From positions 1-64,000 of the forward strand of contig JAFRRM010000017.1 of assembly GCA_017428105.1 (NCBI GenBank): a stretch of 64,000 bases of DNA. Reading direction: 5' to 3'. Positions 1 to 64,000 of the stretch are shown in pieces; position 1 is the stretch's first letter; every line of letters starts with the position of its first letter. The notes under the pieces are model-generated. The model did no database searches. It was not told where the DNA came from and saw only the letters and a list, made by a program, of their open reading frames with translations. This DNA comes from Lachnospiraceae bacterium (GTDB taxonomy: Bacteria > Bacillota > Clostridia > Lachnospirales > Lachnospiraceae). The translations under genes were made by a program, and so were the position numbers.

Positions 1-96
1 ATAGCGGATTACATTGACTATTACAACAATGAACGCATCCAGGCAAAAACAAAATGGATGCCACCTGTAAAGTACAGAATGGCATCCACTTGTTGA
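1..96 (+). CDS. IS3-family transposase, C-terminal fragment (truncated by window edge)
   Basis: The first reading frame is open from base 1 to a TGA at 94-96 and gives the typical C-terminal tail of an IS3-family OrfB (rve/DDE integrase), including the IDYYNNERIQ stretch followed by a KWMPPVKYR-like ending. This tail follows the catalytic glutamate in family members. Only 31 codons are visible, so the state of the rest of the transposase cannot be judged. Confidence 0.8.
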   Translation: MADYIDYYNNERIQAKTKWMPPVKYRMASTC

Positions 97-140
97 GGCC
101 CGTCATAAATCAATGTGTCCAGGAAACTGGGTACATATCA
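1..140 (+). mobile_element. Right end of an IS3-family insertion sequence
   Basis: The transposase stop is followed by a short non-coding tail and a likely terminal inverted repeat at 116-140 that starts TGTCCAGG and contains GGGTACATATCA, like IS3/IS150-group ends. The matching left end lies outside the window, so the exact boundary is inferred. The element ends about 125 bp upstream of a sigma-54 promoter. Confidence 0.6.
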
Positions 141-198
141 ACCGCGCGGGGTCTTTTTTTGCCGCCGTTCTCTCCCTTCCTCCGGCTCCCTCTCCGCC

Positions 199-216
199 TG
201 TCCATTTGAATGAACA
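199..216 (+). promoter_or_regulatory. Candidate upstream activator site for the sigma-54 regulator
   Basis: An 18-bp imperfect palindrome (TGTCCATTT/GAATGAACA, 7 of 9 pairs) lies about 50 bp upstream of the -24 element of the sigma-54 promoter. It shares 13 of 18 positions with 7072-7089, which sits at a similar distance upstream of the divergent sigma-54 promoter. Placement suits an enhancer site for the PrpR-type activator at 7164, but binding is inferred. Confidence 0.4.
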
Positions 217-264
217 GCTGAACAGGAATGTGAACACATCCCCCTGACTTTTCTTCCGCGTATC

Positions 265-280
265 TGGCACATTTTTTGCT
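265..280 (+). promoter_or_regulatory. Sigma-54 (-24/-12) promoter
   Basis: TGGCACATTTTTTGCT matches the sigma-54 consensus TGGCACG-N4-TTGCW at all but one position, with the GG and GC doublets 10 bp apart. It lies 43 bp before the start codon of the MR/MLE-family gene. rpoN and a sigma-54 activator are encoded in the same cluster. Confidence 0.88.
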
Positions 281-322
281 AATTTAAAGATGTAAGGATC
301 TCTTCGCCAGGAGGAAGAACGT

Positions 323-1453
323 ATGAAGATCACACAGATCGATGTCAGGAATCTTTTGATTCCTTTAAAAGTTCCGTACGCACTGCAGAAGTCTTACGGA
401 ATCAAATCGCACACCTGCTGCGTCATGGTCGCGGTCCATACGGATGAAGGCATCGTCGGTTACGGCGAATGCAACCCTCAGCCCGGTTTTACCGATGAAA
501 GCGCCGAGACCGCCAAAAGCGTGATCGGATCCATCCTTGCCCCGGCCATCATGGGCATGGATCCCACGGACGTGGCGGCGATCGACCGGCGCATGGACGT
601 CGTCTGCAAGAACAACAACCTGCCGAAAGCCGCCGTCAACACGGCCTGCTATGACATTGCCGGCAAGGCCGCCGGCGTCCCGGTCTACAAGCTGCTCGGC
701 GGAAAGCTCCAGGATTCGATCCCCATCATGCACGCGATCGGCAACGTCAGCGCCGAGGACGGCGCAAAGCTCGTCCTGCAGCGCAAGAACGAAGGCTACC
801 GCTCCGTCATGGTCAAATGCGGCATGGAAAGCGTGGAATACGACGCCGAGCGCATCTTCGCCATCCGGGAGGCCGTCGGCAAAGATTACCCGCTGGTCGC
901 CGACGTCAACCAGGGCTGGGATTACCACAAGGCGCTGCGCTTCCTGCGGCTCACGGAAGGCTGCAACATCGTCTGTCTGGAACAGCCCGTTCCCCACTGG
1001 GACATCGATTCCCTGGCGAGGCTGAAAGGCGCGAGCGACGTGCCGATCTCCGCGGACGAGAGCGTTTTCTCGATCCACGAAGCGGTCCAGGTCATTGAAA
1101 AGCGGGCCGTCGACATCATCAGTCTGAAGGTCAATAAGCACGGCGGCATCCTGAAGGAAAAACAGATCGCCGTACTGGCGCAGTACGCCGGGATCAAGCT
1201 GCTGATGAACTCCATGCTGGAGGAAGGCCTGGCGCAGGCGGCAAGCCTGCAGATCGGCGTGACCCTGCCGAACCTGGTCGAATTCGGCAGCGCGTATTTT
1301 TCCCCGCTGCGGCTTGACGACGACATCACGACCTATTCCGAACAGATCCGTGACGGCTGGGTCCACGTCAGCGGCAAGCCCGGCCTCGGCGTCGAGATCC
1401 GCGAGGAAATTGTTCAGAAATATTTACAGGATGAGTTCAGCGTAAAGGGCTGA
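323..1453 (+). CDS. Enolase-superfamily (mandelate racemase/muconate lactonizing type) enzyme
   Basis: A 376-residue protein of the MR/MLE branch of the enolase superfamily, which abstracts a proton alpha to a carboxylate to epimerise, cycloisomerise or dehydrate acids. Visible active-site residues are K165 (second lysine of the usual KxK, the first being M163), metal ligands D194, E220 and D245, and K269 on the opposite face. This pattern fits the MLE/dipeptide-epimerase/N-acylamino-acid-racemase subgroup. The start is set by AGGAGG at 309-314. It leads a sigma-54 operon with an opine-type dehydrogenase 34 bp downstream, so its substrate may be an N-substituted amino acid. The exact reaction is unknown. 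Confidence 0.85.
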   Translation: MKITQIDVRNLLIPLKVPYALQKSYGIKSHTCCVMVAVHTDEGIVGYGECNPQPGFTDESAETAKSVIGSILAPAIMGMDPTDVAAIDRRMDVVCKNNNLPKAAVNTACYDIAGKAAGVPVYKLLGGKLQDSIPIMHAIGNVSAEDGAKLVLQRKNEGYRSVMVKCGMESVEYDAERIFAIREAVGKDYPLVADVNQGWDYHKALRFLRLTEGCNIVCLEQPVPHWDIDSLARLKGASDVPISADESVFSIHEAVQVIEKRAVDIISLKVNKHGGILKEKQIAVLAQYAGIKLLMNSMLEEGLAQAASLQIGVTLPNLVEFGSAYFSPLRLDDDITTYSEQIRDGWVHVSGKPGLGVEIREEIVQKYLQDEFSVKG

Positions 1454-1487
1454 GCCGACGATACCGATCAAAGGAAAGCGTGAACCC

Positions 1488-2579
1488 ATGGAATCCAGAA
1501 TTGCTGTTATCGGCGCCGGCAACGGCGGAACCGCCATTGCCGCCCATCTGACCCGTCTCGGCGCAGAGGTCAGGCTCTGCGACCTCTTCCCCTCCTACCT
1601 GGAAGGGATCATTGCCGAGGGAGGCATTACCCTGACGGAAAACGGAACGTCCGTCAAATATCCGGTCTCTATGGTCACGACCGAGGTGGCGAAGGCGATC
1701 GCCGGCGTGCACCTTGTCATGGTCGTCACCCCGTCCTTCACCCACAAAATGATCGCGGAAGCCTGCGCGCCGTATCTGGAAGACGGACAGACCGTCGTCC
1801 TGAATCCCGGCCGGACGGCCGGCGCCGTCGATTTCTTCAACACGATCCGGAAGAACGGCTGTAAGGCCGACGTCGTCATCGCGGAAGCGCAGACGCTGGT
1901 CTACGCCTGCCGCAAGACGGGTCCGGCTTCGGTCGAGATCTTCGGGACCAAGAAGCAGGTCGCGCTGGGCGTGTTCCCGGCTTCGCGGACGGCGGAAGTC
2001 TTAAAGGTCCTGGACCCTCTGTACCCGCAGTTCGTTCCGGCCGCCAACTGCCTGGAGACGTCCCTCTCCAATATCGGGGCGCTCTTCCATCCGACGCCGG
2101 TCCTGCTCAACATCGGCCGCATCGAGTCGGATCCGAACGATTTCCGCTACTACATCGACGGGATCTCCCCTTCCGTGGCCCGTCTGATCCACAACATCGA
2201 TCTCGAACGCCTCGCCGTGGCAAAGGCCTACGGGGTGACGGTCGAGACCGCCGAGGAATGGATGCTTCAGTCCTATGAGACCCACGGCGACAGCCTGTAC
2301 GAACTGATCCAGAACAATGAAGCCTATCACGGGATCAAGGGACCGCACACGATCGACGTCCGCTACGTGACGGAGGACGCGCCGATGAGCCTCGTCCCCA
2401 TCTCGGAGCTGGGGCACATCGCCGGGGTCCCGACCCCCAACATCGACGCCGTCATCCGCCTGGCTTCCACGATCTATGAGAGGGATTTCCGCGCGGAAGG
2501 CCGCAGCGCGAAGAATCTCGGCCTGGAGGGCATGACGGTCGCCGAAGTCCTTCATTTCTTCGAAAACGGCGAGAAATAA
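1488..2579 (+). CDS. NAD(P)-dependent opine (octopine/nopaline) dehydrogenase family protein 1
   Basis: A 363-residue protein with an N-terminal Rossmann fold (IAVIGAGNGGTA, residues 5-16) and the C-terminal helical domain of the octopine/nopaline dehydrogenase family. Members interconvert an N-(carboxyalkyl) amino acid with an amino acid and a 2-oxo acid. It follows the MR/MLE gene after a short gap with an AAAGGA-like ribosome site and ends at a strong hairpin. A second family member lies convergently just beyond that terminator. The two share the layout but are clearly diverged, which suggests different substrates or reaction directions. The substrate cannot be read from sequence. Confidence 0.85.
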   Translation: MESRIAVIGAGNGGTAIAAHLTRLGAEVRLCDLFPSYLEGIIAEGGITLTENGTSVKYPVSMVTTEVAKAIAGVHLVMVVTPSFTHKMIAEACAPYLEDGQTVVLNPGRTAGAVDFFNTIRKNGCKADVVIAEAQTLVYACRKTGPASVEIFGTKKQVALGVFPASRTAEVLKVLDPLYPQFVPAANCLETSLSNIGALFHPTPVLLNIGRIESDPNDFRYYIDGISPSVARLIHNIDLERLAVAKAYGVTVETAEEWMLQSYETHGDSLYELIQNNEAYHGIKGPHTIDVRYVTEDAPMSLVPISELGHIAGVPTPNIDAVIRLASTIYERDFRAEGRSAKNLGLEGMTVAEVLHFFENGEK

Positions 2580-2596
2580 CGCGCTCCGCGCAAACA

Positions 2597-2634
2597 AAAA
2601 AGTTCCGGAAGCGATCGGCTTCCGGAACTTTTTG
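2597..2634. terminator. Bidirectional rho-independent terminator
   Basis: A 12-bp perfect stem (2601-2612 with 2618-2629) and 5-nt loop is flanked by an A-run on the left and a T-run on the right. It serves the two convergent opine-type dehydrogenase genes. Confidence 0.92.
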
Positions 2635-2649
2635 CGTCCTGAAAGGCGG

Positions 2650-3765
2650 TCAGTTGCCTTCCTCCAGGAACTGCATGAATTCTTCGGCGTTCATCTTTTC
2701 GATCCCCAGCTCTTCCATCGTCCGGGCTTCCTTGTAGAAGTCGCGGTCCATGATGTATCCGAGGATGTCGGCGAGCGCCGAGATCGCGCGGTGCTTGAAG
2801 CCCATCTGCTCCAGGAAGGCCGCGATCGGGATCAGGCCGAACGGGACGTCCTCCGTCACGTAGCGGTAGTCGAGGGTCTTCGGCATCTTGCTCTCAAAGA
2901 AGATCTTCGGGACCAGCGCATGTTGGATCTCACTGAGGGTCTCCCCTTCGCCGCCCTGATAGGCATACCAGTCAAGCGTGATCTTCGGAATGGAGCGGAC
3001 GTTCATCTTCGGCCAGACGTTGACCTGCATGCGTTCCTTATCCGTGGCCTCGATCAGGTGGTCCAGGGACTGCGTCACGCACTCCGCGTAGAACAGCCGG
3101 TCTTCGTGATTGTCGATGTTCGCCGCGTTCAGCAGCATCAGCGAAGTGTGCAGTGTGGTATTGGTATTGCTCATGCCGGTCTCGACGATGTTGTTGTAGC
3201 GGATGATGTAGGGATAGATGCCTTTCAGGCGCTCGAACGCCCAGTCACTGTTCTTATTCGGGAACATGGCGACGCCGAGATTGTGCTTGTAGCCGCGGAC
3301 GTAGGAACCCGCGGGGCCGTCCTTCCTGGTCGCGTACATCATGCAGGAGAATTCGGCAAACTGCACCTTCGTCGTGCAGCCGATATCCCGCAACACCTTG
3401 TTGAAATACAGCGAACCGCCGAAGTTGGCCGGGCAGAGCGCGACGATCTGGCCGTCTCTTAAGTGCGGAGCCATGGTCTTTGCGATATTGGCCTGCGCGT
3501 ACGCCGGCGCGATGACGAGGACGATGTCGGACTCGGCCAGCGCCTCTTCGATATCCGTCGTCACCTTGTAGACCTTGGCAAAGCCCCCCTGGAGCCCGTT
3601 GCTGGGCAGGGTGCGGAGATTGATCCCGCCCTGTTCGATGACCGGCTGCAGGCCTGCGGCAAATGCCGGCGAGTCATACAAGGTCACCTGATGTCCCCGG
3701 ATGGTCAGATCCGCCGCCGCGGCAAATCCTCCGTTTCCTCCGCCGATGATCGTAATCTTTTCCAT
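2650..3765 (-). CDS. NAD(P)-dependent opine (octopine/nopaline) dehydrogenase family protein 2
   Basis: A 371-residue protein beginning MEKITIIGGGNGG, so the dinucleotide-binding glycine motif sits at residues 8-13. The C-terminal half is the opine dehydrogenase helical domain. The reading frame extends upstream, but the ATG at 3763-3765 is chosen because it starts the Rossmann strand and lies 17 bp after the TRAP permease stop. It is the last gene of the left-facing sigma-54 operon (binding protein, permease, dehydrogenase), which implies that the imported compound, or a product of it, is its substrate. Confidence 0.85.
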   Translation of the reverse strand: MEKITIIGGGNGGFAAAADLTIRGHQVTLYDSPAFAAGLQPVIEQGGINLRTLPSNGLQGGFAKVYKVTTDIEEALAESDIVLVIAPAYAQANIAKTMAPHLRDGQIVALCPANFGGSLYFNKVLRDIGCTTKVQFAEFSCMMYATRKDGPAGSYVRGYKHNLGVAMFPNKNSDWAFERLKGIYPYIIRYNNIVETGMSNTNTTLHTSLMLLNAANIDNHEDRLFYAECVTQSLDHLIEATDKERMQVNVWPKMNVRSIPKITLDWYAYQGGEGETLSEIQHALVPKIFFESKMPKTLDYRYVTEDVPFGLIPIAAFLEQMGFKHRAISALADILGYIMDRDFYKEARTMEELGIEKMNAEEFMQFLEEGN

Positions 3766-3782
3766 GTTTTTTCCCTTTCGTC

Positions 3783-5786
3783 TTATTGTTCGGCTGCTTT
3801 TGCCTTTTTGGCCTTCACGGCCTGTGTCACGGCCAGCAACAGGACCATGCCGGCGGCGACCGCCAGCAGAATGCCCCGTACCGACCAGGGCGTTGCGTTG
3901 AACATCATCGCATAGAGCGCCAGGAAGACGATCAGCCCGCCGAAGCGCTGGATCTGATTGAGCGGCCCGTTGAAGTACTTCTCCGTAAAGGTCCCCAGGA
4001 AGTAGATCGCAACGATGGCAAACACCGCAATGACGCACTGCTCATACCACGTCCCGTTGATCAGCTGCGAATACACGAAGAGGATCGGGACGTAATAGAA
4101 GGTGAAGCCGAGCTTCAGGGCCGTGAAGCCCGTCTTCATCGGATTCCCTCCTGCAATTCCTGCTGCGGCGAATGCTGTCATGCAGACCGGCGGCGTGATC
4201 GTGGCCAGCTGCGTGAACCAGAAGATCGTCAGATGGGCCACCAGCATCTCGACGCCGAGCGCCACGAGCGCCGGCCCGCTGAGGGTAGCCAGAATGATGT
4301 AGGAGGTGCTGATGGGAAGGCCCATGCCGAGCAGGTAGCCGATCGCGGCCACGAGCAGCAGCGTGATCCAGAGCTTGCCCTTGGAGAAGCTCAGAATGAT
4401 CGCCGTCGTCTTCATCATCAGGCCGGTCACGTTGATCATGGATACGATGATCGAGGCGCAGAAGATGACGCCCGCGATGGACATCAGTCCCTTCGCGCAG
4501 TCTTCCAGCGCCAGGATGGTCCGCTTGAAACTGATGCGCGTGCTCTTCCTGACCTGCGCAAACACGTAGATCAGCAGGGTGCAGCCGACGCCGCTCAGGA
4601 AGGGCGTGAAGCCGCTGACCAGCAGCGCGATCAGGATAATGATCGGCAGGAAGAAGACGCCGCCTTCCTTCAGCGTTTTCAGCAGGTTGGGAATGCTCTC
4701 GGCAGGAAGCCCTTTCAGGCCTCTCTTCCGGGCCATCAGGTCGACCAGGAAGTAGATCGCGATATAGAAAAGCAGCGCGGGGATGATGGACAGGACGCAC
4801 ACCTTGCCGTAAGCCACGCCGACTGTTTCTGCCAGAATGAAGGCGCCCGTTCCCATGATGGGCGGCATGATCTGTCCGCCGGTCGAAGCGCAGGTCTCAA
4901 TCGCCCCGGCTTCTTCCGGAGTATATCCGGTCTTTTTCATCATCGGGATCGTCAGCGTACCGGTCGTCACCACGTTGGCGATGGCGCTGCCGGAGATCGT
5001 CCCCATGGCGGCGGACGAAATGACGGCGACCTTGGCCGGACCGCCGCGGCGCTTGCCGGCCAGCGCGATGCAGATATTCATGAAATGCTTGTCCGCACCG
5101 GTCGCCTGCAGGAAGGTCCCGAAGGCCAGGAAGCCGAAGAGCAGGGACGAGGCCATTCCGCTTAAGGAGCCGAACATGCCTTCCGTCGTCAGGAAGACCT
5201 GCTCCGTGAACTTATTCAGGTTCAGGCCTTTGTAATAGAACATCTGCGGCATGTACGGGCCCAGGAAGGCATAGGCGATGAAGACGCCGCAAATGACGGT
5301 GATCGACAGCCCCAGCGTCCGCCGGCCTGCTTCCAGGAGCATGAAGACCAGAGCGATCGCCACGACCTTGTCCATGGGCAGGACCTTGGACATGAACGGG
5401 ATCCTTGTCAGGATCCTCTTGTGGTTGACCATGATGTAGACCAGGCTGGCGATCGACGCCGCGACCAGAATCCAGTCGTAGATCGGCACCTTTTCCCGGT
5501 CGAATTTGCTCTTCTTCGTCGTGGGATACCACAGGAAGGTCAGCGCCAGCATGGCGCAGAGCACGATGCCGCGCTGGATGTGCGGCAGAAACACGCCGAC
5601 GAAGGCGGTGTAGAACACGATCAGCGTCGTCGCCACCGCGATCACCAGTGCCAGATATCGGGGAAAACCTTTCAGCTTCCTGTACTTGCCGATCGCTTTT
5701 TCCTGAAGCTCTTCCGTAACCTCGGCATGTTCCATCTGATCGGCCGCAAACGCGGTTTCAGGAGTATTCAATGTTTCTTGACTCAA
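3783..5786 (-). CDS. TRAP transporter permease, fused small and large subunits (4TM/12TM type)
   Basis: A 667-residue, highly hydrophobic protein in which the DctQ-like four-helix unit and the DctM-like twelve-helix unit are one chain, as is usual for TAXI-type TRAP systems. It would use an ion gradient to import the ligand delivered by the binding protein at 5875-6963. The start is a TTG at 5784-5786 (LSQETLNTP...), preceded by an AAAGGAG ribosome site; the frame stays open upstream to an ATG with no such site. TRAP substrates are usually organic acids, which fits the carboxylate chemistry of the linked enzymes. Confidence 0.9.
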   Translation of the reverse strand: MSQETLNTPETAFAADQMEHAEVTEELQEKAIGKYRKLKGFPRYLALVIAVATTLIVFYTAFVGVFLPHIQRGIVLCAMLALTFLWYPTTKKSKFDREKVPIYDWILVAASIASLVYIMVNHKRILTRIPFMSKVLPMDKVVAIALVFMLLEAGRRTLGLSITVICGVFIAYAFLGPYMPQMFYYKGLNLNKFTEQVFLTTEGMFGSLSGMASSLLFGFLAFGTFLQATGADKHFMNICIALAGKRRGGPAKVAVISSAAMGTISGSAIANVVTTGTLTIPMMKKTGYTPEEAGAIETCASTGGQIMPPIMGTGAFILAETVGVAYGKVCVLSIIPALLFYIAIYFLVDLMARKRGLKGLPAESIPNLLKTLKEGGVFFLPIIILIALLVSGFTPFLSGVGCTLLIYVFAQVRKSTRISFKRTILALEDCAKGLMSIAGVIFCASIIVSMINVTGLMMKTTAIILSFSKGKLWITLLLVAAIGYLLGMGLPISTSYIILATLSGPALVALGVEMLVAHLTIFWFTQLATITPPVCMTAFAAAGIAGGNPMKTGFTALKLGFTFYYVPILFVYSQLINGTWYEQCVIAVFAIVAIYFLGTFTEKYFNGPLNQIQRFGGLIVFLALYAMMFNATPWSVRGILLAVAAGMVLLLAVTQAVKAKKAKAAEQ

Positions 5787-5811
5787 GGTTTCTTCTCCTT
5801 TCCGATGACAA

Positions 5812-5845
5812 CATCCCCCGTGGAAACAGCGTACCACGGGGGATG
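5812..5845 (-). promoter_or_regulatory. Intercistronic stem-loop between binding protein and permease genes
   Basis: A 12-bp perfect GC-rich inverted repeat (5812-5823 with 5834-5845, 10-nt loop) lies in the 88-bp gap between the two genes. No T-run follows on the minus strand, so it is more likely an mRNA-stabilising or processing hairpin that raises binding-protein over permease expression than a full terminator. Confidence 0.6.
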
Positions 5846-5874
5846 CTGCAGGCCATCAGTTCCGTCGTGAAGCC

Positions 5875-6963
5875 TTATTTGATCAATCCGACCTCTTTGT
5901 AGAACTTCAGGGCGCCGGGGTGAAGCTCGATCGCCGTCCCTTCGTTCATGGTCTCAGGGAAGAATTCGGCAAAGGAAGCGTGGACGCCGAGGAAGTAATC
6001 CTTGTTCTCATACAGGGTCTTGGTGAAGGTGTAGACGGTATCTTCATCCGCATCTTCCGCGCAGAAGAACACGATCGGCAGACCGACGGTGTAGATGTCT
6101 TCCTTCTGGCCGTCATAGGTGCCGGCCTTGATCGTGTACTTCGCAAAGCCGTACTTGTCGCACAGGGTCTGGATGACGTCTTCGTCAAGGCTGACCAGTT
6201 TGCCGTCCGTACGGTTGACGAGAGCTTCGGTAACGCTGGAGGCCGGGACGTTCAGCATCGGGCTCTGAATGTCGATGTGGCGGTCTTTCCAGGCGTCAGC
6301 CAGGGAAGCGCCGTCGGCATAGTAGACGGAGGCGCCCCATTTTTCCATGTCGGTGGGATCGTTCAGACCGTAGGCCTGAAGGATCATGCTGACGATCAGG
6401 GTGGAGGCGTTGCCGACCGGATACAGGCCGACCGTGCACTTCATCTGATCCTTGATGAACTGGCCGTAGGTCTGGATGTCCAGCGTGGTCAGCGGCTGAA
6501 TGACCGTCGGCTGCAGGCAGGCGATCGAGCGAAGGTTCTCGTACTTCTCTTCATAAGGGCTGGTGCCCGCCACGGCGGCAGCCAGGAACGGGCCGTAGCT
6601 CATGCCGATCTCGGATTCGCCGGACGAAATGACGCCGATGTTGCCGACGGAGCCCGGGCCGGGGATGGCCGTCATCGGGAAGCCTTCATAATTCTCATTG
6701 AATTTGTCCGCGATACCGGCGGCGATGGTATACCAGGAACCGGTTGCCGATCCGGCAAGCAGATCCAGCGCTTCGATCTTCTTGGGGCCGGCCTGAGTGG
6801 TCTCTACGGGCGCTGCCGTGCTGTCCTTGGGAGCTTCAGTGCTGGTCTTGGGAGCTTCGGTGCTGGTCTTGGGGGCTTCGGTCGTGCCGGGCTTGTCCCC
6901 GCCGCACGCCGCAAGTCCGAGGATCAGGACCATAGCCATGACGAAACAGAATACTTTTTTCAT
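5875..6963 (-). CDS. TAXI-family TRAP transporter solute-binding lipoprotein
   Basis: A 362-residue secreted lipoprotein. It has a hydrophobic signal peptide ending in the lipobox LAAC near residue 20, a TEAPKTS-rich spacer, and then the TAXI (TRAP-associated extracytoplasmic immunogenic) receptor fold with the characteristic ATGSWYTIAAGI stretch followed by GPGSVGN and GESEIGMSYG. It would bind the substrate outside the membrane for the fused permease encoded next. It is the first gene behind the leftward sigma-54 promoter at 7018-7033. Confidence 0.9.
   Translation of the reverse strand: MKKVFCFVMAMVLILGLAACGGDKPGTTEAPKTSTEAPKTSTEAPKDSTAAPVETTQAGPKKIEALDLLAGSATGSWYTIAAGIADKFNENYEGFPMTAIPGPGSVGNIGVISSGESEIGMSYGPFLAAAVAGTSPYEEKYENLRSIACLQPTVIQPLTTLDIQTYGQFIKDQMKCTVGLYPVGNASTLIVSMILQAYGLNDPTDMEKWGASVYYADGASLADAWKDRHIDIQSPMLNVPASSVTEALVNRTDGKLVSLDEDVIQTLCDKYGFAKYTIKAGTYDGQKEDIYTVGLPIVFFCAEDADEDTVYTFTKTLYENKDYFLGVHASFAEFFPETMNEGTAIELHPGALKFYKEVGLIK
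6820..6882 (-). repeat. Three tandem 21-bp units in the lipoprotein linker
   Basis: Units at 6820-6840, 6841-6861 and 6862-6882 differ by only a few bases. Each encodes one seven-residue STEAPK(T/D)-type step of the spacer between the lipid anchor and the binding domain. Such units are prone to length change by slippage. Confidence 0.8.
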
Positions 6964-7017
6964 CTTCTTTCTCCTTGTTCACGAAATTGCTGACATAGCA
7001 GCTTACATTTATCATAT

Positions 7018-7033
7018 AGCAAAGCTTGTGCCA
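7018..7033 (-). promoter_or_regulatory. Sigma-54 (-24/-12) promoter
   Basis: Read on the minus strand the sequence is TGGCACAAGCTTTGCT: a complete TGGCAC -24 element and TTGCT -12 element with 10 bp between the GG and GC doublets. It lies about 55 bp before the TAXI binding-protein start. Confidence 0.88.
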
Positions 7034-7071
7034 AAACATTGCCGTTCCGTTCTGTTTTATTTTGTCCGCCA

Positions 7072-7089
7072 TGTCAATTTTACCGGACA
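7072..7089 (+). promoter_or_regulatory. Candidate upstream activator site
   Basis: TGTCAATTTTACCGGACA has TGTC/GACA arms and matches the site at 199-216 at 13 of 18 positions. It lies about 40 bp upstream of the leftward -24 element and also precedes the activator gene, so it could serve both enhancement and autoregulation. An overlapping TGTCCG-N15-CGGACA inverted repeat (7063-7089) is also present. This is inference only. Confidence 0.35.
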
Positions 7090-7163
7090 CCGGCGGCCTC
7101 TTCTTTACATATTTTCAAAAACGTGTTAAGATTTTGCTACAACACACAAAGAGGGCGAAAAAA

Positions 7164-9140
7164 ATGATCAAGCTTGCAGTCGTAGGTTCCACTACCTTCG
7201 GGAACTATGTTGAAAATATCAAGGCGCTTCGTCTCTTCCCCGACGTGGTGCTGAATTACTGCGGGGACACGCTGACGCAGGGCGTGCCCGACATCGCGCG
7301 GAAAGTTCTGGAGTCGGACAGCCAGGTCCTCGTCATCGGGCCGAACGACTACCTGAAGATCAAGGAATACATACAACTCCCGTACTACATCGTCAACCCG
7401 ACCCTGTACGACTTTCTGACCATCCACGAGCGGATAACGGATTATTCCCGGACGGCCATCGTCATCCGGCGCGTCCACAATCTGGACCTTTCCCTGCTGG
7501 AAAAGGCGCTGGGGGTCCGCTACAACAAATTCGTCTATGACTACAATGATGACGTCTATGCCCTTCTCTGTCAATTGAAAGGCATGGGTTACGATACGAT
7601 CATCGGCGTCCAGTTCGTCGTACAGATGGCGGAATCGCTGGGGATGAACGCCATTTACTATTATACGCAGCCGAACCTGGAGATCGCCGTGAGCAACGCG
7701 GTGCAGATCGCGATGAACATGGAAAAGGAACAGGATTATCTTGCGGAGATCCAGTCGATCCTGGAAAACGCCATGTGCGGCGCGGTCTGCCTGAGCTACC
7801 CCGACCTGAACGTCATCTATGCCAACCAGACCGCCGCCGGCATGCTGCGCTGCCGGCCCCAGGACCTCCTGCAGAAAAACATCAGGGACCTGATCTCCAA
7901 GAACTTTTACAAGACCGTCAGCGAAGGGCAGGACGCCAGCGAAGTTTCGCAGTTCGATTTCTACGGCGTGGACGTCGTGGGCAACGTCGTCCAGCTGAAG
8001 CTGAAAGGGGCCATTTCCCGCCTCTGCATCCTCTTTGAAAACACGTCGAACATTCTGGAATACGAGACGATCATCCGCCAGGAGATCAAACGGAAAAGCT
8101 TCGAGACCCATTATACCTTCAAGGACATCCTCGGTCAAAGCCGGCAGATCAAAGAGGTCGTCATGCAGGCCAGACAGTTCGCGAAAAGCCAGTCCACGAT
8201 CCTGATCAACGGGGAGACCGGCGCCGGAAAGGAAGTCTTCGCGCAGAGCATCCACGAGCTCAGCGTGCGGCGCAACTATCCCTTCGTCGCCATCAACTGC
8301 GCCGCCATGCCGGACACCCTGATCGAAAGCGAGCTCTTCGGCTACATGCCCGGCTCCTTCACGGGGGCGAGCCGGAAAGGCAAGACCGGCCTGATCGAAC
8401 TGGCCAATCACGGAACCATGTTCCTGGACGACATCGACGCGCTCTCGCCGGGCTTTCAGGCGAAGCTCCTCCGCGTCATGCAGGAACGGGAGATCATCCG
8501 CGTGGGCGGCGACTCCCCGATCCCCGTCGACGTCCGCTTCATCGTCGCGACCAACCGCAACTTAAAGCAGCTGGTCCGGGAAGGCAAGTTCCGGAACGAC
8601 CTCTATTTCCGGGTCAACGTCCTGCACCTCTTCATCCCGCCGCTCCGCCAGCGGAAGGAAGACATTCCGATCCTGTTCGCGCATTATCTCCGGCAGTTCA
8701 GCGAAAGCCTCTACGAGCGGCTGAAGGACCGGATGGACGAACTGGCCCGGCCGCTTCTCGCCTATTCCTTCCCCGGAAACATCCGCGAGCTGGTCAGCGT
8801 GACCGAGCGCTTCGTCACGCTCTTCGACGAATCGATGCCGGCGGACGGCGACTACGTGCTCCGGCTGCTTGACTACTCTCTCGACAACGAGGAAGAGGAG
8901 GCGGGGCAGACGCCCGACATGCGCCCCGCCGCTGCCGCCGAGGCAGAGGAGAAAGCGGAGGAAGGATCCGCCGCCGTCCCCCGCATCACCGGCGACTACA
9001 AGGCCGATCTTGCGGAGGCCGAGCAGAAGATCCTGCAGATCTATTATCAGCAGTTCAACGGCAACATGACGCAGCTTGCCCAGAAGCTGGGCATCAGCCG
9101 CACCACGCTTTACAATAAGATCAGCAAAAAACAGCCCTGA
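7164..9140 (+). CDS. PrpR_N-type sigma-54-dependent transcriptional activator
   Basis: A 658-residue bacterial enhancer-binding protein. Residues about 1-190 match the PrpR_N ligand-sensing domain and about 195-310 a PAS-like domain. Residues about 330-560 form the AAA+ domain, with Walker A GETGAGKE near 350, the sigma-54 contact loop written GSFTGA instead of the usual GAFTGA near 396, and Walker B MFLDDID. The last 50 residues form a Fis-type helix-turn-helix (QLAQKLGISRTTLYNKI). The ATG at 7164 is chosen because PrpR_N begins there; upstream codons fall in the promoter region. It lies between two sigma-54 promoters and just before rpoN, so it very probably controls both operons in response to the transported acid. 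Confidence 0.93.
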   Translation: MIKLAVVGSTTFGNYVENIKALRLFPDVVLNYCGDTLTQGVPDIARKVLESDSQVLVIGPNDYLKIKEYIQLPYYIVNPTLYDFLTIHERITDYSRTAIVIRRVHNLDLSLLEKALGVRYNKFVYDYNDDVYALLCQLKGMGYDTIIGVQFVVQMAESLGMNAIYYYTQPNLEIAVSNAVQIAMNMEKEQDYLAEIQSILENAMCGAVCLSYPDLNVIYANQTAAGMLRCRPQDLLQKNIRDLISKNFYKTVSEGQDASEVSQFDFYGVDVVGNVVQLKLKGAISRLCILFENTSNILEYETIIRQEIKRKSFETHYTFKDILGQSRQIKEVVMQARQFAKSQSTILINGETGAGKEVFAQSIHELSVRRNYPFVAINCAAMPDTLIESELFGYMPGSFTGASRKGKTGLIELANHGTMFLDDIDALSPGFQAKLLRVMQEREIIRVGGDSPIPVDVRFIVATNRNLKQLVREGKFRNDLYFRVNVLHLFIPPLRQRKEDIPILFAHYLRQFSESLYERLKDRMDELARPLLAYSFPGNIRELVSVTERFVTLFDESMPADGDYVLRLLDYSLDNEEEEAGQTPDMRPAAAAEAEEKAEEGSAAVPRITGDYKADLAEAEQKILQIYYQQFNGNMTQLAQKLGISRTTLYNKISKKQP

Positions 9141-9181
9141 GTTCTCGCCCCGCCTCTTCGGAGCCGGGCCAAGGAGCCGCC

Positions 9182-10546
9182 ATGGAAATCAGTCAGAAGC
9201 TGGAACTGCAGCTGACTCAGCAGCAGCTGATCAGCCTGCAGCTGCTTCAAATGAATACGCTGGATCTTGCCGCCTACGTCGAGGAACAGGCCCTGTCCAA
9301 CCCCGTCATTGAGCCGATCCGTGAAAACGACGCTGCCGAAGGCGCCGTTCCTTCCGTGTCCGTCATTTCCCGGGAAGACCCTTTCGATTATGACGTCAGG
9401 AACCGATACTATACCGAGCAGCCCGCGGCGGCTTCCGACCCCATGGACAACATCAGCCACCACGGCGGCCTGGAAGAAACGCTCAGTGCTTCACTCTGCC
9501 TTCAGATCGAGTGCTCGCGGAAGCCGGAGCCGCTCCGCAGCCAAATGAGATACCTTGCCCGCTGCCTGGACGACGACGGCTACCTGAGGATCGGCCTCGA
9601 CGAGCTTGCGGAGGAAAACGGCTGCGGCGCGGACGAAATGGAGGAAGCCCTGCTGGAGCTCCAGCAGCTCGCTTCGGCGCCCGGCGTCGGCGCCCGGGAT
9701 CTCGGGGAATGCCTGGCGCTTCAGCTGCGCGCCCGGAAGGCCGACGAACGCCTCGTCGCGCTTGCCCGGGACCACCTGGACGACCTGGCTGCAAAACGCT
9801 ATCAGAAGCTGTCGAAGCAGCTCGGGCTGACGCAGGACGAGATCCGCGAGGCGAAAAAGCTCCTTGCCGGCCTCCAGCCGCGCCCCGGCGCCGCGTATGC
9901 GGCTTCCTCCAAAACGGAATACGTCGTCCCCGAACTCTTCGTCGAGAAGGACGGCGACGATTTCGTCCTCAGCGTCCGCGGAAGGGAGAGGCGCTATTTT
10001 TCGCTCGACGCCTATTACTGTCAGCTTCTGAAGACGACCGAGGACGAGGAAGTCAGGCGCTATCTCGGCGAAAAGCTGCAGCAGGCGGAGCTGCTCCGCT
10101 GGCGGATAGACCAGCGGATGAGCACGCTGGAAAACTGCACGAGGGTCATCCTGCAGCGGCAGAAAGACTTTTTCACGAAAGGCCGCAAGGGGCTGAAGGC
10201 GCTGTCCTTGGCCGACGTCGCCGACGAACTGGGCCTGAACATTTCCACGATCAGCCGGGCCGTACGGGGCAAATACCTGTCGTATCCGGGAGGCGTCGTG
10301 CCGCTCTCCTTCTTCTTCGTGCACAAGGCCGGCACGGACAGTGCCGACCGCTCGGACATGGGCAATGCGGCAGTCTGCGAGGTCATCCGCGAGATCGTTG
10401 CCGACGAAAACAGGAAGCACCCGCTTTCCGACCAGAACATCTGCAGCAAGCTGGCGGCGCGCGGCATCCGGATCTCCCGGCGGACCGTCGCCAAATACCG
10501 CGACAAATTGGGGCTCCCTCCAGCATCAGATCGCAGGGAAGTGTAA
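9182..10546 (+). CDS. rpoN: RNA polymerase sigma-54 factor
   Basis: A 454-residue sigma-54. It has the glutamine- and leucine-rich activator region (ISQKLELQLTQQQLISLQLL), the core-binding and helix-turn-helix regions, and near the C-terminus the RpoN box SRRTVAKYRDKL that reads the -24 element. AAGGAG at 9171-9176 fixes the start, 41 bp after the activator stop, so the two are probably co-transcribed. Location inside a catabolic divergon is unusual. Whether this is the only rpoN in the genome cannot be told from the window. Confidence 0.96.
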   Translation: MEISQKLELQLTQQQLISLQLLQMNTLDLAAYVEEQALSNPVIEPIRENDAAEGAVPSVSVISREDPFDYDVRNRYYTEQPAAASDPMDNISHHGGLEETLSASLCLQIECSRKPEPLRSQMRYLARCLDDDGYLRIGLDELAEENGCGADEMEEALLELQQLASAPGVGARDLGECLALQLRARKADERLVALARDHLDDLAAKRYQKLSKQLGLTQDEIREAKKLLAGLQPRPGAAYAASSKTEYVVPELFVEKDGDDFVLSVRGRERRYFSLDAYYCQLLKTTEDEEVRRYLGEKLQQAELLRWRIDQRMSTLENCTRVILQRQKDFFTKGRKGLKALSLADVADELGLNISTISRAVRGKYLSYPGGVVPLSFFFVHKAGTDSADRSDMGNAAVCEVIREIVADENRKHPLSDQNICSKLAARGIRISRRTVAKYRDKLGLPPASDRREV

Positions 10547-10557
10547 ATTATTATATC

Positions 10558-10598
10558 GAAAAAGAAACGGCATGGTCCTTGTCATGCCGTTTCTTTTT
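10558..10598 (+). terminator. Rho-independent terminator after rpoN
   Basis: A 14-bp perfect stem (10561-10574 with 10583-10596) and 8-nt loop, flanked by A- and T-runs, lies 15 bp after the rpoN stop. Confidence 0.9.
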
Positions 10599-10692
10599 CA
10601 TTCGGAAATCATTTTCCGAAAGATTTTTTATGCCTCCGAAGAGGCCTTCTTTTTTGGTGGGCGGCAGGCCGCCCGGAATTTTATTCCGCGGC

Positions 10693-12819
10693 TCAGTCGG
10701 TCACGTAAGACAGATCGATGACGTGCGGGTTCACACCGTTGTACCAGTACATGAAGCACAGGATATCGACTTTCTCGTCAGGCTCCACATTGCTCGCGTA
10801 TTCATACACGTCGGTATCCCGTCCGATCAGATAGGATTCCACGCAGAAATCAATGACACCGGTACCGTTGTCGGCCTTGATGTAAATATCAGGATCATTA
10901 TCATCCTGCTTATAACCCACGGCGTCGCCGTTATCCTGCGGCTGGATCACCATGTTGCGAAAGATGACCTTGCGGTTCATCAGCTTCGCCAGCGCTTCTT
11001 CATCGCTTGCATCATAGATGTTGACCGGTGCCGAAATATATTTGCCTTCCAGGATCTCTTCGAGCTTGCCGTTCTGGATCTCGACCAGGCCGCCATAGTC
11101 CTTTCTGTCACCGGAAATGCGCACCTTCGTGCCCGGTTCCAGTTTTTCGTACTCTTCCTGCGTCAGACTGCAGCCGTAGCAGAAATATCCGCCGTCCGCA
11201 TCAGCGAGGTAGAGGGATGCGGTATTCTGCGCTTCGTAATAAGCCTGCTTGCCCTGGACATAAGCTTCGATCACGACCGGTTCCATCTGTTCAACAGCCA
11301 GGAATTCTTCATAGGTCATGACGCCTTCGGACTTCTCGTTCACGTTGCCGGTCACGGTGATCGCCGTCACGTGCGGGTTTGCTCCGTTGTACCAGTACAG
11401 GAAAGCTTCCACGGTGATGACATCGCCGATCTTCAGGTTCTCGACCGTCTTATGAACTTCGGTATCCGCGCCGGTCAGATAGGATTCAACATAGAAATTC
11501 GTCACACCGTACTCGCCGGCTGCCCGGAAAGCCAGATCCGGATCGCCGTCGTTTTCTTTCTTCCAGATGGCGGAACCGTCGTCCTGGGCCATGACCACCA
11601 GGTCCTTCGCCACGATCTTCTTGCTCATGTGATAATCCAGGATCTCATCAAAACCGATGGCAACGGTCACGTCTACCGGCTGAGCGACATATTTAACGCC
11701 GTCTTCTTCAACTTCTTCCACTTTGCCGTTCTGGACCTCGACCAGGCCGGCATAGTCCTTTCTGTCACCGGAAATGCGGACCTTCGTGCCCGGTTCCAGT
11801 TTTTCATACTCTTCCTGCGTCAGACTGCAGTCGTAGCAGAAATATCCGCCGTCCGCATCCGCGAGATAGAGGGATGCGGTCTCCTGCGCGGCATAATAGG
11901 CCTGTTTGCCCTGGACGTAGGCTTCGATCACGACCGGTTCCATCTGTTCAACAGCCAGGAATTCTTCATAGGTCATGACGCCTTCGGACTTGTCGTTCAC
12001 ATTGCCGACGACCTCCACGCCCGTCACATGCGGATTCGCGCCGTTGTACCAGTACATGAAACCTTCGACGTTCACGATGTCACCGACCTTCAGGGCTTCT
12101 ACGGCCTTATAGGCCTCGCTGTCCTTGCCGGTCAGATAGGATTCCACGCAGAAACTCACGGCACCGTATTCGTTGCCGGCACTGAAATACAGGTCGGGAT
12201 CGGAATCGCTCTCTTTTCTGTTGATTGCTTCACCGTCATTCTGCGGCATGATCACCATATTGGAGAAGCTGACCATCCGGTTCATGACTTTTGCAAGCGC
12301 TTCGGTGTCGCCGACGATGTCCGACACGTCCATGAACGCTTCCTCGAAGAGGTCGTTCTCATCGATTTCTTCCAGAATACCGCTCTGGATCTCAGCCAGG
12401 CCGGCATAGTCTTTTCTTTCACCGGAAATGCGGACCTTCGTGCCGAGTTTCAGTTTGTCATACTGATCCTGCGTCATTTTGCATTCATAGCAGAAATAAC
12501 CGCCGTCCTGATCGGCCAGATAGAGGCTGGCAGCCTCGTGCCCTGCATAGTACTCCTGCTTGGCCTGAACGTAGGCTTCGATCAAAACCGGTTCCATCTG
12601 TTCCGTTGCCATGAACTCCTCATAGCTCAGGACCTTGGCTTCGGACTCGGTCGGAGCCGGTTCGGTGGTCGGCGCTTCGGTCGGGGCTGCCGTGGTCACA
12701 GGAGCCTCGGTCGTCTTCGGCGCTTCGGTCGGAGCCGCCGTGGTCTCCTTCGGGCTGCCGCATGCCGCAAGGCCGAGTACCATGGCCAGCGCGAGCACGA
12801 TTGCTAAGATTTTCTTCAT
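10693..12819 (-). CDS. Surface lipoprotein with three tandem OB-like repeats
   Basis: A 708-residue protein with signal peptide and lipobox LAAC (lipidated C20), a threonine/proline-rich spacer to about residue 60, and three repeats starting near residues 63, 279 and 500. Each repeat opens with a YEEF...EQMEPV.IEAYVQ motif and contains SLYLADxDGGYFCY and KVRISGxRKDYxGL, a pattern like small beta-barrel (OB-type) domains of gut Firmicutes surface proteins. Repeats 2 and 3 are nearly identical over long stretches even at DNA level, which points to recent duplication or gene conversion. A sigma-A promoter lies upstream. The ligand is unknown. Confidence 0.75.
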   Translation of the reverse strand: MKKILAIVLALAMVLGLAACGSPKETTAAPTEAPKTTEAPVTTAAPTEAPTTEPAPTESEAKVLSYEEFMATEQMEPVLIEAYVQAKQEYYAGHEAASLYLADQDGGYFCYECKMTQDQYDKLKLGTKVRISGERKDYAGLAEIQSGILEEIDENDLFEEAFMDVSDIVGDTEALAKVMNRMVSFSNMVIMPQNDGEAINRKESDSDPDLYFSAGNEYGAVSFCVESYLTGKDSEAYKAVEALKVGDIVNVEGFMYWYNGANPHVTGVEVVGNVNDKSEGVMTYEEFLAVEQMEPVVIEAYVQGKQAYYAAQETASLYLADADGGYFCYDCSLTQEEYEKLEPGTKVRISGDRKDYAGLVEVQNGKVEEVEEDGVKYVAQPVDVTVAIGFDEILDYHMSKKIVAKDLVVMAQDDGSAIWKKENDGDPDLAFRAAGEYGVTNFYVESYLTGADTEVHKTVENLKIGDVITVEAFLYWYNGANPHVTAITVTGNVNEKSEGVMTYEEFLAVEQMEPVVIEAYVQGKQAYYEAQNTASLYLADADGGYFCYGCSLTQEEYEKLEPGTKVRISGDRKDYGGLVEIQNGKLEEILEGKYISAPVNIYDASDEEALAKLMNRKVIFRNMVIQPQDNGDAVGYKQDDNDPDIYIKADNGTGVIDFCVESYLIGRDTDVYEYASNVEPDEKVDILCFMYWYNGVNPHVIDLSYVTD

Positions 12820-12881
12820 AATATTTCTCCTTTAACTGGTAACGTCCCTTTCGGGGAACATCACAAAAGTGGAACAAGATA

Positions 12882-12909
12882 ATTATAGCGGTATGCGCGG
12901 AAAATTCAA
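12882..12909 (-). promoter_or_regulatory. Sigma-A promoter for the repeat lipoprotein
   Basis: On the minus strand TTGAAT (12904-12909), 16 bp, then a perfect TATAAT (12882-12887). An AAAGGAG ribosome site precedes the start codon at 12819. Confidence 0.65.
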
Positions 12910-12970
12910 GGGTCTCCCGCATTTTTGCCCGCTGCGGCACCGCTTTCCGGCAGCCGGCAGATCAGCTGTC

Positions 12971-14740
12971 TTACCGCTTTTCGCGCTTTGTTTTGATCAT
13001 CCTGATGAGCCACACGGCGGCGATGCCGATCCAGGCGATCACTAGACAGTACAGAAGGCTCCGCGCGGTCTTCGGCAGCGGCTCGGGCTCCGCAGGCCCC
13101 GGCTCGGGCTGCACCTGGGTCTCGGGCGGCGCCACGGTCTCGCCGGCTTCATTTGTCTCCGGCTCAGTCACGGGGTCCGACGGATCGACCACCGCACTCT
13201 TATCCAGGTGATACAGGGCGATCGTCTTTTCGTAGAGGGCCGTGATGAAGGCGTCGTCGGTGGCCTTCTTGCGGAAACCGTTCTTCACGGCCTCCTCAAT
13301 AAGGGTACCCGCAGCATTTCGGAGCGACGCCGAGCCGTTGAAGACCGGTGTGACGAAACTGTTCTCCACGTTGTTGATCAGGAGTTCGGCCGCTTCGATC
13401 TTCACATGGTAGTACATATCGTTGTCCTGACCGGCGCGGGACAGATAGTTCTGATACTCCTCGGAATTCTGCGCCTTCAGCGTGACCGGGACGTAGCCTT
13501 CGGTCTGCGAATAGGCGATCTGCACGTCGTTCGTCAGCAGGAACTGGGTGAAGAGCCAGCTTGCGAGCACCTCCTGCGGGTCACTCTTGTTGAAAATGCA
13601 GACCGACGGCCCCTGGGAGATCATTTTCGGGTTTTCCGTGTCGAACTGCGGGATCGGCTGTACCGCGATCCGGAACTTCACTCTCTGGTCCTGAGGAATT
13701 TCCTGGTTGTGTGCGTCGTGGCCCATCCAGGTCGCGCCGGCCGTCGAGTCGATCGCAAAGATGCACTGCCCTGCATTCAGATAGTTGCCGGGGTAGCTCG
13801 CGTTCTTGAAGGTGGAAAAGCTCCTTGTCATCGCGTGTTTTGCGATCTCTTTCAGGACAGAGGCTGTCTGATCATTGAAGAGCAGGATCTTGCCGTCGTC
13901 CGTGGAATAGCCCGCATCCAGCTGACGCAGCATCTGAATCATCATATTGTCCGTGGACTTGTAAATGAAGGGGATCAGCACCTTCTGGCCGTTGACCGCG
14001 TAGGTGCCGTCGTCATTTTTCTTCATGGCCGCCTCAGAGACTTCCCAGATGAAATCCCAGGTACAGACTTCAGGAAGGGTGTAGCCGAGTTTTTCGACCA
14101 TGTCCTGATTGATGTAGAGGGCCTCTGTCGAGCGCATGAAGGGCAAGGCGTACTGGTGTCCCTGCAAAACGCCTTCGGCAAGGAACTTCGGCACAATCTC
14201 GTCGACCGTCGGACTCTGCTTTTTAAACTTCAGTTCACTGCCGCCGAAACCGTACTTTGGATCTGTCATCAGCTTATCCAGCGCCACCATCGTGTCCGCG
14301 CCGGTCAGGTAGGTCGCGATGTGATCCGGATAGGTGATGCAGACGTTTGGCGTGGTCTTCGTCGCGATGTTCGTGACGACGTCATTGTAGATCTCGCCGT
14401 AGTCGGTGTACTTCTTGAACTTGAACGTGACATTCGGGTAAAGGGCCGTGAAGTCAGCCATGGCCTTCTCGTAGATTGAGACCTGCGTTTTATTGCTGTC
14501 GTTCTTCAACCAGAATGTCAGTGTAATTTCTTTCGAAGTATCAAAACTATCCGGCACTTTGAACACATTATCGTCTTTCGCTGCTTCCGTTTCCTTCGTC
14601 TCGCCGGGGACGCTTTCCTTCGTCTCCCCGGGTGCTTCGGTTGCAGCCGCCGTCGTGTCGGGCACGAGCGTCCCGTGGCAGCCGCTGAGCGTTCCCGCGG
14701 CAAGGAGCAGGGCCAGGATCAGGCAAATGATCTTTTTCAT
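12971..14740 (-). CDS. Sugar ABC transporter substrate-binding lipoprotein with C-terminal membrane anchor
   Basis: A 589-residue family-1 extracellular solute-binding protein (MalE/UgpB type). It starts MKKIICLILALLLAAG with lipobox LSGC near residue 20, and the solute-binding fold follows. After the fold comes a proline/glutamate-rich spacer (about residues 500-560), then one transmembrane helix (CLVIAWIGIAAVWLI) and a basic tail. A second anchor at the C-terminus is unusual for this family. The start at 14738-14740 overlaps the stop of the MalG-type permease by 4 bp. It ends a four-gene operon (ATPase, two permeases, binding protein). The sugar is unknown. Confidence 0.88.
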   Translation of the reverse strand: MKKIICLILALLLAAGTLSGCHGTLVPDTTAAATEAPGETKESVPGETKETEAAKDDNVFKVPDSFDTSKEITLTFWLKNDSNKTQVSIYEKAMADFTALYPNVTFKFKKYTDYGEIYNDVVTNIATKTTPNVCITYPDHIATYLTGADTMVALDKLMTDPKYGFGGSELKFKKQSPTVDEIVPKFLAEGVLQGHQYALPFMRSTEALYINQDMVEKLGYTLPEVCTWDFIWEVSEAAMKKNDDGTYAVNGQKVLIPFIYKSTDNMMIQMLRQLDAGYSTDDGKILLFNDQTASVLKEIAKHAMTRSFSTFKNASYPGNYLNAGQCIFAIDSTAGATWMGHDAHNQEIPQDQRVKFRIAVQPIPQFDTENPKMISQGPSVCIFNKSDPQEVLASWLFTQFLLTNDVQIAYSQTEGYVPVTLKAQNSEEYQNYLSRAGQDNDMYYHVKIEAAELLINNVENSFVTPVFNGSASLRNAAGTLIEEAVKNGFRKKATDDAFITALYEKTIALYHLDKSAVVDPSDPVTEPETNEAGETVAPPETQVQPEPGPAEPEPLPKTARSLLYCLVIAWIGIAAVWLIRMIKTKREKR

Positions 14741-15630
14741 CCCTTTGTCCCTCCTCTCGAAACGCCGGCCATGATCTTCTTGTGGAAGATCAGGAACAGA
14801 ATGATGAGCGGTACGGAAATGACCACGACCGCAGCCATCATGGCCGGGATGTTCTGCCGGCCGAAGCCATGTTCGCGGATCTCCTGGATGCCGTTTGAGA
14901 CCAGGTAGTAGTTCGGGTCGTCGGTGATCAGGCGCGGCCACACGTAGGAGTTCCAGCACTCGATGACCTTCAGGATGATCACCGTCACGAGCGTCGGCGC
15001 GCTGATCGGGATCATGACCTTGGTCAGGTACTTGAAGTCCGAACAGCCGTCCACCTTGGCTGCCTTGTAAAGCTCATCCGGGATCTGCGCGAAGTTCTCC
15101 TTCAGCAGATAAATGTAGAAAACTGACGTGACCGACGGCAGGATCAGGCCCCAGAAGGTATTGCGCATGCCCCAGTTGGTGATGGTCACGAAGTTGGTGA
15201 TGATGACCAGTTCGTTCGGGATCATCATCAGGGCGAGGAAAAGGGTGAAGACCAGGTTTTTCCCCTTGAACTCCAGGCGCGAGAAGGCGAAGGCCGCGAG
15301 CGTGACCACGATCAGCATGACCGCCGTCGTCGCCACCGTGAAGATCAGGGTGTTCAGGAAATATTTGGCCAGGGGCACCGTCGTGAAGGCCGCCTTATAG
15401 TTGGCGAGCGTCGGCGCCGCCGTCCAGAACTTCGGTGTGTATTCGGCGTTGTAGGCGCTGTAGCTTTTGACCGAGGTCAGGATCATCCAGTAGAACGGGA
15501 AGAGGACGAGGAGCCCCCACACGGTCAGGAAGAGGTAGGTGAGCGATTTGCCGGTCACCCGTTTCACGCGGGCGCGCTGTTCGATCCTTGTCAGATCGTC
15601 CTGCGTTACCTGTTTATTCTGCGCTGTCAT
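14737..15630 (-). CDS. Carbohydrate ABC transporter permease, MalG type
   Basis: A 297-residue inner-membrane permease with six predicted helices and the EAA-type cytoplasmic loop (DELYKAAKVDGCSDFKYLTKV) typical of MalG/UgpE partners. That loop docks on the ATPase encoded at 16551-17642. The soluble N-terminal segment before the first helix is about 30 residues. The stop overlaps the binding-protein start by 4 bp, indicating translational coupling. Confidence 0.92.
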   Translation of the reverse strand: MTAQNKQVTQDDLTRIEQRARVKRVTGKSLTYLFLTVWGLLVLFPFYWMILTSVKSYSAYNAEYTPKFWTAAPTLANYKAAFTTVPLAKYFLNTLIFTVATTAVMLIVVTLAAFAFSRLEFKGKNLVFTLFLALMMIPNELVIITNFVTITNWGMRNTFWGLILPSVTSVFYIYLLKENFAQIPDELYKAAKVDGCSDFKYLTKVMIPISAPTLVTVIILKVIECWNSYVWPRLITDDPNYYLVSNGIQEIREHGFGRQNIPAMMAAVVVISVPLIILFLIFHKKIMAGVSRGGTKG

Positions 15631-15644
15631 GGCTTCCTCCTTCC

Positions 15645-16535
15645 TTAATAGTGCACATTCTTCCGGCTGACCATCAGGTTGATGACCGTGATCGTCAGCA
15701 CGATGACGAAGAGGATGAGCGCCGCAGCGGAAGCGTAGGACGGATAGCCGCCGCTGTCGCCGTAGAGCATGTCATAGACGTAGCCCACGATGGTGTTCAT
15801 GCCGGCCACGTTCAGGTCGGTACCGAAAATGGCGACTTCATCCGAGTAGGCCTTGAACGCCCCGATGAAGCCCGTGATGACCAGGTAGAAGATCATCGGG
15901 GAGATCATCGGCAGGGTGATGCGCCGGAAAATGCGGCCCTTCGAGGTTCCGTCGATCTTCGCGGCGTTGTAGTAATCCTGCTTGACCGAGGCGAGGGCAC
16001 TCGTCAGGATCAGGATCTTGAAGGGCATGACCACCCAGACGGTGTAGAAGCACATGACGAACATCTTCGCCCAGTACGGGCCGTCGATGAAGTCGATGCT
16101 CTCGCTGCCGAACCAGTTGATGATCAGGTTGACGAGACCGTCGGTGTAGGCCGTTTTCTTGAACAGGATCATGAAGACCAGGCCGACTGCCAACGTATTG
16201 GTCACGTAAGGCAGGAAATACACAGTCTGGAAGAGGTTTTTCAGCGGTTTGATCGAGTTCAGTCCCAGCGAGATCAGAAGGGCCAGGCCCGTCGAGACCG
16301 GCACCGTGATGATCACGAGGATGAAGGTGTTCTTCACGGCCTGGAGAAAATACGGGTCGCGCAGAACGTAGTCGAAGTTGAACCAGCCCACGCCCTTATA
16401 GGTCTGGGAGGCGAAATTGAAGCCCTCCTGGAAGGCGTAGACGAAGACGTCCACGAGCGGATAGACCATGAAGATGCCCAGGAATATGATCGCGGGCAGC
16501 AGGTACAGCCATCCTTTCAGCTTACTGTTTTTCAT
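15645..16535 (-). CDS. Carbohydrate ABC transporter permease, MalF/UgpA type
   Basis: A 296-residue permease that begins with a membrane helix (LYLLPAIIFLGIFMVYPL, usual for the short MalF class) and carries an EAA loop (QDYYNAAKIDGTSKGRIFRR). It pairs with the MalG-type subunit 14 bp downstream to form the sugar channel. Confidence 0.92.
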   Translation of the reverse strand: MKNSKLKGWLYLLPAIIFLGIFMVYPLVDVFVYAFQEGFNFASQTYKGVGWFNFDYVLRDPYFLQAVKNTFILVIITVPVSTGLALLISLGLNSIKPLKNLFQTVYFLPYVTNTLAVGLVFMILFKKTAYTDGLVNLIINWFGSESIDFIDGPYWAKMFVMCFYTVWVVMPFKILILTSALASVKQDYYNAAKIDGTSKGRIFRRITLPMISPMIFYLVITGFIGAFKAYSDEVAIFGTDLNVAGMNTIVGYVYDMLYGDSGGYPSYASAAALILFVIVLTITVINLMVSRKNVHY

Positions 16536-16550
16536 GGCAGCTCCTCCGGC

Positions 16551-17642
16551 CTAAAAACGGATGCGCAGTTCGCTCTCCGCCTCGAAGATGAAGACCTTTT
16601 TCGGCTTCAGGGAGAAGCGGATCCGGGCCGCATCGGCATCGACTTCATTTTCCGAGCTGATGATGGCGCGGACCGAAGGGCTCTGCGCGAAGGGATGCGT
16701 CGCAACCACGCTGGTGTCGCGGCCCATGATCTCGACCCGGGTAAGATCCAGGGTGAAGGGGCCGTTCTCATCCAGAACGAAGCCCTCTGGCCGGATGCCG
16801 ACCCAGACATTCTGGTTCGGAACGCCGGGCGCGGGCAGCACCGCCTCTTCGCCGATGTAGATCTTTTCGTTGATCACCTCGCCGGTGAAGGTGTTGATCG
16901 CGGGCGTGCCGAGGAACTGCGCCACGAAGAGATTCACGGGGTCGTTGTAGACCTCCTGGGGCTTGCCGATCTGCTGCAGCACGCCAAGCTTCATGACCAC
17001 GATCTCATCGGAAATGCTCATGGCCTCCTCCTGGTCATGGGTAACGAAGATCGTGGTGATACCGGTCTCGCGTTGGATGCGGCGGATCTCTTCACGGGTC
17101 TGGAGCCGGAGGCGCGCATCCAGGTTTGACAGCGGTTCGTCAAGCAGCAGGACCCGCGGCATTTTGACCAGGGCCCGGGCGATCGCGACGCGCTGCTGCT
17201 GGCCGCCGGACATCTGCGCCGGCTTTCTGTCCTTCAGATTTTCGATCTGGACCATCTTCGCCGCTTCGTCGGAACGGCGCAGCATTTCCTCCTTCGTGAG
17301 TTTGTCCGCGCCTTTTAGGTTCTGCAGCGGGAACATGATGTTCTGTCGCACGGTCAGGTGCGGATAGAGGGCGTAGTTCTGGAAGACCAGGCCGACGCCG
17401 CGGTTTTCGGGTTCCAGCTCCGTTACGTCGGTGTCGCCGAACCAGACCCTGCCGCTGGTCGGTTTTTCAAGACCGCTGATGAGGTTCAGGCAGGTGGATT
17501 TGCCGCAGCCGGAGGGGCCGAGCAGGCCGATCAGCTTGCCGTCGGGGATCTCGAAGGTAAAATCATTTACGGCAATGACGTCCGGCTCGCCTTTGGTGCG
17601 GTTCGGAAAGCGTTTGGTCAGGTGATCTAATACCACTTTCAT
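16551..17642 (-). CDS. Sugar ABC transporter ATPase, MalK/UgpC family
   Basis: A 363-residue ATPase with Walker A GPSGCGKST, signature MSGGQQQRV, Walker B VLLLDEPLSNLD, switch histidine in FVTHDQEEAMS, and a C-terminal TOBE-type regulatory domain after about residue 240. It is the first gene of the operon and lies downstream of a sigma-A promoter. Unlike many sugar operons, no regulator or glycoside hydrolase is adjacent, so the substrate stays open. Confidence 0.93.
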   Translation of the reverse strand: MKVVLDHLTKRFPNRTKGEPDVIAVNDFTFEIPDGKLIGLLGPSGCGKSTCLNLISGLEKPTSGRVWFGDTDVTELEPENRGVGLVFQNYALYPHLTVRQNIMFPLQNLKGADKLTKEEMLRRSDEAAKMVQIENLKDRKPAQMSGGQQQRVAIARALVKMPRVLLLDEPLSNLDARLRLQTREEIRRIQRETGITTIFVTHDQEEAMSISDEIVVMKLGVLQQIGKPQEVYNDPVNLFVAQFLGTPAINTFTGEVINEKIYIGEEAVLPAPGVPNQNVWVGIRPEGFVLDENGPFTLDLTRVEIMGRDTSVVATHPFAQSPSVRAIISSENEVDADAARIRFSLKPKKVFIFEAESELRIRF

Positions 17643-17729
17643 ATCTTTTCTCGTCCGTTCCCGAGGATTAAGCGCAGCGGATCTTCACGTTCGGAGGTCC
17701 GCCCTGCGCTCCGGGTCTTTCTGACAATA

Positions 17730-17758
17730 AATATAAATCAGCGGTCAGGGAAAGTCAA
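17730..17758 (-). promoter_or_regulatory. Sigma-A promoter for the sugar ABC operon
   Basis: On the minus strand TTGACT (17753-17758), 17 bp, TATATT (17730-17735), followed by an 87-bp leader before the ATPase start. Confidence 0.65.
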
Positions 17759-17794
17759 ACGGGACAGGGCTGCGGGACGCCTTATTTCCGCAAT

Positions 17795-17825
17795 AAAAAA
17801 GGACCGTGAAAGGGCTTCACGGTTC
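17795..17825 (-). terminator. Rho-independent terminator overlapping the AI-2E family gene stop
   Basis: An ACCGTGAA/TTCACGGT stem extended by a G-U and a G-C pair, followed on the minus strand by six T. The TGA stop (17817-17819) falls inside the hairpin, so termination and the end of translation overlap. Confidence 0.8.
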
Positions 17826-19052
17826 TTTTGCTTTTTCCGCTTCGTGCGTCTCCGCCGGCACGGCGGCTTCCGCCTTCATCTTCTCCTTTCGTTCGAGAAA
17901 ACGGTCGAAGCGGAGTTTCAGAAGGGCGACGGCGGGGATGGCGATCAGCATGCCGACGACACCGCCGACCGCACCGCCCGCAATGAGGGCGACGATGACC
18001 AGAAGCGGATGGATCAGGACGCTGCGGTTCATCAGCTTGGGGCAGATCACATAGGCATCGACCGTCTGCACGACCGTCAGGATGATGATCCCGATCCAGA
18101 CCTGCGGGAAAGTTCCTCCCACCAAGTAGGCCAGCAGCAGGATCACATAGCCGATGACATAGCCGACGTAGGGGATCAGGTTGACCACGCCGGTCAGAAT
18201 ACCGACGATGAAGGCGTAGGGCACGTCAGCGATCCGGTAGGCCGCCGCCAGGACGGTCCCGAGGATGACCGAGTCCAGGATCCTGCCGCGCAGATAGCCG
18301 GAAAAGACCCTGTCCGCGTCCTGCGCCAGCTGCTTCGTTTTCTGTACCGTGCTTTCCCGGCACAGCACCGAGAAGGCATGCCGCAGATAGTCGCCGACCC
18401 TTTTCCCGTCCAGCAGGAAATAAATGGAAAAGACCGTGGCAAACAGGGTCGTGGCTGCCGCTTTCGGAAGGCCGGAAACGATGTCGGAGATCCAGGTGCC
18501 GACGCTTTCGATCACGTCGGACAGGATGTTCTCCAGCTTGCCGGCCGGCAGTTCCAGACCGGAGATCGCGTCCTGGATGCCCTTGTAGAAGGCCGCCAGT
18601 TCATTTTTTGCCGCCGAGATCAGGTGCCGCAGTTCCTCCATGCTGATGGCCCGGATCCCCCGGTAGACAAAGAGGGAAAGCAGAAAGATCAGGCCGGCGA
18701 CGACCGCCAGGATCAGCAGGATGGTCAGGATCACGGCAAGGAGCCTTACCCAGGGCTTCGTTTCCTTCCCCTTCCCGGTCAGCAGGCGCATCAGGTGATC
18801 GGTTATGGGGGTCAGCAGGTAGCAGATCACGGCACCGATGATGACCGGCGTGAGCACCGTTTTGATAATGTTCCAGGCCGCGGCAAAGAAAGGCTGGGCA
18901 CGCAGCAGGATCAGGCAGAGTGAAAACGCCGCAGCAACGGCGATCACGGCATAGATGCTGATCTTCAGATACTTCGGATCCAGTTTTTCCTTAATGCGCT
19001 TCCTGGTTTTTTCAGGCGCGGTATTCGGTTTTTCAGCAGATTTTTCCGTCAT
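17817..19052 (-). CDS. AI-2E family transporter (PerM/UPF0118)
   Basis: A 411-residue membrane protein with the layout of the AI-2E/PerM family: N-terminal helices, a large soluble loop, and a C-terminal helix cluster containing GILTGVVNLIPYVGYVIGY and the late proline-rich motif LMNRSVLIHPLLVIVALIAGG. Termini are charged and predicted cytoplasmic. Some family members export signal molecules and others act as Na+/H+ antiporters. The 4-bp overlap with the NhaC gene upstream favours an ion-homeostasis role here, which is inference. Confidence 0.88.
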   Translation of the reverse strand: MTEKSAEKPNTAPEKTRKRIKEKLDPKYLKISIYAVIAVAAAFSLCLILLRAQPFFAAAWNIIKTVLTPVIIGAVICYLLTPITDHLMRLLTGKGKETKPWVRLLAVILTILLILAVVAGLIFLLSLFVYRGIRAISMEELRHLISAAKNELAAFYKGIQDAISGLELPAGKLENILSDVIESVGTWISDIVSGLPKAAATTLFATVFSIYFLLDGKRVGDYLRHAFSVLCRESTVQKTKQLAQDADRVFSGYLRGRILDSVILGTVLAAAYRIADVPYAFIVGILTGVVNLIPYVGYVIGYVILLLAYLVGGTFPQVWIGIIILTVVQTVDAYVICPKLMNRSVLIHPLLVIVALIAGGAVGGVVGMLIAIPAVALLKLRFDRFLERKEKMKAEAAVPAETHEAEKAKEP

Positions 19053-20593
19053 TGTTTTTTCCTCTTCGCGATCATCAGTACGCCGAAGAGCAGGGCGAAG
19101 GCAAGAGGCGTCGCGATAAGGGCGAGACCTGCGCCGGCATGGTAGGCGATGACGCCCGAGATCAGGTAGCCGACAGCCGAGACAGCTGCGACGGTGATGG
19201 CATAGGGCAGCTGCGTGGAAACGTGTTCAACATGGTTGCAGCCGGCGCCTGCGGAGCTCATGATCGTCGTGTCCGAGATGGGGCTGCAGTGATCGCCGCA
19301 GACCGAACCGGAGAGGCAGGCTGCGATCGAGACCAGCAGCATGGCTTCATTGTCCGGGAAGACTGCGCAGATGATCGGGATCAGGATCATGAAGGTGCCC
19401 CAGCTGGTTCCCGAAGCGAAGGCCAGGAAGACCGAGATCAGGAAAATGATCACCGGCAGGAACATCTGCAGCGAGGCCGCCGAGACCTCCACCACGTCGT
19501 GGATGAACGGCGCAGCACCGAGAAGGCCCGTCATTCCCGAAAGGTTCCAGGACAGGATCAGGATGATCATGGGTGCGCACATGGTGCGAAGGCCCGCCGG
19601 GATCCCGCCCATGAAGGTCTTGAAATCCAGGACGCCGCGGATGAGATAGAAAATGCAGGTGAAGATCAGGGTGAAGAGGCTCCCCATGACCAGGGCACGC
19701 GGCGAATCGCAGTCGGCGAAGGCCATCTGCAGGCCGACGCCTTCGAAAATGCCGCCGGTGTAGGCCATGCAGAAGACGCAGGTCACGATCAGCAGGGCAA
19801 CGGGCAGGATCAGGTCGATGGGTTTGGCCTTCCCTTCTTTCCCCTTGGAAGGAGCGTCGGTGATCAGGTCTTCGGACGCGCCGACGTCGCCGGCGAGGGC
19901 TCTTGCTTCGGCCTTTTTCATCGGGCCGAAGTCGGCCTTCATGGTCACGAGCATGACCATCATGCCCAGCGCCAGCAGCGCGTAAAGGTTATACGGGATC
20001 AGTTTCACGAACATCGCAAAGCCGTTGATCCCCATTTCCTCCGGGACGGAGCTGGTGACCGCCGCCGCCCAGCTGGAGATCGGCGCGATGATGCAGACCG
20101 GAGCCGCCGTGGAGTCGATGATGTAGGCCAGCTTGGCGCGGGAGATCTTCTGGCGGTCGGAAAGCGGACGCATCACGGAGCCGACGGTCATGCAGTTGAA
20201 GCCGTCGTCCACGAAAATGAGCACGCCGAGCAGGATCGCCGCGAGCTGCGTGCCGACCCGCGATTTGATGCGGGACGTCGCAAATTTGCCGAAGGCCGCG
20301 ACCGCGCCGGAGCGGTTCAGGATCTCCACCAGCATGAAGAGCAGGCCGCAGAAGACCAACACCGAAACATGGGACATATCCGCGATATTGGGGATCAGGC
20401 CGCCGTCCTCATTGAAGAGCAGGGTGTTGTAGGCGAGTTCGAGGTTGCCGCCCGCGTAGAGCAGCGCGCCGGCCACGATCCCGATAAAGAGGGAGCTGTA
20501 GACTTCTTTGGTGATCAGTGCCAGCGTGATGGCGAGGATCGCCGGCAGCAGGGAATAAAAAGTTGCGTAAAGCGCAGGTTCGTAAGGGGTCAT
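19049..20593 (-). CDS. nhaC: Na+/H+ antiporter, NhaC family
   Basis: A 514-residue polytopic membrane protein of the NhaC family, with the conserved blocks LLGVLIFVDDGFNCMTVG, DSTAAPVCIIAPISSW and SVCGDHCSPISDTTIMSSAG. It would exchange Na+ for H+ across the cytoplasmic membrane; some relatives move amino acids instead. Its stop overlaps the start of the AI-2E family gene by 4 bp, so the two are translationally coupled. Confidence 0.9.
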   Translation of the reverse strand: MTPYEPALYATFYSLLPAILAITLALITKEVYSSLFIGIVAGALLYAGGNLELAYNTLLFNEDGGLIPNIADMSHVSVLVFCGLLFMLVEILNRSGAVAAFGKFATSRIKSRVGTQLAAILLGVLIFVDDGFNCMTVGSVMRPLSDRQKISRAKLAYIIDSTAAPVCIIAPISSWAAAVTSSVPEEMGINGFAMFVKLIPYNLYALLALGMMVMLVTMKADFGPMKKAEARALAGDVGASEDLITDAPSKGKEGKAKPIDLILPVALLIVTCVFCMAYTGGIFEGVGLQMAFADCDSPRALVMGSLFTLIFTCIFYLIRGVLDFKTFMGGIPAGLRTMCAPMIILILSWNLSGMTGLLGAAPFIHDVVEVSAASLQMFLPVIIFLISVFLAFASGTSWGTFMILIPIICAVFPDNEAMLLVSIAACLSGSVCGDHCSPISDTTIMSSAGAGCNHVEHVSTQLPYAITVAAVSAVGYLISGVIAYHAGAGLALIATPLAFALLFGVLMIAKRKKQ

Positions 20594-20650
20594 CGGTTTC
20601 TCCTTTCCGACCGGTCTCCGGCCGCAGCCGGATCATCCTGCCTGCTGATA

Positions 20651-20688
20651 AAAAAACTGCTGCAAATGCAGGTTCTCTTGCAGCAGTT
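20651..20688 (-). terminator. Rho-independent terminator
   Basis: A 9-bp stem CTGCTGCAA/TTGCAGCAG (20657-20665 with 20678-20686) followed on the minus strand by a T-run. It ends the 85-codon gene at 20711-20968 before nhaC. Confidence 0.8.
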
Positions 20689-20710
20689 TCGGCGGTTTCG
20701 GCGCAGTGCG

Positions 20711-20968
20711 TCAGCCGGGAAGGCCGTTTGCCTGGCGTTCCATATCCTCGACGACGATATCATAGATCTCGCCGATCGAGGCGCCGTACTCCAGCACCTT
20801 CCAGGGTTCGTTCGTATGGAAATGGATCTTGATGAGTTCTTCGTCGCCGACAGCCAGGAGGCAGTCTCCTTTGAAGTTTTCGGTGATGTAGTCGGTGATC
20901 TCGTCTTCGTCAAGGTCGCGGGTGGTCCTCTCGATCAGAAGCTGTGTGTCATAGCGGTATTCCAGCAT
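20711..20968 (-). CDS. Stand-alone FakA/YloV-type C-terminal domain protein (DAK2-related)
   Basis: An 85-residue protein resembling only the C-terminal domain of DAK2-containing fatty-acid kinases (YloV/FakA), with the typical blocks LLAVGDEELIKIHFHTNEPWKVLEY and DIVVEDMERQ. The catalytic DAK2/PPX-like part is absent. Small proteins of this kind are often annotated 'kinase to dihydroxyacetone kinase'. The start has a GGAGG site 8 bp upstream and the gene has its own terminator, so it looks like an intact small gene and not a decayed end. Function is unknown. Confidence 0.7.
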   Translation of the reverse strand: MLEYRYDTQLLIERTTRDLDEDEITDYITENFKGDCLLAVGDEELIKIHFHTNEPWKVLEYGASIGEIYDIVVEDMERQANGLPG

Positions 20969-21024
20969 GTGTGTGCCTCCAAATGTGTTCTGAAATCATC
21001 ATACTCGGTATGGAAGGAAAATGC

Positions 21025-21130
21025 AAGGGCAACGACGCTCGCTGCCTCGAGTAAACTTTCTCAGCTCCGTTCCGCTTCGCTTCAAAGTCGCTTCGAAAGT
21101 TCACTTCGGGCGCGCTCGCTGTAAGCCCTT
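21025..21130. repeat. 106-bp imperfect inverted repeat (MITE-like)
   Basis: Arms of about 36 bp start AAGGGC (21025-21030) and end GCCCTT (21125-21130); the inner parts pair through a GAGTAAACTTTC/GAAAGTTCACTTC match. The interior is rich in TTCGCTTC-like steps. It lies in the only open gap between two minus-strand genes. No coding content was seen; a small non-autonomous mobile or structural RNA repeat is possible. Confidence 0.45.
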
Positions 21131-21210
21131 AATATTCAGCCACTGATACCGAAGTCTGCTTCAAACTCAATCACTGTTATTTGTCAACGATCCCTATGCT
21201 GGCCTGCCGC

Positions 21211-22401
21211 CTAGAGGGGGTGGGTAGTAGTTATGCGTTTGTAGTTGTCGGGGTCAGTATCGCCTTCGGTGGAAACGAGGAGGAAGACGGAGTCTTCGGT
21301 GACGCCGAAGAGTTCCCGGAGTTCAGGGTCACGGGCGATGCGGGCGGCAAGGCCGAGCGTGACGGCCCCGGATTCGCCGGAAACGACCTCCGGATCGCCG
21401 CCGAGGGGATCCGCGTAGAGGCGCATGCCTTCTTCGGTGACTTCGTCCGCAAGGGCGCAGGCAAAGTCGGTCTCATCGCGCAGCACGGGCCAGGTCACGC
21501 CGCAGGGCGTGCCGCAGTTAAGGCCCGCCATTTCCGTCTCCGGATTGCCTTCAACGATGCGGATCTGCCCGTCGCCGGCTTCAAGCGAGCGGTAGAGGCA
21601 GTTCGCCTCGTCCGGCTCCGCCAGGATGAAGACCGGAGGCTTTTCGAAAGTGTGGGCCAGATAATCGGTCAGGCCCCCGGCCATCGCGCCGACGCCGGCC
21701 TGCAGGATCACGTGGGTGGGAACCGTGTCACCAAGCTGCCGCACGGCTTCATTTGCCAGGGTGAGATACCCCTGGACGATCCAAGCGGGGATCTTCTCGT
21801 AGCCTTCCCAGGAGGTATCCTGCACCAGGATCCAGCCGTTTTCCTCCGCCAGGCGCGCGGCATGGGCGACCGCGCCGTCGTAATTGTAGGGTGTGATCAC
21901 GGCTTCGGCTTCGAAGCCCGCTTCCTCGATCGCACGGCGGCGCGCTTCCGCGGAGCCCGCCGGCATGTAGACATGCGCCCGGCAGCCGAAAAGGCCGGCC
22001 GCCCAGGAGACGCCCTTGCCGTGGTTGCCGTCCGTCGCGGTGGCAAATTCGATGCTGCGGCACATCGTGCGGTACGGCTCCTTCACCAGGTCCGTAAAGT
22101 CCGTCTGCTGCGGGTCGAGGCCGAAGCGTTCGCAAAGCACCCGGAAGAGTGCATAGCTGCCGCCGAGCCCCTTGAAGGCCTTGAGGCCGAAGCGCGACGA
22201 TTCGTCCTTGACATAGATCCCGCCGACCTGCAGGGACTCTGCGAGCGCGTGAAGAGCGCAGAGCTTCGTCTCTTTGTAGGCGGGCAGGCTCCGGTGGAAA
22301 CGGAGCGTTTCCCGGGCCTTTCCCTCGTCAAAAACGGCTGCCGCATGCGGCGCTTTCTGCGGATTTTTCAGAATGCGGATCCCGTCCCTGCGTATTTCCA
22401 T
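21211..22401 (-). CDS. dpaL: Diaminopropionate ammonia-lyase
   Basis: A 396-residue fold-type II PLP enzyme that deaminates 2,3-diaminopropionate to pyruvate and two ammonia. The lysine-containing motif DESSRFGLKAFKGLGGSYA (about residues 65-85) is the family hallmark; the second lysine of that run should hold PLP. Glycine-rich phosphate-loop and serine/threonine stretches follow (ATDGNHGKGVSWAA, LQAGVGAMAGG). The start is the ATG at 22399-22401 behind GGGAGG; the frame extends 15 codons upstream without a better site. It may help use diaminopropionate or related non-protein amino acids as a nitrogen source. Confidence 0.9.
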   Translation of the reverse strand: MEIRRDGIRILKNPQKAPHAAAVFDEGKARETLRFHRSLPAYKETKLCALHALAESLQVGGIYVKDESSRFGLKAFKGLGGSYALFRVLCERFGLDPQQTDFTDLVKEPYRTMCRSIEFATATDGNHGKGVSWAAGLFGCRAHVYMPAGSAEARRRAIEEAGFEAEAVITPYNYDGAVAHAARLAEENGWILVQDTSWEGYEKIPAWIVQGYLTLANEAVRQLGDTVPTHVILQAGVGAMAGGLTDYLAHTFEKPPVFILAEPDEANCLYRSLEAGDGQIRIVEGNPETEMAGLNCGTPCGVTWPVLRDETDFACALADEVTEEGMRLYADPLGGDPEVVSGESGAVTLGLAARIARDPELRELFGVTEDSVFLLVSTEGDTDPDNYKRITTTHPL

Positions 22402-22412
22402 GGCGTCCTCCC

Positions 22413-22441
22413 GAAAGAAAGGGCGCGGCAAGGCCGCGCCC
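22413..22441 (-). terminator. GC-rich hairpin before dpaL
   Basis: A perfect 9-bp stem GGGCGCGGC/GCCGCGCCC with a 3-nt loop (22421-22441), followed on the minus strand by TTTCTTTC. It may terminate transcripts from the upstream P-type ATPase operon or attenuate into dpaL, whose ribosome site comes immediately after. Confidence 0.6.
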
Positions 22442-22497
22442 GGCATTTCTGCGGACAGTATAGCATATTTTCAGGGAAAAGTGTGCCATTTCCGCAC

Positions 22498-24411
22498 TTA
22501 CAGGCGTTTCACGAACAGGCAGCGTATCGCATTCAGCACAGCCAAGATCATGACGCCCACGTCGGCCGCGATGGCGATCCACATATTGGCCAGGCCGAGC
22601 GCACTCAGGATCAGGCAGACGGCTTTGACGCCCAGCGCGAAAATGATGTTTTCCCGGACGATCCTGAGGCATTTGCGCGAGATCGCGATCGCTTTGGCGA
22701 TCTTTCTCGGATCGTCGTCCATCAGGACCACATCCGCGGCTTCGATGGCCGCATCAGATCCGAGAGCGCCCATGGCGATCCCGATGTCCGCCCGCGAAAG
22801 GACCGGGGCATCATTGATGCCGTCACCGGCAAACGCGACTTTCCCTTTTCCGGCATTTTCCGCCAGCAGCTCTTCCACGGCATTTACCTTGTCCTGCGGC
22901 AGAAGCTCCGCGCGGAATTCGGAAATACCGACTTCATCGGCCACCTGTTCGGCGACTTTGTGCATATCGCCGGTCAGCATGACGACCCGCTTCACGCCGG
23001 CTTTCTGCAGCGCCGCCACCGTTTCTTTCGCGCCGTCCTTCAGTTCGTCGCGGATCAGGAAATGTCCGGCATAGTCTCCGTTCAGTGCCACATGGATCAC
23101 GGTGCCCGCCTCATGGCAGGGCAGGGCTTCGGCACCGATACGCGTCATCAACTTTTCATTGCCGACGGCGACCTGCTGCCCGTCTACCGCGGCCAGAACG
23201 CCGTGGCCGCTGATCTCTTCCACATCGCTGACCCGCAGAGGATCCGGCTCTTTGCCGTAAGCCCGCTGCAGGCTCAGACTGATCGGATGAGAAGAGTGGC
23301 ATTCGGCATGCGCCGCCAGTTCCAGAAGACGGGCGCGGTCCATCTCCGCATGGTGAACGCCGGTCACTTCAAAGTTTCCCCTGGTCACGGTCCCGGTCTT
23401 ATCGAAAACGACCGTGCTCACCGAGGAAAGTGTTTCCAGATAATTGGATCCCTTGATCAGGATGCCCTGATTGCTTGCGCCGCCGAGCCCCGCAAAGAAA
23501 CTGAGCGGAACACTGATGACGACTGCGCAGGGACAGCTGATGACGAGGAAGGTGCAGGCGCGCAGCACCCAGTCGCGAAAGACCTGGCCGATCCCTTCAT
23601 AGCCGCTCATACCGATCCCGGTCAGTGCAATGAAAACAGGCGGCAGGACCGCCAGGGCAAGCGCCGCAAAGCATACGACAGGCGTATAGATCCGTGCAAA
23701 CTTCGCAATGAAGTTTTCGGACTTTGATTTGCGGGAAGCTGCATTTTCCACAAGATCCAGGATCTTCGATGCCGTCGATTCCTCAAAGGCCGCCGTGGTA
23801 CGGAGCCTGAGTACGCCGGAAAGGTTGATGCTTCCCGACAATACGGCATCGCCCGCCTTGACGGAGCGCGGCCGGCTTTCACCGGTCAGCGCGGCAGTAT
23901 CCAGGGCGGAAGTCCCCTCCTCGACCGTCCCGTCGATCGGGATCTTTTCTCCGGGCTGCACAACGATCAGACTGCCGACCTCGATCTCATCGGGGTCAAC
24001 CCGTTCAAGCTTCCCGTCTTCTCCTTCAATATTGGCGTAGTCCGGCCGGATATCCATCAGTTCGCTGATACTCCGGCGGCTTTTGCCCACGGCAACGCTT
24101 TGAAACAATTCGCCGACCTGATACAGCAGCATGACCGCCACGCCTTCGCCGTATTCGCCGAGCGCAATGGCGGCGACCGTTGCCACGGTCATCAGAAAAC
24201 ATTCATCAAACGGTTTTTTATTCTTCACGCCCAGCGCCGCTTTGCGCAGGATATCATGGCCGACCGTGAGATAGGAAATAAGGAACAGGGCGAAAAGTGC
24301 CCAACGGGGCATTTCCACCCTGATGATCCCCTCGCTGATCAGCCAGACCGGTACGAAAAAGACGGCGGCAACAATGATCCGGACGAGAAGATTTTTCTGT
24401 TTTTTATTCAT
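22498..24411 (-). CDS. P1B-type heavy-metal-exporting ATPase (Zn/Cd/Pb group)
   Basis: A 637-residue P-type ATPase lacking its own N-terminal metal-binding domain. Visible motifs are TGES in the actuator domain, CPC in the membrane (SCPCAVVIS, near residue 294), the phosphorylation site DKTGT (near 336), the P1B SHP motif, and GDGINDAP (near 527). The last two helices carry GVKA and AADVG, the lysine/aspartate pair typical of the Zn2+/Cd2+/Pb2+ subgroup (ZntA/CadA), not the Cu group. A separate HMA protein is encoded 3 bp upstream, and an ArsR/SmtB-type operator controls the pair. It probably pumps Zn or Cd out of the cell. Confidence 0.92.
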   Translation of the reverse strand: MNKKQKNLLVRIIVAAVFFVPVWLISEGIIRVEMPRWALFALFLISYLTVGHDILRKAALGVKNKKPFDECFLMTVATVAAIALGEYGEGVAVMLLYQVGELFQSVAVGKSRRSISELMDIRPDYANIEGEDGKLERVDPDEIEVGSLIVVQPGEKIPIDGTVEEGTSALDTAALTGESRPRSVKAGDAVLSGSINLSGVLRLRTTAAFEESTASKILDLVENAASRKSKSENFIAKFARIYTPVVCFAALALAVLPPVFIALTGIGMSGYEGIGQVFRDWVLRACTFLVISCPCAVVISVPLSFFAGLGGASNQGILIKGSNYLETLSSVSTVVFDKTGTVTRGNFEVTGVHHAEMDRARLLELAAHAECHSSHPISLSLQRAYGKEPDPLRVSDVEEISGHGVLAAVDGQQVAVGNEKLMTRIGAEALPCHEAGTVIHVALNGDYAGHFLIRDELKDGAKETVAALQKAGVKRVVMLTGDMHKVAEQVADEVGISEFRAELLPQDKVNAVEELLAENAGKGKVAFAGDGINDAPVLSRADIGIAMGALGSDAAIEAADVVLMDDDPRKIAKAIAISRKCLRIVRENIIFALGVKAVCLILSALGLANMWIAIAADVGVMILAVLNAIRCLFVKRL

Positions 24412-24414
24412 GGT

Positions 24415-24633
24415 TTACAGGAAGACCTCACAGTCGGGCTCGGCCTTTTTGCAGTTGGCCAGGACGTTCTGCATCACGGTGTTGACGTCCGCCCCTTCTT
24501 CGAATTCGACCTTCATCTTCAGGGTCATGAAGCTGACGACGGCATCCTTGACGCCGGGCGTCTTTTTGGCTTCCTCTTCCATCAGATTTGCGCAGTTGGC
24601 GCAGTCCACATCGATCTTATAGGTCTTTTTCAT
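24415..24633 (-). CDS. Stand-alone HMA (heavy-metal-associated) domain protein
   Basis: A 72-residue beta-alpha-beta-beta-alpha-beta metallochaperone fold with the CxxC site in YKIDVDCANCANLM (C11, C14). An extra CKKAEPDCEVF segment near the C-terminus could add ligands. The start at 24631-24633 lies behind GGAGG; a 15-codon upstream extension of the frame overlaps the operator region and is rejected. The gene replaces the missing N-terminal domain of the adjacent P1B ATPase and is the first gene of their operon. Confidence 0.9.
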   Translation of the reverse strand: MKKTYKIDVDCANCANLMEEEAKKTPGVKDAVVSFMTLKMKVEFEEGADVNTVMQNVLANCKKAEPDCEVFL

Positions 24634-24675
24634 CTTTTCCCTCCTTGCAGAAGCGGCGGCATAGCTGAAAATAAT

Positions 24676-24697
24676 CATATGAGCAACCGTTCATATG
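24676..24697. promoter_or_regulatory. ArsR/SmtB (CadC/CzrA)-type operator
   Basis: A 22-bp palindrome with arms CATATGA and TTCATATG (8 of 11 pairs match) resembles the operators of Zn/Cd-responsive ArsR-SmtB repressors. It begins immediately downstream of the -10 box and covers the expected transcription start, so a bound repressor would block the HMA/ATPase operon. No ArsR gene is in the window. Confidence 0.75.
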
Positions 24698-24698
24698 T

Positions 24699-24727
24699 AT
24701 TGTAGCACTCGTTTTTCGGCCTGTCAA
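24699..24727 (-). promoter_or_regulatory. Sigma-A promoter of the metal-efflux operon
   Basis: On the minus strand a perfect TTGACA (24722-24727), 17 bp, then TACAAT (24699-24704). A strong core promoter fits control by a tight repressor at the overlapping operator. Confidence 0.85.
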
Positions 24728-24756
24728 GATAAAATTATCGGATTATGCCAAACACA

Positions 24757-24790
24757 GACAAAAACCCCGCAGCCAAATGCTGCGGGGTCC
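24757..24790 (-). terminator. Rho-independent terminator
   Basis: A 9-bp stem CCCCGCAGC/GCTGCGGGG (24765-24773 with 24779-24787), 5-nt loop, then T-rich sequence on the minus strand. It ends the DUF3592 gene. Confidence 0.85.
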
Positions 24791-24834
24791 TGTTTCCGGG
24801 CGCCGGGCAGAACCGGCCCCCATACCTCAACGGC

Positions 24835-25860
24835 TTATTCCACGACGGTCTGCTCGCTCTCGCTGATTGCAAAGACCGTAAGGAAGAGCGAATCGAAATC
24901 ATCGGAATTCGTCCAGACACGGTAGAAGTAGCGGCCGACCGGAATATTGACCCGGTGCTGCTCCGCTTCGTCCTCGTGCACGAACCTGCCGCTCGTTTCG
25001 ATGCGGGCCATGGGCGCGCCGTCCCTGGACAGATTGTAGACCAGGTTCGGGAACTTGCTCAGAAGATCAGTCTCCATGCGCAGCCCGCGTCCGTGCAGTT
25101 CGTCCCAGATGTTCCTGCCGTCGAATTTGAACCAGGATTTCACGGAGAAGAACTCGTTGTTCATGCTCGTGGTCGTGACGTGCCCCACCTCATGCGGCTG
25201 CACGGTACCGGTCACATGGTTGGTGAACTGGAAGGGACGGGCGCCGACCAGAGCCTGCTTCAGCATCGTGCCCTCGTAAAGGATGTTCCGGTCCGCGTCT
25301 TCCATGATATAGCCGGGCTTAAAGGTATTGCCGTCAAAGCGGACGTAATATTCGGTCACGCCGGGCGCCTGCTTGAAGCCGGTAAAATCGACTCTGCTGG
25401 CTCTGGGCGCCGTCTCGTCGAGCTCTTTGCTCTTTTTGAACGCCTTCAGCATTAAAACGACGCCGCCGATGACCGCGAGCGCGCCGGCACCGATCAAGGC
25501 GGGTGACACGAACTTGCCGACCTTGGTGTTGGAGGTGCGGCCGGGATCCGCCGGGTCGTAAAGGACCTTGATCTCATCGCCGACCTTGTATTCCTTGGCA
25601 AGATTCACAAATTCGGTCGTGCAGTCCTTGCCGTCCGCCGTAAAGGCGACCGTGACGTCGTACTGCAGTTCTTCCTTGCCGTCGTTGATCTCGGTGTGCT
25701 CCTCCACCGCGGTGACCTTGCCAACGGTCTCCACGAAATTCTCGGTGTTGAAGCCGTTCATCACGATGCCGAACACGATCAGGACGATGCCGATCGGCAC
25801 CAGGAAGCGGGCGGGGCCCGTGTTGCGCATAAACCGTGCAAATTTGCTTTCCGTATTCAT
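24835..25860 (-). CDS. DUF3592-domain membrane protein
   Basis: A 341-residue protein. It has a first helix at about residues 17-35 (ARFLVPIGIVLIVFGIVMNG), then a DUF3592-like extracytoplasmic beta domain (about 45-115, ending KEYKVGDEIKVLYDPADP), and a second helix at about 125-145. The C-terminal soluble region of about 190 residues resembles LURP/tubby-like scaffolds in length but is not confidently assigned. The ATG at 25858-25860 follows AAAGGAG; upstream codons run into the promoter and are excluded. Role unknown, possibly cell-envelope maintenance. Confidence 0.65.
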   Translation of the reverse strand: MNTESKFARFMRNTGPARFLVPIGIVLIVFGIVMNGFNTENFVETVGKVTAVEEHTEINDGKEELQYDVTVAFTADGKDCTTEFVNLAKEYKVGDEIKVLYDPADPGRTSNTKVGKFVSPALIGAGALAVIGGVVLMLKAFKKSKELDETAPRASRVDFTGFKQAPGVTEYYVRFDGNTFKPGYIMEDADRNILYEGTMLKQALVGARPFQFTNHVTGTVQPHEVGHVTTTSMNNEFFSVKSWFKFDGRNIWDELHGRGLRMETDLLSKFPNLVYNLSRDGAPMARIETSGRFVHEDEAEQHRVNIPVGRYFYRVWTNSDDFDSLFLTVFAISESEQTVVE

Positions 25861-25929
25861 GCTTTCTGCTCTCCTTTTATCATTAATTGTACTACCGTAA
25901 AGCCTGCCGCGATTCCGCGCGGCCAGGAT

Positions 25930-25959
25930 ATTATCCCACAAAAACGCGCAGCGTGTCAA
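25930..25959 (-). promoter_or_regulatory. Sigma-A promoter for the DUF3592 gene
   Basis: On the minus strand TTGACA (25954-25959), 18 bp, GATAAT (25930-25935). Confidence 0.65.
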
Positions 25960-26058
25960 CGGCGGAAAATGAATATTTCTTTTATCCGCACCAATTCGTT
26001 TTCGCCCTTATCTGCAATTTCGGCGTCTTTGCCTGCGGATATCACTTTCTTTCCATCC

Positions 26059-27471
26059 TTATTTCGCGCCGCCGAAGACTTCTTCCTTCTTTACCTGCAG
26101 CGCGGCGATCTCCTTTTTGCCGAGCGGATAGACGAAACGCAGGATGATGAAGACCAGCAGGAAGAGGATCGCCGGGATCATGACCGACGAATTGTACATG
26201 CTCTTTAAGGCAGTCTCGCTCAGGCCTTCGGTCTTTAATTCGCTGCCGTTGTAGCCGATCCGAAGCAGCGGGACGTTGATGAGCACGGTCGCGACAGTCT
26301 GGCCGAGCTTGCGCATGAAGGTGTAGAAGGCATAGCTCGTGGCCTCGTCGTTCAGGCCGTAGGTGACCTTGTTGTAATCGATCGCGTCGGTCGCGAGCGC
26401 CCAGATCAGCAGGAAAATGAACGCCGTGCCGATGCCGCTCATCAGGCACGCCGCGAGGTACAGCCACACGTTCGTGACGCCGAAAAGGGCCAGCACGAAG
26501 AGCAGGATATAGAAGGCCGCGGCGACCAGGATGCCGTAGGCGCAGACCTCCCGGCGGCCGAACTTATTGCCGAGCTTCGTGGCAAAGAACATGACCACGG
26601 CGACCGGCAGGTACTGGAAGACCGTCGGCAGCATCGTCAGACCGGGCTTGCCGAAATAATGATGGAAGAGGTAGCTGTTGTAGCCCTGGCCGAACATCTG
26701 CGCCGCCAGGAAAAGCATGCTCGCCAGGCTGACGGCCATGAACGGACGGCTCTTCAGCAGGATCCTGATGACGCGCATGGTCTCGCCCTTTGCACGCGGC
26801 GCGGGCTTCGATTCCACGCGTTCCTTCGTCCAGGCGTAGCAGAGCATGTAGGCCAGCACGCTGAGGACGGCGATTGCGATCGCGCCGATGAAGACCTTGT
26901 TCTGGCTCATCTGCTTCGTGCCGTCGGCGAGCTTCACGTAGCACATGCTGGCGAGGACCATTGCGGGCATGGCGCCGAAGGTGGAACCGATCGAACGGAA
27001 GACCGACAGCGCGGAACGCTCCTTGTCATCGGAGGTGATGACCTGCGCGAGGGACCCGTAAGGAATATTGATGCAGGTGTACAGCATGCCGAAAAGGATG
27101 TAGCTGATGTAGATCCAGGCAAGCCTGCCGCCGGCATTAAGGCCGCGCACGTCCAGGAACATCAGGACCGCCGCGACAGCCACCGGGACCGCGAAGATTT
27201 TGATCCATCTGCGGTAGCGGCCGTCCTTGCCGGGCTTGGCGCGGTCGATGATGCGGCCCCAGATCGGGTCGTTGATGGCGTCCCAGATGCGGGCAACAAT
27301 GGTCATGATCATGACGCTCAGCACACTGATCTCAAGGACGTCGGTGTAATACTTGTTCAGAACGCTCTGGGTGAGGCCGAAGACCAGGCAGGAGGCGAGG
27401 TCGCCCATCGCATAGCCGATCTTATCCTTTGCCTTGATCCCGCTCGTGCGGGAAATGTAGGACTGTTCCAC
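26059..27471 (-). CDS. GPH-family (glycoside-pentoside-hexuronide) cation symporter
   Basis: A 470-residue, 12-helix major-facilitator protein of the GPH family (MelB/XylP type), recognised by KIGYAMGDLASC near the N-terminus, DAINDPIWGRIIDR with the cation-site aspartates, and IGTAFIFLLIWALATDAIDY in the second half. It would import a glycoside or sugar acid with Na+ or H+. It is the last gene of a left-facing operon with a GH31 glycosidase and a sugar-isomerase-like protein. GPH carriers (YihO/YihP) accompany sulfoquinovosidase in known sulfoquinovose clusters, which supports the pathway proposed for this region. Confidence 0.9.
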   Translation of the reverse strand: MEQSYISRTSGIKAKDKIGYAMGDLASCLVFGLTQSVLNKYYTDVLEISVLSVMIMTIVARIWDAINDPIWGRIIDRAKPGKDGRYRRWIKIFAVPVAVAAVLMFLDVRGLNAGGRLAWIYISYILFGMLYTCINIPYGSLAQVITSDDKERSALSVFRSIGSTFGAMPAMVLASMCYVKLADGTKQMSQNKVFIGAIAIAVLSVLAYMLCYAWTKERVESKPAPRAKGETMRVIRILLKSRPFMAVSLASMLFLAAQMFGQGYNSYLFHHYFGKPGLTMLPTVFQYLPVAVVMFFATKLGNKFGRREVCAYGILVAAAFYILLFVLALFGVTNVWLYLAACLMSGIGTAFIFLLIWALATDAIDYNKVTYGLNDEATSYAFYTFMRKLGQTVATVLINVPLLRIGYNGSELKTEGLSETALKSMYNSSVMIPAILFLLVFIILRFVYPLGKKEIAALQVKKEEVFGGAK

Positions 27472-27521
27472 TGTAGTTCTCCTTTATGTGTAGATCTTGC
27501 TGAAACATATTTTGAAAAGAA

Positions 27522-27641
27522 GATTGCCGCGTCGCTGCGCTCCTGCACAAGGCACGCCCTTCGGGTGTCGCGATGACACACCGCTGGAGTGTCGCAATGA
27601 CACAATGTTGTCATCCTGAGCGCAGCGAAGGATCTTCCTGC
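27522..27641. repeat. Compound short interspersed repeats upstream of the GPH gene
   Basis: Two elements lie side by side. One is 27522-27600, with GATTGCCGCGTCGCTGCGCTCC at its left end (given here as the core GCCGCGTCGCTGCG) and GTCGCAATGACA at its right end. The other is 27610-27641, whose core is TCATCCTGAGCGCAGCGAAG followed by GATCTTCC. Both cores are widespread intergenic repeats in bacterial genomes. A second copy of the latter lies at 35678-35725 in inverted orientation. Confidence 0.75.
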
Positions 27642-27642
27642 T

Positions 27643-29649
27643 TTATTTTTTCTTCCGGCTGGCCGGCACGCCTTCGATCCCGGCGATCCCCCGGAACAGC
27701 TCCGCGAATGCGCTGTCCTCGCGGTAAAAGACCGGGACCCGTCCAAGCGGCGCCTGTGCGGTAAAGGACAGCGGCCCGTAATGCACCTTCCCGTTCCACA
27801 GACCGACCCATTTGCCCTCAGGCAGACGCACACGGCGCGTCGTCTTCCCCTCGTCGATCACCGGGCAGACGAAAAGGTCGTCCCCGAGGAAATAGGCGTA
27901 GGGGTCCTTGCCCGCCTTGAAGCTGCCGGCTTCCCAGAAGTCGGGGCGCATGGCCGGGATGCCTTCTTTCGCATCGGCGAGCAGCTTTTTCAGATAAGGG
28001 GCGAGCGCGGCGTGGACCTTCGACAGCATCACGGTATAGGGGATGACCTCGATGTCATAGGGCTGCGCGTTCACCCAGGGGCGGATCGCCTCGTGGCTGC
28101 GCATCATCGGGCTGAAGGTCCCCATTTCCATCCAGCGGATGAAGAGCTCGGCGTCGCGCCTGAGCTTGCCGAAGGAGAAAAAGCCGCCGATGTCGGCGTG
28201 GACGAGCGGGACGCCCGAAAAGGCGAGCGAGAAGCTGGCCGGCATCACGCAGGGCATGCCGTAATCCTTCGTGCGGTCGGTGTGCTGGTCGCCGTTCCAG
28301 AGGATCGGCGCGTATTCCGCGATGCCGAGATACCCGGAGCGCGAGAAGAACATTTCGTCACCCGTGCCGAACTCCTCGATAGCTTCGCGGTTGACCTTCG
28401 CCCACAGGACCGGCCAGACGTTGTGGAGCTTCGCGGGGTCGCCGTCATGCAGCACGCAGTCGGTCGGGAGGTACTCGCCGAAGTCGGCCATCCAGCCGGA
28501 AATGCCGAGGGCGAGTATGTTGTCGCGGATCAGGGTCTCCTTGATGTATTTCACGACTTCGGGGTCGGTCAGGTCCAGCATGCCCGCGTCGAAGGTCGTC
28601 GATTTGATGTGATAAATGCTGCCGTCCGTGCGGCGGATGAGGTACCCTTTCTCGGCGCATTCCTCGTAGAGGCGGCCGCCCTTCACGAGGTAGGGATTGA
28701 TGTAGGCAAGGAAGCGGATGCCGCGTTCTTTCAGCTTCGCGACGGCTTCCTTCAGGCCGGGATAAAGCGTCTCGCTTGCCTCCCAGTTCCACCAGACCTG
28801 CTTGCCCATGACCGTGCGGTTCTCGCCGCACCAGTCCTGGCACCAGACGCCGGCGATCTTCGCGCCGTCATCCTGCAGCTCGAAGGCCGTGGAAACGACC
28901 TGTTCGGTGCCGCCCTGGATGCCCACGATCATGCCGTCGAGGCACCAGTCTGGCAGGTACTGCCGCACCGGATGGATCCGGGCGAGGCGCTTTGCCTGCT
29001 CACGAAAACTCTCCGCCTGCGAGAGGATGATCGCCTCCGGGCACGCGTCAAAACCGAAGCGGTAGCCTTCCTTCTCCAGATAACTCGTGCCGTCGGCCGG
29101 GGTCTCAAAGAGGACCATCAGGCCGCCGTCGGTCACGAAGACGGGCATCGGCGCGTAACTGCCGATCTCCTGGTGTTCTTTTTCACGGTAGAACGCGCGC
29201 GGCAGGACGGCCTTTTCGATGACGGTCTTCGCCTTGATGTGCTCGGAGACGAAATTGACGACGTCTTCGCCCGCGAGGTTGACCTTGCGGTACTGCTCGC
29301 CGCCGCCGAACACGGCTTCCTTTTCCCGGGCGGGCAGGGCAAATTCATAGCCCCAGCCCTCTTCGCCTTCGGGAGTCATCCGGAGCACGCCCTCTTCGGT
29401 TTCTTCGAGGGTGAGTTTCAGGCTGTGCCCGTAGGCCGAGAAGATGAGGGCTTCGCCCTCCTGCGCGAGGTCGGTGAGGGGGATGTTCTCCTCCTTCACG
29501 ACTTTTTCCTTCACGGTCCCGCGGTTGGCGCTGTATTTCTTTTCCTGCCGGACCGCGGTCACGAAGGGCTTCTCGGGGCTGTGGAGGACGAGCTCCCGCC
29601 CCGAAAGAGTGACGGTCCAGACGGCGTTTATGATCTCAGACTTGAACAT
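27643..29649 (-). CDS. GH31 alpha-glycosidase, YihQ (sulfoquinovosidase)-like
   Basis: A 668-residue cytoplasmic GH31 enzyme closest in motif layout to E. coli YihQ. Matches are GGGEQY (115-120), LDGMIVGIQGG, VWCQDWCG, GWMADFGEYLPTD with the nucleophile D389, and NGDQ with the acid/base D454. Compared with YihQ, equivalents of Q262, Q288 and W304 are kept (Q245, Q271, W287), but sulfonate-binding R301 is Q284 and Y508 is F490. It should therefore hydrolyse an alpha-glycoside of a modified or acidic sugar; sulfoquinovosyl substrates are likely from context but not proven by the pocket. It sits between the GPH importer and the isomerase-like gene. Confidence 0.88.
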   Translation of the reverse strand: MFKSEIINAVWTVTLSGRELVLHSPEKPFVTAVRQEKKYSANRGTVKEKVVKEENIPLTDLAQEGEALIFSAYGHSLKLTLEETEEGVLRMTPEGEEGWGYEFALPAREKEAVFGGGEQYRKVNLAGEDVVNFVSEHIKAKTVIEKAVLPRAFYREKEHQEIGSYAPMPVFVTDGGLMVLFETPADGTSYLEKEGYRFGFDACPEAIILSQAESFREQAKRLARIHPVRQYLPDWCLDGMIVGIQGGTEQVVSTAFELQDDGAKIAGVWCQDWCGENRTVMGKQVWWNWEASETLYPGLKEAVAKLKERGIRFLAYINPYLVKGGRLYEECAEKGYLIRRTDGSIYHIKSTTFDAGMLDLTDPEVVKYIKETLIRDNILALGISGWMADFGEYLPTDCVLHDGDPAKLHNVWPVLWAKVNREAIEEFGTGDEMFFSRSGYLGIAEYAPILWNGDQHTDRTKDYGMPCVMPASFSLAFSGVPLVHADIGGFFSFGKLRRDAELFIRWMEMGTFSPMMRSHEAIRPWVNAQPYDIEVIPYTVMLSKVHAALAPYLKKLLADAKEGIPAMRPDFWEAGSFKAGKDPYAYFLGDDLFVCPVIDEGKTTRRVRLPEGKWVGLWNGKVHYGPLSFTAQAPLGRVPVFYREDSAFAELFRGIAGIEGVPASRKKK

Positions 29650-29668
29650 TCCTTCTCCTTTTTCGGCG

Positions 29669-29727
29669 GGTGCGAGCCACCCTCACCCGGCCCTTCGGGC
29701 CACCCTCTCCCGCTTCCGGGAGAAGGT
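29669..29727. repeat. Double-hairpin intergenic repeat
   Basis: The 79-bp gap between the GH31 and isomerase-like genes is almost filled by two adjacent hairpins: GGCCC-TTC-GGGCC (29689-29701), and a CCTCTCCCG/CGGGAGAAGG stem with a 4-nt loop (about 29703-29726). The CACCCTCACCCGG... and CTCTCCC... units resemble a dispersed bacterial intergenic repeat. It may modulate readthrough within the operon. Confidence 0.6.
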
Positions 29728-29728
29728 T

Positions 29729-31156
29729 TTAATACTCGTAAACTTTAAACCCGTACAGCCCGGCGAGGGCTTTGAGGGTCTCGGCGTGACGGCCGCGGAT
29801 CACGGCAAAATGAGGTTCGAAGCCGGTGGCGACGCTGTCTTCCACGAGTTTCCGGCTGTCCGCGTCCGTCCGGACGACGAGCGAAGTGCCGATGAACTGC
29901 TTCGGTTTATCAAGGGCGCAGCCTTCTGCAATAAAGAAGCGGAAGGTCCCGTCCGGCTCGCGGCCGATGCGGAAGATCGTTGCATCCGGGAAGGCTTCGC
30001 AGCCGAAATCCATCGCCGGCCCGATCTTCCGGTTCGGATGCACGCCCACCGCGGCGCCGGTATCTTTCCGCGCCAGCGAGCAGGCGGCCATGCCGCAGTG
30101 CCAGAAGGTCAGGGTATTTTCGGTCTCGTCAAGCGCCACCGGGTCGCCGAAAAAGACGGCTTCGCCCGAAAGTTCCCGGCCGATCCACATGGAGAGCGCC
30201 CCGTAAAGATCCGCCTCGCAGGCCGCTGCAACATTCTCGTCGTTCAGGAGCGAAAGCACCGTGCAGACGGGCGTCCCGAACTCGGTGAACAGGTCCGGCC
30301 AGCAGCGGGAAGCGAGCGCGCCGATTCCGTTTTCGCGGACAAATTCCGTATAGGCCTTGTACAGGCGGGCATGGTCCAGGCGGTTCTTCTCCGGCGTTTT
30401 GTCGAGGCCGCAGGTCACGGCTTCGCTGCGCGCGAGGTATTCCGCGCACTCTTCGTCGGTATAGGTCTTCGCTTTATTGATCAGCTCGCGGACTTCTATC
30501 GAGACCAGCTCCGCGCCGAAATTGTACATCATCTCAGCATCCAGCGCGCGGCCGAAGCCGAAGCCCTGGGGCGTATGGCCGACCGCCGCGATCTTCAGGC
30601 TGCGCATTTTCTCCCGGATCCGGACCGCCTCGGCCTCCGCCGGGCTTAGTTCTGCCGTGTTTTCTCCGGCCGGCGCAGCGTTCCCGTCTTTCACGGCGGC
30701 AGCTTTGGCCGCCGCCTTCATCGCCGCCAGGATCGCCTCACGGACATTTTCCTCCTCGGGCGCGCCGAAGACATAGGAAAACGGCCGGTTGCCGAAGTTT
30801 CGGAGCGTGTGCGCCGCCGAATAGGCGCCGGTCAGCGAATTGAGTTTCAGCCGCCCGCCGTCTCCCGCCGGCTCGCGCAGGGTCCAGAGAAGGACCGGGC
30901 CGTCATAACGGCGCAGGACCTCCGCCATGTAGGCGCCGTTCGCAAAGGTGAGGTCCTGGAAAATGACCAGCCCGGGCCGAAGCGGCGCAAGAAAGTCCCG
31001 AAGCGCCTCCACCGAAAGCAGGGGCTTTTCCGGGACGACAACATCTCCGTCAAAGCTTTTCAGGAGCCTTGCGGAGCGCGCAAACTGATCGGCCGCCGTC
31101 TCCATGTGAAAGGTTCCGACGCCGACCGGCAGATATACAGTGATAAACGATTCCAT
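29729..31156 (-). CDS. L-fucose/L-arabinose isomerase-like protein (candidate sulfosugar isomerase)
   Basis: A 475-residue protein of the FucI/AraA superfamily. The C-terminal half has the family blocks ASRCWPDLF, LSLLNDENVAAACEADLYGA and LTFWHCGMAA, carrying the E/D/H metal ligands that support aldose-ketose isomerisation. It is the first gene of the operon, followed by the GH31 and the GPH carrier. It would convert the released monosaccharide to a ketose for the transketolase encoded nearby; isomerising sulfoquinovose to sulfofructose is the specific inference. The ATG at 31154-31156 behind GGAGG is chosen over one 11 codons upstream. Confidence 0.75.
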   Translation of the reverse strand: MESFITVYLPVGVGTFHMETAADQFARSARLLKSFDGDVVVPEKPLLSVEALRDFLAPLRPGLVIFQDLTFANGAYMAEVLRRYDGPVLLWTLREPAGDGGRLKLNSLTGAYSAAHTLRNFGNRPFSYVFGAPEEENVREAILAAMKAAAKAAAVKDGNAAPAGENTAELSPAEAEAVRIREKMRSLKIAAVGHTPQGFGFGRALDAEMMYNFGAELVSIEVRELINKAKTYTDEECAEYLARSEAVTCGLDKTPEKNRLDHARLYKAYTEFVRENGIGALASRCWPDLFTEFGTPVCTVLSLLNDENVAAACEADLYGALSMWIGRELSGEAVFFGDPVALDETENTLTFWHCGMAACSLARKDTGAAVGVHPNRKIGPAMDFGCEAFPDATIFRIGREPDGTFRFFIAEGCALDKPKQFIGTSLVVRTDADSRKLVEDSVATGFEPHFAVIRGRHAETLKALAGLYGFKVYEY

Positions 31157-31188
31157 GGCACCTCCGGTGCTTTCGTGAATTCTCTTCA

Positions 31189-31217
31189 ATTCTATGTGTG
31201 ATCGGGCTTTATGTCAA
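31189..31217 (-). promoter_or_regulatory. Sigma-A promoter of the isomerase/GH31/GPH operon
   Basis: On the minus strand TTGACA (31212-31217), 17 bp, TAGAAT (31189-31194), 33 bp before the start codon. It abuts the stop codon of the upstream DUF5131 gene, so the operon has its own start site. Confidence 0.75.
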
Positions 31218-32330
31218 GGACGAGCGCCGCATTTCCCCTTCGATCCAGTCCGTAATGACCTCCGTGACGTAAGCCTGCTCCTGCTCCGTCAGGACCTTGC
31301 CCGCGGGGATGTGATGCCATTTCTCCAGGCAGGCCCGGCAGCAGCAGGCCGTCGCATGCTGGGCGATGAAGACCGGATGCCCCTTCATGGGCGTCTGCTT
31401 TCCGTCATTGTCGGGATTTTCCGGCGCCAGGCGCTTCGCAACGATCTCGGCGGCGTGGCGGCGGACGGTGTCCATGCCCTTCTCCGTGATGTAATTCCTG
31501 TCCTCATCGCTTAAGTGAAAGCGGCTCCGAAAGACCGAGTGCCCGAGAACTTCCTGCAGCGCTTCCCGCGCCGGCAGGCGGTAGACGACGGCTGCGCCGG
31601 AATTCTTCCCCGGAGTATAGCTCCAGCCGGACTTTCGTGCCTGGGCAATTTGATCCTTCCGCTCGATATGATAGGTCCGGCCGTCCATGACGAAGACCGC
31701 GCCCGTCTGCTTGAAGCTAAACGGCACGCCGCAGCGGATGCATTCCCGCCGGGCCTCGCGGACCCATTTGTCCTCGCAGGGCCGCGCCTTCGGCCCCGAC
31801 TCGCCCCCGCAGGTCACGTGGCCGATCAGGCCCGACGCGAGGTACTTCTCCATTTCCACGGGACCGAGCATGGGCTCGCAGATCACCTCGCGGTGCTTCA
31901 GCGGCAGGTCCAGCAGGATCGGCAGGCGCAGGTCCGCCCGCGCCTGGTCTTCGCAGGTGCTGCAGACGGTCACGTGGTCCCAGCCCTCGCCCCAGTCCGG
32001 TGGTGCGCATTCCATAAAGCGGCCGATCCGCTTGGTGATGATGAAAAAATGCAGGTCCCGCCGCGTGCGGATCATGTCCCAGCAGTCCTGCCGCCAGGCA
32101 TCCGCCTCGTCCAGGAAGAAATCCGAGGTCATGCAGGTGTAAACGACGCCGTCTGCCGCCGTCAGCTTGTATTCCCCCTGCCGGTTCTTTTTGAGCGGCA
32201 GGTCAAAATCGCCCGTCTTTGCCACGACGGACGCATCTTTTCCTATGCTTTCGTCCCGGCGGTAAACGTAGCAGTTTGCGCAGCCGGGACTGATCTTATG
32301 GCAGCCGTGCCAGGGATTCCAAACGGACAT
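31209..32330 (-). CDS. DUF5131 (phage Gp37/Gp68-like) protein fused to a DUF4186 domain
   Basis: A 373-residue protein with two recognisable parts. Residues about 1-250 match DUF5131, opening MSVWNPWHGCHKISPGCANC with a radical-SAM-like cysteine cluster and containing VCEP/ICEPMLGPVE and TCGGESG blocks. Residues about 270-373 match DUF4186, including HPVFIAQHATACCCRACL and WHHIPAGKVLT, with further metal-ligand-like Cys/His. Neither domain has a well-established activity that I can name. The ATG at 32328-32330 starts the first domain. It shares no obvious role with the sugar operon beside it. Confidence 0.78.
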   Translation of the reverse strand: MSVWNPWHGCHKISPGCANCYVYRRDESIGKDASVVAKTGDFDLPLKKNRQGEYKLTAADGVVYTCMTSDFFLDEADAWRQDCWDMIRTRRDLHFFIITKRIGRFMECAPPDWGEGWDHVTVCSTCEDQARADLRLPILLDLPLKHREVICEPMLGPVEMEKYLASGLIGHVTCGGESGPKARPCEDKWVREARRECIRCGVPFSFKQTGAVFVMDGRTYHIERKDQIAQARKSGWSYTPGKNSGAAVVYRLPAREALQEVLGHSVFRSRFHLSDEDRNYITEKGMDTVRRHAAEIVAKRLAPENPDNDGKQTPMKGHPVFIAQHATACCCRACLEKWHHIPAGKVLTEQEQAYVTEVITDWIEGEMRRSSLT

Positions 32331-32350
32331 GGTGTGCAGCTCCCGATTTT

Positions 32351-32656
32351 TCAGCGGTTGTATCGGACGCCTGCGGTGATCAGCAGCGCGAGCCCGGCCG
32401 CAAAGGCGACCGCAAAGACGATAAAGGACGATGCCTTTTCTGTACACCACAAAAGGATCGCCGTGACGATCAGCCCGGCGCCCGCGATGAGCAGACCGAT
32501 CCCCGACAGGGTACAGAAGGCTTTTTTGTCTTCTTCGCGGATGTTTTCCCGGTGATAATCATGCAGGATATTGATTTTTTCTTTCTTCCAGAGCAAAACG
32601 CCCAGCACCGCGCAGACGATGCCGACAGCCCCAGTCACGATAACGCCGAGGATCAT
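32351..32656 (-). CDS. Small membrane protein, DUF3784-like
   Basis: A 101-residue protein with three predicted helices: an N-terminal one (MILGVIVTGAVGIVCAVLGVLLW), a charged loop (KKEKINILHDYHRENIREEDK), then two helices. This layout is that of DUF3784-type proteins in Firmicutes. The start follows AAAGGAG and overlaps the GNAT gene stop by 4 bp. Function unknown. Confidence 0.7.
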   Translation of the reverse strand: MILGVIVTGAVGIVCAVLGVLLWKKEKINILHDYHRENIREEDKKAFCTLSGIGLLIAGAGLIVTAILLWCTEKASSFIVFAVAFAAGLALLITAGVRYNR

Positions 32657-33201
32657 ATTATCTCCTTTCCGGCCGCGTCCGCAAAGTTCCGGAAATCCTC
32701 CGGAACGAGTTCGTAATCGACCGACGACTGCCATGCGCCGAGCTGGTCCCGCCAGGAATCCTTATTGATGCGGAGCTTCCTGAAGCCCAGCATCTCGTAA
32801 ACGTGCTGCGCGCGGGTGTTCCGAAGGTTCGTGTCGAGGAGGATCTTCGCACAGCCCCGGTCAAAAAGTTCCCAGATGAGCAGGCTCAGGATCACCCGGC
32901 CGAGCCCTTTTTCCTGATAAGCCGGTTCGCAGATCTTGATGCCGATCTCGGCGGTGCCGCTGCCCTTGTTCCGATAATTGGTCTCGCCGATCAGGCGGCC
33001 TTTGTATTCAATGACCAGGCGGCGGACGGTGTCGTCGCTGTCCGTCGCGATCTCTTTTGCGATCTTCTCCGCCGTCGTACCGAGGCCGAGCGGAAAGCCG
33101 GCGTGCGCCATGACGCGGCCGTCGTTCCACCATTTTGCCAGCTGCTCACAGTCGGCCGCCTCCGCATTGCGGATGACGATGTCCTGATGCCGGATCAGCA
33201 T
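32653..33201 (-). CDS. GNAT-family N-acetyltransferase
   Basis: A 182-residue acetyltransferase of the RimJ/RimL-like GNAT group, with the acetyl-CoA loop in YQEKGLGRVILSLLI and the C-terminal NTRAQHVYEMLGFRKL motif. The start at 33199-33201 lies behind GGAGGAG. It overlaps the kinase-like gene upstream by 7 bp and the DUF3784-like gene downstream by 4 bp, so the three are co-translated. The substrate is unknown. Confidence 0.88.
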   Translation of the reverse strand: MLIRHQDIVIRNAEAADCEQLAKWWNDGRVMAHAGFPLGLGTTAEKIAKEIATDSDDTVRRLVIEYKGRLIGETNYRNKGSGTAEIGIKICEPAYQEKGLGRVILSLLIWELFDRGCAKILLDTNLRNTRAQHVYEMLGFRKLRINKDSWRDQLGAWQSSVDYELVPEDFRNFADAAGKEII

Positions 33202-33704
33202 GTTAACTCCTCCAGCCACGCGTCCGCTGCAGCCCGCGACGTGAAAGTGATGACCCGCTTCTTCGGGTATTTGTCAAACAGCGCGAGCAGCTTCGGGCGC
33301 TTCGTTTTACGGTGGCTGCGGACCATTTCCACGAGTTCGGGATCAAGTTCCTGCTCGGTCCAGGGGATGTCCGTGCGCGTCTTCCCGACCCGCTCCGTGA
33401 TCCCGGCCATGCATTCTTCCTCATCAAGATCGAGGAGAATGACCGTATCGCAGGCAGCGATGCGCGGCTCATAGGTCCGGCTGTAGTCGCCGTCGATGAT
33501 CCATTTCTCGCCCTGCAGGATCTCCGCGAGGCGCAGGTCGAATTCCTCCCGGCTGATGTGCGTCCGGTCCGCCTTCCACCAGATGTTGTCCAGATGGATG
33601 AGGGGCAGGCCCGTGCGCGCCGCGAGTTTCTTCGCAAAAGTGCTCTTGCCGCTCCCCGAGCAGCCGAGAACCAGGATCCTGTTTTCCGTCAATACGTTTG
33701 CCAT
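33195..33704 (-). CDS. P-loop kinase-like protein (FlaR/adenylate-kinase-like)
   Basis: A 169-residue small P-loop protein with Walker A GCSGSGKS (residues 14-21), LIHLDNIWWK, an arginine-rich lid, and the EFDLRLAEIL...WIIDGDY pattern of the 'DNA topology modulation'/FlaR group of adenylate-kinase-like proteins. It probably phosphorylates a small molecule. It is the first gene of a short minus-strand operon that diverges from the transketolase operon. Confidence 0.82.
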   Translation of the reverse strand: MANVLTENRILVLGCSGSGKSTFAKKLAARTGLPLIHLDNIWWKADRTHISREEFDLRLAEILQGEKWIIDGDYSRTYEPRIAACDTVILLDLDEEECMAGITERVGKTRTDIPWTEQELDPELVEMVRSHRKTKRPKLLALFDKYPKKRVITFTSRAAADAWLEELTC

Positions 33705-33789
33705 AATGAAATATTATACCAGTTAGGGAGAAAGATTGCCAGCGGAAATCGGGACGGAAACACCCGGTCTCAGGCGCGCTCTTACCGCC

Positions 33790-33817
33790 TTGACTTTCCC
33801 GCCGCCTGTGCTACACT
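33790..33817 (+). promoter_or_regulatory. Probable sigma-A promoter of the transketolase operon
   Basis: TTGACT (33790-33795), 16 bp, TACACT (33812-33817), 29 bp before the start codon, with GGAGG between. Confidence 0.55.
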
Positions 33818-33846
33818 TGAGGCGCATCAATTCATCCGGAGGCGAC

Positions 33847-34749
33847 ATGTTGAACGCATCTCTCAAAGAGCACTGTCTGGACATCCGCTGCGACACCATC
33901 CGTGCCATCGGGCACCTCGGCGTCGGACACATCGGCGGCTGTCTTTCCGTCATCGAACTCCTCACCGTCTTATATTTTGAAGCCATGAACATCGATCCCG
34001 CGCAGCCGAAAATGCCCGGCCGCGACCGTTTCATCTGCTCGAAGGGGCACGCCGGCCCAGCCGTCTACGCCGCGCTCGCGAACCGCGGCTTTTTCCCGAA
34101 GGAAATGCTGCTCACCCTGAACCGGGGTGGGACCGACCTGCCTTCGCACTGCGACATGAACCGCACCCCCGGCGTCGACATGACCACCGGCTCGCTCGGG
34201 CAGGGCTTTTCCTGCGCGGTCGGCGCGGCCCTCGGCTCCAAGCTGGAGGGCGACGGAGCCGTCATTTATACCCTGATCGGCGACGGCGAGAGCCAGGAGG
34301 GCCAGATCTGGGAGGCGGCCATGTTTGCGGCGGCGAAAAAGCTGGACAATCTGATCGCCTTTACCGATTACAACAAGCTGCAGATCGACGATACGGTCGA
34401 GAAGGTAAATGACATCGCGCCGCTCGCTGCCAAGTGGCACGCCTTCGGCTGGAACGTCGTGGAGGTGGAAAACGGCAATGACCTGGATGCTGTCCTGAAC
34501 GCCGTCGGGACCGCGCTTTCGATGAGGGGCGAGGGCAGTCCGACCATGGTCATCCTGCATACGAAGAAGGGCTGCGGCGTGCCTGAGGTCGAAGCGATGG
34601 GCGCCGGCAACCACAACTGTCCCTTCAGTGAGGCGCAGGCCGAGGCTGCGATCCGTGCCCTGCGCGAAGCCTTTGCCGCCGAGACGGCCGCCCGCCCCGG
34701 GGATGAGGAAGACGAAGACGACGGCCCTGCCGCCGGAAAGGAGGACTGA
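33847..34749 (+). CDS. Transketolase, N-terminal (TPP/pyrophosphate-binding) subunit
   Basis: A 300-residue half-transketolase with IGHLGVGHIGGCLS, SKGHAGPAVYAAL, TTGSLGQGFS and the ThDP/Mg motif GDGESQEGQ...ND-like NLIAFTDYNK. It needs the C-terminal subunit encoded 3 bp downstream to move two-carbon ketol units between sugars. The ATG at 33847 is chosen for its GGAGG site. Co-transcription with an RpiB-like isomerase and an iron alcohol dehydrogenase, near a YihQ-like GH31, is the gene set of the transketolase (SqwGH-type) sulfoquinovose route. A general pentose-phosphate role is the alternative. Confidence 0.92.
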   Translation: MLNASLKEHCLDIRCDTIRAIGHLGVGHIGGCLSVIELLTVLYFEAMNIDPAQPKMPGRDRFICSKGHAGPAVYAALANRGFFPKEMLLTLNRGGTDLPSHCDMNRTPGVDMTTGSLGQGFSCAVGAALGSKLEGDGAVIYTLIGDGESQEGQIWEAAMFAAAKKLDNLIAFTDYNKLQIDDTVEKVNDIAPLAAKWHAFGWNVVEVENGNDLDAVLNAVGTALSMRGEGSPTMVILHTKKGCGVPEVEAMGAGNHNCPFSEAQAEAAIRALREAFAAETAARPGDEEDEDDGPAAGKED

Positions 34750-34752
34750 GCC

Positions 34753-35676
34753 ATGGAAATGAGAGCAGCTTATGCCGAATGCCTGGCGAAAATGATGGCG
34801 GAGGACCGCCATGTGGTCGTCCTTGATGCGGACCTGGCCAAGGCCAGCGGGACCCGGAGCCTTTACGAACGCTTCCCGAAACAGATGTTTGACTGCGGCG
34901 TCGCCGAGCAGAACATGGCTTCCATCGCCGCCGGGCTGGCGAGCTACGGCTTCACGCCCTGGATCGAGAGCTTCACGCCCTTCGCGACCCGCCGCATCTG
35001 CGACCAGATCGCCATTTCGATCGCCTACGCGGGCATGAACGTCAAGATCGTCGGCACCGACCCGGGCATTTCCGCCGAACTAAACGGCGGGACCCACATG
35101 AGCATGGAGGACATCGGCGTGGTCCGGTCCATCCCGGGGATGGTGATCGTGGAGCCGGCGGACGAGATCCAGCTGCGCGCCGCGATGCCGGTCATCCAGG
35201 CCTACAAGGGGCCGCTGTACCTGCGCCTTTTCCGCAAGGAGACCGCGCCGGTCTTTCAGGAAGGCTACGAATTCGACCTGATGAAGGCGGACCTCCTGCG
35301 CGAGGGAAAAGACCTCTCGATCTTCGTTTCGGGCCTGCCGACTGCGGATACGCTCGAAGCCGCGAAGGCCCTGGCGGAGGAAGGAATCGAAGCCGAGGTC
35401 ATCAATGTCCATACCATCAAACCCATCGACCGGGAGACCGTCATCCGCTCGGCGCGCAAGACCGGCTGCGTCCTGACCGTCGAGAACCACAATATCATCG
35501 GCGGCCTGCACAGCGCCGTCGTCGAAGCCCTCGCTGCGGAGCGCATTCCCGCCTTCGCCCTGGGCATTCCGGACCGCTTCGGCGAGGTCGGCATGCTCCC
35601 GTACCTAAAAAAGGTGATGGGGCTCACGCCGGAAAACATCGTCCGCCGCGCGAAAGCCGCGCTCGAAGCGAAGTAA
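34753..35676 (+). CDS. Transketolase, C-terminal subunit
   Basis: A 307-residue second half of a split transketolase. It holds the pyrimidine-binding domain (FDCGVAEQNMASIAAGLA, with the ThDP-activating glutamate; ESFTPFATRR; GGTHMSMEDIG) and the C-terminal domain (VINVHTIKPIDRETV). With the preceding gene it forms the active heteromer. The short spacing (3 bp) ensures matched expression. In a sulfo-transketolase route it would cleave 6-deoxy-6-sulfofructose and then 4-deoxy-4-sulfoerythrulose. Confidence 0.92.
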   Translation: MEMRAAYAECLAKMMAEDRHVVVLDADLAKASGTRSLYERFPKQMFDCGVAEQNMASIAAGLASYGFTPWIESFTPFATRRICDQIAISIAYAGMNVKIVGTDPGISAELNGGTHMSMEDIGVVRSIPGMVIVEPADEIQLRAAMPVIQAYKGPLYLRLFRKETAPVFQEGYEFDLMKADLLREGKDLSIFVSGLPTADTLEAAKALAEEGIEAEVINVHTIKPIDRETVIRSARKTGCVLTVENHNIIGGLHSAVVEALAAERIPAFALGIPDRFGEVGMLPYLKKVMGLTPENIVRRAKAALEAK

Positions 35677-35677
35677 G

Positions 35678-35725
35678 GCAGGAAGATCCTTCGCTTGCAC
35701 CCTGCGGGTGCTGCGCTCAGGATGA
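35678..35725. repeat. Second copy of the TCATCCTGAGCG-type interspersed repeat
   Basis: It starts just after the transketolase stop and matches 27610-27641 in inverted orientation, but an extra small palindrome (CACCC/GGGTG around 35698-35710) is inserted at the tip of the hairpin. It separates the transketolase pair from the isomerase gene and may fold in the mRNA. Confidence 0.7.
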
Positions 35726-35791
35726 CAGCGCCCCTCATATACTTTCGGTAAACACCGCATTTACTAATTGTTAATACAAGGGAGAATTATC

Positions 35792-36268
35792 ATGAAGATC
35801 GCACTCGGAAGCGACAAATCCGGCTTCAATGCCAAGGAAGCCGTCAAGGCCTGGCTCACGCAGGAAGGCTACGATTTCGAAGACCTCGGCACGCTCGATC
35901 CCGAGCAGCCGCAGCCCTACTATCAGGTCGCCGCGAAGGCTGCCCCGCTCGTTGCGGACGGGACCTTCGACCGCGCGGTGCTCCTCTGCGGCACCGGCGC
36001 CGGCATGTGCGTCGTCTCGAACAAGTTCAAGGGCGTTCATGCCGTGGTCTGCGAGAGCCCCTATACCGCCAAAATGGCCCGCGCCATCAACAACGCGAAG
36101 GTCCTGTGCATGGGCGGCTGGGTCGTCGGCCCGGAACTGGCCGTTGACATGACGAAGACCTTCCTGAACACGGAATGGTGCCAGGATCTCGAGGACTGGC
36201 GCGCCGCCAACATGCACAAATTCGCCGCCCAACTGGACGCGATCGAGGATAAAAACTATGGGAAATGA
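35792..36268 (+). CDS. RpiB/LacAB-family sugar isomerase, atypical (SqwI-like candidate)
   Basis: A 158-residue RpiB-fold isomerase with the catalytic cysteine C66 in LLCGTGAGM and the Rossmann-like start MKIALGSD. Three features of phosphate-sugar isomerases are changed. The GxDH histidine is K9, the ring-opening histidine of the RxHNxA motif is I99 (ARAINNAK), and the C-terminal RHxxR phosphate-binding arginines are absent. An enzyme acting on an open-chain, non-phosphate substrate such as 4-deoxy-4-sulfoerythrose would fit, and such an isomerase belongs to the sulfo-transketolase pathway. GGGAG precedes the start, and it overlaps the dehydrogenase gene by 11 bp. Confidence 0.8.
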   Translation: MKIALGSDKSGFNAKEAVKAWLTQEGYDFEDLGTLDPEQPQPYYQVAAKAAPLVADGTFDRAVLLCGTGAGMCVVSNKFKGVHAVVCESPYTAKMARAINNAKVLCMGGWVVGPELAVDMTKTFLNTEWCQDLEDWRAANMHKFAAQLDAIEDKNYGK

Positions 36269-37361
36269 TTTTTTCTATGCCCAGCCGGTGAAGACCTGGT
36301 TCGGCGAGAGCTGCCTGGACCGCCTGGGCGAAGTTCTTGCGGCATTTCAGATCGAACGCGCGGTGCTCGTCTGCGGGCGCCATTTCGCCGCTGCAGCGGC
36401 AGCGCTGCAGGAAAAGCTCCCTGCCGTGAAGGCCGTCTTTTCCGCTGTCGAACCCGATCCGCAGCTGTCCGGCGCGGTCCGGGCCGCCGAACTCGCCCGG
36501 GAAACGGGCGCCGATACCATCATCGGCATCGGCGGCGGGAGCGCCCTGGATACCGCAAAATTCGCGGCTGCCATCGCCCCCGGGGACGCGGAGCCGCTGG
36601 CCTATTACCGCGGCGAAGTCCCTTTCCCCACGAACCCGCTTAAGATCGTCTGCGTGCCCACGACCGCCGGGACCGGCAGCGAAGTCACGCAGGTCTCCGT
36701 CATCAGCAACGGCAACGAAAAGCGGACCATCAACAACCCCGTTTTCATGCCGAAGGCGGCTGTTGTCGATCCGCTCCTCTCCTTCTCCGTGCCGGCCGGA
36801 ACGGCTGTCTGCACCGGCCTGGACGCGCTTGCTCACGCCCTGGAAGGCTACTGGAGCAAGAATCACCAGCCCATTTCCGACCTCATGGCGGTCGAGGCCG
36901 TCCGCCTCATCACGCAGAACCTGGAAAAGGTCCGGCTCGCCGGCCCGAATGCCGACCTGCCCGCGCACAGCGCCATGGCCTATGCGGCCCTCCTCGGCGG
37001 CCTTTCCTTTGCCCTGCCGAAGACCGCGGCCTGCCACGCCTGCAGCTATCCGATCTGCGAGGCCTTCCACATTTCCCACGGCGAGGCCTGCGCCTTCACC
37101 CTGGACAGTTTCGTCCGCATCAACGCGGATGAGCGCCTCGAGGAGCTCTGCCGCCGCGCCGGCCTGTCCGGAACGGAAGAACTCGCCGCATGGATCGCGA
37201 ACATTAAGAAAAAAGCGGGCCTCAGGACCCGCCTGTCCGAACTCGGCGAGGCCGACATCCCCGCTCTTGCCGCGGCTGCAGCCGTCCATCCTCTTATGCA
37301 GAACAACCCCGTCCCGATGGACGCGGCCGCGCTGGAGAAAATGTTCGAAACGCTGCGGTAA
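36258..37361 (+). CDS. Iron-containing alcohol dehydrogenase (candidate sulfoacetaldehyde reductase)
   Basis: A 367-residue group III (Fe-dependent) alcohol dehydrogenase with NAD(P) motif IGIGGGSALDTAK, VPTTAGTGSEVT, and all metal ligands visible: D and H in TGLDALAHALE, H in AACHACSY, H in HISHGEA. It reduces an aldehyde with NAD(P)H. Translational overlap with the RpiB-like gene and the transketolase pair upstream make sulfoacetaldehyde reduction to isethionate the best pathway guess, since Fe-type sulfoacetaldehyde reductases are known in anaerobes. A generic aldehyde reductase cannot be excluded. Confidence 0.9.
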   Translation: MGNDFFYAQPVKTWFGESCLDRLGEVLAAFQIERAVLVCGRHFAAAAAALQEKLPAVKAVFSAVEPDPQLSGAVRAAELARETGADTIIGIGGGSALDTAKFAAAIAPGDAEPLAYYRGEVPFPTNPLKIVCVPTTAGTGSEVTQVSVISNGNEKRTINNPVFMPKAAVVDPLLSFSVPAGTAVCTGLDALAHALEGYWSKNHQPISDLMAVEAVRLITQNLEKVRLAGPNADLPAHSAMAYAALLGGLSFALPKTAACHACSYPICEAFHISHGEACAFTLDSFVRINADERLEELCRRAGLSGTEELAAWIANIKKKAGLRTRLSELGEADIPALAAAAAVHPLMQNNPVPMDAAALEKMFETLR

Positions 37362-37383
37362 TCCTGCGCGAGGCAGCGGACAC

Positions 37384-37418
37384 AAAAAGGAAGGCGGCTG
37401 CAGGCCGCCTTCCTTTTT
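37384..37418. terminator. Bidirectional rho-independent terminator
   Basis: A 15-bp perfect stem (37384-37398 with 37404-37418), 5-nt loop, A-run and T-run at the two ends. It closes the transketolase operon and the convergent lipoprotein gene. Confidence 0.93.
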
Positions 37419-37432
37419 TATGCTCCATATCA

Positions 37433-38203
37433 TCACCTCTTCGGCCCGTAGATCCTCCAGGCCTTGCTCAGGACCTGCTCGATCTCGCCGAAGACGCGCT
37501 GGCCGTCCTCGGGCATGTTGTCGCTCGACACGCGCACCGTCCGGTCCGCCTCCCGGAACTTCACGACGTAGGCCGCGCCGGTGATCCCGACACCGTCCAT
37601 CTCGTTCCATTTGCGCATCTTGTTGTCATCGACGATCTTCAGGCAGTCGTAAAGCGCCGAATCCGAAACCAGGCAGGCCCGGCAGCTTTCCTCTGCATCG
37701 CCCCACTGCGAATACTTCGCCAGGATCATGCTGCCGTTCGGCCGGCGGTAGAGCACAAACTCATCGTGGCCGTCGCCGCCAACGGTCGCGACTGTCGCCT
37801 CATAATAATCGAAGACCATCTCGCAGGCCCTGTTGTTGATCAGCGCGATCCAGTCCTCCTCGGTCTCTTCCCGGTTCGCCTCCGGATCGTAGACCATGGA
37901 ATTTTTCGAGTACACCTGGATCAGCACGTCGTGCGCCGGCATCGTGAAGGTGAAAACGTAGCCGTGGTCGTTGTCGTAACTCTGCTTCATGTCCACGTCG
38001 TTGCTGTAAAAACTGTAGTCCGTGTCGGTGGCGATGAACTCGTAATACAGCGTCACCTTCTGTCCCGCCGCATAGGTCTTTTTCTTCTGGGTGAAACCGC
38101 CTTCGGCGATCACCTTGTACTGTTTTCCGAAACATCCGCCAAGGCTGATCATAAGCATCGCTCCTATTAAAATATAAATCAGGGTCTTTCGGGACTTTTT
38201 CAT
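37433..38203 (-). CDS. Putative lipoprotein of unknown function
   Basis: A 256-residue secreted protein with a basic start, a hydrophobic helix and lipobox LGGC near residue 24. The N-terminal mature part (about 28-105) looks like a small beta-sandwich (TYAAGQKVTLYYEFIATDTDY). The rest (about 120-250) carries FDYYEATVATVGGDGHDEFVLYRR and no catalytic signature that I recognise. Monocistronic, with its own sigma-A promoter. Confidence 0.6.
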   Translation of the reverse strand: MKKSRKTLIYILIGAMLMISLGGCFGKQYKVIAEGGFTQKKKTYAAGQKVTLYYEFIATDTDYSFYSNDVDMKQSYDNDHGYVFTFTMPAHDVLIQVYSKNSMVYDPEANREETEEDWIALINNRACEMVFDYYEATVATVGGDGHDEFVLYRRPNGSMILAKYSQWGDAEESCRACLVSDSALYDCLKIVDDNKMRKWNEMDGVGITGAAYVVKFREADRTVRVSSDNMPEDGQRVFGEIEQVLSKAWRIYGPKR

Positions 38204-38238
38204 CGCGTCTCCTTTCCGGACCTTCGTGTTCTGCTGCT

Positions 38239-38267
38239 ATTATAAATTCCCGCGCCGGTCTTTGCAA
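38239..38267 (-). promoter_or_regulatory. Sigma-A promoter of the lipoprotein gene
   Basis: On the minus strand TTGCAA (38262-38267), 17 bp, TATAAT (38239-38244). Confidence 0.65.
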
Positions 38268-38282
38268 GCGCTGCCGCGGGCG

Positions 38283-38311
38283 TTTTCATTTGCGCTTTCC
38301 TATGTTATAAT
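38283..38311 (+). promoter_or_regulatory. Sigma-A promoter of the GNAT/hydrolase genes
   Basis: TTTTCA (38283-38288), 17 bp, TATAAT (38306-38311), 26 bp before the GNAT start, which has a GGAGG site. It is divergent from the lipoprotein promoter. Confidence 0.6.
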
Positions 38312-38337
38312 GCCTCCATGAGACACGGAGGTGTGAA

Positions 38338-38811
38338 ATGAGACCGGAGAAAATGCCGCAGGAACTTTCCTTTGCCGAAGCCGGACTGACGCCGGAAATC
38401 ATGGAGATCCTGATCGCGATGTCCGCGGACTGGGAGGCGGAAAACAGCTGCCACGGCTATCGGACAAATGAGGCGTCGGATATCGAGGGCCGCAGGATCT
38501 TCCTCGCAAAGGACGGAGAGGAGACCGTCGGCTACCTCTTCGGACTGACCGAAAACGCAAAGAAAGATTCCACGGTCATGCCGGCGGGGACGCCCTGTTT
38601 CGAGGTCGAGGAGCTCTATGTGCGGCCCGCGTACCGCAGTTTCGGCGTCGGGCGCAGGCTCTTTGCCCTCGCCGAGGAAACGATGCGCGGCGACGTTGAC
38701 TTCCTGATGGTCTCGACGGCCACCAAAAACTGGCGCGCCATCCTGCATTTCTATCTCGAAGAACTCGGCATGGATTTCTGGAGCGCCAGGCTCTTCAAGA
38801 AAGTCCGATAA
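38338..38811 (+). CDS. GNAT-family N-acetyltransferase
   Basis: A 157-residue acetyltransferase with FEVEELYVRPAYRSFGVGRRLFALAEE, the acetyl-CoA-binding loop, followed by NWRAILHFYLEELGMDFWSARLFKK at the C-terminus. A GGAGGTG site sits 8 bp before the ATG. An alpha/beta hydrolase gene follows 29 bp downstream. The acceptor substrate is unknown. Confidence 0.88.
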   Translation: MRPEKMPQELSFAEAGLTPEIMEILIAMSADWEAENSCHGYRTNEASDIEGRRIFLAKDGEETVGYLFGLTENAKKDSTVMPAGTPCFEVEELYVRPAYRSFGVGRRLFALAEETMRGDVDFLMVSTATKNWRAILHFYLEELGMDFWSARLFKKVR

Positions 38812-38840
38812 GCGGCGCAGCGCGCCGGGAGGAAGGCACT

Positions 38841-39578
38841 ATGATAATCTACGATGACGCGATCCCGCTGGAAGCCGTGCTGGAAATGCCGGAAAAACGG
38901 AGCGAAAACACCCCGCTGATGATCGTGATCCACGGCTATACCGGATATAAGGAAGAGGTCCACATCGCCGCAATGGCGCAGATGATGAAGGACCTCGGCT
39001 ATGCCGTGCTCCGCCCCGACATGTACGGTCACGGCCAAAGCGGCGGTCATTTTCACGACCACACGATATATAAATGGCTCTCCAACATCATGACGCTTGT
39101 CGATTACGCGCGGAAAGAGCTGCATTTCACGGAGATCTGGCTCTGCGGGCATTCGCAGGGCGGACTGGCCGTGATGCTGGCGGCAGCCATGGAACGCGAA
39201 CGGATAAAGGGTGTCGTCGCCCTCGCCCCGGCCGTCACGATCCCCGAACGGGCGCGGAAAGGCGAGCTTTTCGGCTATGTCTTCGATCCCGACCGGATCC
39301 CCGAAAGTTTCGAAGTCGGGGAACCCGAAACGCTCGGTAATAACTACATCCGCGTTGCACAGACGGTGCGTGTTGAGGATGCATACCGTTATCAGGGGCC
39401 CATCCTCTTCGTCCACGGAGACGCGGACGAGACCATCCCCGTGAAGGCATCGGTCGAGGCGGCGACGCACTTCCGCAATTCGGAGCTGGCCGTGATCGCC
39501 GGCGATTCCCACTGCTACGATTTCCACCTGAACGAGGCCGTCGCCGCCGTCCGGGAGTGGCTGACAAGACGAATGTAA
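38841..39578 (+). CDS. Alpha/beta hydrolase (esterase-like)
   Basis: A 245-residue serine hydrolase with the oxyanion HGYTGYKEE, nucleophile elbow GHSQGG (S near residue 113), a likely acid in HGDADETIPV, and the histidine in GDSHCYDFH. The size and motifs match cytosolic carboxylesterases of the cinnamoyl-esterase/EstD type. No signal peptide. The natural ester is unknown. Confidence 0.88.
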   Translation: MIIYDDAIPLEAVLEMPEKRSENTPLMIVIHGYTGYKEEVHIAAMAQMMKDLGYAVLRPDMYGHGQSGGHFHDHTIYKWLSNIMTLVDYARKELHFTEIWLCGHSQGGLAVMLAAAMERERIKGVVALAPAVTIPERARKGELFGYVFDPDRIPESFEVGEPETLGNNYIRVAQTVRVEDAYRYQGPILFVHGDADETIPVKASVEAATHFRNSELAVIAGDSHCYDFHLNEAVAAVREWLTRRM

Positions 39579-39645
39579 ACCTGCCGGTCCAAGCGGCTCG
39601 GCATAACGAATGAACACTCCCCGCATTTTCCAAAGGAGCAACACC

Positions 39646-41493
39646 ATGAGCAAGAACAGCAAGACCGACCGGAAAGCCTTCTCCCTGAAGGAACGCTTCC
39701 GCTACTGGTTCGACAACCGCATGACCCGCGGATCGCTCGGCCTGATCCGTGTCCTCATCATCGCCTCCGTACTGTTGGCCGTCCTGATGGGTCTCGTGAT
39801 CATCATCTGCGGCTTCAGCGACGAGGGCGAAGGCGGCGCAGTCATCTGGGACAGCATCGCGACCGTGATCAATGCCTGGATGCCCTCGTTTGAGGACGGG
39901 AGCCCGGGTTATCTCATCGTCATGAGCGTGACCGCGATCGCCGGCGTGCTCTTCACCAGCGTGCTGATCGGTATCATCACGAGCGCGATCGAGGAAAAGA
40001 TCGACAGTTTGAAGCGCGGCAACTCCATGGTCCTGGAGCAGGACCACGTCGTCGTGCTCGGCTTCAACCCCGGCGAATATTCCCTCCTGCAGCAGCTGGT
40101 CCTGGCCGCTGCGGATGACGACGCCTGCATCGTCGTGGCGGAGGACATGGACCGCGTGGAAATGGAGGACGGCATCCGCGAGAACCTGGACGTGCCGAAA
40201 AATGTCCGCCTCGTCTGCCGGACGGTGGACATCACGGACCCGGCTTCGCTGGAAAAATGCTCGCTCGAGACCTGCCGGACCGTCATCGTGAGCCCGACCG
40301 ACGACATCACGACCATCAAGGCCGTGCTCGCCGCGTCCTCCGTCCTGGAGGAAAAGGGCACGCCGGAGACTGCCGTGAGCGCCATCATGACCGGGGACGA
40401 GTTCCGTTTCCCGCCGTCGCTTGCCAAGGCCAACAACATTTCGGCCCTGCAGACAGGCACGGTCCTTGCCAAGATGATCGCGCACTCCTGCACGCAGACC
40501 GGCCTGTCGCAGACCTTCCGCGAGATCTTCAATTTCGAGGGCTCCGAGTTCTACATGACCGCCCTTGACGGCGCCGCCGGACTGAGTTTTGAGGAAATGG
40601 CCGTGCGCCTTGCCGGCGCGGTGCCGGTCGGCGTCTCGCGGGAGGGTAAAGTCCTTATCGCCCCGCCGGCGGACTTCGTGCTGCAGGAAGGCGACCGGAT
40701 CCTTGTCTTTGCGGAGCAGGCGGATTCCGCCAAACTCGAGGCTTCGGCGCCGCCGGCCGGTGAGATCCCGCCCGTGACGGCGGACGAAGCGCCTACCTCT
40801 GCCGTGATCCTCGGCACGAGCGAGATCCTGCCGCTCGTCCTGCAGGAACTGCCCGAAAACGTCGTCCGTGCCGTCCTGGTCGTCCCGGAAGACGGCGAAG
40901 AGGATACGGCGAAGCTGGAGGCGGCTGCCGCCGCCCGCGGCCTGCAACTCGATTTTGTTCACGAAGATCCCCGCGACGAGGACGTGCTGCTTTCTCTTGC
41001 GCGCGAAGCGGAGCATATCGTGATCCTGAATGATCACGAAAAGGACCCCGACGAAGCCGACATGGAAGCCGCCTGCCTGCTGCTCGGCCTGCGCGACATC
41101 CGGGACCGCTTCGGCCTTTCCTTCAACATCACGGTCGAAATGCAGCGTGAGCGCAACCAGAAGCTGGTCGGCCGCGGCGACCACACCGACTTCCTCGTCT
41201 CCTCGAGCATGTCGTCCCTGATCGTAGCGCAGCTTGCCGAAAGCCCCGAGATGATCGACGTCTTCCGCGAGATCCTCTCCAACGAAGGCAGTGAGATCTA
41301 CCTGAAGAACGCCGGGCGGCTGGGCCTTTGCGGGACCTTTGCGGTCCGTGACCTTCGCCGCATCATGATCCGGCAGGGCTACATCCTTCTGGGCCTTCTG
41401 GATGCCGGAAAGCAGAGTTTCTTCGACCTGCCGCTCGACAAGGAGATCACGCTCGGCGGCGAAGACTGCCTGATCGTACTGGGAGAAAAATAA
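39646..41493 (+). CDS. CASTOR/POLLUX-like ion channel with RCK domains
   Basis: A 615-residue protein. Residues about 30-120 hold two membrane helices flanking a pore-like loop, then two RCK/TrkA_N-type units: DHVVVLGFNPGEYSLLQQLV near 130 and SAVILGTSEILPLVLQEL near 385. This is the layout of plant CASTOR/POLLUX (DMI1) channels and bacterial homologues, which gate cations in response to cytoplasmic ligands. AAAGGAG at 39632-39638 fixes the start. Monocistronic, ending at a strong terminator. Ion and ligand are not evident from sequence. Confidence 0.82.
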   Translation: MSKNSKTDRKAFSLKERFRYWFDNRMTRGSLGLIRVLIIASVLLAVLMGLVIIICGFSDEGEGGAVIWDSIATVINAWMPSFEDGSPGYLIVMSVTAIAGVLFTSVLIGIITSAIEEKIDSLKRGNSMVLEQDHVVVLGFNPGEYSLLQQLVLAAADDDACIVVAEDMDRVEMEDGIRENLDVPKNVRLVCRTVDITDPASLEKCSLETCRTVIVSPTDDITTIKAVLAASSVLEEKGTPETAVSAIMTGDEFRFPPSLAKANNISALQTGTVLAKMIAHSCTQTGLSQTFREIFNFEGSEFYMTALDGAAGLSFEEMAVRLAGAVPVGVSREGKVLIAPPADFVLQEGDRILVFAEQADSAKLEASAPPAGEIPPVTADEAPTSAVILGTSEILPLVLQELPENVVRAVLVVPEDGEEDTAKLEAAAAARGLQLDFVHEDPRDEDVLLSLAREAEHIVILNDHEKDPDEADMEAACLLLGLRDIRDRFGLSFNITVEMQRERNQKLVGRGDHTDFLVSSSMSSLIVAQLAESPEMIDVFREILSNEGSEIYLKNAGRLGLCGTFAVRDLRRIMIRQGYILLGLLDAGKQSFFDLPLDKEITLGGEDCLIVLGEK

Positions 41494-41507
41494 GACCGAC
41501 AGATAAA

Positions 41508-41548
41508 TAAAAACAGGGCCGTCCCGTGCAGGGGCGGCCCTGTTTGTT
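41508..41548. terminator. Bidirectional rho-independent terminator
   Basis: An 11-bp stem AAACAGGGCCG/CGGCCCTGTTT (41511-41521 with 41535-41545) and an inner CCC/GGG pairing, flanked by A and T runs, between convergent genes. Confidence 0.88.
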
Positions 41549-41560
41549 TTGTCTGCGTCT

Positions 41561-41965
41561 TCAGAAACGGATGGTTTCCGGGGCGCCGCCGAAGGAGTAA
41601 AAGACCGCTTCGGCATTTTGGAAATACAGCACCTGCATGTTGCCGTCGTCCGGGCTGTACATATGCTTCAGGGTCGGCATCTTCTCCAGCATGGCCACCA
41701 TCACTTCGCGGTCATCATCGTTGATCAGCTCGCCGGAAAGGCGGAGCCATTTGCCGTCCTTGAAGGCGCAGATCTCGGCCTTCGGATTTGCCGCGAGCTG
41801 GTGCGAGACGGCCTTCACCTTCCCGGTTTGGATATAGAGCCTGCCCTTTGCGATAAGCGCCGTGCCGAAGGGGCGCACGCGGGGCTGGTCGCCGTCGACC
41901 GTCGCCAGATAGTAGGTGCCCGCCTCATCCAGAAATTCACATACCTTTTCAATGCCTTCTGCCAT
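41561..41965 (-). CDS. Pyridoxamine-5'-phosphate-oxidase-like flavin-binding protein
   Basis: A 134-residue split-barrel protein with TYYLATVDGDQPRVRPFG, LYIQTGKVKAVSHQLAANP and LRLSGELINDDDRE, the usual blocks of small FMN-binding PNPOx-like proteins. Such proteins bind flavin and reduce various small molecules; few have known substrates. Monocistronic, divergent from the DNA-damage cassette. Confidence 0.88.
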   Translation of the reverse strand: MAEGIEKVCEFLDEAGTYYLATVDGDQPRVRPFGTALIAKGRLYIQTGKVKAVSHQLAANPKAEICAFKDGKWLRLSGELINDDDREVMVAMLEKMPTLKHMYSPDDGNMQVLYFQNAEAVFYSFGGAPETIRF

Positions 41966-42098
41966 GGATCTGTCCTCCTGTCACTTCCGATTTTTGTTCC
42001 GATCCCGGCGCCCTGTGCGGGCGCCGCGCTGTTTTCCGTATTTGATTATAGCATATTTTGCGGCATGGTGCAAAACGCAATTTTATATATTTTTACGC

Positions 42099-42127
42099 TT
42101 TACATTCGCAGATTTATGTGTTATATT
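42099..42127 (+). promoter_or_regulatory. Sigma-A promoter of the DNA-damage cassette
   Basis: TTTACA (42099-42104), 17 bp, TATATT (42122-42127). An imperfect TTGCG-N13-CGCAA palindrome lies upstream (about 42057-42080) and could be an operator. No canonical Firmicutes LexA box was seen. Confidence 0.6.
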
Positions 42128-42167
42128 CTGAGCGGAGATGTTTTTTCCGCAGAAAGAAGGTGTTTCC

Positions 42168-42989
42168 ATGCCCAGACGAAAGATCGAAACCGACAGCCCG
42201 CAGACGGTCTGCGGACGCATCCGCGCGTTCCGGGAGGCCCGCGGACTGGAACAAAAGGCGCTCGCCGCAAGGCTCGGCGTCAGCGCCAACGCGGTCAGCA
42301 ACTGGGAATGCGGGCGGAGCCGCCCGGACCTGAACCTTCTGCCTGCCCTCTGCGGGGCGCTCGGGACGACGCCCGGCGAGCTTCTCGGGATGGAGGCGCC
42401 CGCCGGGACGCTTTCCCCCGCCGAGCAGCGCCTGTTGGAAGACTGCCGGGCTTTAAACGAGGGGCACCGGGAAGCCGTCCGGCGCCTGGTCGGCTCTCTG
42501 CTGGAGGCACAGGCTGCCCCGGAAGGGCAGGATGCCCGCCGCACGGAAGACCTGCGGCCCATCCGGAAGCTCATTTACTTCGAGCGGCCGCTTGCTGCCG
42601 GCGTCGGCGATCCCACCGAATTTGACGATGCCGGGACGCCCGTCTGGGTGTACACTTCGCCCGAGACCGAACGGGCCGGCTGCATTTTCTCCGTGAACGG
42701 CGAGAGCATGGAGCCCGCCTTCAAAAGCGGCGACCGGGTCCTCGTGTCCCGCATTCCGGACGCCCCCGCGCTGCAGTACGGCGAGATCGGCGCCTTCATC
42801 GCCGGGAACGAGACCTACATCAAGGTCTACGAAAAGGACGGGCTGCATTCGCTGAACCCGGCCTTCCCGACCCTGACCTTCGACGAGAGCACGTCGGTCT
42901 TCCTGATCGGCCGCGTGATGGGCCGGCTGGACCCGCGGCACATCGTTCCGGCGGCGGAAGCCGAGCGGCGCCTGGCCCTGCAGGAGTGA
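42168..42989 (+). CDS. XRE-type repressor with LexA-like S24 self-cleaving domain
   Basis: A 273-residue regulator with an N-terminal helix-turn-helix of the XRE type (about 13-70, EQKALAARLGVSANAVSNWE) and a C-terminal S24 peptidase domain. A cleavage-site-like A144-G145 occurs in ERPLAAGVGD, the nucleophile is S180 in VNGESMEP, and the general base is K219 in ETYIKVYEK. All parts needed for RecA-stimulated autocleavage appear present. It precedes an SRAP gene (11-bp gap), a Y-family polymerase and a YolD-like gene, so it probably represses this mutagenic repair operon until DNA damage. The downstream ATG at 42168 is preferred over one 10 codons upstream. Confidence 0.88.
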   Translation: MPRRKIETDSPQTVCGRIRAFREARGLEQKALAARLGVSANAVSNWECGRSRPDLNLLPALCGALGTTPGELLGMEAPAGTLSPAEQRLLEDCRALNEGHREAVRRLVGSLLEAQAAPEGQDARRTEDLRPIRKLIYFERPLAAGVGDPTEFDDAGTPVWVYTSPETERAGCIFSVNGESMEPAFKSGDRVLVSRIPDAPALQYGEIGAFIAGNETYIKVYEKDGLHSLNPAFPTLTFDESTSVFLIGRVMGRLDPRHIVPAAEAERRLALQE

Positions 42990-43000
42990 GGTGAAGCATC

Positions 43001-43690
43001 ATGTGCTGCCGCTACTATGCCGATCTTTCGCCGGAACTTCGCCCCATCGTGGAGGAAATGAACCGCTCGCCTCTCGTTGCGCGCTGGCACAAAACGACGG
43101 CCGTGAAGACCTGCGGCGAGATCCGCCCGGCCGACGTGGCGCCGGTCATCGCGCCGAACCGGCGGGGCGAGCGGGCCGTTTTCCCCATGAAATGGGGCTT
43201 TCAGGCCAGGTCTCTCCTCATCAACGCCCGCAGCGAGACCGCGGCGGAAAAGCCACTGTTCAAGGACGCCTGGGCCGGGCGGCGCTGCGTGATCCCCGCC
43301 TCGTGGTATTACGAGTGGGAGCATCTCGTGGGCGACGGCGGCCGGAAGAAGACGGGGGACAAATTTCTGATCCAGCCGGAAGGCGAAAGCGTCACCTGGC
43401 TGGCCGGCCTCTACCGCATTGAAGACGGGCTTCCCGCCTTCGTGGTCCTGACCCGGGAGGCGGACGAGAGCATCCGCTTCATCCATGACCGGATGCCGCT
43501 CATCCTGCCCGGAGAGCTCGTCGGCGAGTGGATCCGCCCGGACGCCAGGCCCGAGGAACTGGTGGGGCGCGCCCTCACCGCTATGAATTTTGAAAACGTC
43601 GCCGGAAGCGGAAGATCCGCCGCCGAAAGAGGCGACCCGTCCGCCGACGCGGAGCGTCCGTACGAAGACGCCGCAGACGGCGAATATTAA
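43001..43690 (+). CDS. SRAP (HMCES/YedK) family abasic-site-processing protein
   Basis: A 229-residue SOS-response-associated peptidase family protein. The catalytic cysteine C2 is directly exposed after Met removal, followed by LLINARSET (N75), YYEW (E105) and FIHDRMP (H162), the residues that form and protect the DNA-protein crosslink at abasic sites in single-stranded DNA. The C-terminal 25 residues are acidic and look disordered. The position between a LexA-like repressor and a translesion polymerase matches a role in bypass of damaged templates. Confidence 0.92.
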   Translation: MCCRYYADLSPELRPIVEEMNRSPLVARWHKTTAVKTCGEIRPADVAPVIAPNRRGERAVFPMKWGFQARSLLINARSETAAEKPLFKDAWAGRRCVIPASWYYEWEHLVGDGGRKKTGDKFLIQPEGESVTWLAGLYRIEDGLPAFVVLTREADESIRFIHDRMPLILPGELVGEWIRPDARPEELVGRALTAMNFENVAGSGRSAAERGDPSADAERPYEDAADGEY

Positions 43691-43731
43691 ACGATCAGGA
43701 GCATCCGAAGGGGGTACGGGATGATGAGACT

Positions 43732-45129
43732 ATGGAGAACGTCTATATCTGTATCGATCTTAAGTCCTACTACGCCTCCGTGGAATGCGTTTTCCGGGGG
43801 CTCGACCCGTTAGCAACGAACCTTCTGGTGGCGGACGAGACCCGTTCCGAGCAGACCATCTGCCTCGCGGTCTCGCCGCCCCTTAAAGCCATCGGCGTAC
43901 CGTCAAGGCCCCGGCTTTTCGAGGCCCGCCGTGCCATAGAAAGCTATGAAAAAGCCCACCAAACGAAGGTGGACTATATCGTTGCGCGCCCGCGCATGGC
44001 CGAATACGAGCGGATCTCCGTGCAGATCTACTCGATCTATTTGCGTTACGCCGCGCCCGAAGACGTGCACATTTATTCCATCGACGAATGCTTCATCGAC
44101 TGCACGCCCTATCTGCACTTCTACCGGGACGAAGCAGAAAAAGCCGGCGTCCACCCGGCACACGTCATGGCCATGACCGTCATCCGTGACGTGCTGAAGA
44201 CCACCGGGATCACCGCGACCGTCGGCATCGGCACCAACCTCTACCTGGCCAAGGTCGCGATGGACATCGTGGCCAAAAAGCGGCCGGCCGACAAAGACGG
44301 CGTGCGCATTGCGGAGCTGAACGAGGACTCGTACAAGTTTCTGCTCTGGGACCACCGCCCGCTCACGGATTTCTGGCAGATCGGCCCCGGCAAGGCCAGG
44401 CGCCTCATGAACGCGCACATGTTCACCATGGGCGACGTCGCGCGGCGGAGCCTCTGGGACGAGGAATTTTTCTACAAAAATTTCGGCATCGACGGGGAGA
44501 TCCTGGTCGACCACGCCTGGGGCATCGAGCCCGTCACCATGCGCGACATCAAGGCCTACAAAAGCGAGGCGCACAGCCTCACCTCCGGCCAGGTCCTGCC
44601 GCGGCCCTATGCGTTCGACGAGACCCGGCTGGTCCTCAGCGAGATGACGGACGAGCTCTGCGCGCGCATGTTCCGGCGGGATCTGCTTTCCGGGATCTTT
44701 ACCTGGTGGGTCTCCTACGACCCGAAGAGCCTGGAGGTCTGCCCGGATTACGAGGGTCCCGTGGTCCTCGACTTCTACGGGCGGCCGCATCCGAAGCATG
44801 CGAACGGGACCGTCCGCCTGCCGGAGGAGACAAATTCCGCCGGCGTGATCGGCCGCGCGCTTCTTGCCTCTTTTGACCAGAAAGCCGACACGCGCCTTCT
44901 GTTCCGGCGGCTCGGCGTCTCCGCAGACCGCACGGTCTCGGAGGAAGGCGCCGTCCAGCTGAGTTTTTTCACCGACTATGCGGCGCTCGAAAAGGAAGCG
45001 GCTGTCCAGACGGCCATGGGGGAGATCCGCCGCCGCTTCGGTCCGGGCATGCTCTTCAAGGGGAAAAACCTCCTGGAGGGTTCCACCGCACTCGAACGCG
45101 GCCGCCAGATCGGCGGCCACCGGGCCTGA
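43732..45129 (+). CDS. Y-family DNA polymerase (UmuC/DinB type)
   Basis: A 465-residue translesion polymerase with palm motifs YICIDLKSYYASVE (D9) and YSIDECFID (D118, E119), a helix-hairpin-helix-like thumb (DFWQIGPGKARRL), and a little-finger domain to about 400. It resembles the UvrX/YqjW group of Firmicutes, which often travels with YolD-like proteins, as here. The ATG at 43732 lacks a strong ribosome site; ATGATG eleven bases upstream is out of frame. It copies damaged DNA with low fidelity. Confidence 0.93.
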   Translation: MENVYICIDLKSYYASVECVFRGLDPLATNLLVADETRSEQTICLAVSPPLKAIGVPSRPRLFEARRAIESYEKAHQTKVDYIVARPRMAEYERISVQIYSIYLRYAAPEDVHIYSIDECFIDCTPYLHFYRDEAEKAGVHPAHVMAMTVIRDVLKTTGITATVGIGTNLYLAKVAMDIVAKKRPADKDGVRIAELNEDSYKFLLWDHRPLTDFWQIGPGKARRLMNAHMFTMGDVARRSLWDEEFFYKNFGIDGEILVDHAWGIEPVTMRDIKAYKSEAHSLTSGQVLPRPYAFDETRLVLSEMTDELCARMFRRDLLSGIFTWWVSYDPKSLEVCPDYEGPVVLDFYGRPHPKHANGTVRLPEETNSAGVIGRALLASFDQKADTRLLFRRLGVSADRTVSEEGAVQLSFFTDYAALEKEAAVQTAMGEIRRRFGPGMLFKGKNLLEGSTALERGRQIGGHRA

Positions 45130-45205
45130 GCACACAGTGCATGCGCCTGAACGGATCGCGCAGGCAGGCCGGGCGGTTCTCTCCGCCCGCAGAAAGGAGT
45201 AAACC

Positions 45206-45439
45206 ATGACCGTTCTCGGCAGTTCCCCCATGCCGGAAGACTTTGCCTACCGGGACGTCTTTCTGAAAGGCCGCCCGCGGCATCAAAAAACGGACCCTTT
45301 CGGGATCCGTCATCCTTGTATGGATCTGGGCAAGAGGGCCAAGATCTTTGCGCCCTTCGATGCCCTGCGCGGCTTTTCCGCCGCCATCATGGCCGAGACC
45401 GCAAAATCGATGGCCGAAGAAGGATCGGCGGAGCGCTGA
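45206..45439 (+). CDS. YolD-like small protein
   Basis: A 77-residue protein with DLGKRAKIFAPFDALRGF, the YolD-like core motif. Proteins of this family are encoded next to UmuC-like polymerases in Firmicutes and may act in place of UmuD. It follows the polymerase by 76 bp with an AAAGGAG site and is the last gene of the cassette. Confidence 0.85.
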   Translation: MTVLGSSPMPEDFAYRDVFLKGRPRHQKTDPFGIRHPCMDLGKRAKIFAPFDALRGFSAAIMAETAKSMAEEGSAER

Positions 45440-45465
45440 CAGGCTTTCCCCGTCCTTCCGCGCGG

Positions 45466-46044
45466 TCATTTCTCCCGGTTCCGGTCCTCCCGGCGGTCCA
45501 GAAAACGCTGCGCGGCGGCGAGGATCCGCCGTGAGCTGTCAAAGGTCAGCCGCTTCATCGCGCCTTCGTAATCGAAAAGTTCGATCCGGGAGACCTCCGT
45601 TTCCTGCGGCACCGGGGTCTGCCGTTCATAGCGTGCCAGAAAATAGACCACCTGCTTGTCGATCGCCGGTGAGTCTTTCCGCAGGATCATATATTCGTCC
45701 GTCCGGCGGAAGCCCTTGATGAAGGACACGTTCAGACCGGTCTCCTCCCGGATCTCGCGGCGCGCGGTCCGATGCTCCGTCTCCTGCCCTTCCATATGTC
45801 CCTTGGGAAAGCCCCAGACGCCCTTGAGCGAGCAGGTCAGCACATAGCGGCGGGCGCCGCCTTCCGTGCAGATGACCACCGCGCCGCAGGATTTTTCGTG
45901 CCGCACGCCGGCATCGGCCTTTGCTTCCTCCGCGCCGGCCTTTTCCTCCCGTACAGGAGACTCCGTTCCGGCCTTTTCCGCCTGTACCGCAGCCCTGCCT
46001 GCGGGAGTCTTCTCAGCCCGCACGCTGTCTTCTTTCTCTGCCAT
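45466..46044 (-). CDS. Nudix hydrolase with acidic/basic N-terminal extension
   Basis: A 192-residue protein with a complete Nudix box GHMEGQETEHRTARREIREETG at about residues 86-107 (Gx5Ex7REUxEExG; first part GHMEGQETEH, last part REIREETG). It is preceded by the KSCGAVV strand typical of the bis(5'-nucleosyl)-tetraphosphatase-like group. The first 50 residues are a low-complexity A/E/K-rich extension of unknown role. Its start overlaps the GNAT stop by one base, so the two are coupled. It would hydrolyse a nucleoside-diphosphate-linked compound. Confidence 0.88.
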   Translation of the reverse strand: MAEKEDSVRAEKTPAGRAAVQAEKAGTESPVREEKAGAEEAKADAGVRHEKSCGAVVICTEGGARRYVLTCSLKGVWGFPKGHMEGQETEHRTARREIREETGLNVSFIKGFRRTDEYMILRKDSPAIDKQVVYFLARYERQTPVPQETEVSRIELFDYEGAMKRLTFDSSRRILAAAQRFLDRREDRNREK

Positions 46045-46625
46045 CAGTTTTCTCCCTCCGGGCGGCTTGCCCGTACGACTTTCCTGACCATGCTGTACTC
46101 GTTCAGCAGTGTTCCGTCCTTCAGGCGGATCGCGTCCGGGTGCACCCCGGTGATCCTGAAGCCCATTTTTTCATACAGCGCCCGCGCACGGCTGTTGCCC
46201 TCGACAAATTCCAGTTCGAGCTGCAGGATCTTCGGGTCGGCCTCGGCGATCCGGATCATTTCCTCGAACATCCGGGTCCCGATGCCCTGTCCCCAGTACG
46301 CCTTCAGCAATGCGATGGCAAGGCTTGCCCGGTGGCCGGTCTTGATCCGCCGGGTCCAGGTCACCTGGCAGTTGCCGGCGATCTTCCCCTCGACCAGACA
46401 GACCAGCATCGCCCCGGTTTCGGAGGCGTTGATCTCGTCAAACAGCTTTTTCTCGCCCTCCGGGGTATACCTTGCATTCTCCTCCGGATAGCGCAGGAGA
46501 AAATCCGTCTCGCCCGAGGAAACATAAAGATAATCCAGCATCCCCGGGATGTCCTCGTCCCGCGGGCTCCTGATGACCGCCGTCCGGCCGTCTTTTAAGG
46601 TAAATTCCTGTTCCTGAATGATCAT
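46044..46625 (-). CDS. GNAT-family N-acetyltransferase
   Basis: A 193-residue acetyltransferase with RASLAIALLKAYWGQGIGTRMFEEMIRIA (acetyl-CoA loop WGQGIG) and the C-terminal NSRARALYEKMGFRITG block. The conserved early motif VIRSPRDEDIPGMLDY suggests the RimI/PhnO-like group. It is upstream of, and one base overlapped with, the Nudix gene. Confidence 0.88.
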   Translation of the reverse strand: MIIQEQEFTLKDGRTAVIRSPRDEDIPGMLDYLYVSSGETDFLLRYPEENARYTPEGEKKLFDEINASETGAMLVCLVEGKIAGNCQVTWTRRIKTGHRASLAIALLKAYWGQGIGTRMFEEMIRIAEADPKILQLELEFVEGNSRARALYEKMGFRITGVHPDAIRLKDGTLLNEYSMVRKVVRASRPEGEN

Positions 46626-46708
46626 TTTCTGTTTTCCGCCTTTTCCGGCCGCCTGCCGCAGCCTTCTCCCGCTTTACGAAAAAGATGAAACGCTTTCGTC
46701 GGCAGGTT

Positions 46709-47686
46709 TTATTTCCACTCTCTCGGCCTGCCGATGGGGCGGTCCATGAAAAACCGGGCCAGTTTCACGCTTTCAAGCAGATATCGGTCCCGCAGGCGAA
46801 GCGCTTCTTCGCTGCCGAGCTCCGTGTAATCGCAGAAGCCTTTTCCGGATTTTACGCCCAACTCGCCTTTTTCCGCCATGTCCCTGTAGATATTGTCCTC
46901 CGCGGACGGTGCGCCGAAAGGCGTGAAATTATTGTTTTTGATGTTCTGCGCCGCCAGGTCGATCCCGTTGAAATCGATGCGCTGTACGACGCCCAGGAGA
47001 AGGCCGCGCGGCATCAGGGACATTTTGACCGCCCGGTCCAGCATTTCCGGCGTGCAGTAACCCTCCTGCAGGAGCCCCGTCGTTTCGCGGAACATAGCGC
47101 TCTGCAGGCGGTTCAGCATGAAGCCCGGGATATACTTTTCCATGCGCACCGGCGCCTTGCCGCAGGCTTCGTGAAGCGCCATCAGCTTTTCCATGGTCTC
47201 CTCGCCCGTTGCCGGCCCCTTGACGATCTCGACGAGCGGCAGAATGTGCGGCGGCGCGACCCAGTGGACGATCGCAAGCCTTTCCTGCCGTCTTTCCGGC
47301 GCCAGTTCGAAGATGTTCATGTAGGAGGTGTTGCTGGAAATGATCGCCTCTTCCGGCAAAAGCTCATCCAGCTGCCGGTATATCTCCTTTTTGACCTCCG
47401 GGACTTCGGCAACGGTCTCTACGGCATAAAATGCCCCGTCGACGGCTTCGGGAACGGATGTCGTGTATGCGATCCGCTCCGCCGCGCCGGCCAGAGTTTC
47501 CGCCGGGTACATTTCCGCTTCCCGGAACAGGCTGAAGATCCCCTCTATCGTTGTCCGCGCTCTGTCCAGCGTCTTTTCCGTGCGGGAATACAGCGCGACG
47601 TCATAAGCAGCCGCTGCATAAACCGCTGCGATCCCGGGCCCCATCGTCCCAGCGCCCAGCACCGCTATTTTCCGCATGTCGTCCAT
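46709..47686 (-). CDS. 3-hydroxyacyl-CoA dehydrogenase family protein
   Basis: A 325-residue NAD-dependent dehydrogenase with Rossmann motif VLGAGTMGPGIAAVYA, catalytic-site ISSNTSYMNIFEL, a histidine in VHWVAPPHILPLVEIV, and the C-terminal helical domain (YIPGFMLNRLQSAM). The usual HxxNP motif reads HWVAP, so the family fits but a 3-hydroxybutyryl-CoA substrate is less sure; lambda-crystallin-like hydroxy-acid dehydrogenases have similar variants. The start follows AGGGAG. Monocistronic; no thiolase or crotonase genes are nearby. Confidence 0.83.
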   Translation of the reverse strand: MDDMRKIAVLGAGTMGPGIAAVYAAAAYDVALYSRTEKTLDRARTTIEGIFSLFREAEMYPAETLAGAAERIAYTTSVPEAVDGAFYAVETVAEVPEVKKEIYRQLDELLPEEAIISSNTSYMNIFELAPERRQERLAIVHWVAPPHILPLVEIVKGPATGEETMEKLMALHEACGKAPVRMEKYIPGFMLNRLQSAMFRETTGLLQEGYCTPEMLDRAVKMSLMPRGLLLGVVQRIDFNGIDLAAQNIKNNNFTPFGAPSAEDNIYRDMAEKGELGVKSGKGFCDYTELGSEEALRLRDRYLLESVKLARFFMDRPIGRPREWK

Positions 47687-47706
47687 AAAGGTTCTCCCTT
47701 TTGTTC

Positions 47707-48837
47707 TTACTCTTTCTCTTCCGGCCCTGTTTCGTCTTTTTCTACGGTCGGCACCGAGAGGGCAGCCGCCCGGATCCGCAGGCTCTTTTTCAGGCCGGCA
47801 GCCTCCAGGAAGGCATCCGCCAGTTCCAGCGGGACGTAAAGCATAGACTGCTTTTCGAAATACAGGAACAGCCCTTCTTCGTTGCGGATCGTCTTTTTCA
47901 GCTTGTCCATCGGATAGGAATAAGCCTGATGGTCGGAGAACACCCAGGCCGTCTTGTCCTTGAGCGCCAGAAGATAACCGTCTTCAGCCGGCTCAGGCGT
48001 CTGTGCGCGGGTCATTTCGTAATACGCCGGAAGGAAAATGACCAGATAGCGGAAGTTGAAGAGGATGAACGTGGCCATGCACAGGGCAAAATAGGCCCAG
48101 GCGCCGCCCATCGCGCAGTAGACCGCAAGCGCAAGCGGGAAGACGACCGAGATCACCGTGGACATCGGCCAGCCGGCGGAACAGGTGAAGCTCAGCCGCT
48201 TCATCCTCACGTTTTTGTCCGCCAGTTCCTCGCGGCTGAGTTTCATCTTTCTGACAAAGGCCGCACCTTCCAGGACCGGCTCCTTGAACGAGTTGAGCCT
48301 TTCCTGCTGTCCTTCACGCTTTTTCTCCCGGACGGTCTCCTGAAATGCCGCCCAGCCCTCGCCGGGGATCGCTTTCTTCGGCACGAATTCGAAGACGCTT
48401 TTCCCGCGCAGGATCAGGCGGAGCGTCTCCGTCTCCGCGATCTCGCTGAGTTCCTCGTAGGGCAGTTCCAGCCGGCCTTCCCCGAAGGTCACCCGGAGCC
48501 CGTCGTCTTCGGCCGTAAGACGGTGCTCCTTCCAGAAATCCGCGGAACCCGGATCGTTCTTCGACTGCTGCAGCAGCATTTTTGCGCGGGCATTCACGAA
48601 AAAGTACTGGAACAGCGACAGTGCGGCCCACAGCCCGGACAGGATCCCGACGGTCCATTTCAGCCACGGCTGGACCTGCTCCCCGTAAAAGAGGATCAGA
48701 AACACGGCGGCGCCCATCTGGACGACAGTCTTCAGGAGTAGTTTCAGGACGGATCCCGCTCCTTTGCCGCGTCGCTTTTCGAGCATCCAGCGCGCCATAT
48801 TCAGAAAATCTTCTTCACTGATCGAATAACGAAACAT
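47707..48837 (-). CDS. YcxB-like membrane protein
   Basis: A 376-residue protein with two halves, each a pair of membrane helices followed by a short YcxB-like beta domain. Helices are at about 30-80 and 235-285. The first beta domain contains WKEHRLTAEDDGLRVTFGEGRLELPYEEL and the second DKTAWVFSDHQAYSYPMDKLKK. This looks like an internal duplication of the YcxB unit. An acidic tail ends the protein. Role unknown. Confidence 0.65.
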   Translation of the reverse strand: MFRYSISEEDFLNMARWMLEKRRGKGAGSVLKLLLKTVVQMGAAVFLILFYGEQVQPWLKWTVGILSGLWAALSLFQYFFVNARAKMLLQQSKNDPGSADFWKEHRLTAEDDGLRVTFGEGRLELPYEELSEIAETETLRLILRGKSVFEFVPKKAIPGEGWAAFQETVREKKREGQQERLNSFKEPVLEGAAFVRKMKLSREELADKNVRMKRLSFTCSAGWPMSTVISVVFPLALAVYCAMGGAWAYFALCMATFILFNFRYLVIFLPAYYEMTRAQTPEPAEDGYLLALKDKTAWVFSDHQAYSYPMDKLKKTIRNEEGLFLYFEKQSMLYVPLELADAFLEAAGLKKSLRIRAAALSVPTVEKDETGPEEKE

Positions 48838-48919
48838 CTCTGCCTCCGATACGTCATACTGTTATCACTATAACCGCTCGGCGCGAAAATGAAAAGAGCC
48901 CGCTCCGGCGTTTTTTCCA

Positions 48920-48948
48920 TTGATTATCGCCGCAGCGTTCATTATACT
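48920..48948 (+). promoter_or_regulatory. Sigma-A promoter of the transglutaminase-like lipoprotein
   Basis: TTGATT (48920-48925), 17 bp, TATACT (48943-48948). GGGAGG precedes the ATG at 48990. Confidence 0.65.
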
Positions 48949-48989
48949 GTTTTCATCGGGATAAAATCATCCGACCGGGAGGCTGCGCC

Positions 48990-50642
48990 ATGGCAAAGAC
49001 CAGAAAACAGATCTGCGACGAAGAGATCGCTCTTCTGAACCGATTTGCAGATAATAACGATTGCAAGGGCATGCCTGCATTGCCGAAAGTGAGACCATAT
49101 ATCATTAGGATCTGTGCCGCGGTCCTGATCCTTGCCTTCTTCTTCGCCTTAAGCGGCTGCCAAAAGGTGCCGGCGGAAAGCACAGAAGCGCCGATGCCTG
49201 CGGCAGTTTCTTCTGAAACGCCGACGGAAGCAGAAACAATGGCGCCGGCAGAGACGGAAAGTCCCTCCGAAAGCGCTTCCGAAAGCCCCCTGTCCGGTCT
49301 TGAAGACCTGAAAGAAGGGATGGTCCTTTTCTTCCGGCAGGAGGACATGAAAGAAAAACGGGGAGACCTGATCTCCCTCGCCGATGCGGAAGCCGCCTGG
49401 TATGACGGCCTGTTTCCGCGTACGCATTATTACGATCCGATGTTTGCCAAAGAAAAAGAGCAGCGTCTGCTCCGCCTGCTGGATTACTGCCTGGGGAACG
49501 GCTATCAGGGCTTTTGCCTGCCGGACGGCATCGTTTCCACGGAAGGGATGGACGTCTGGCAGCACTATGCGCTCCCGTTCATGTACCGTATCGAGGACGG
49601 ATCGGTCCTGTGCCGGGAAGGGCAGAGCGCCGAAGGTGCCTCGTTCAGCTTTACGACGGTCTGGTATTCGCTGAAAAAAGAGGGAGAAATGGATAAGTTC
49701 TCCCAGGGTCTTGCCGCCGTGCGGGAGCTCGCCGCCAAAGCGCCGGAAGGCGCGGATGATTACGATCTGCTCGTGTGGGCCATGAATGCGCTGGCGGAGC
49801 GCATCGTTTACGGAGACCGCGATTCCTATTACTACACGGACGGCTACCAGCTCTACGATGCGATGGTGAAGGGCGTCACCGTATGCACCGGCTACAGCGA
49901 CGCCATGTATTATCTGTGCAATCTGATCGGGGTCGACTGCCTCTGCACAGAGGGAAACGCCACCTCTCTGACCAGGGACGGCGGTCTGGACGGTCATGCG
50001 TGGAATTTTGCCCGTATCGGTGAACAGTACTATGTTTTCGATCTGACCGGCTACGACTGCATCATAAAGCAGCTGCTTCCGCTTCCGGTCATGTTCGCCC
50101 TCTCGGAGGAGGCCATGCATTCGCTGGGCGGCAACCACCGCACCGACCGCTATGCGGATGCGGAACTGATGCCCTCCTGCGACAGCTGCTTCGATCCGGT
50201 CGCCGCCTGGAACAGCACGCCGGAAGGCGCCATGCGGAGCTTCATGGCGTATTACGATCTGGCCATACCGGGGCCGGAATTCATGCTGGCGGCAAACGGT
50301 CTGATCCCGGAGGAATGGACTCATGAAGAAGCGGAAGACGGATTCTATGTTCTTCCGGTCTCCTATGAAGACTTTCTTGCCCGTACGCTGGAGTATATGA
50401 GCGAGTCCTGCTTCGAAAGCTGTTTCGGGCGTTTTTACCGCAATGTCGGCGGCTCTCTGGCCGTAAGGTATATGACCGCCGAAGACGATGTCGAACTGTA
50501 TCAGCCGGCCGGTGTCCGTAAGGAAGCGGACGGGACCTTCCTGGCTGAACTGGCAAGGAAAGACGGCTCCACGGTGACTGTGCCTTTTTCCGCGGAGGAG
50601 ACCGACGGCCGTTACCGGATCAGCGAGATCAGCTTTAAATAA
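48990..50642 (+). CDS. Transglutaminase-like domain lipoprotein
   Basis: A 550-residue exported protein with an unusually long cytoplasmic lead (about 35 residues) before its hydrophobic segment and lipobox LSGC near residue 57. A Ser/Glu/Pro-rich spacer runs to about 105. The transglutaminase-like triad is visible: Cys in GVTVCTGYSDAM, His in DGHAWNFARIG, Asp in YYVFDLTGYD. Such domains in gut Firmicutes act as surface peptidases or crosslinking enzymes. The C-terminal 170 residues have no clear match. Monocistronic, ending at a strong terminator. Confidence 0.8.
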   Translation: MAKTRKQICDEEIALLNRFADNNDCKGMPALPKVRPYIIRICAAVLILAFFFALSGCQKVPAESTEAPMPAAVSSETPTEAETMAPAETESPSESASESPLSGLEDLKEGMVLFFRQEDMKEKRGDLISLADAEAAWYDGLFPRTHYYDPMFAKEKEQRLLRLLDYCLGNGYQGFCLPDGIVSTEGMDVWQHYALPFMYRIEDGSVLCREGQSAEGASFSFTTVWYSLKKEGEMDKFSQGLAAVRELAAKAPEGADDYDLLVWAMNALAERIVYGDRDSYYYTDGYQLYDAMVKGVTVCTGYSDAMYYLCNLIGVDCLCTEGNATSLTRDGGLDGHAWNFARIGEQYYVFDLTGYDCIIKQLLPLPVMFALSEEAMHSLGGNHRTDRYADAELMPSCDSCFDPVAAWNSTPEGAMRSFMAYYDLAIPGPEFMLAANGLIPEEWTHEEAEDGFYVLPVSYEDFLARTLEYMSESCFESCFGRFYRNVGGSLAVRYMTAEDDVELYQPAGVRKEADGTFLAELARKDGSTVTVPFSAEETDGRYRISEISFK

Positions 50643-50670
50643 TCTGCCGGTAAATATTCCGGAACACACA

Positions 50671-50715
50671 AAAACAGCCTGCGATACTGAAAGCATCGGT
50701 ATCGCGGGCTGTTTT
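50671..50715. terminator. Bidirectional rho-independent terminator
   Basis: A 17-bp stem with one T-G wobble (50671-50687 with 50699-50715) and an 11-nt loop, with A-run and T-run ends, between convergent genes. Confidence 0.9.
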
Positions 50716-50737
50716 CATCAGAACCCGGTGTTATTTC

Positions 50738-51727
50738 TTATCCGTGCCTGCCGTCCAGCACGAGTTCCGGCGGCGCCGGCACATACTGCATTTCCTTCAA
50801 CTGCAGCCGCAGTTTCCGCCGGCCGAATTCTCCGGTCACGACGGTCGCTGCCGCGCTTCCGGTCACCCAGCCTTCCCTGCATTCTGCAGCGTCCGCCTGA
50901 CCGGCCTCAGCCTCAAACGACATGAACTGCAGATCCTGCATGCAGCAGGTCATCACGACCCTTCCGCACGCCCACGCGCCTCCGCTGCGCCTTAGTTCCA
51001 CCGGATCTGCGAATATGATCTCCTTCCCCTCATAATGCTCCGGATGGTCCAGCGCATCCAGCCAGAACGGAAGGTAGCGCCTTTCACCGATCACGATCTC
51101 CGCATCCGCCAGCGAGTACGGCAGGAACATTTCGAACGCCTTCTCATGGTAGCCCAGCGGATCCCGCCGGAGATACGACGCCTTCGGATTCATCAGCCGG
51201 AACGCCTGGCTGTACGGCGCCAGCAAATCGGCCGACGGGCAGCCGCGGAAGACGACCTGCTGCGAGTCCGTGACCATCTGCTTCATCATCGGCATGAAAT
51301 TCGTGTAATACAGCGCCATGGTGTTCCAGTCGATCAGGGTGATCGCAAAGGTCTTCTTCAGGCAGGCGGGAAGCGCCTCCCTGAGCCCCTCCGTCATGGC
51401 GTTCATCTCCACGTAGATGCGGCCGGGGCGGTATTTTTCCACGGCATCCAGACAGAACCCGGCGATGTCTCCGCCTTCGTAATAAACGACGGAGGCGTTT
51501 TTCTGCGCCAGGCTTTCGCGGTCATATTCTTCTTCGCCCTGTTCAAAACAAAGGATCAGCGTGGAGCCGTATTTCCAATAAACGTCGTTCAGGACGTTTT
51601 CCCGGATATACGCGGTCTTTCCCGCGTCCAGAAATCCGTACACGAGCCGGGTATCGATCTCCTTTATCACCGGGAGGTTCGTCCCGGCCGGCTCCGCCGC
51701 TTTGCTTTCTTTTTCCGTACCGTTCAT
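50738..51727 (-). CDS. G3E/CobW-like GTPase-related protein
   Basis: A 329-residue protein with a P-loop of the CobW/G3E kind, VYGFLDAGKTAYI (about 30-42), a SLILCFEQGEEEYD region and a YVEMNAMTEG stretch at the position of Walker B. The C-terminal 100 residues (after about 220) contain WACGRVVMTCCMQDLQF. G3E proteins move metals or deliver cofactors. The GTP-specificity motif is not clear. The start at 51725-51727 is chosen because a terminator lies just upstream; it lacks a strong ribosome site. Confidence 0.6.
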   Translation of the reverse strand: MNGTEKESKAAEPAGTNLPVIKEIDTRLVYGFLDAGKTAYIRENVLNDVYWKYGSTLILCFEQGEEEYDRESLAQKNASVVYYEGGDIAGFCLDAVEKYRPGRIYVEMNAMTEGLREALPACLKKTFAITLIDWNTMALYYTNFMPMMKQMVTDSQQVVFRGCPSADLLAPYSQAFRLMNPKASYLRRDPLGYHEKAFEMFLPYSLADAEIVIGERRYLPFWLDALDHPEHYEGKEIIFADPVELRRSGGAWACGRVVMTCCMQDLQFMSFEAEAGQADAAECREGWVTGSAAATVVTGEFGRRKLRLQLKEMQYVPAPPELVLDGRHG

Positions 51728-51772
51728 CGCTTTCCGCTTCCGCTTTATGTCTGCGTGTCCCGCGCGTTTTGT

Positions 51773-51810
51773 AAAAACACAGGCCCCATCGACCATATCC
51801 GACGGGGCCC
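51773..51810 (-). terminator. Rho-independent terminator of the alcohol dehydrogenase gene
   Basis: A GGCCCC/GGGGCC stem extended by TCG/CGA with a central loop (51782-51809), followed on the minus strand by TGTGTTTTT. It lies between the alcohol dehydrogenase stop and the G3E-like gene. Confidence 0.75.
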
Positions 51811-51838
51811 GCTTTGTCAATGCTTATGATCCGAACGA

Positions 51839-52792
51839 TCAGTCTTCGTATACGCAGACCAGACGGCCGCTGACCTTGCCTTCGCGGAGCAGATCGATGC
51901 CTTCGCCGATCTCCTCGAACTTGCAGAAGTGGATCTCGGGATCCAGCTTGCCGCTCGCCATCAGATCGATGCAGTCGCGCAGGTCGTCCGTGGTGCTTCC
52001 CATGGAGCCTTCGAAGGTGAGTTCCTTGAAGATCATGGAGTAGGAGTAGATCGTAGCGGTGTCGCTGGCCATGCCCACGAGCACGACTTTGCCGTGAGGC
52101 TTGACGGCCTTCAGGGCATCGTCCGTGGTCTTGCCGGCACCGGCAAAGTCAACGATCAGATCCAGGTTCTTGTCCGCGAATTCAAGGATGTTCGGCTTGA
52201 CCTCCTTCGCGCCGAGCTTCAGGGACAGTTCCTGAGCGGACGGTTTTCTGGTGGCAACGTACACTTCGCAGCCCTTGGCCACGGCCACGCTGACGGCAAA
52301 CATGCCCAGGCCGCCGACGCCGATGATACCGACCTTCATGCCTTCCTTGGCGCCGCCCACGGAGCAGAGCGCGTGATAGGAGGTCGCGCCTGCGTCGGTC
52401 GCTGCCGCAGCTTTATAGGCAGGAATGCCTGCCGGGACCTTGACGAGCTGCTCAACGGGAGCCGTCGTCATGGTGCCGTAACCGCCGTCTCTGGTGTAGC
52501 CGGGGGTGGTGCCGTCTTTTGCATACAGCGGGCAGACCGCGACGACGTCGCCGATCTCAAAGCCTTCCACGCCTTCGCCGATCTCGACGATGCGGCCGCA
52601 GACCTCATGGCCCATGATCACAGGCACGTTGAACTGGGGCATCCAGGACTCGATGTCCAGCGCCGATACGTCGGAGTGGCACAGACCGCCGGCCAGTGTC
52701 TTCAGTACGACGTAGCCCGGTTTTGCCTTCGGATCGGGCTTCTCCACGATCTTCAGCGGCTGATGTGTTCCGGTAAATTCCCAACCTTTCAT
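51839..52792 (-). CDS. Zinc-type (MDR) alcohol dehydrogenase lacking the structural-zinc lobe
   Basis: A 317-residue medium-chain dehydrogenase with the catalytic zinc ligands in GGLCHSDVSALD and IMGHEVCGRIVE, and the NAD motif GIIGVGGLGMFAV. Relative to AdhP-type enzymes, the four-cysteine structural-zinc lobe after the first domain is missing: only one cysteine is seen in the VCPLYAKDGTTPGYT segment, and the protein is about 20 residues short. It probably oxidises or reduces a small alcohol/aldehyde. A consensus promoter indicates strong expression. Monocistronic. Confidence 0.87.
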   Translation of the reverse strand: MKGWEFTGTHQPLKIVEKPDPKAKPGYVVLKTLAGGLCHSDVSALDIESWMPQFNVPVIMGHEVCGRIVEIGEGVEGFEIGDVVAVCPLYAKDGTTPGYTRDGGYGTMTTAPVEQLVKVPAGIPAYKAAAATDAGATSYHALCSVGGAKEGMKVGIIGVGGLGMFAVSVAVAKGCEVYVATRKPSAQELSLKLGAKEVKPNILEFADKNLDLIVDFAGAGKTTDDALKAVKPHGKVVLVGMASDTATIYSYSMIFKELTFEGSMGSTTDDLRDCIDLMASGKLDPEIHFCKFEEIGEGIDLLREGKVSGRLVCVYED

Positions 52793-52851
52793 GATACACA
52801 GTTCTCCTTATTCTTTTTTATCGATCAGGATGTCGATATTCCTTCATTAGC

Positions 52852-52880
52852 ATTATAAATAGCCTGTTTTTCCCTGTCAA
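52852..52880 (-). promoter_or_regulatory. Consensus sigma-A promoter of the alcohol dehydrogenase
   Basis: On the minus strand TTGACA (52875-52880), 17 bp, TATAAT (52852-52857): full matches to both hexamers with optimal spacing. Confidence 0.88.
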
Positions 52881-53073
52881 CGATAATCTGTTTTTCGACG
52901 CATAAACAACGTCTTTCCTCATTCCGTTCAGGACAGACGGTCCGGAAAAAAGTAAAAAAAGTATAAACTTTTTTGGGCAATTCTCTTGTTTCTCTTATTA
53001 TAATATGCTATTATGCTTCCGTACATTGTGAACGTGTACGAAGCAACTTTTTAACACATTTCAAGGAGGGATT

Positions 53074-54534
53074 ATGATTAGTTTTCTTATCTGCCTTGCG
53101 ATCCTGATCTGTGGCTACCTGTTCTATGGCAAACTCGTAGATGCGAACCTGGGTCCTGACGACAGGGAAACACCTGCTGTCGCGATCAACGACGGTGTTG
53201 ACTACGTTGTAATGCCCCAGTGGAAACTGTTCCTGGTCCAGCTGCTGAACATTGCGGGTCTCGGCCCGATCTTCGGCGCTCTGACCGGTGCCATCTGGGG
53301 GCCGGTGGTGTATCTCTGGATCACCTTCGGTACTGTTTTCGCCGGTGCTGTCCATGACTATATGGCCGGCATGATGTCCGAGCGGAACCGCGGTGCTTCC
53401 ATTTCCGAAGTCACCGGTATCTATCTGGGCGGCGTGATGCAGAACGTGATGCGTGTGTTCTCCGTGATCCTGCTGGTCATGGTCGGCACCGTGTTCGCGG
53501 TCGGCCCCGCGGGCCTGCTGAAGACCCTGTTCAAGAATCAGGGCGTGGCGGAGACTTCCATTCTGACGAACTCCACCTTCTGGCTGGCCGTCATCCTTAT
53601 CTACTACTTCATCGCGACCTTCGTTTCCATCGACAAGATCATCGGCAAGATCTATCCTATCTTCGGTATCTGCCTGATCATCATGGCTGTCGGCGTGTGC
53701 ATCGGCACCCTGGGCAAAGCCTCTGAGATGCCCGAACTGTGGAACAACTTCGCGAACCTGCACCCGAAGGGAAAACCCATCTGGGCATTCATGTTCATCA
53801 CCGTGGCCTGCGGCGCCATTTCCGGTTTCCATGCTACCCAGTCGCCTCTGATGGCGCGCTGCTTAAAGAGTGAGAAGCAGGGCCGCTTCGTGTTCTACGG
53901 CGCCATGACCGCTGAAGGTATCATCGCCCTGATCTGGGCGGCTGCCGGCGTGACCCTGCACGGCCCGGCCGGCCTGCTGGAGATGAACGGCGGCAACGCG
54001 ACTTCCGTGTACACCATCTGCTCCGAGACCATGGGCACCGTGGGCGTGATCCTGGCCATGCTGGGCGTCATCGCCTGCCCCATCACTTCCGGCGACACGG
54101 CCTTCCGTTCGGCCCGTCTGACCATTGCCGACTGGTTCAAGATCGACATGGGCAAATGGCAGAACCGTCTGGCCCTGTGCATCCCGGTGCTGGGCGTCGG
54201 CGCGTTCCTGGGCTTCGGCCAGACCTTCGGATGGCTGGACTACAACGTGATCTGGAACTATTTCAGCTGGTCCAACCAGACGCTGGCCATGATCGTGCTG
54301 TGGGCCGGTGCCATGTACCTGGCCAAGGAAAAGAAGAACTTCTGGTTCTGCGCCGTTCCGGCCACCTTCATGAGCGCCGTTTCCGTGACCTACTTCTGCA
54401 TGGCTCCGGAAACGCTGGGCATGATCTCGGCGTTCAAGGACAACAAGGCGATCGGCTATCCGGCCGGCATCGTCTGCGCGGTCCTGTTCTTCTTACTGTT
54501 CTGGCGCGCTTCCGCCAAGTATCGGAAGGCATAA
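53074..54534 (+). CDS. cstA: CstA-family (carbon starvation) transporter
   Basis: A 486-residue polytopic membrane protein of the CstA family, with AINDGVDYVVMP, GLGPIFGALTGAIWGP, GAVHDYMAGMMSERNRGASISEVTG (first part GAVHDYMAGMMSERNRG) and SGDTAFRSARLTIAD. Family members import peptides or pyruvate in some bacteria. The form is shorter than E. coli CstA (about 700 residues) and close to the short clostridial version. AAGGAGG sits 6 bp before the ATG. The flanking gap 52793-53073 also holds an A/T-rich hairpin at about 52953-52974. Confidence 0.9.
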   Translation: MISFLICLAILICGYLFYGKLVDANLGPDDRETPAVAINDGVDYVVMPQWKLFLVQLLNIAGLGPIFGALTGAIWGPVVYLWITFGTVFAGAVHDYMAGMMSERNRGASISEVTGIYLGGVMQNVMRVFSVILLVMVGTVFAVGPAGLLKTLFKNQGVAETSILTNSTFWLAVILIYYFIATFVSIDKIIGKIYPIFGICLIIMAVGVCIGTLGKASEMPELWNNFANLHPKGKPIWAFMFITVACGAISGFHATQSPLMARCLKSEKQGRFVFYGAMTAEGIIALIWAAAGVTLHGPAGLLEMNGGNATSVYTICSETMGTVGVILAMLGVIACPITSGDTAFRSARLTIADWFKIDMGKWQNRLALCIPVLGVGAFLGFGQTFGWLDYNVIWNYFSWSNQTLAMIVLWAGAMYLAKEKKNFWFCAVPATFMSAVSVTYFCMAPETLGMISAFKDNKAIGYPAGIVCAVLFFLLFWRASAKYRKA

Positions 54535-54576
54535 TCAGAACGCCTGTCAAACAACGCAACGTTCATATGTGCAACG

Positions 54577-54610
54577 AAGAGGCGGCGGAGGTATTCTTCC
54601 CCCGCCTCTT
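54577..54610 (+). promoter_or_regulatory. Hairpin between cstA and the MoxR operon
   Basis: A 9-bp stem AAGAGGCGG/CCGCCTCTT (54577-54585 with 54602-54610) with a 16-nt loop and no T-run. It may be a weak terminator or leader structure in the 123-bp gap. Confidence 0.4.
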
Positions 54611-54657
54611 TCAAAAGGGGAGCCGCCGCCCGCGGCTTTTCCGAAAGAGGAGGCAAA

Positions 54658-55659
54658 ATGGGTTTTACAAAAGCACTGGGCACGGGGACGCTGGACCCGG
54701 AGACCCTTAAGAAAGACAAAAAGAGCTGTCTCAAGGCAGGCCCCTGCGGCCTGGGCGACAAAGCCATGTACCTCAACAGCTTTTACATAGATCGTCAGTA
54801 TTACATTCTTTACGAAGACGTGCAGCGGGTGTTCAAACGCGTGGCCATGACCAAGGGCGGCTTCTCCGGCAAGGGGATGTTCAGCTCCATGGCCTATCTG
54901 GTGGTCCAGTACGACCACGGCAAAGAGAAGGCCTGCAAGTTCAAATATGAAGACGACGTGGACGTGTTCCTGAAGCAGCTGGAGATCAGCCATCCGGAGA
55001 TCCCGACCCACAGCGCGGAGGCAGAAGAGCGGCTGCGCAGGGCGCAGGCGGAGGAAGAGGCCAAGTACGTGAAGAACCTCTCCAAAGAGGCGGAGGCTTC
55101 CCTGCGCAGAATAGACGGCGCGCGGGAAAAGCTGGAACGCCGGCCCTCGGCCTGGACCCGTCTGGCGGCCGCGGCGAAGCAGAAGCGCTCCGTGGACAAC
55201 GCGGATCCCACTTACAAGATCCTGGCGCTGATCGTGCTGCTGCTGGCGGTGATCTCGGCCAGCTTCGGCCTGGTCGCGCTGCTCCATAAAATGGGCACGT
55301 ACGCGATTTATTTCCTGATGTTCGGCTTTGCCTTCATCTTCCTGATCATGGCTTCCCGGATCCTGCCGACCGGCCGCCGCAACAAGAGATCGGTGCAGCG
55401 GGAATGGGACGGCGCCGTGGAGGCGATGGAGAGATTCGTGGGCAAAGATTTCCTCGTGCCGGCGCACTACGCACATCCGACGGTGCTGCGCCGCATGGAG
55501 CGGGCGATCCGCCAGGGGCGGGCGGAAACGACGGAAGAGGCCCTGCAGGTGGTCAAGGACGACCTGAAGGCCCTCAACAAGGACGTGACCGTGTCCCAGA
55601 AAGAATACGACGAGGTGGTGGAGGTCAAGCCCCTGTTCCTCCTGTGCAATTATGAATAA
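54658..55659 (+). CDS. Membrane protein of the MoxR/VWA operon
   Basis: A 333-residue protein. It has a soluble N-terminal domain (about 1-115, with IDRQYYILYEDVQRVFKR), then a charged, partly coiled-coil stretch rich in Glu/Arg/Ala (about 115-175). Two adjacent membrane helices follow (YKILALIVLLLAVISASFGLVALL and YAIYFLMFGFAFIFLIMA), then a soluble C-terminal part of about 90 residues. I do not recognise the family. Its stop overlaps the MoxR-type ATPase gene by 8 bp, so they are coupled and it may anchor that ATPase at the membrane. Confidence 0.65.
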   Translation: MGFTKALGTGTLDPETLKKDKKSCLKAGPCGLGDKAMYLNSFYIDRQYYILYEDVQRVFKRVAMTKGGFSGKGMFSSMAYLVVQYDHGKEKACKFKYEDDVDVFLKQLEISHPEIPTHSAEAEERLRRAQAEEEAKYVKNLSKEAEASLRRIDGAREKLERRPSAWTRLAAAAKQKRSVDNADPTYKILALIVLLLAVISASFGLVALLHKMGTYAIYFLMFGFAFIFLIMASRILPTGRRNKRSVQREWDGAVEAMERFVGKDFLVPAHYAHPTVLRRMERAIRQGRAETTEEALQVVKDDLKALNKDVTVSQKEYDEVVEVKPLFLLCNYE

Positions 55660-56605
55660 GCATCACGCGGCGGATCTGCTGGAATACCTGCGTGCGGAAG
55701 GCGTCCGGGAAGAGCTCCTTACGGAGACGGAAGCGTTCCGCCGGGCGCATCCCGTGCCCGCGGAACTGGAGGACCGGGTGCCCGCGCCGGCGTATGTTTA
55801 TTACGGAAAAGCGGTGTGGGAGAAGGCCCTGGCGGCGCTGCTCTGCGGCGAGAACCTGCTGCTGTCCGGCCCCAAGGCCAGCGGGAAGAACGTGCTGGCG
55901 GAGAACCTGTCGTGCCTGTTCGGCCGGCCGCAGTGGGACATTTCGTTCCACATCAACGTGGATGCCGCCTACCTGATCGGTTCGGACACGTTTGACGGCG
56001 AGAAGGTCGTGTTCCGGCCCGGCCCCGTCTATCTCTGCGCGCTGCAGGGCGGGTTCGGCGTCCTGGACGAGATCAACATGGCGCGCAACGAGGCCCTCGC
56101 GGTGCTCCACGCCGCGCTGGATTTCCGGCGCGTGCTGGACGTGCCGGGGTATGCGAGGGTCCCGCTGAAGGAGGAGACCCGCTTCATCGCCACTATGAAC
56201 TACGGCTATGCGGGCACGCGGGAACTGAACGCGGCGCTCTGCTCGCGCTTCGCCGTGCTGGACATGCCGGTGATCGGGGAGGAGGACTTCCGCAAGCTGC
56301 TGAAGACCACGTTTCCGGATCTCAAGGCGCAGCCCGGGGAGCAGTTCATGCGGCTCTTTTACGATCTGGAACGGAAAGCGGCCGCGGCGGAGATCTCCGA
56401 CCGCGCGCTGGACCTGCGCGGCATCCTGGATGCGCTCCGCCTGATGGGACGGGGCCTCAGTTCCGGCGACGCGCTGGATATGTGCATCTGCGGCAAGGTC
56501 TTCGATCCGCTGGAGCAGGACCTGATCCGGGACGTGATCCGGGCGCGCCTGCCGATGGATCTGACCGGCGCCGAACTGTTTGAAGAAACAAAGGCGGAGG
56601 GCTGA
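55652..56605 (+). CDS. MoxR-type AAA+ ATPase
   Basis: A 317-residue AAA+ protein with Walker A GPKASGKNVLAENL (about 72-85), Walker B GVLDEINMAR (acidic pair DE), sensor-1-like FIATMNYGYAGTRELN and the arginine finger region LCSRFAVLDMP. MoxR ATPases act as chaperones that load metals or remodel partner proteins together with a VWA-domain protein, which is encoded 2 bp downstream. Last Walker A position is N in place of the usual T/S, a minor variation. Confidence 0.88.
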   Translation: MNKHHAADLLEYLRAEGVREELLTETEAFRRAHPVPAELEDRVPAPAYVYYGKAVWEKALAALLCGENLLLSGPKASGKNVLAENLSCLFGRPQWDISFHINVDAAYLIGSDTFDGEKVVFRPGPVYLCALQGGFGVLDEINMARNEALAVLHAALDFRRVLDVPGYARVPLKEETRFIATMNYGYAGTRELNAALCSRFAVLDMPVIGEEDFRKLLKTTFPDLKAQPGEQFMRLFYDLERKAAAAEISDRALDLRGILDALRLMGRGLSSGDALDMCICGKVFDPLEQDLIRDVIRARLPMDLTGAELFEETKAEG

Positions 56606-56607
56606 CC

Positions 56608-58326
56608 GTGAGACCCGCGCCTGCCATGAGCACCGAAGAACGCCGGGCCATGGGCATGGTCTGGAACGGGGCGGAGGATTATACGATAACTCCGCCTTTT
56701 TTGTCTTACCGGCCGGACGGGCGCGCGGACTTTTACCGCAACACCGTGGTCGGCCTGGCGGTGAAATGGCTGGGCTGCGAGCCGCTGACGGCACTGTTTC
56801 AGTCCTGGTCCGGCAGCAGCCGGGCCGCCCTGTTCGACGGGATCGCGTGGCTCGGCATCGAACAGTACGTGTATGAAAAAGAACTGCCCCTCCGGCCCCA
56901 TCTGGCGGCGCTGCGGCGCGAATGCGCGGCAGAGTTTTTTGCTGGCCGGGGCGGTCTGTCCCGCCAGCAGATGATGGCCGGCGGCCCTTTGCTTCAGCAG
57001 CAGGCGGCCCGCTGGGAAACCGTGCTGGGCCGGGAACCGCGGTTTGTTTTTGCGAAAGAAAAACGATTGAAGGAAGCGCTGGAGCTTTCCGGGGACCTGA
57101 CGCCGGCGGAAGCGCTGCAGGCCCTGCGGGAAGTCCTGACGGATCATTTCCGCTTCAGCAATTTCCGTCTGTCCGGCGCACACCGGCCTTCCGAAGGCCG
57201 CAGCCTTTTCCTGCGGAGAGAGCGGTCTCACCGGGATTCCCTGCTGCAGCGGGGCGAGTGGGAAGACGCCCCCGGCGGACGGAGCACCCGGAGGACGGAG
57301 GCGGCCCGCGCCCGCGAGGAAGCGGACCGGGCATATATCGAAGCCTGCTTCGGCCCCCCCTGCCTGTCCGCACGGGAACTGGCGCGCATGGAGAAGGTCC
57401 TGTGCCGCGATGCGCATGCCCTCTGCCGCCTCTGGGTCACCGGAAACCGGCGGGAGAACGAAGACCCGGCGCAGCGGGAAGCCCTGCTGTTCGCCCGGGA
57501 AGCGGCGGAGCAGGCCGGGAAAAACGCGGACTTCATCCGCAAAGAACGCGTGATGGTGCAGGCCGGCATCCGCAGCCTTTCCGCCCGTCTGGCGGTGATG
57601 CTGGAAAACTTTGCGCAGGAACTGCCGGAGACCGGCGTCCGCGGCCGGCTCATGGGCGAGCGCGCGTACCGCATGCCCGTGCTGCAGGACCCGGCGGTGT
57701 TCCTGAAACCCGCGCAGGATCCGCGGCCGGACCTGTCCGTGGACCTTCTGCTGGACGCGTCCGCATCCCGCACCCGCTCCCAGGAAATGATCGCCGCCCA
57801 GGCCTATATGCTGGCGGAAAGCATGATGCACTGCGGGATCCCCGTCCGCGTCCTGTGCTTCCGCAGCCTGCGCGGGTACACCGTCCTGCAGATCCTGAAG
57901 GACGAAAAAGAGCGCGCCGCCGCCCCGATCCTGCAGTATTTCGCGGGCGGCTGGAACCGTGACGGCCTGGCGCTAAGGAGCCTGGAATACCTGGAGACCC
58001 TGCGGGAGGATCCGTCCTCCCGGAAACTGCTGCTGGTGCTGACGGACGCGCATCCGAGCGATTCCACGGAAATGCCGCCGGAAGGCCGCAGTCCTCTGAA
58101 ACGCAGCTATGACGGCGCTGCCGCGACGGAAGATACAGCCGCCGCCGCGGCGGATCTGCGGAAGAAAGGGATCCGCACTGCGGCCGTCTTCACCGGCTCC
58201 CATTCCCATCTGGAAGCCCTGAAAACCATTTACGGCAATCATTTCGTCCGCATCAGACATATGGAACAGCTGGCCCAGGAAGCCGGCACCCTGCTGGAGC
58301 AGGAACTGATCCAGTGGAGAGGATAG
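56608..58326 (+). CDS. VWA-domain protein (CoxE/NorD-like partner of MoxR)
   Basis: A 572-residue protein, started by a GTG with GGAGG 7 bp upstream. Residues about 1-360 are helical and without clear motifs. The C-terminal part (about 370-560) is a von Willebrand A domain with the MIDAS motif DLLLDASASR (DxSxS) and the later LLVLTDAHPSD. It would bind Mg2+ and a partner protein and act with the upstream MoxR ATPase. The target is unknown. Confidence 0.85.
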   Translation: MRPAPAMSTEERRAMGMVWNGAEDYTITPPFLSYRPDGRADFYRNTVVGLAVKWLGCEPLTALFQSWSGSSRAALFDGIAWLGIEQYVYEKELPLRPHLAALRRECAAEFFAGRGGLSRQQMMAGGPLLQQQAARWETVLGREPRFVFAKEKRLKEALELSGDLTPAEALQALREVLTDHFRFSNFRLSGAHRPSEGRSLFLRRERSHRDSLLQRGEWEDAPGGRSTRRTEAARAREEADRAYIEACFGPPCLSARELARMEKVLCRDAHALCRLWVTGNRRENEDPAQREALLFAREAAEQAGKNADFIRKERVMVQAGIRSLSARLAVMLENFAQELPETGVRGRLMGERAYRMPVLQDPAVFLKPAQDPRPDLSVDLLLDASASRTRSQEMIAAQAYMLAESMMHCGIPVRVLCFRSLRGYTVLQILKDEKERAAAPILQYFAGGWNRDGLALRSLEYLETLREDPSSRKLLLVLTDAHPSDSTEMPPEGRSPLKRSYDGAAATEDTAAAAADLRKKGIRTAAVFTGSHSHLEALKTIYGNHFVRIRHMEQLAQEAGTLLEQELIQWRG

Positions 58327-58344
58327 GAGAAGAAAGGAGCGGTC

Positions 58345-58680
58345 ATGTTCGAGAAAAAAACCGAGATCTACAAAAAGAAAGACAGGGAGACCTGGCAGCA
58401 GCTGACGGACGTCCTGAAGGCCGGCGGTCTGAAGATCTCCGCGGGCCATTACTTCGCCGACGTCGTCGCCTGCGGCGGCTGCGGCGCCAAACTGGACCCC
58501 CGCAACTTCGGCGCGAAAGGCGCGGCCGACCGGGACGTCTATTACATCCGCGTGAAGGAAACGGACCGCGACGCCGCGCTGAAGCTCATTCACGAAGCGG
58601 GCCTGGTGACCGTGGTGGACGAAGACGCGGCGCTGGACGCCGCGCAGCGGCTGCGGAAACGGGAAGAGGCGGAGAAGTAA
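58345..58680 (+). CDS. Small protein with CGGCG motif, last gene of the MoxR operon
   Basis: A 111-residue protein starting MFEKKTEIYKKKDRETW, with a central HYFADVVACGGCGAKLDP stretch whose two cysteines (CxxC) could bind a metal, then DVYYIRVKETDRDAALKLIHEAGLV, which looks like a ferredoxin-like beta-alpha-beta unit. It follows the VWA gene by 18 bp behind AAAGGAG. Family not recognised; it is a candidate client or metal carrier for the MoxR/VWA pair. Confidence 0.65.
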   Translation: MFEKKTEIYKKKDRETWQQLTDVLKAGGLKISAGHYFADVVACGGCGAKLDPRNFGAKGAADRDVYYIRVKETDRDAALKLIHEAGLVTVVDEDAALDAAQRLRKREEAEK

Positions 58681-58690
58681 GCCGGCCAAT

Positions 58691-58719
58691 AAAAAAGAAG
58701 GGAGGACCCTTCTTTTTTT
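58691..58719. terminator. Bidirectional rho-independent terminator
   Basis: A 12-bp stem (58691-58702 with 58707-58718) with a 4-nt loop and A/T-rich outer ends, between the MoxR operon and the convergent YhaN-like gene. Confidence 0.88.
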
Positions 58720-58742
58720 GTCCGCGCATGTCCGCGCGGGAA

Positions 58743-60518
58743 TTAATCCAGCATGATCTTCCGGAACGGGATCTCCGGATCCTCCGGCATGGTCTCTCCC
58801 TCCTCCGGGGAAGTGAACAGGAACACCTGTCCGCGATAGCTGCCGCGGAGCCAGGAAACGAGGGAAGCCAGACATTCGCCGCCGCAGGAAGCGAGGCTGC
58901 CGTCCAGGAAGAGGGGCATGGGCTCGTCCGGCCAGAGGAGGCGGATCATTGCCAGGCGGAAGGAGAAGTAGAGCTGCGCCAGCGTGACGGCGGAGAGGGC
59001 TTCCGGCGGGAGCAGATCCCCGTCCTGTTCGGCCAGCAGCTGCTGATCGCCGGTGATGCGGACGCCCCGGTACCGGCCGCCCGTGATCTCGCGGAAGATG
59101 CGGGAAGCGGCATCCGTCAGGGCGGCGCCGGGATCGGCGGCGGTGCGGGCCGAAAGTTCGGCGAGAGTCTCCACGGCTAGGTCCAGCGCCGCGATCTCTT
59201 CCTCCAACGCCTGATTCTTCTCCAGGACGGGCTGCAGGGCGGCTTCCTCCTCGCGGAGCTTCCGGACGTTGTCCTCCCAGCGCTCGCGCGCCAGGCGGCG
59301 GGTCAGATTTTCCTCCAGGTTCCGGCTGATGGCCTCGTTATCGCCCAGAATGCGGGAAAGTTCTTCCGTTTTATCCTGAAGGACCGCTTCCCGGTCTTCC
59401 AGGTAGGTGAAAGTTTCCGACACCTTGGTCAGGTACTCCTGCAGTTCCGCGGCTTCCTGAGCGGTGCCGGCCGCTTCGTGGGCGGGCATGTATTTCTCCA
59501 GCAGGCCGAGCAGGATCTTGCGGTTCTTTTCCTGGGCGGCCAGGGCGTCCTGCTTGCGGGAGAAACGGAGGGAGACCAGCAGGGCCAGGAAAAAGCCGAC
59601 GGAGGCCAGGGCGGCGCCGCCGTAGCGCTGGGTCTGGAAGGAATTCACCACCAACCAGAAAAACAGCAGCATCACGGGCAGCGACAGGTAGGAGATCAGC
59701 CTGACGGCTCCCGGGAAGAAACGGCTGTCCGCATAGCATTCTTCGAAATTCGCCAGGGACCCGGCCAGGACGGAGGCCGTTTCCAGATCCTTTTTGACGG
59801 CCTCCGGATCATCCAGGCGGCGTTCCCTGAGCAAGGCCTGGCGGGCCTGCAACTCGCGGGTCATATGGCTGCGTTCTTCGGTCAGACGGCGCGCGCGGGC
59901 TTCCTGGTCGGCGAGGCGCTCTTTTTCATCGTTCCAGTCCTCGGCGGCGGCGGAAAAATCGGCCTGCTGGGCTTCGGCCAGACCGCGGCGGACGGCGGCC
60001 ATGCGGGCGGCGGCTTCGGGCTGAAGCTGCTTCCGGAGCACGCGGCGTTTTTCCTTCAGGTCAGCCAGCGTGGTCCCGAGGACGATATCCTCATTGCCGC
60101 AGCTCTGCAGACTGAGGATGCGGCGGCGGCATTCGCCGGCCGGCGATCCTTCCGTGCCGGCGCCGGGCAGCCGGATGGTAAGCGTATGAGAATAGGTGTG
60201 AGGGGTCAGCGAAGGAGGCAGAGGAAGATCCGCTGCGGAGATGTCCCGCAGGCCGGCTTCCGTTTTCTCCCAGGCCGCCGCGCGGGGCGGCGTTCTGGTC
60301 AGGTCCCGTTCCACGCGGAAGGCGCGGCCGTCCCGCTCCCACTCGAGCGTCCCCCGGCCGGCTTCCTGCGCGGAGCCGAACAGAAGGGCGGAGAGGGCGG
60401 CGCGGAAGGTCCGTCCGCTGCCGCGGCTGCCGCAGATCAGGTTGAAGCCGTCGGCAAGATCGAATTCTTTGTCTGTCAGTTTTCCGAACTGATCAAGGGA
60501 ACAGCGCGTCAGTTTCAC
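58743..60518 (-). CDS. YhaN/SbcC-like coiled-coil protein with degraded ATPase motifs
   Basis: A 591-residue SMC-like protein: an N-terminal ATPase half, a long coiled coil (about 150-480) interrupted by two membrane helices (LISYLSLPVMLLFFWLVV and ALASVGFFLALLVSL), and a C-terminal half. The layout matches YhaN, the partner of the nuclease YhaO. The ATP-binding motifs depart from consensus. Walker A reads GSRGSGRT (Lys to Arg), the signature reads SAVTLAQ without its glycine, and Walker B reads LFLDGS where D-D/E is expected. The start overlaps the YhaO-like stop by 4 bp. Confidence 0.8.
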   Translation of the reverse strand: MKLTRCSLDQFGKLTDKEFDLADGFNLICGSRGSGRTFRAALSALLFGSAQEAGRGTLEWERDGRAFRVERDLTRTPPRAAAWEKTEAGLRDISAADLPLPPSLTPHTYSHTLTIRLPGAGTEGSPAGECRRRILSLQSCGNEDIVLGTTLADLKEKRRVLRKQLQPEAAARMAAVRRGLAEAQQADFSAAAEDWNDEKERLADQEARARRLTEERSHMTRELQARQALLRERRLDDPEAVKKDLETASVLAGSLANFEECYADSRFFPGAVRLISYLSLPVMLLFFWLVVNSFQTQRYGGAALASVGFFLALLVSLRFSRKQDALAAQEKNRKILLGLLEKYMPAHEAAGTAQEAAELQEYLTKVSETFTYLEDREAVLQDKTEELSRILGDNEAISRNLEENLTRRLARERWEDNVRKLREEEAALQPVLEKNQALEEEIAALDLAVETLAELSARTAADPGAALTDAASRIFREITGGRYRGVRITGDQQLLAEQDGDLLPPEALSAVTLAQLYFSFRLAMIRLLWPDEPMPLFLDGSLASCGGECLASLVSWLRGSYRGQVFLFTSPEEGETMPEDPEIPFRKIMLD

Positions 60519-61591
60519 CGCAGCACCTCCTGTTTTCCGCCTTCGGAGGCCAGCAGGGCGTCCAGGGCGTGATACAGCGCTTTCTGGCGGAGCGGGTCTT
60601 CGTCTCCGTCGGCGGGCGCCAGTTCGCGGACCGCGCGGCGCAGCAGGTCGTGTTCCGGCCGTTCTGCCAGGACGTCCCAGTCGTAGTCGGGCAGGGTCTC
60701 GTCGGTGACGCCGCTGACGGGCCCCAGGTCCAGCAGGGCGCCGCTGTCAAAACGCACGGCCGGATCCCGCCGGCCGGTCAGGATGAGACGGCAGACTTCG
60801 GAGCCGTCCGTCTGCAGACGCCGGCGCAGCAGGGCTTCCAGCGACGCCTGGGTCGTTTCCGGCGTGATGGTGATCCTCAGGTCCGTATAGGTAAAGCGCG
60901 AAAAACGGCGCCAGGCCAGCGTCAGGCCGCCGGCGTCCATCTCGCCCAGATAAAACCCGTGCTCGCCGGTCTCATTCCGGCTTAAGGGCTCGGGCGTCCC
61001 GGGCATGGCCGCCTTGCCGGCTTCGTTCAGGGACGGCCGGTGGACGTGGCCCATGGCGATGTAGTCCCAGCCCGCGTCCTTTAATGCCGTCACGTCCGCC
61101 GGCGCGTGATCCGGGTCGCCGCCGTGCAGCAGCAGGATGTGCCGCAGCCCGTTCCGGGGCGGCCGCACGCCCGCCGCGGGATTGTCCCGCAGGATCTCGC
61201 CGTCATAGCTGAAGCCGCTGACATCCGCGCCCCATTCCGGGAACGATACGGTCTGCAGCTGCGGCCCCGCCAGCAGCGTGACGTTTTCCGGGAACGCGTG
61301 CCGGCTGAACGCGCAGCCCGGCCGCAGGTAATCGTGATTCCCCGCGGTCAGCACCACTTTCGTCCGCTTCATCCGCGCGAACTGGGCGTCCGCCTCCTTC
61401 AGCATCGCCTCCGTGGGCGGAAAATGGAACAGGTCCCCCGCGATCAGCAGCAGATCGACCGCCTCCTGATCGCAGATGTCCGCGAACCGCTCCAGCGCAT
61501 GCCGCACGGCGTCCTCCCGCGCGGGGCCCCATGCCCTGTCCGCGTCCGGCTTTGCCCCGATATGCAGATCGGCTGTATGAATGAACCGCAT
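60515..61591 (-). CDS. YhaO/SbcD-like metallophosphoesterase nuclease
   Basis: A 358-residue Mre11/SbcD-like phosphoesterase with all metal-binding blocks: HTADLHIGA, IAGDLFHF, TAGNHDYL, LLHGGDP and MGHVHRP. The C-terminal 140 residues form a capping and partner-binding region. It would act as a DNA end-processing nuclease with the YhaN-like protein encoded next. GAGGTGAG lies before the ATG. First gene of a two-gene operon divergent from glgC. Confidence 0.9.
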   Translation of the reverse strand: MRFIHTADLHIGAKPDADRAWGPAREDAVRHALERFADICDQEAVDLLLIAGDLFHFPPTEAMLKEADAQFARMKRTKVVLTAGNHDYLRPGCAFSRHAFPENVTLLAGPQLQTVSFPEWGADVSGFSYDGEILRDNPAAGVRPPRNGLRHILLLHGGDPDHAPADVTALKDAGWDYIAMGHVHRPSLNEAGKAAMPGTPEPLSRNETGEHGFYLGEMDAGGLTLAWRRFSRFTYTDLRITITPETTQASLEALLRRRLQTDGSEVCRLILTGRRDPAVRFDSGALLDLGPVSGVTDETLPDYDWDVLAERPEHDLLRRAVRELAPADGDEDPLRQKALYHALDALLASEGGKQEVLR

Positions 61592-61798
61592 AACTCACCT
61601 CAGAAATTGATACGCCCAGTATACCGCTTTTTCCCCCGCAGGGCAAGAGGCGAACGGGCACGGGGAAACGGTCCTGCCGGGCGGGACATCCCCGGGGACG
61701 GCTCCGTTTTTTGCCGGGTTTTTTCCTCTTCCCTTTTTTCGGGCACTATGTTATAGTAAAGATGAATCTCCATAAGAAGCAAAAAGGAGGGATGCTTC

Positions 61799-63070
61799 AT
61801 GAAGAAACAGATGATCGCCATGCTGCTGGCAGGCGGGCAGGGAAGCCGCCTGGGAGCGCTGACGCAGGGGATGGCAAAGCCGGCGGTGGCTTTCGGGGGA
61901 AAGTACCGCATCATCGACTTTCCCTTAAGCAACTGCGTCAATTCCGGGGTGGACACCGTCGGTGTCCTGACCCAGTACCGGCCGCTGCAGCTCAACACCC
62001 ATATCGGGATCGGCATCCCGTGGGACCTGGACAAACAGTTCGGCGGGGTCACCATCCTGTCTCCCTATGAAAAGATCGGCGACAGCGAATGGTATACCGG
62101 GACGGCCAACGCCATCTACCAGAACATCGAGTTCATGGAACAGTACAGCCCGGAATACGTGCTGATCCTGTCCGGCGACCATATCTACAAGATGGACTAT
62201 GAGGACATGCTGAACCGTCATAAACAGACCGGCGCGGAGGCCACCATCGCGGTGATGCCCGTGCCGTGGGAAGACGCCAGCCGCTTCGGCATCGTGGTGG
62301 CGGACGAGACGGGCCACATCCGCGAATTCGAGGAAAAACCCGCCAATCCGCGCAGCAATCTGGCCTCCATGGGCATCTACATCTTCAACTACAGCTCGCT
62401 GAAGAACGCGCTGGAAGAACTGTCCCACGTGCCCGGCTGCGACTTCGGCATGCACGTGATCCCGTATCTGTTCCGCAAGAACGACAACCTGTACACTTAC
62501 GAATTCAACAGCTACTGGAAGGACGTCGGGACCCTGAGCACCTACTGGGAAGCCAACATGGAACTCACGGACCTGGTGCCCGAATTCAACCTGTATGAGG
62601 AATTCTGGCAGATCTACACGGCTTCCGAAGCCTATCCGCCGGCCTTCATCGCGCGGGAAGCCACCGTGCATTCGTCGGTGGTGGGCGACGGCTCGCTGGT
62701 CGAAGGGACCGTGATCCACTCGGTGCTGGGCGCCAACGTGCAGATCGGGGCCGGGGCCGTGGTGAAGGATTCGGTGCTGATGAACGGCGTGATCGTCGGA
62801 GCCGGCGCCGAACTGGACCGGGCCATCGTGGCGGAAGGCTGCGTGATCGGGGACAACACCAAGGTCGGCACGGGCTCTTTCGCCCCGTCCCAGCTGGATC
62901 CCCGGGTCTACAACAGCGACATCACCGTGATCGGGGCCGGGAGCACCGTGCCCGCGAACGTCAGGGTGGGCCGGAACGCAGCGATCATCGGCAAGACCGG
63001 TGAAGAAGATTATCCGGACGGAACACTTCCTTCCGGCGCCTACATCATCAAGAAGGGGGTCCGGTCATGA
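61799..63070 (+). CDS. glgC: Glucose-1-phosphate adenylyltransferase catalytic subunit
   Basis: A 423-residue ADP-glucose pyrophosphorylase, which makes ADP-glucose from ATP and glucose-1-phosphate for glycogen synthesis. Motifs are [20 protein letters not shown] (nucleotide binding, residues 11-30), [10 protein letters not shown] with the catalytic aspartate, and [11 protein letters not shown] for glucose-1-phosphate. A left-handed beta-helix of hexapeptide repeats fills the C-terminus. AAAGGAGGG precedes the ATG. Its stop overlaps the glgD start as ATGA, so both subunits are co-translated as in other Firmicutes. Confidence 0.96.
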
Positions 63071-64000
63071 AAGCAGTAGGTATCATTTTAGCGGGCGGCG
63101 GTTCCGAACGGATGCAGGCCCTGACCCAGCGGCGGGCCGTGGCGGCCATGCCCCTGGCCGGCACCTACCGCAGCGTGGACTTCGCGCTCAGTAACATGAG
63201 CAATTCCGGCGTGGGCACCGTGGCCGTGCTGACGCAGTACAGCACCCGTTCCCTGAACTTCCACTTAAGTTCTTCCAAATGGTGGGATTTCGGGCGCAAG
63301 CAGGGCGGCCTGTTCCTCCTCAACCCCACCATCACCCCGGAAAACGGCAACTGGTACGAAGGCACGGCGGACGCCCTGATCCAGAACCTGGATTTCATCG
63401 CGGAACGCCACGAACCCTACGTGGTCCTTGCCTCCGGCGACGGCGTTTACAAGCTGGATTTCAATAAAGTGCTGGAGCAGCACGTGGCGACCGGCGCCGA
63501 AGTGACGGTGGTCTGCAAGGAGATGAGCGGGGCGGAAAGCGGCCGTTTCGGCCTGCTGAAGACCGACGAGTCCGGCCGCATCATCGAATGGGCCGAAAAA
63601 GACGAGCACGGCCCGGCGGACGGCCTGGTGAACTGCGGCATCTACGTGGTGCGCCGCCGTCATCTGACCCAGGTCCTGGAAGAATGCCGGCGCCGCGGCG
63701 GCAAGGATCTGGTGCGCGACGTGCTGATCCCGAACCTGGATAAAAAGCGCATCATGTGCTACCGCCACGACGGCTACTGGATGAACATCGCCACCGTGGA
63801 ATCCTATTTCGCCTGCAACCATGACATGCTGGATCCGGCCCTGCGCCGCTACTTCTTCGTGGAAGAACCCGTGATCCACACTCGCGTGGACGATAACCCG
63901 CCCGCCAAGTTCAACGGCGTCGCGGAAGTCTCCAACAGCCTGGTGGCCGGCGGTGCCATCGTGAACGGCACGGTGGAGGACTCCGTCCTGTTCAAGAAGG
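63067..64000 (+). CDS. glgD: Glucose-1-phosphate adenylyltransferase regulatory subunit GlgD (cut by window end)
   Basis: The first 311 codons of a GlgC paralogue. It keeps the fold ([49 protein letters not shown]) but the catalytic [10 protein letters not shown] motif of GlgC reads [10 protein letters not shown], as in GlgD-type subunits that modulate GlgC. The reading frame is open to the last base of the window, and the beta-helix domain has just begun. Confidence 0.93.

Follow-up and report, generated by a model that had tools for sequence, protein, structure and literature searches.

A putative sigma-54 regulon for import and cleavage of an opine-like acid in a rumen-associated genus of the Lachnospiraceae

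A gene cluster was analysed in the 2.26 Mb assembly of a Lachnospiraceae bacterium from a rumen-associated genus. It occupies positions 199–10546 of the window, by which is meant the whole 64 kb stretch of DNA that was examined. The best explanation of the cluster, to which a probability of about 0.5 is assigned, is that it would serve to take up an acidic opine and to split it in NAD-linked reactions, under the control of what is very probably a single, private sigma-54 regulon. The sequence itself gives the gene set, the promoters, their conservation, the co-occurrence of rpoN with the activator, and the catalytic and pocket residues; the substrate, direction, order of steps, inducer and NAD preference we infer.

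Gene content and organization

The features of the cluster are listed below, with the scores of the matching profiles.

211–236 (+): candidate activator-binding site at the first promoter, TGAACA three times (at 211, 219 and 231)
265–279 (+): sigma-54 −24/−12 promoter TGGCACATTTTTTGC of the MR/MLE–ODH1 operon, exact consensus TGGCAC-N5-TTGC
323–1453 (+): MR/MLE enzyme of the enolase superfamily (PF13378, 186 bits; PF02746, 75 bits)
1488–2579 (+): ODH1, opine-type dehydrogenase (PF02317, 176 bits; cut-off 30)
2597–2633 (no strand): perfect inverted repeat with A/T tracts (16-nt arms, 100% complementary; 5-nt loop)
2650–3765 (−): ODH2, opine-type dehydrogenase (PF02317, 91 bits; cut-off 30)
3783–5837 (−): fused TRAP permease, QM (TIGR02123, 594 bits; cut-off 321); start codon uncertain, the true start perhaps slightly inside these coordinates
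5875–6963 (−): TAXI solute-binding lipoprotein (TIGR02122, 160 bits; cut-off 84)
7033–7019 (−): sigma-54 promoter TGGCACAAGCTTTGC of the TAXI–TRAP–ODH2 operon, exact consensus TGGCAC-N5-TTGC
7104–7132 (+): candidate sigma-70-like promoter of the activator and rpoN genes (9/12, with TG before the second hexamer)
7164–9140 (+): sigma-54 activator with PrpR_N, PAS, AAA+ and Fis-type HTH domains (PF06506, 55 bits, cut-off 29; PF00158, 223 bits; PF02954, 38 bits)
9182–10546 (+): rpoN, sigma-54 (TIGR02395, 361 bits; cut-off 277)

These profile matches bear out the gene identities given in the original prediction, and rpoN directly follows the activator gene, as had been stated. The operons had been described as divergent and as flanking the activator, but it is apparent that the MR/MLE–ODH1 operon (+) and the TAXI–TRAP–ODH2 operon (−) are convergent, with the inverted repeat between them, and that the activator and rpoN genes lie to the right of both and are divergent from the TAXI operon only. 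To judge from its sequence, the inverted repeat is probably a bidirectional terminator common to both convergent operons; it was absent from the output of the terminator scan. No Rfam match was obtained within positions 1–11000. Sigma-70-like sites of the quality of that at 7104–7132 numbered 6 in the region, compared with 2.9 expected, which makes this weak evidence for the site. Base composition was also considered as an indicator of recent transfer, and gave no signal (G+C content of 59.2% for the cluster and 60.4% for the rest of the window).

Sigma-54 promoters and upstream sequences

A near-perfect TGGCAC/TTGC promoter had been noted for each operon. Both proved to be exact, and they are the only exact matches to TGGCAC-N5-TTGC in the assembly, situated 43 bases (265–279) and 55 bases (7033–7019) from the respective start codons. 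The number of such sites does not, of course, constitute evidence for sigma-54 control, since there is no enrichment in either the window (46 sites with up to two mismatches, 60 expected) or the genome (72 sites with up to one mismatch, compared with 165 for a reversed control pattern), and the 12 genomes of the genus without rpoN contain 18 exact matches in total, or 1.5 each. It is the placement of the exact sites that is informative, because both stand directly before the two operons and sites occupy the two corresponding positions in a further two species. In those species (loci L009 and L010) the first-promoter site is exact in both, while the second is exact in L009 and begins TGGCAT in L010, so that 3 of their 4 sites are exact.

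The TGAACA triple repeat at the first promoter, a candidate site for binding of the activator, could be aligned with three identically spaced copies in both L009 and L010; it is 28 bases from the −24 element here and farther away in the other two. With up to one mismatch, TGAACANNTGAACA occurs once in the 64 kb, compared with an expectation of 0.17. No clear equivalent was found at the second promoter. A search for activator-binding repeats common to both promoters yielded none that was clear, the one 7-mer present in all six upstream sequences overlapping the −12 region.

Association of rpoN with a single activator

The rpoN gene is the only match to TIGR02395 in the assembly, and its product has activator-interacting, core-binding and DNA-binding domains. 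Among the 16 species-level genomes of the genus, rpoN scores over the cut-off in 4, namely the three that contain the full gene set and a sister species, G301. The same 4 genomes each have one PF00158 match of more than 200 bits; all others are below 35 bits. The G301 rpoN is 38% identical to the one described here, and is situated beside different cargo (CoA-transferase/thiolase). In addition, 20 rpoN loci were selected, with a view to family spread, from 59 genomes over the cut-off.

The translation of the activator gene contains, in the AAA+ domain, the sequence GSFTGA, an accepted variant of GAFTGA in sigma-54 activators (PMC6615313). Identification of the activator as PrpR proper was rejected (TIGR02329, 354 bits, with a cut-off of 499), and there are no propionate genes among its neighbours.

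A self-contained sigma-54 regulon had been proposed from the window, and the case for it is now stronger: there is one rpoN and one strong activator match, the targets are adjacent, and both exact promoters lie inside the cluster. Further, imperfect sigma-54 promoters may exist in the genome, in view of its 70 one-mismatch sites and of the situation in G301.

Distribution of the cluster and of its parts

The full gene set is present in 3 of the 16 genomes of the genus (the source genome, G303 and G305), with sites at both promoter places; gene order and both promoters are kept, and protein identities are 82–93% (70% for rpoN). Outside the genus no full set was found in the samples searched (295 genomes of the order and 391 of the class), and ODH2 was detected at E≤1e-60 only in the source genome among the 295, with the provisos that these samples are draws from larger groups, that many of the assemblies are drafts and that E-value searches miss distant relatives. 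Conservation of the neighbourhood across Clostridia, as originally envisaged, is thus, in these samples, confined to one genus where the full set is concerned, but sub-modules recur elsewhere. These comprise ODH–MR/MLE–ODH in G439, ODH–TAXI–TRAP in G298, and activator–TAXI–TRAP–ODH in G331, G364 and G461; in G657, an MR/MLE gene is found beside those for an ODH and a DctM-type TRAP system. Genes at the relatives' loci were taken by a script as the longest ORFs; the names of most neighbours were assigned on inspection, 20 of them being checked against Pfam. The two ODHs of G439 have pocket pairs Ala/Asn and Asn/Asn, and are not the proteins to which ODH1 and ODH2 are most closely related.

Of 42 ODH loci, 10 have an activator no more than 6 kb away, and in 9 of these the −24/−12 sequence TGGCA-N6-TTGC was present upstream in the ODH gene run, compared with 1 of the 32 that have none; when the three copies of the present cluster were removed, the proportions were 6/7 and 1/32 (Fisher p 1.5e-5). 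Partners of the ODH genes include a protein of approximately 520 aa with no Pfam match (12 of the 42 loci), as well as GltS and OCD/mu-crystallin proteins, relatives of which handle amino acids. Of a further 39 ODH loci, 5 had TAXI–TRAP genes at a distance of up to 6 kb, a figure to be read against the 44 TAXI genes in 99 genomes of the class.

Transporter and enzymes

Because the TIGR02122 and TIGR02123 matches are both over the cut-off and the genes are adjacent, the importer is assigned as a TAXI–TRAP transporter. In the TAXI protein, Trp77, Tyr123 and Thr153 occupy the places of Tyr45, Gln93 and Glu125 of VcGluP, a solved relative in which these residues are described as contacting the free amino group of glutamate (PMC11574862). 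The loss of these contacts is compatible with a ligand that lacks a free primary amine, and glutamate itself is disfavoured as the ligand, given the replacement of the Tyr45 and Gln93 equivalents. Against an opine as the ligand, however, those described for TAXI proteins in PMC12344293 include 2-oxoglutarate, 2-hydroxyglutarate and phthalate, which are likewise devoid of an amino group. Some TAXI proteins have alanine at the Gln93 place.

The best solved relative of ODH1 is 1BG6 (E 4e-79), which ODH2 matches with E 2e-47; the two proteins are 34% identical to one another. Both align to His202 and Asp297 of 1BG6, which we take to be the catalytic dyad, and which are kept in all 48 of the complete sequences compared. 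Opine-type dehydrogenases are widespread in the sampled Clostridia, and we know of no natural role for them. The catalytic His–Asp dyad of opine dehydrogenases is named in PMC10787698, where mutagenesis is also described in which swapping the residue pair at 1BG6 positions 111/198 swapped a preference for Asp with one for Phe. At these positions ODH1 has Arg/Gly, the acidic type, formed by its Arg109 and Gly197, and ODH2 has Asn/Asn. To our knowledge, the latter pair has no characterised counterpart. Among 46 distinct clostridial sequences, 28 had Arg, in every case together with Gly. At three of the examined loci the dehydrogenase gene has as its neighbour a gene for a homologue of the glutamate symporter (GltS), and all three enzymes are of the Arg/Gly type. 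The Arg/Gly pair points to an acidic amino-acid half of the substrate, a signature that covers that half and ODH1 only. With aspartate, such acidic-type enzymes have a low published kcat/KM (0.04 per s per mM), and some different acid may therefore be the substrate in the cell. An acidic half was not among the features originally predicted. ODH1 has a Trp at the place of 1BG6 Trp258, probably the active-site tryptophan of the family; in ODH2 none is clearly aligned there, though another alignment does pair a Trp. Both enzymes keep an Asp after strand 2 of the cofactor domain, which suggests that they use the same cofactor, NAD.

The MR/MLE enzyme contains Lys165 and Lys269, presumably the catalytic lysines of strands 2 and 6, and Asp194, Glu220 and Asp245, presumably the Asp–Glu–Asp metal ligands. 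Met163 replaces the first Lys of the motif usual in the family, giving MxK in place of KxK, with the second Lys kept; MxK is also present in the G439 relative (52% identity), which is likewise flanked by two opine-type dehydrogenases. The enzyme is rare, with matches at E≤1e-65 in 2 of the 391 class genomes (the source genome and G439). No named NCBIfam MR/MLE equivalog was matched, all 18 listed being below the cut-off, that with the best score being muconate cycloisomerase. The predicted structure had a mean pLDDT of 42 (three-sequence alignment) and was not used further.

Proposed pathway and alternative explanations

The proposed substrate would be a secondary amine whose nitrogen links two acids through their alpha carbons, with one half probably aspartate- or glutamate-like. 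The activator and sigma-54 would be made from a housekeeping promoter, and a ligand, perhaps bound at the PrpR_N or PAS domain, would switch the activator on. The active form would then open the two −24/−12 promoters, leading to synthesis of the TAXI–TRAP importer and ODH2 from one operon and of the MR/MLE enzyme and ODH1 from the other. By moving a proton beside a carboxylate, the MR/MLE enzyme would alter the configuration at one alpha carbon. ODH1, with its acidic pocket, and ODH2, with its other pocket, would catalyse NAD+-linked oxidation, acting either on distinct stereoisomers or on opposite sides of the nitrogen. The resulting amino acid and 2-oxo acid would enter ordinary metabolism. 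An opine-like acid had been predicted at the outset, together with epimerisation by the MR/MLE enzyme and oxidative cleavage by both dehydrogenases. Family membership and the catalytic and pocket residues agree with such a substrate; the opine itself, like the two reactions, remains predicted.

It is possible, though doubtful, that the substrate is not an opine, and that the PF02317 proteins and the MR/MLE enzyme (as a racemase, dehydratase or cycloisomerase) act on some other acid, such as an N-acyl or hydroxy acid. The PF02317 family is uncharacterised beyond a few assayed enzymes, the best MR/MLE profile is the sub-threshold one for muconate cycloisomerase, and the Pfam-less partner at 12/42 ODH loci may mean that family functions exceed opines; the catalytic dyad is, however, kept in all sequences compared, ODH1 has the exact Arg/Gly signature of assayed opine dehydrogenases, and GltS and OCD/mu-crystallin proteins, with their amino-acid-handling relatives, are among the partners. 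Synthesis in place of cleavage, in which opines would be excreted or serve as an electron sink while the importer supplied a 2-oxo or amino acid, is decidedly improbable. In its favour are the anaerobic host, the use of opine dehydrogenases as NADH sinks in invertebrates, and the assays described in PMC10787698, which were run in that direction; against it, no exporter gene is present in the gene set, and inducible control of an epimerase together with an importer is more readily reconciled with uptake and use. That the genes are chance neighbours with no common role can be given very little credence, in view of the order and promoters kept in three species at 82–93% protein identity (rpoN 70%) and the recurrence of the sub-modules.

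An unlikely alternative is a saccharopine-like transamination without pyridoxal phosphate, in which one dehydrogenase would reductively couple a 2-oxo acid brought in by the importer with an amino acid of the cell, the MR/MLE enzyme would invert an alpha carbon and the other dehydrogenase would cleave the opine on the opposite side of the nitrogen, handing over nitrogen (and chirality) with no net NADH consumption. The saccharopine pathway of lysine has the same logic, with two dehydrogenases acting at one secondary amine. The occurrence of two ODHs of different pocket type beside one MR/MLE enzyme, both here (Arg/Gly and Asn/Asn) and in G439, and the cofactor-domain Asp that suggests a common NAD are consistent with such a scheme, as is the carriage of 2-oxoglutarate by TAXI proteins (PMC12344293). 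An inducible, importer-linked island suits plain catabolism, however, and the operon order separates the two dehydrogenases. We also know of no case with PF02317 enzymes. The corresponding view of the whole locus is similarly improbable; it would be a portable sigma-54 island, in which rpoN, one activator and a pair of target operons form a plug-in unit with cargo interchangeable among sister species, the cargo here being a pyridoxal-free, saccharopine-like route whose two ODHs of different specificity and MxK epimerase would split an acidic opine or pass nitrogen across it.

Comparison with known systems

The PF02317 opine dehydrogenases (Arthrobacter CENDH/ArODH, 1BG6; the acidic metagenomic mODHs described in PMC10787698) share the fold family and the His–Asp dyad, and ODH1 has the same Arg/Gly pair, but the present regulon combines two different types, and includes an importer and an MR/MLE enzyme as well. 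MR/MLE enzymes (2P88, 2QDE; N-acylamino-acid racemases and dipeptide epimerases) share the Pfam domains, metal ligands and second- and sixth-strand Lys residues, whereas the present enzyme has MxK for KxK and is below every listed NCBIfam cut-off. The importer has TIGR02122 and TIGR02123 in common with the TAXI–TRAP systems of VcGluP and TtGluBP, and differs in the replaced amino-group contacts (Tyr45, Gln93, Glu125). PrpR_N, AAA+ and Fis-type HTH domains are common to the activator and PrpR; the activator is under the PrpR cut-off and its neighbours are not propionate genes. The likeness to the saccharopine pathway is a proposal only, and that pathway employs a different enzyme family from PF02317. 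Small sigma-54 systems with, likewise, one rpoN and one activator are those of Lactobacillus plantarum (mannose PTS) and Chlamydia trachomatis, from which the present one differs in its cargo, its type of activator and its presence in few species of the genus; in L. plantarum, sigma-54 is described as controlling one transport system (PMC3162934).

The importer, the racemase-family partner and the pocket signature make the substrate of an opine-type dehydrogenase testable. Sigma-54, usually seen as a global regulator, appears here, as in G301 with other cargo, to be part of a small catabolic island, and the cluster would offer a clean single-regulon sigma-54 system.

Organization of the cluster and its promoters

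The cluster (199-10546) comprises seven genes in three transcription units.

Genes of the cluster
323-1453, + strand: racemase-family enzyme (MR/MLE), first gene of the MR/MLE-ODH1 unit
1488-2579, + strand: opine-type dehydrogenase ODH1, second gene of the MR/MLE-ODH1 unit
2650-3765, - strand: opine-type dehydrogenase ODH2, TAXI-TRAP-ODH2 unit
3783-5837, - strand: fused TRAP permease, TAXI-TRAP-ODH2 unit
5875-6963, - strand: solute-binding lipoprotein (TAXI), TAXI-TRAP-ODH2 unit
7164-9140, + strand: PrpR_N sigma-54 activator, third unit, with rpoN
9182-10546, + strand: rpoN (sigma-54 gene), third unit, after the activator

The enzyme operons, originally predicted to be divergent, are instead convergent; their 3′ ends face each other across a perfect inverted repeat of 16 bp, accompanied by A and T tracts. 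The near-perfect sigma-54 promoter proposed for each was borne out, as an exact TGGCAC-N5-TTGC was found before both; these are the only two exact matches in the 2.26 Mb assembly. The number of matches proves nothing, since genomes of the genus without rpoN contain 1.5 each, and looser matches were not enriched in the window or the genome. The placement of the promoters, unlike their number, is above chance: both exact sites (2/2) precede the two operons, and sites are found at both places in L009 and L010, the cluster loci of two other species of the genus (genomes G303 and G305). Within the genus, the full gene set was recovered in these two species, where rpoN shows 70% protein identity and the other six genes show 82-93%.

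The window begins at the contig start, and by eye its bases 1-100, upstream of the first promoter, represent the 3′ end of a transposase-like reading frame. Spacing upstream of that promoter differs between the window and both L009 and L010. Opposite rpoN lies a gene for a large lipoprotein-like protein with internal repeats (10693-12819), a relative of which follows rpoN in L009.

Distribution of sigma-54 islands

Among the 16 species-level genomes of the genus, rpoN exceeded the family cut-off in four: the three with the cluster, plus G301. One strong activator match (PF00158, >200 bits) was observed in each of the same four; all remaining PF00158 matches in the genus scored <35 bits and most likely represent other AAA+ proteins. 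The sigma-54 system of the cluster is probably private to it. In G301 (L128 and L129, C67, 7132-18235), a second island packs into 9 kb an rpoN (38% identical to that of the cluster), two exact promoters, a PAS-type activator and a different cargo, namely genes for thiolase, MaoC protein, short-chain dehydrogenase, CoA-transferase and an ABC importer. The genus thus contains two distinct islands built to one plan.

In the order sample, rpoN exceeded the cut-off in 59 of 295 genomes, and in the source's own family only in the source genome and G283. Twenty rpoN loci were fetched, 12 from families other than f17 (a family label in this sample) and eight from f17; an activator lay inside the fetched stretch in 9/12 and 0/8, respectively. 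In G098, one of the three misses outside f17, activators were situated just beyond that stretch. Cargo varies between activator-linked rpoN loci; in G283 (L160, C45, 2885-10929), for example, TGGCACGTAAATTGC is upstream of a BCCT transporter gene and of two genes of the aromatic amino-acid lyase family. Single-activator sigma-54 species have been described, one published case being the mannose PTS of Lactobacillus plantarum (PMC3162934). Clostridiales genomes contain from one to 35 activators, with PrpR_N among the activator domains (PMC6615313); the main text of that paper does not mention opine, octopine or TRAP.

Predicted substrates of the enzymes and importer

Both ODH1 and ODH2 (34% identical) match PF02317 and resemble the solved Arthrobacter opine dehydrogenase (ArODH; 1BG6). 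In an alignment of 49 sequences, including two duplicates and 1BG6, His202 is present in 49/49 and Asp297 in 48/49, the remaining sequence being cut short. Preference for Phe vs Asp is set by Ala111/Asn198 in ArODH vs Arg/Gly in metagenomic enzymes, and is swapped by the double exchange (PMC10787698). The pair is Arg/Gly in ODH1 and its orthologues in G303 and G305, and Asn/Asn in ODH2 and its relative in G298, which adjoins TAXI-TRAP genes. From the Arg/Gly pair, an acidic amino acid is predicted as a substrate half for ODH1, though not for ODH2. Pairs in 46 distinct clostridial sequences were Arg/Gly (28), Ser/Asn (8), Asn/Asn (6), Ala/Asn (3) and Ile/Asn (1).

The MR/MLE protein has both family domains, the metal ligands Asp194, Glu220 and Asp245, and Lys165 and Lys269; Met163 replaces the first Lys of KxK. 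Among 391 class genomes, a second such protein at E<=1e-65 occurs only in G439 (52% identity, also MxK), flanked by two opine-type dehydrogenases. These are Ala/Asn and Asn/Asn, and ODH1 and ODH2 have other, nearer relatives, so the combination is equal but its members differ. In G657, a distant MR/MLE (29%, KxK) lies beside an opine-type dehydrogenase and a DctM-type TRAP.

VcGluP, a glutamate-binding TAXI protein, contacts the amino group through Tyr45, Gln93, Glu125 and one main-chain contact, Tyr45 and Gln93 being most important (PMC11574862). At these places the cluster TAXI has instead Trp77, Tyr123 and Thr153, and Trp/Tyr/Thr also occurs in L009, L010 and G298. In nine TAXI proteins fetched from dehydrogenase loci, Gln is at the Gln93 place in 0/9 and Glu125 is kept in 4/9. 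The cluster residues would suit a ligand that lacks a free amino group, either an opine or, alternatively, a nitrogen-free acid. Published TAXI ligands include glutamate, 2-oxoglutarate, 2-hydroxyglutarate and phthalate, and TAXI partners are possible for GltS symporters (PMC12344293).

Opine-type dehydrogenase loci in clostridia

In the open-licence literature, octopine dehydrogenase was not found tied to a TRAP transporter, to TAXI plus mandelate racemase or, in clostridia, to ornithine cyclodeaminase, nor opine dehydrogenase to the enolase superfamily, each being weak evidence of absence. Of opines, sigma-54, TRAP transporters and clostridia, three came up together in one deep-sea metagenome paper.

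Forty-two opine-type dehydrogenase loci, three of them this cluster, were chosen by similarity to ODH1/ODH2, not by neighbours; some are mutually close relatives and some are truncated by contig ends. Within 6 kb of the dehydrogenase were found OCD/mu-crystallin proteins (13/42), an unnamed 520-aa protein (12), sigma-54 activators (10), TAXI (8), fused TRAP (8), MR/MLE (5), DctM-type TRAP (4), GltS (3) and rpoN (3). The ~520-aa protein, without a Pfam match in the one member tested, repeatedly adjoins Arg/Gly-type dehydrogenases (L068, 8428-10017, and 11 other loci). In L013, L056 and L012, a GltS homologue, an Arg/Gly-type dehydrogenase and an OCD/mu-crystallin gene adjoin. In L073 (7331-15139), the gene run that includes an opine-type dehydrogenase also encodes GrdB-type and Gly_reductase proteins, plus NhaC and alanine dehydrogenase as identified by eye. 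A sigma-54-like site and an activator precede this run, and a link to Stickland-type reduction is possible.

An upstream TGGCA-N6-TTGC was observed within the dehydrogenase gene run in 9/10 loci with an activator vs 1/32 without, and in 6/7 vs 1/32 when the three cluster copies were removed (p 1.5e-5). Judged from this promoter excess, sigma-54 control of operons that combine opine-type dehydrogenases with transporters is recurrent.

Follow-up and report, generated by a model that had tools for sequence, protein, structure and literature searches.

We identify, with good confidence, an RpiB-like protein from a rumen Lachnospiraceae genus as SqwI, the isomerase of the sulfo-transketolase (sulfo-TK) pathway, the support coming mainly from the context of its gene, which lies in a 64-kb stretch of DNA (hereafter the window). 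SqwI and the pathway are already known; what is new is that the active-site changes of the protein are identical in 83 distinct relatives. The residues of SqwI, their conservation, its gene linkage, phylogeny and predicted fold are established in this analysis, and we infer its likely substrate, 4-deoxy-4-sulfoerythrose (SE), and the residues that would contact the sulfonate.

Sulfo-TK clusters with the same genes have been published, and in them the PF02502 protein is SqwI (PMC13219744, PMC11659671, PMC9594981). The same literature describes a bifurcated variant of the pathway in Lachnospiraceae (2024; PMC11659671) and rumen Oscillospiraceae that carry sqwGHI and transcribe it highly on sulfoquinovose (2026; PMC13219744). 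It also includes a 2022 review in which SqwI is termed 'putative', its activity not being directly measurable with SE isomerising spontaneously (PMC9594981). Of all steps of the pathway, that of SqwI has the least proof behind it, since SE isomerises by itself. The SqwI papers of the open literature name, in their accessible text, none of its active-site residues, and a search of open-access papers, with subscription papers outside it, found no description of a residue signature. A signature by which SqwI can be told apart from RpiB, EryI and the sister families would guide both the design of mutants and the annotation of a pathway that is widespread among bacteria of the ruminant gut and contributes to the production of isethionate and then of sulfide.

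Gene neighbourhood of sqwI

The gene order in the window is sqwG-sqwH-sqwI-sqwF, all on the forward strand (Table 1). The ATG of sqwI at 35792 is preceded by a ribosome-binding site (AAGGGAG), and the last 11 bases of the gene, read directly, are shared with the start of sqwF at 36258; the product matches PF02502 (LacAB_rpiB) with an E value of 5.6e-42. A pattern search gave no support to the idea that a dispersed REP-like repeat separates sqwH from sqwI, and no RNA family and no tRNA were found within the 64-kb window.

Table 1. Genes of the proposed sulfo-TK cluster in the window, with their assignments
Feature	Position	Strand	Product	Evidence
GPH-family sugar:cation symporter	26059..27471	-	Candidate importer	TIGR00792, 278 bits, over cut-off
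GH31 glycosidase	27643..29649	-	YihQ-like glycosidase	NF007746, 580 bits, over cut-off 553
SftI/SqvD-like sulfoquinovose isomerase	29729..31189	-	Fucose-isomerase fold	NF048012, 365 bits, cut-off 700
sqwG	33847..34749	+	N-terminal half transketolase, ThDP-binding domain	PF00456, E 2e-43
sqwH	34753..35676	+	C-terminal half transketolase	PF02779 and PF02780
sqwI	35792..36268	+	158 aa; RpiB/LacAB-family isomerase, proposed 4-deoxy-4-sulfoerythrose isomerase	PF02502, residue table, tree, AlphaFold
sqwF	36258..37361	+	Iron-containing alcohol dehydrogenase, proposed sulfoacetaldehyde reductase	PF00465, E 1e-41, over cut-off

Linkage among relatives carries most of the weight. A scan of one genome per species across 84,980 species returned 449 related loci, the best 80 of which were kept, mostly from ruminant metagenome-assembled genomes (MAGs). 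SqwG and SqwH adjoin sqwI at every related locus whose upstream sequence reaches at least 2.3 kb (73 of 73), and SqwF is present in 70 of 80 loci with enough sequence downstream. The sulfoquinovose (SQ) isomerase (SqvD/SftI) was found in 68 of the 86 loci searched, many of which are incomplete, and a GH31 gene is often present nearby. The sequence-only reading had proposed a sulfoerythrose isomerase, and it is chiefly the linkage to SqwG and SqwH (73/73 testable loci) that makes this identity well supported.

On the reverse strand, the best curated model for the putative SQ isomerase is NF048012 (SftI), at an E value of 4e-109 and below the curated cut-off, and the symporter is 25-27% identical to E. 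coli YihO/YihP. The model matched by the GH31 protein, NF007746, is an alpha-glucosidase model that we take to cover YihQ. This protein keeps the catalytic aspartates of YihQ together with Q288 and W304, and has Gln for R301 and Phe for Y508, two positions in the sulfonate pocket; this altered pocket is a point against the sulfo-TK reading of the cluster. The resulting set, QQQW..F, occurs in 21 GH31 proteins including the window copy and is mostly accompanied by the GPH symporter, as at 19 of 24 loci. The canonical QQRW..Y set occurs in 19 distant GH31 proteins (~35% identity) of other sulfo-TK loci; the substrate of the QQQW..F enzymes may differ from the canonical one.

Between the SQ isomerase and sqwG, 31209-33704 on the reverse strand encodes a DUF5131/DUF4186 fusion protein, a GNAT acetyltransferase and a small AAA kinase-like protein; most related loci have too short a gap here to accommodate them. 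At 39610-41493 on the forward strand lies the gene for a 627-residue protein with TrkA domains and a mid-region match to Castor/Pollux, a family that takes its name from ion channels of plants and is met here in a gut bacterium.

Elsewhere the genome encodes a second transketolase N domain. TauE/SafE (PF01925), which we take to be the type expected of the accessory isethionate exporter SqwE, has no match in this genome (96% complete). Some sulfo-TK bacteria are without SqwE, according to one study (PMC12890257), so the missing TauE/SafE protein is compatible with the pathway, and another isethionate exporter is probably used.

Active-site residues

Alignment with the RpiB of E. coli MG1655 shows that SqwI retains D8, Y43, C66, T68 and N100, and thus all three catalytic residues of RpiB (Cys66, Thr68 and Asn100). 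By contrast, the features concerned with ring opening and phosphate are all replaced: H99, the ring-opening histidine, by I99, H10 by K9, R110 by W110, and the RHxxR motif by LEDWR. From the sequence alone it had been claimed that the catalytic cysteine is kept, that the histidine of the DH pair is Lys and that the ring-opening histidine is Ile, and the alignment bears out all three. The accompanying list of lost phosphate-binding residues overlooked the change of R110 to W110; R110 corresponds to Arg113 of MtRpiB, a phosphate ligand (PMC3755991). Published mutants give some measure of these positions, in that H99N lowers the kcat of E. coli RpiB 26-fold on a ring-forming substrate and H9A inactivates LacB (PMC3755991). 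The Lys that SqwI has in the place of LacB H9 retains the positive charge.

The AlphaFold model of SqwI is of high confidence (mean pLDDT 97), and its top matches among solved structures are RpiB proteins (Z 24.9). The C-terminal helix is where methods part. The arginines of RHxxR (R133 and R137 in E. coli RpiB) had been said to be gone; the motif is indeed absent, with LEDWR in its place in a gap-free MAFFT alignment, but loss of both arginines is not established, since the same alignment sets R137 of LEDWR opposite the second Arg. Profile-profile alignment with hhalign is confident only to residue 132. Superposition on 3he8 places residues 1-156 of the model on 1-148 of the chain (Z 24.9, rmsd 1.3), and the ends of the model and of solved RpiB chains match only once a net shift of 7-8 residues is allowed, which on the model may leave neither RHxxR arginine in place. 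MAFFT, hhalign and structural superposition thus disagree on the register, and R137 may or may not be a retained second Arg.

Conservation among relatives

We compared 83 distinct SqwI sequences with pairwise identities down to 46%, a sample dominated by one ruminant clade and equivalent to about 9 representatives at 80% identity. K9, S10, W110, L133, E134, W136 and R137 are invariant in all 83, as is the presence of the LE[ED]WR segment, and position 99 is Ile in 82, the remaining sequence having Val. In 66 other family members compared, K9, E134 and W136 are never found and W110 is found once.

Phylogeny and possible lateral transfer

In a maximum likelihood (ML) tree, SqwI and seven sister proteins are divided from canonical RpiB, EryI and LacAB by a branch of length 1.14 with 100/100 support. 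Clustering with canonical RpiB, which had been named in advance as counting against a sulfoerythrose isomerase, did not occur. The tree leaves two SqwI clades and the sister group as a trichotomy, so monophyly of SqwI is not established.

In the genus to which the window belongs, sqwI is carried by 7 of the 16 genomes. The window SqwI is 48-54% identical to the SqwI of other genera in its own family and about 70-78% identical to those of Oscillospiraceae MAGs. In a tree of concatenated SqwGHI sequences the window genus groups with Oscillospiraceae MAGs, a branch of 1.25 changes per column setting it well apart from four other genera of its family, and one member of the genus (L073/G598) sits among Oscillospiraceae. 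This tree suggests that the pathway has moved laterally between families, with the caveat that MAGs can be contaminated.

What the residue changes say

The sequence-only reading took the losses to be those expected for sulfoerythrose, a substrate with neither ring nor phosphate. The part concerning ring opening is backed by EryI. EryI is a D-erythrulose-4-phosphate isomerase, and its substrate is an acyclic C4 phosphate. In the EryI proteins of erythritol loci (Rhizobium and relatives) the alignment shows Ser at the position of the ring-opening His, with R110 and R133 kept; loss of the histidine therefore tracks an acyclic C4 substrate and retention of the arginines tracks phosphate. In a C4 sugar whose C4 bears a sulfonate, O4 is missing and a furanose ring cannot form, so the ring-opening His would be dispensable for SqwI.

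The second part, that the losses imply a substrate without phosphate, does not stand, as sister proteins share them. Several such proteins (L009, L010, L012, L014, L008, L147, L165 and L121) lack the ring-opening His (Val or Ile) and are without SqwGH, and most also lack R110 and R133. Near them are encoded an FGGY kinase, a pentulose-phosphate epimerase, a class II aldolase and a xylose-isomerase-like TIM barrel; one sister gene follows the FGGY kinase gene, and another overlaps the gene for the pentulose-phosphate epimerase. With such proteins, some near sugar-phosphate genes, showing the same losses, the losses alone are ruled out as proof of a non-phosphate substrate. A sulfonate is itself an anion that needs binding, and the invariant gains of K9, W110 and LE[ED]WR are consequently more telling than the losses: SqwI is marked by these gains together with its gene context.

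Sister proteins beside a sugar kinase or a pentulose-phosphate epimerase also raise the question of whether the protein instead isomerises a sugar phosphate (ribose-5-phosphate, erythrose-4-phosphate or another) on behalf of the pentose phosphate pools, which receive xylulose-5-phosphate from SqwGH. It belongs to the RpiB family by Pfam and keeps the catalytic residues, and pentose-phosphate enzymes are required to handle the xylulose-5-phosphate that the pathway yields. We nevertheless consider this improbable: H10, R110 and RHxxR are replaced in 83 of 83 SqwI, another gene of the genome supplies a canonical RpiB complete with these ligands (comparison rows L001/L157), and the protein falls below the cut-off of the curated RpiB equivalog TIGR01120 (117.8 against 138.65 bits) and groups with neither RpiB nor EryI. 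Its score with the EryI model NF051858 is also below the cut-off (102.7 against 240 bits).

It is decidedly improbable, too, that SqwI acts on a sulfonated intermediate at another step, for instance in the isomerisation or mutarotation of a different sulfosugar, with SE left to isomerise spontaneously. The apparent spontaneous conversion of SE, as reported in the 2022 review, does make the enzyme look dispensable in vitro (PMC9594981), but sqwI is strictly kept with SqwGH at all testable loci, and in related bacteria it is one of the 15% of genes most highly transcribed on sulfoquinovose (PMC13219744). For the conversion of SQ to sulfofructose, moreover, the cluster already encodes a dedicated isomerase, and the missing ring-opening His agrees with a substrate that is acyclic. 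To relaxed selection on a decaying RpiB paralogue, which could account for the loss of several family-defining residues, we give next to no credence and regard it as refuted: invariant replacements in 83 sequences down to 46% identity, retained catalytic residues in these diverged homologues and a high-confidence fold argue that the changes are not random decay.

Proposed mechanism

With SqwI as an SE isomerase, the cluster would operate as follows. The SQ isomerase would form 6-deoxy-6-sulfofructose, from which SqwGH would take a C2 unit to leave SE. SqwI would then convert the aldose SE to the ketose 4-deoxy-4-sulfoerythrulose (SEu), SqwGH would remove a second C2 unit from SEu to give sulfoacetaldehyde, and SqwF would reduce this to isethionate.

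Within SqwI, the enediol chemistry of RpiB would be kept, with C66 as the base, T68 and the GTG loop handling protons and N100 contributed by the partner subunit, and catalysis would involve no ring-opening step. The phosphate site (H10, R110 and R133/R137 in E. coli RpiB) appears to have been rebuilt, probably for the sulfonate, by K9, W110 and the invariant LE[ED]WR; the sulfonate would be held by K9 and W110, with the partner subunit's C-terminal helix perhaps contributing. We give an even chance to the joint proposal that the RpiB phosphate site has been rebuilt as a sulfonate site (Lys9, Trp110 and LE[ED]WR on an extended C-terminal helix), that K9 plus LE[ED]WR is diagnostic of sulfo-TK isomerases, and that the sister clade without the ring His holds further isomerases of acyclic or short substrates.

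Comparison with known systems

The RpiB proteins of E. coli, M. tuberculosis and C. thermocellum have a fold in common with SqwI (Z ~23-25) at ~35-40% identity, and share its catalytic Cys66, Thr68 and Asn100 and the GTGxG loop. SqwI departs from them in having Ile for His99, Lys for H10, Trp for R110 and LE[ED]WR for RHxxR, and in a C-terminal region that is some 7-8 residues longer.

EryI resembles SqwI in having lost the ring-opening His, but differs in retaining the phosphate ligands R110 and R133; it is 29% identical to the window SqwI and groups with canonical RpiB instead. The erythritol locus genes (eryA, eryB, eryC and eryH) are not the context of the window gene, whose neighbours are those of the sulfo-TK pathway. 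An RpiB-like protein of Coccidioides immitis (PDB 3QD5 and 3SDW), for which a shorter substrate was suspected by its authors (PMC3212906), is like SqwI in that the ring His and most phosphate-binding residues are replaced. Its replacements, however, are not those of SqwI (Asp17, Ser109, Ser145 and Lys148), and no sulfosugar context has been described for it.

Closest in context are the published SqwI of Clostridium sp. MSTE9, Faecalicatena, Caproiciproducens and Ca. Limivicinus. The Faecalicatena protein is reportedly 58% identical to the MSTE9 archetype (PMC11659671). The window SqwI differs from these in its host, a rumen Lachnospiraceae genus. With them it has in common membership of PF02502, a position directly 3' of sqwGH, and a cluster with the same SQ isomerase, YihQ-type GH31 and SqwF-type dehydrogenase functions.
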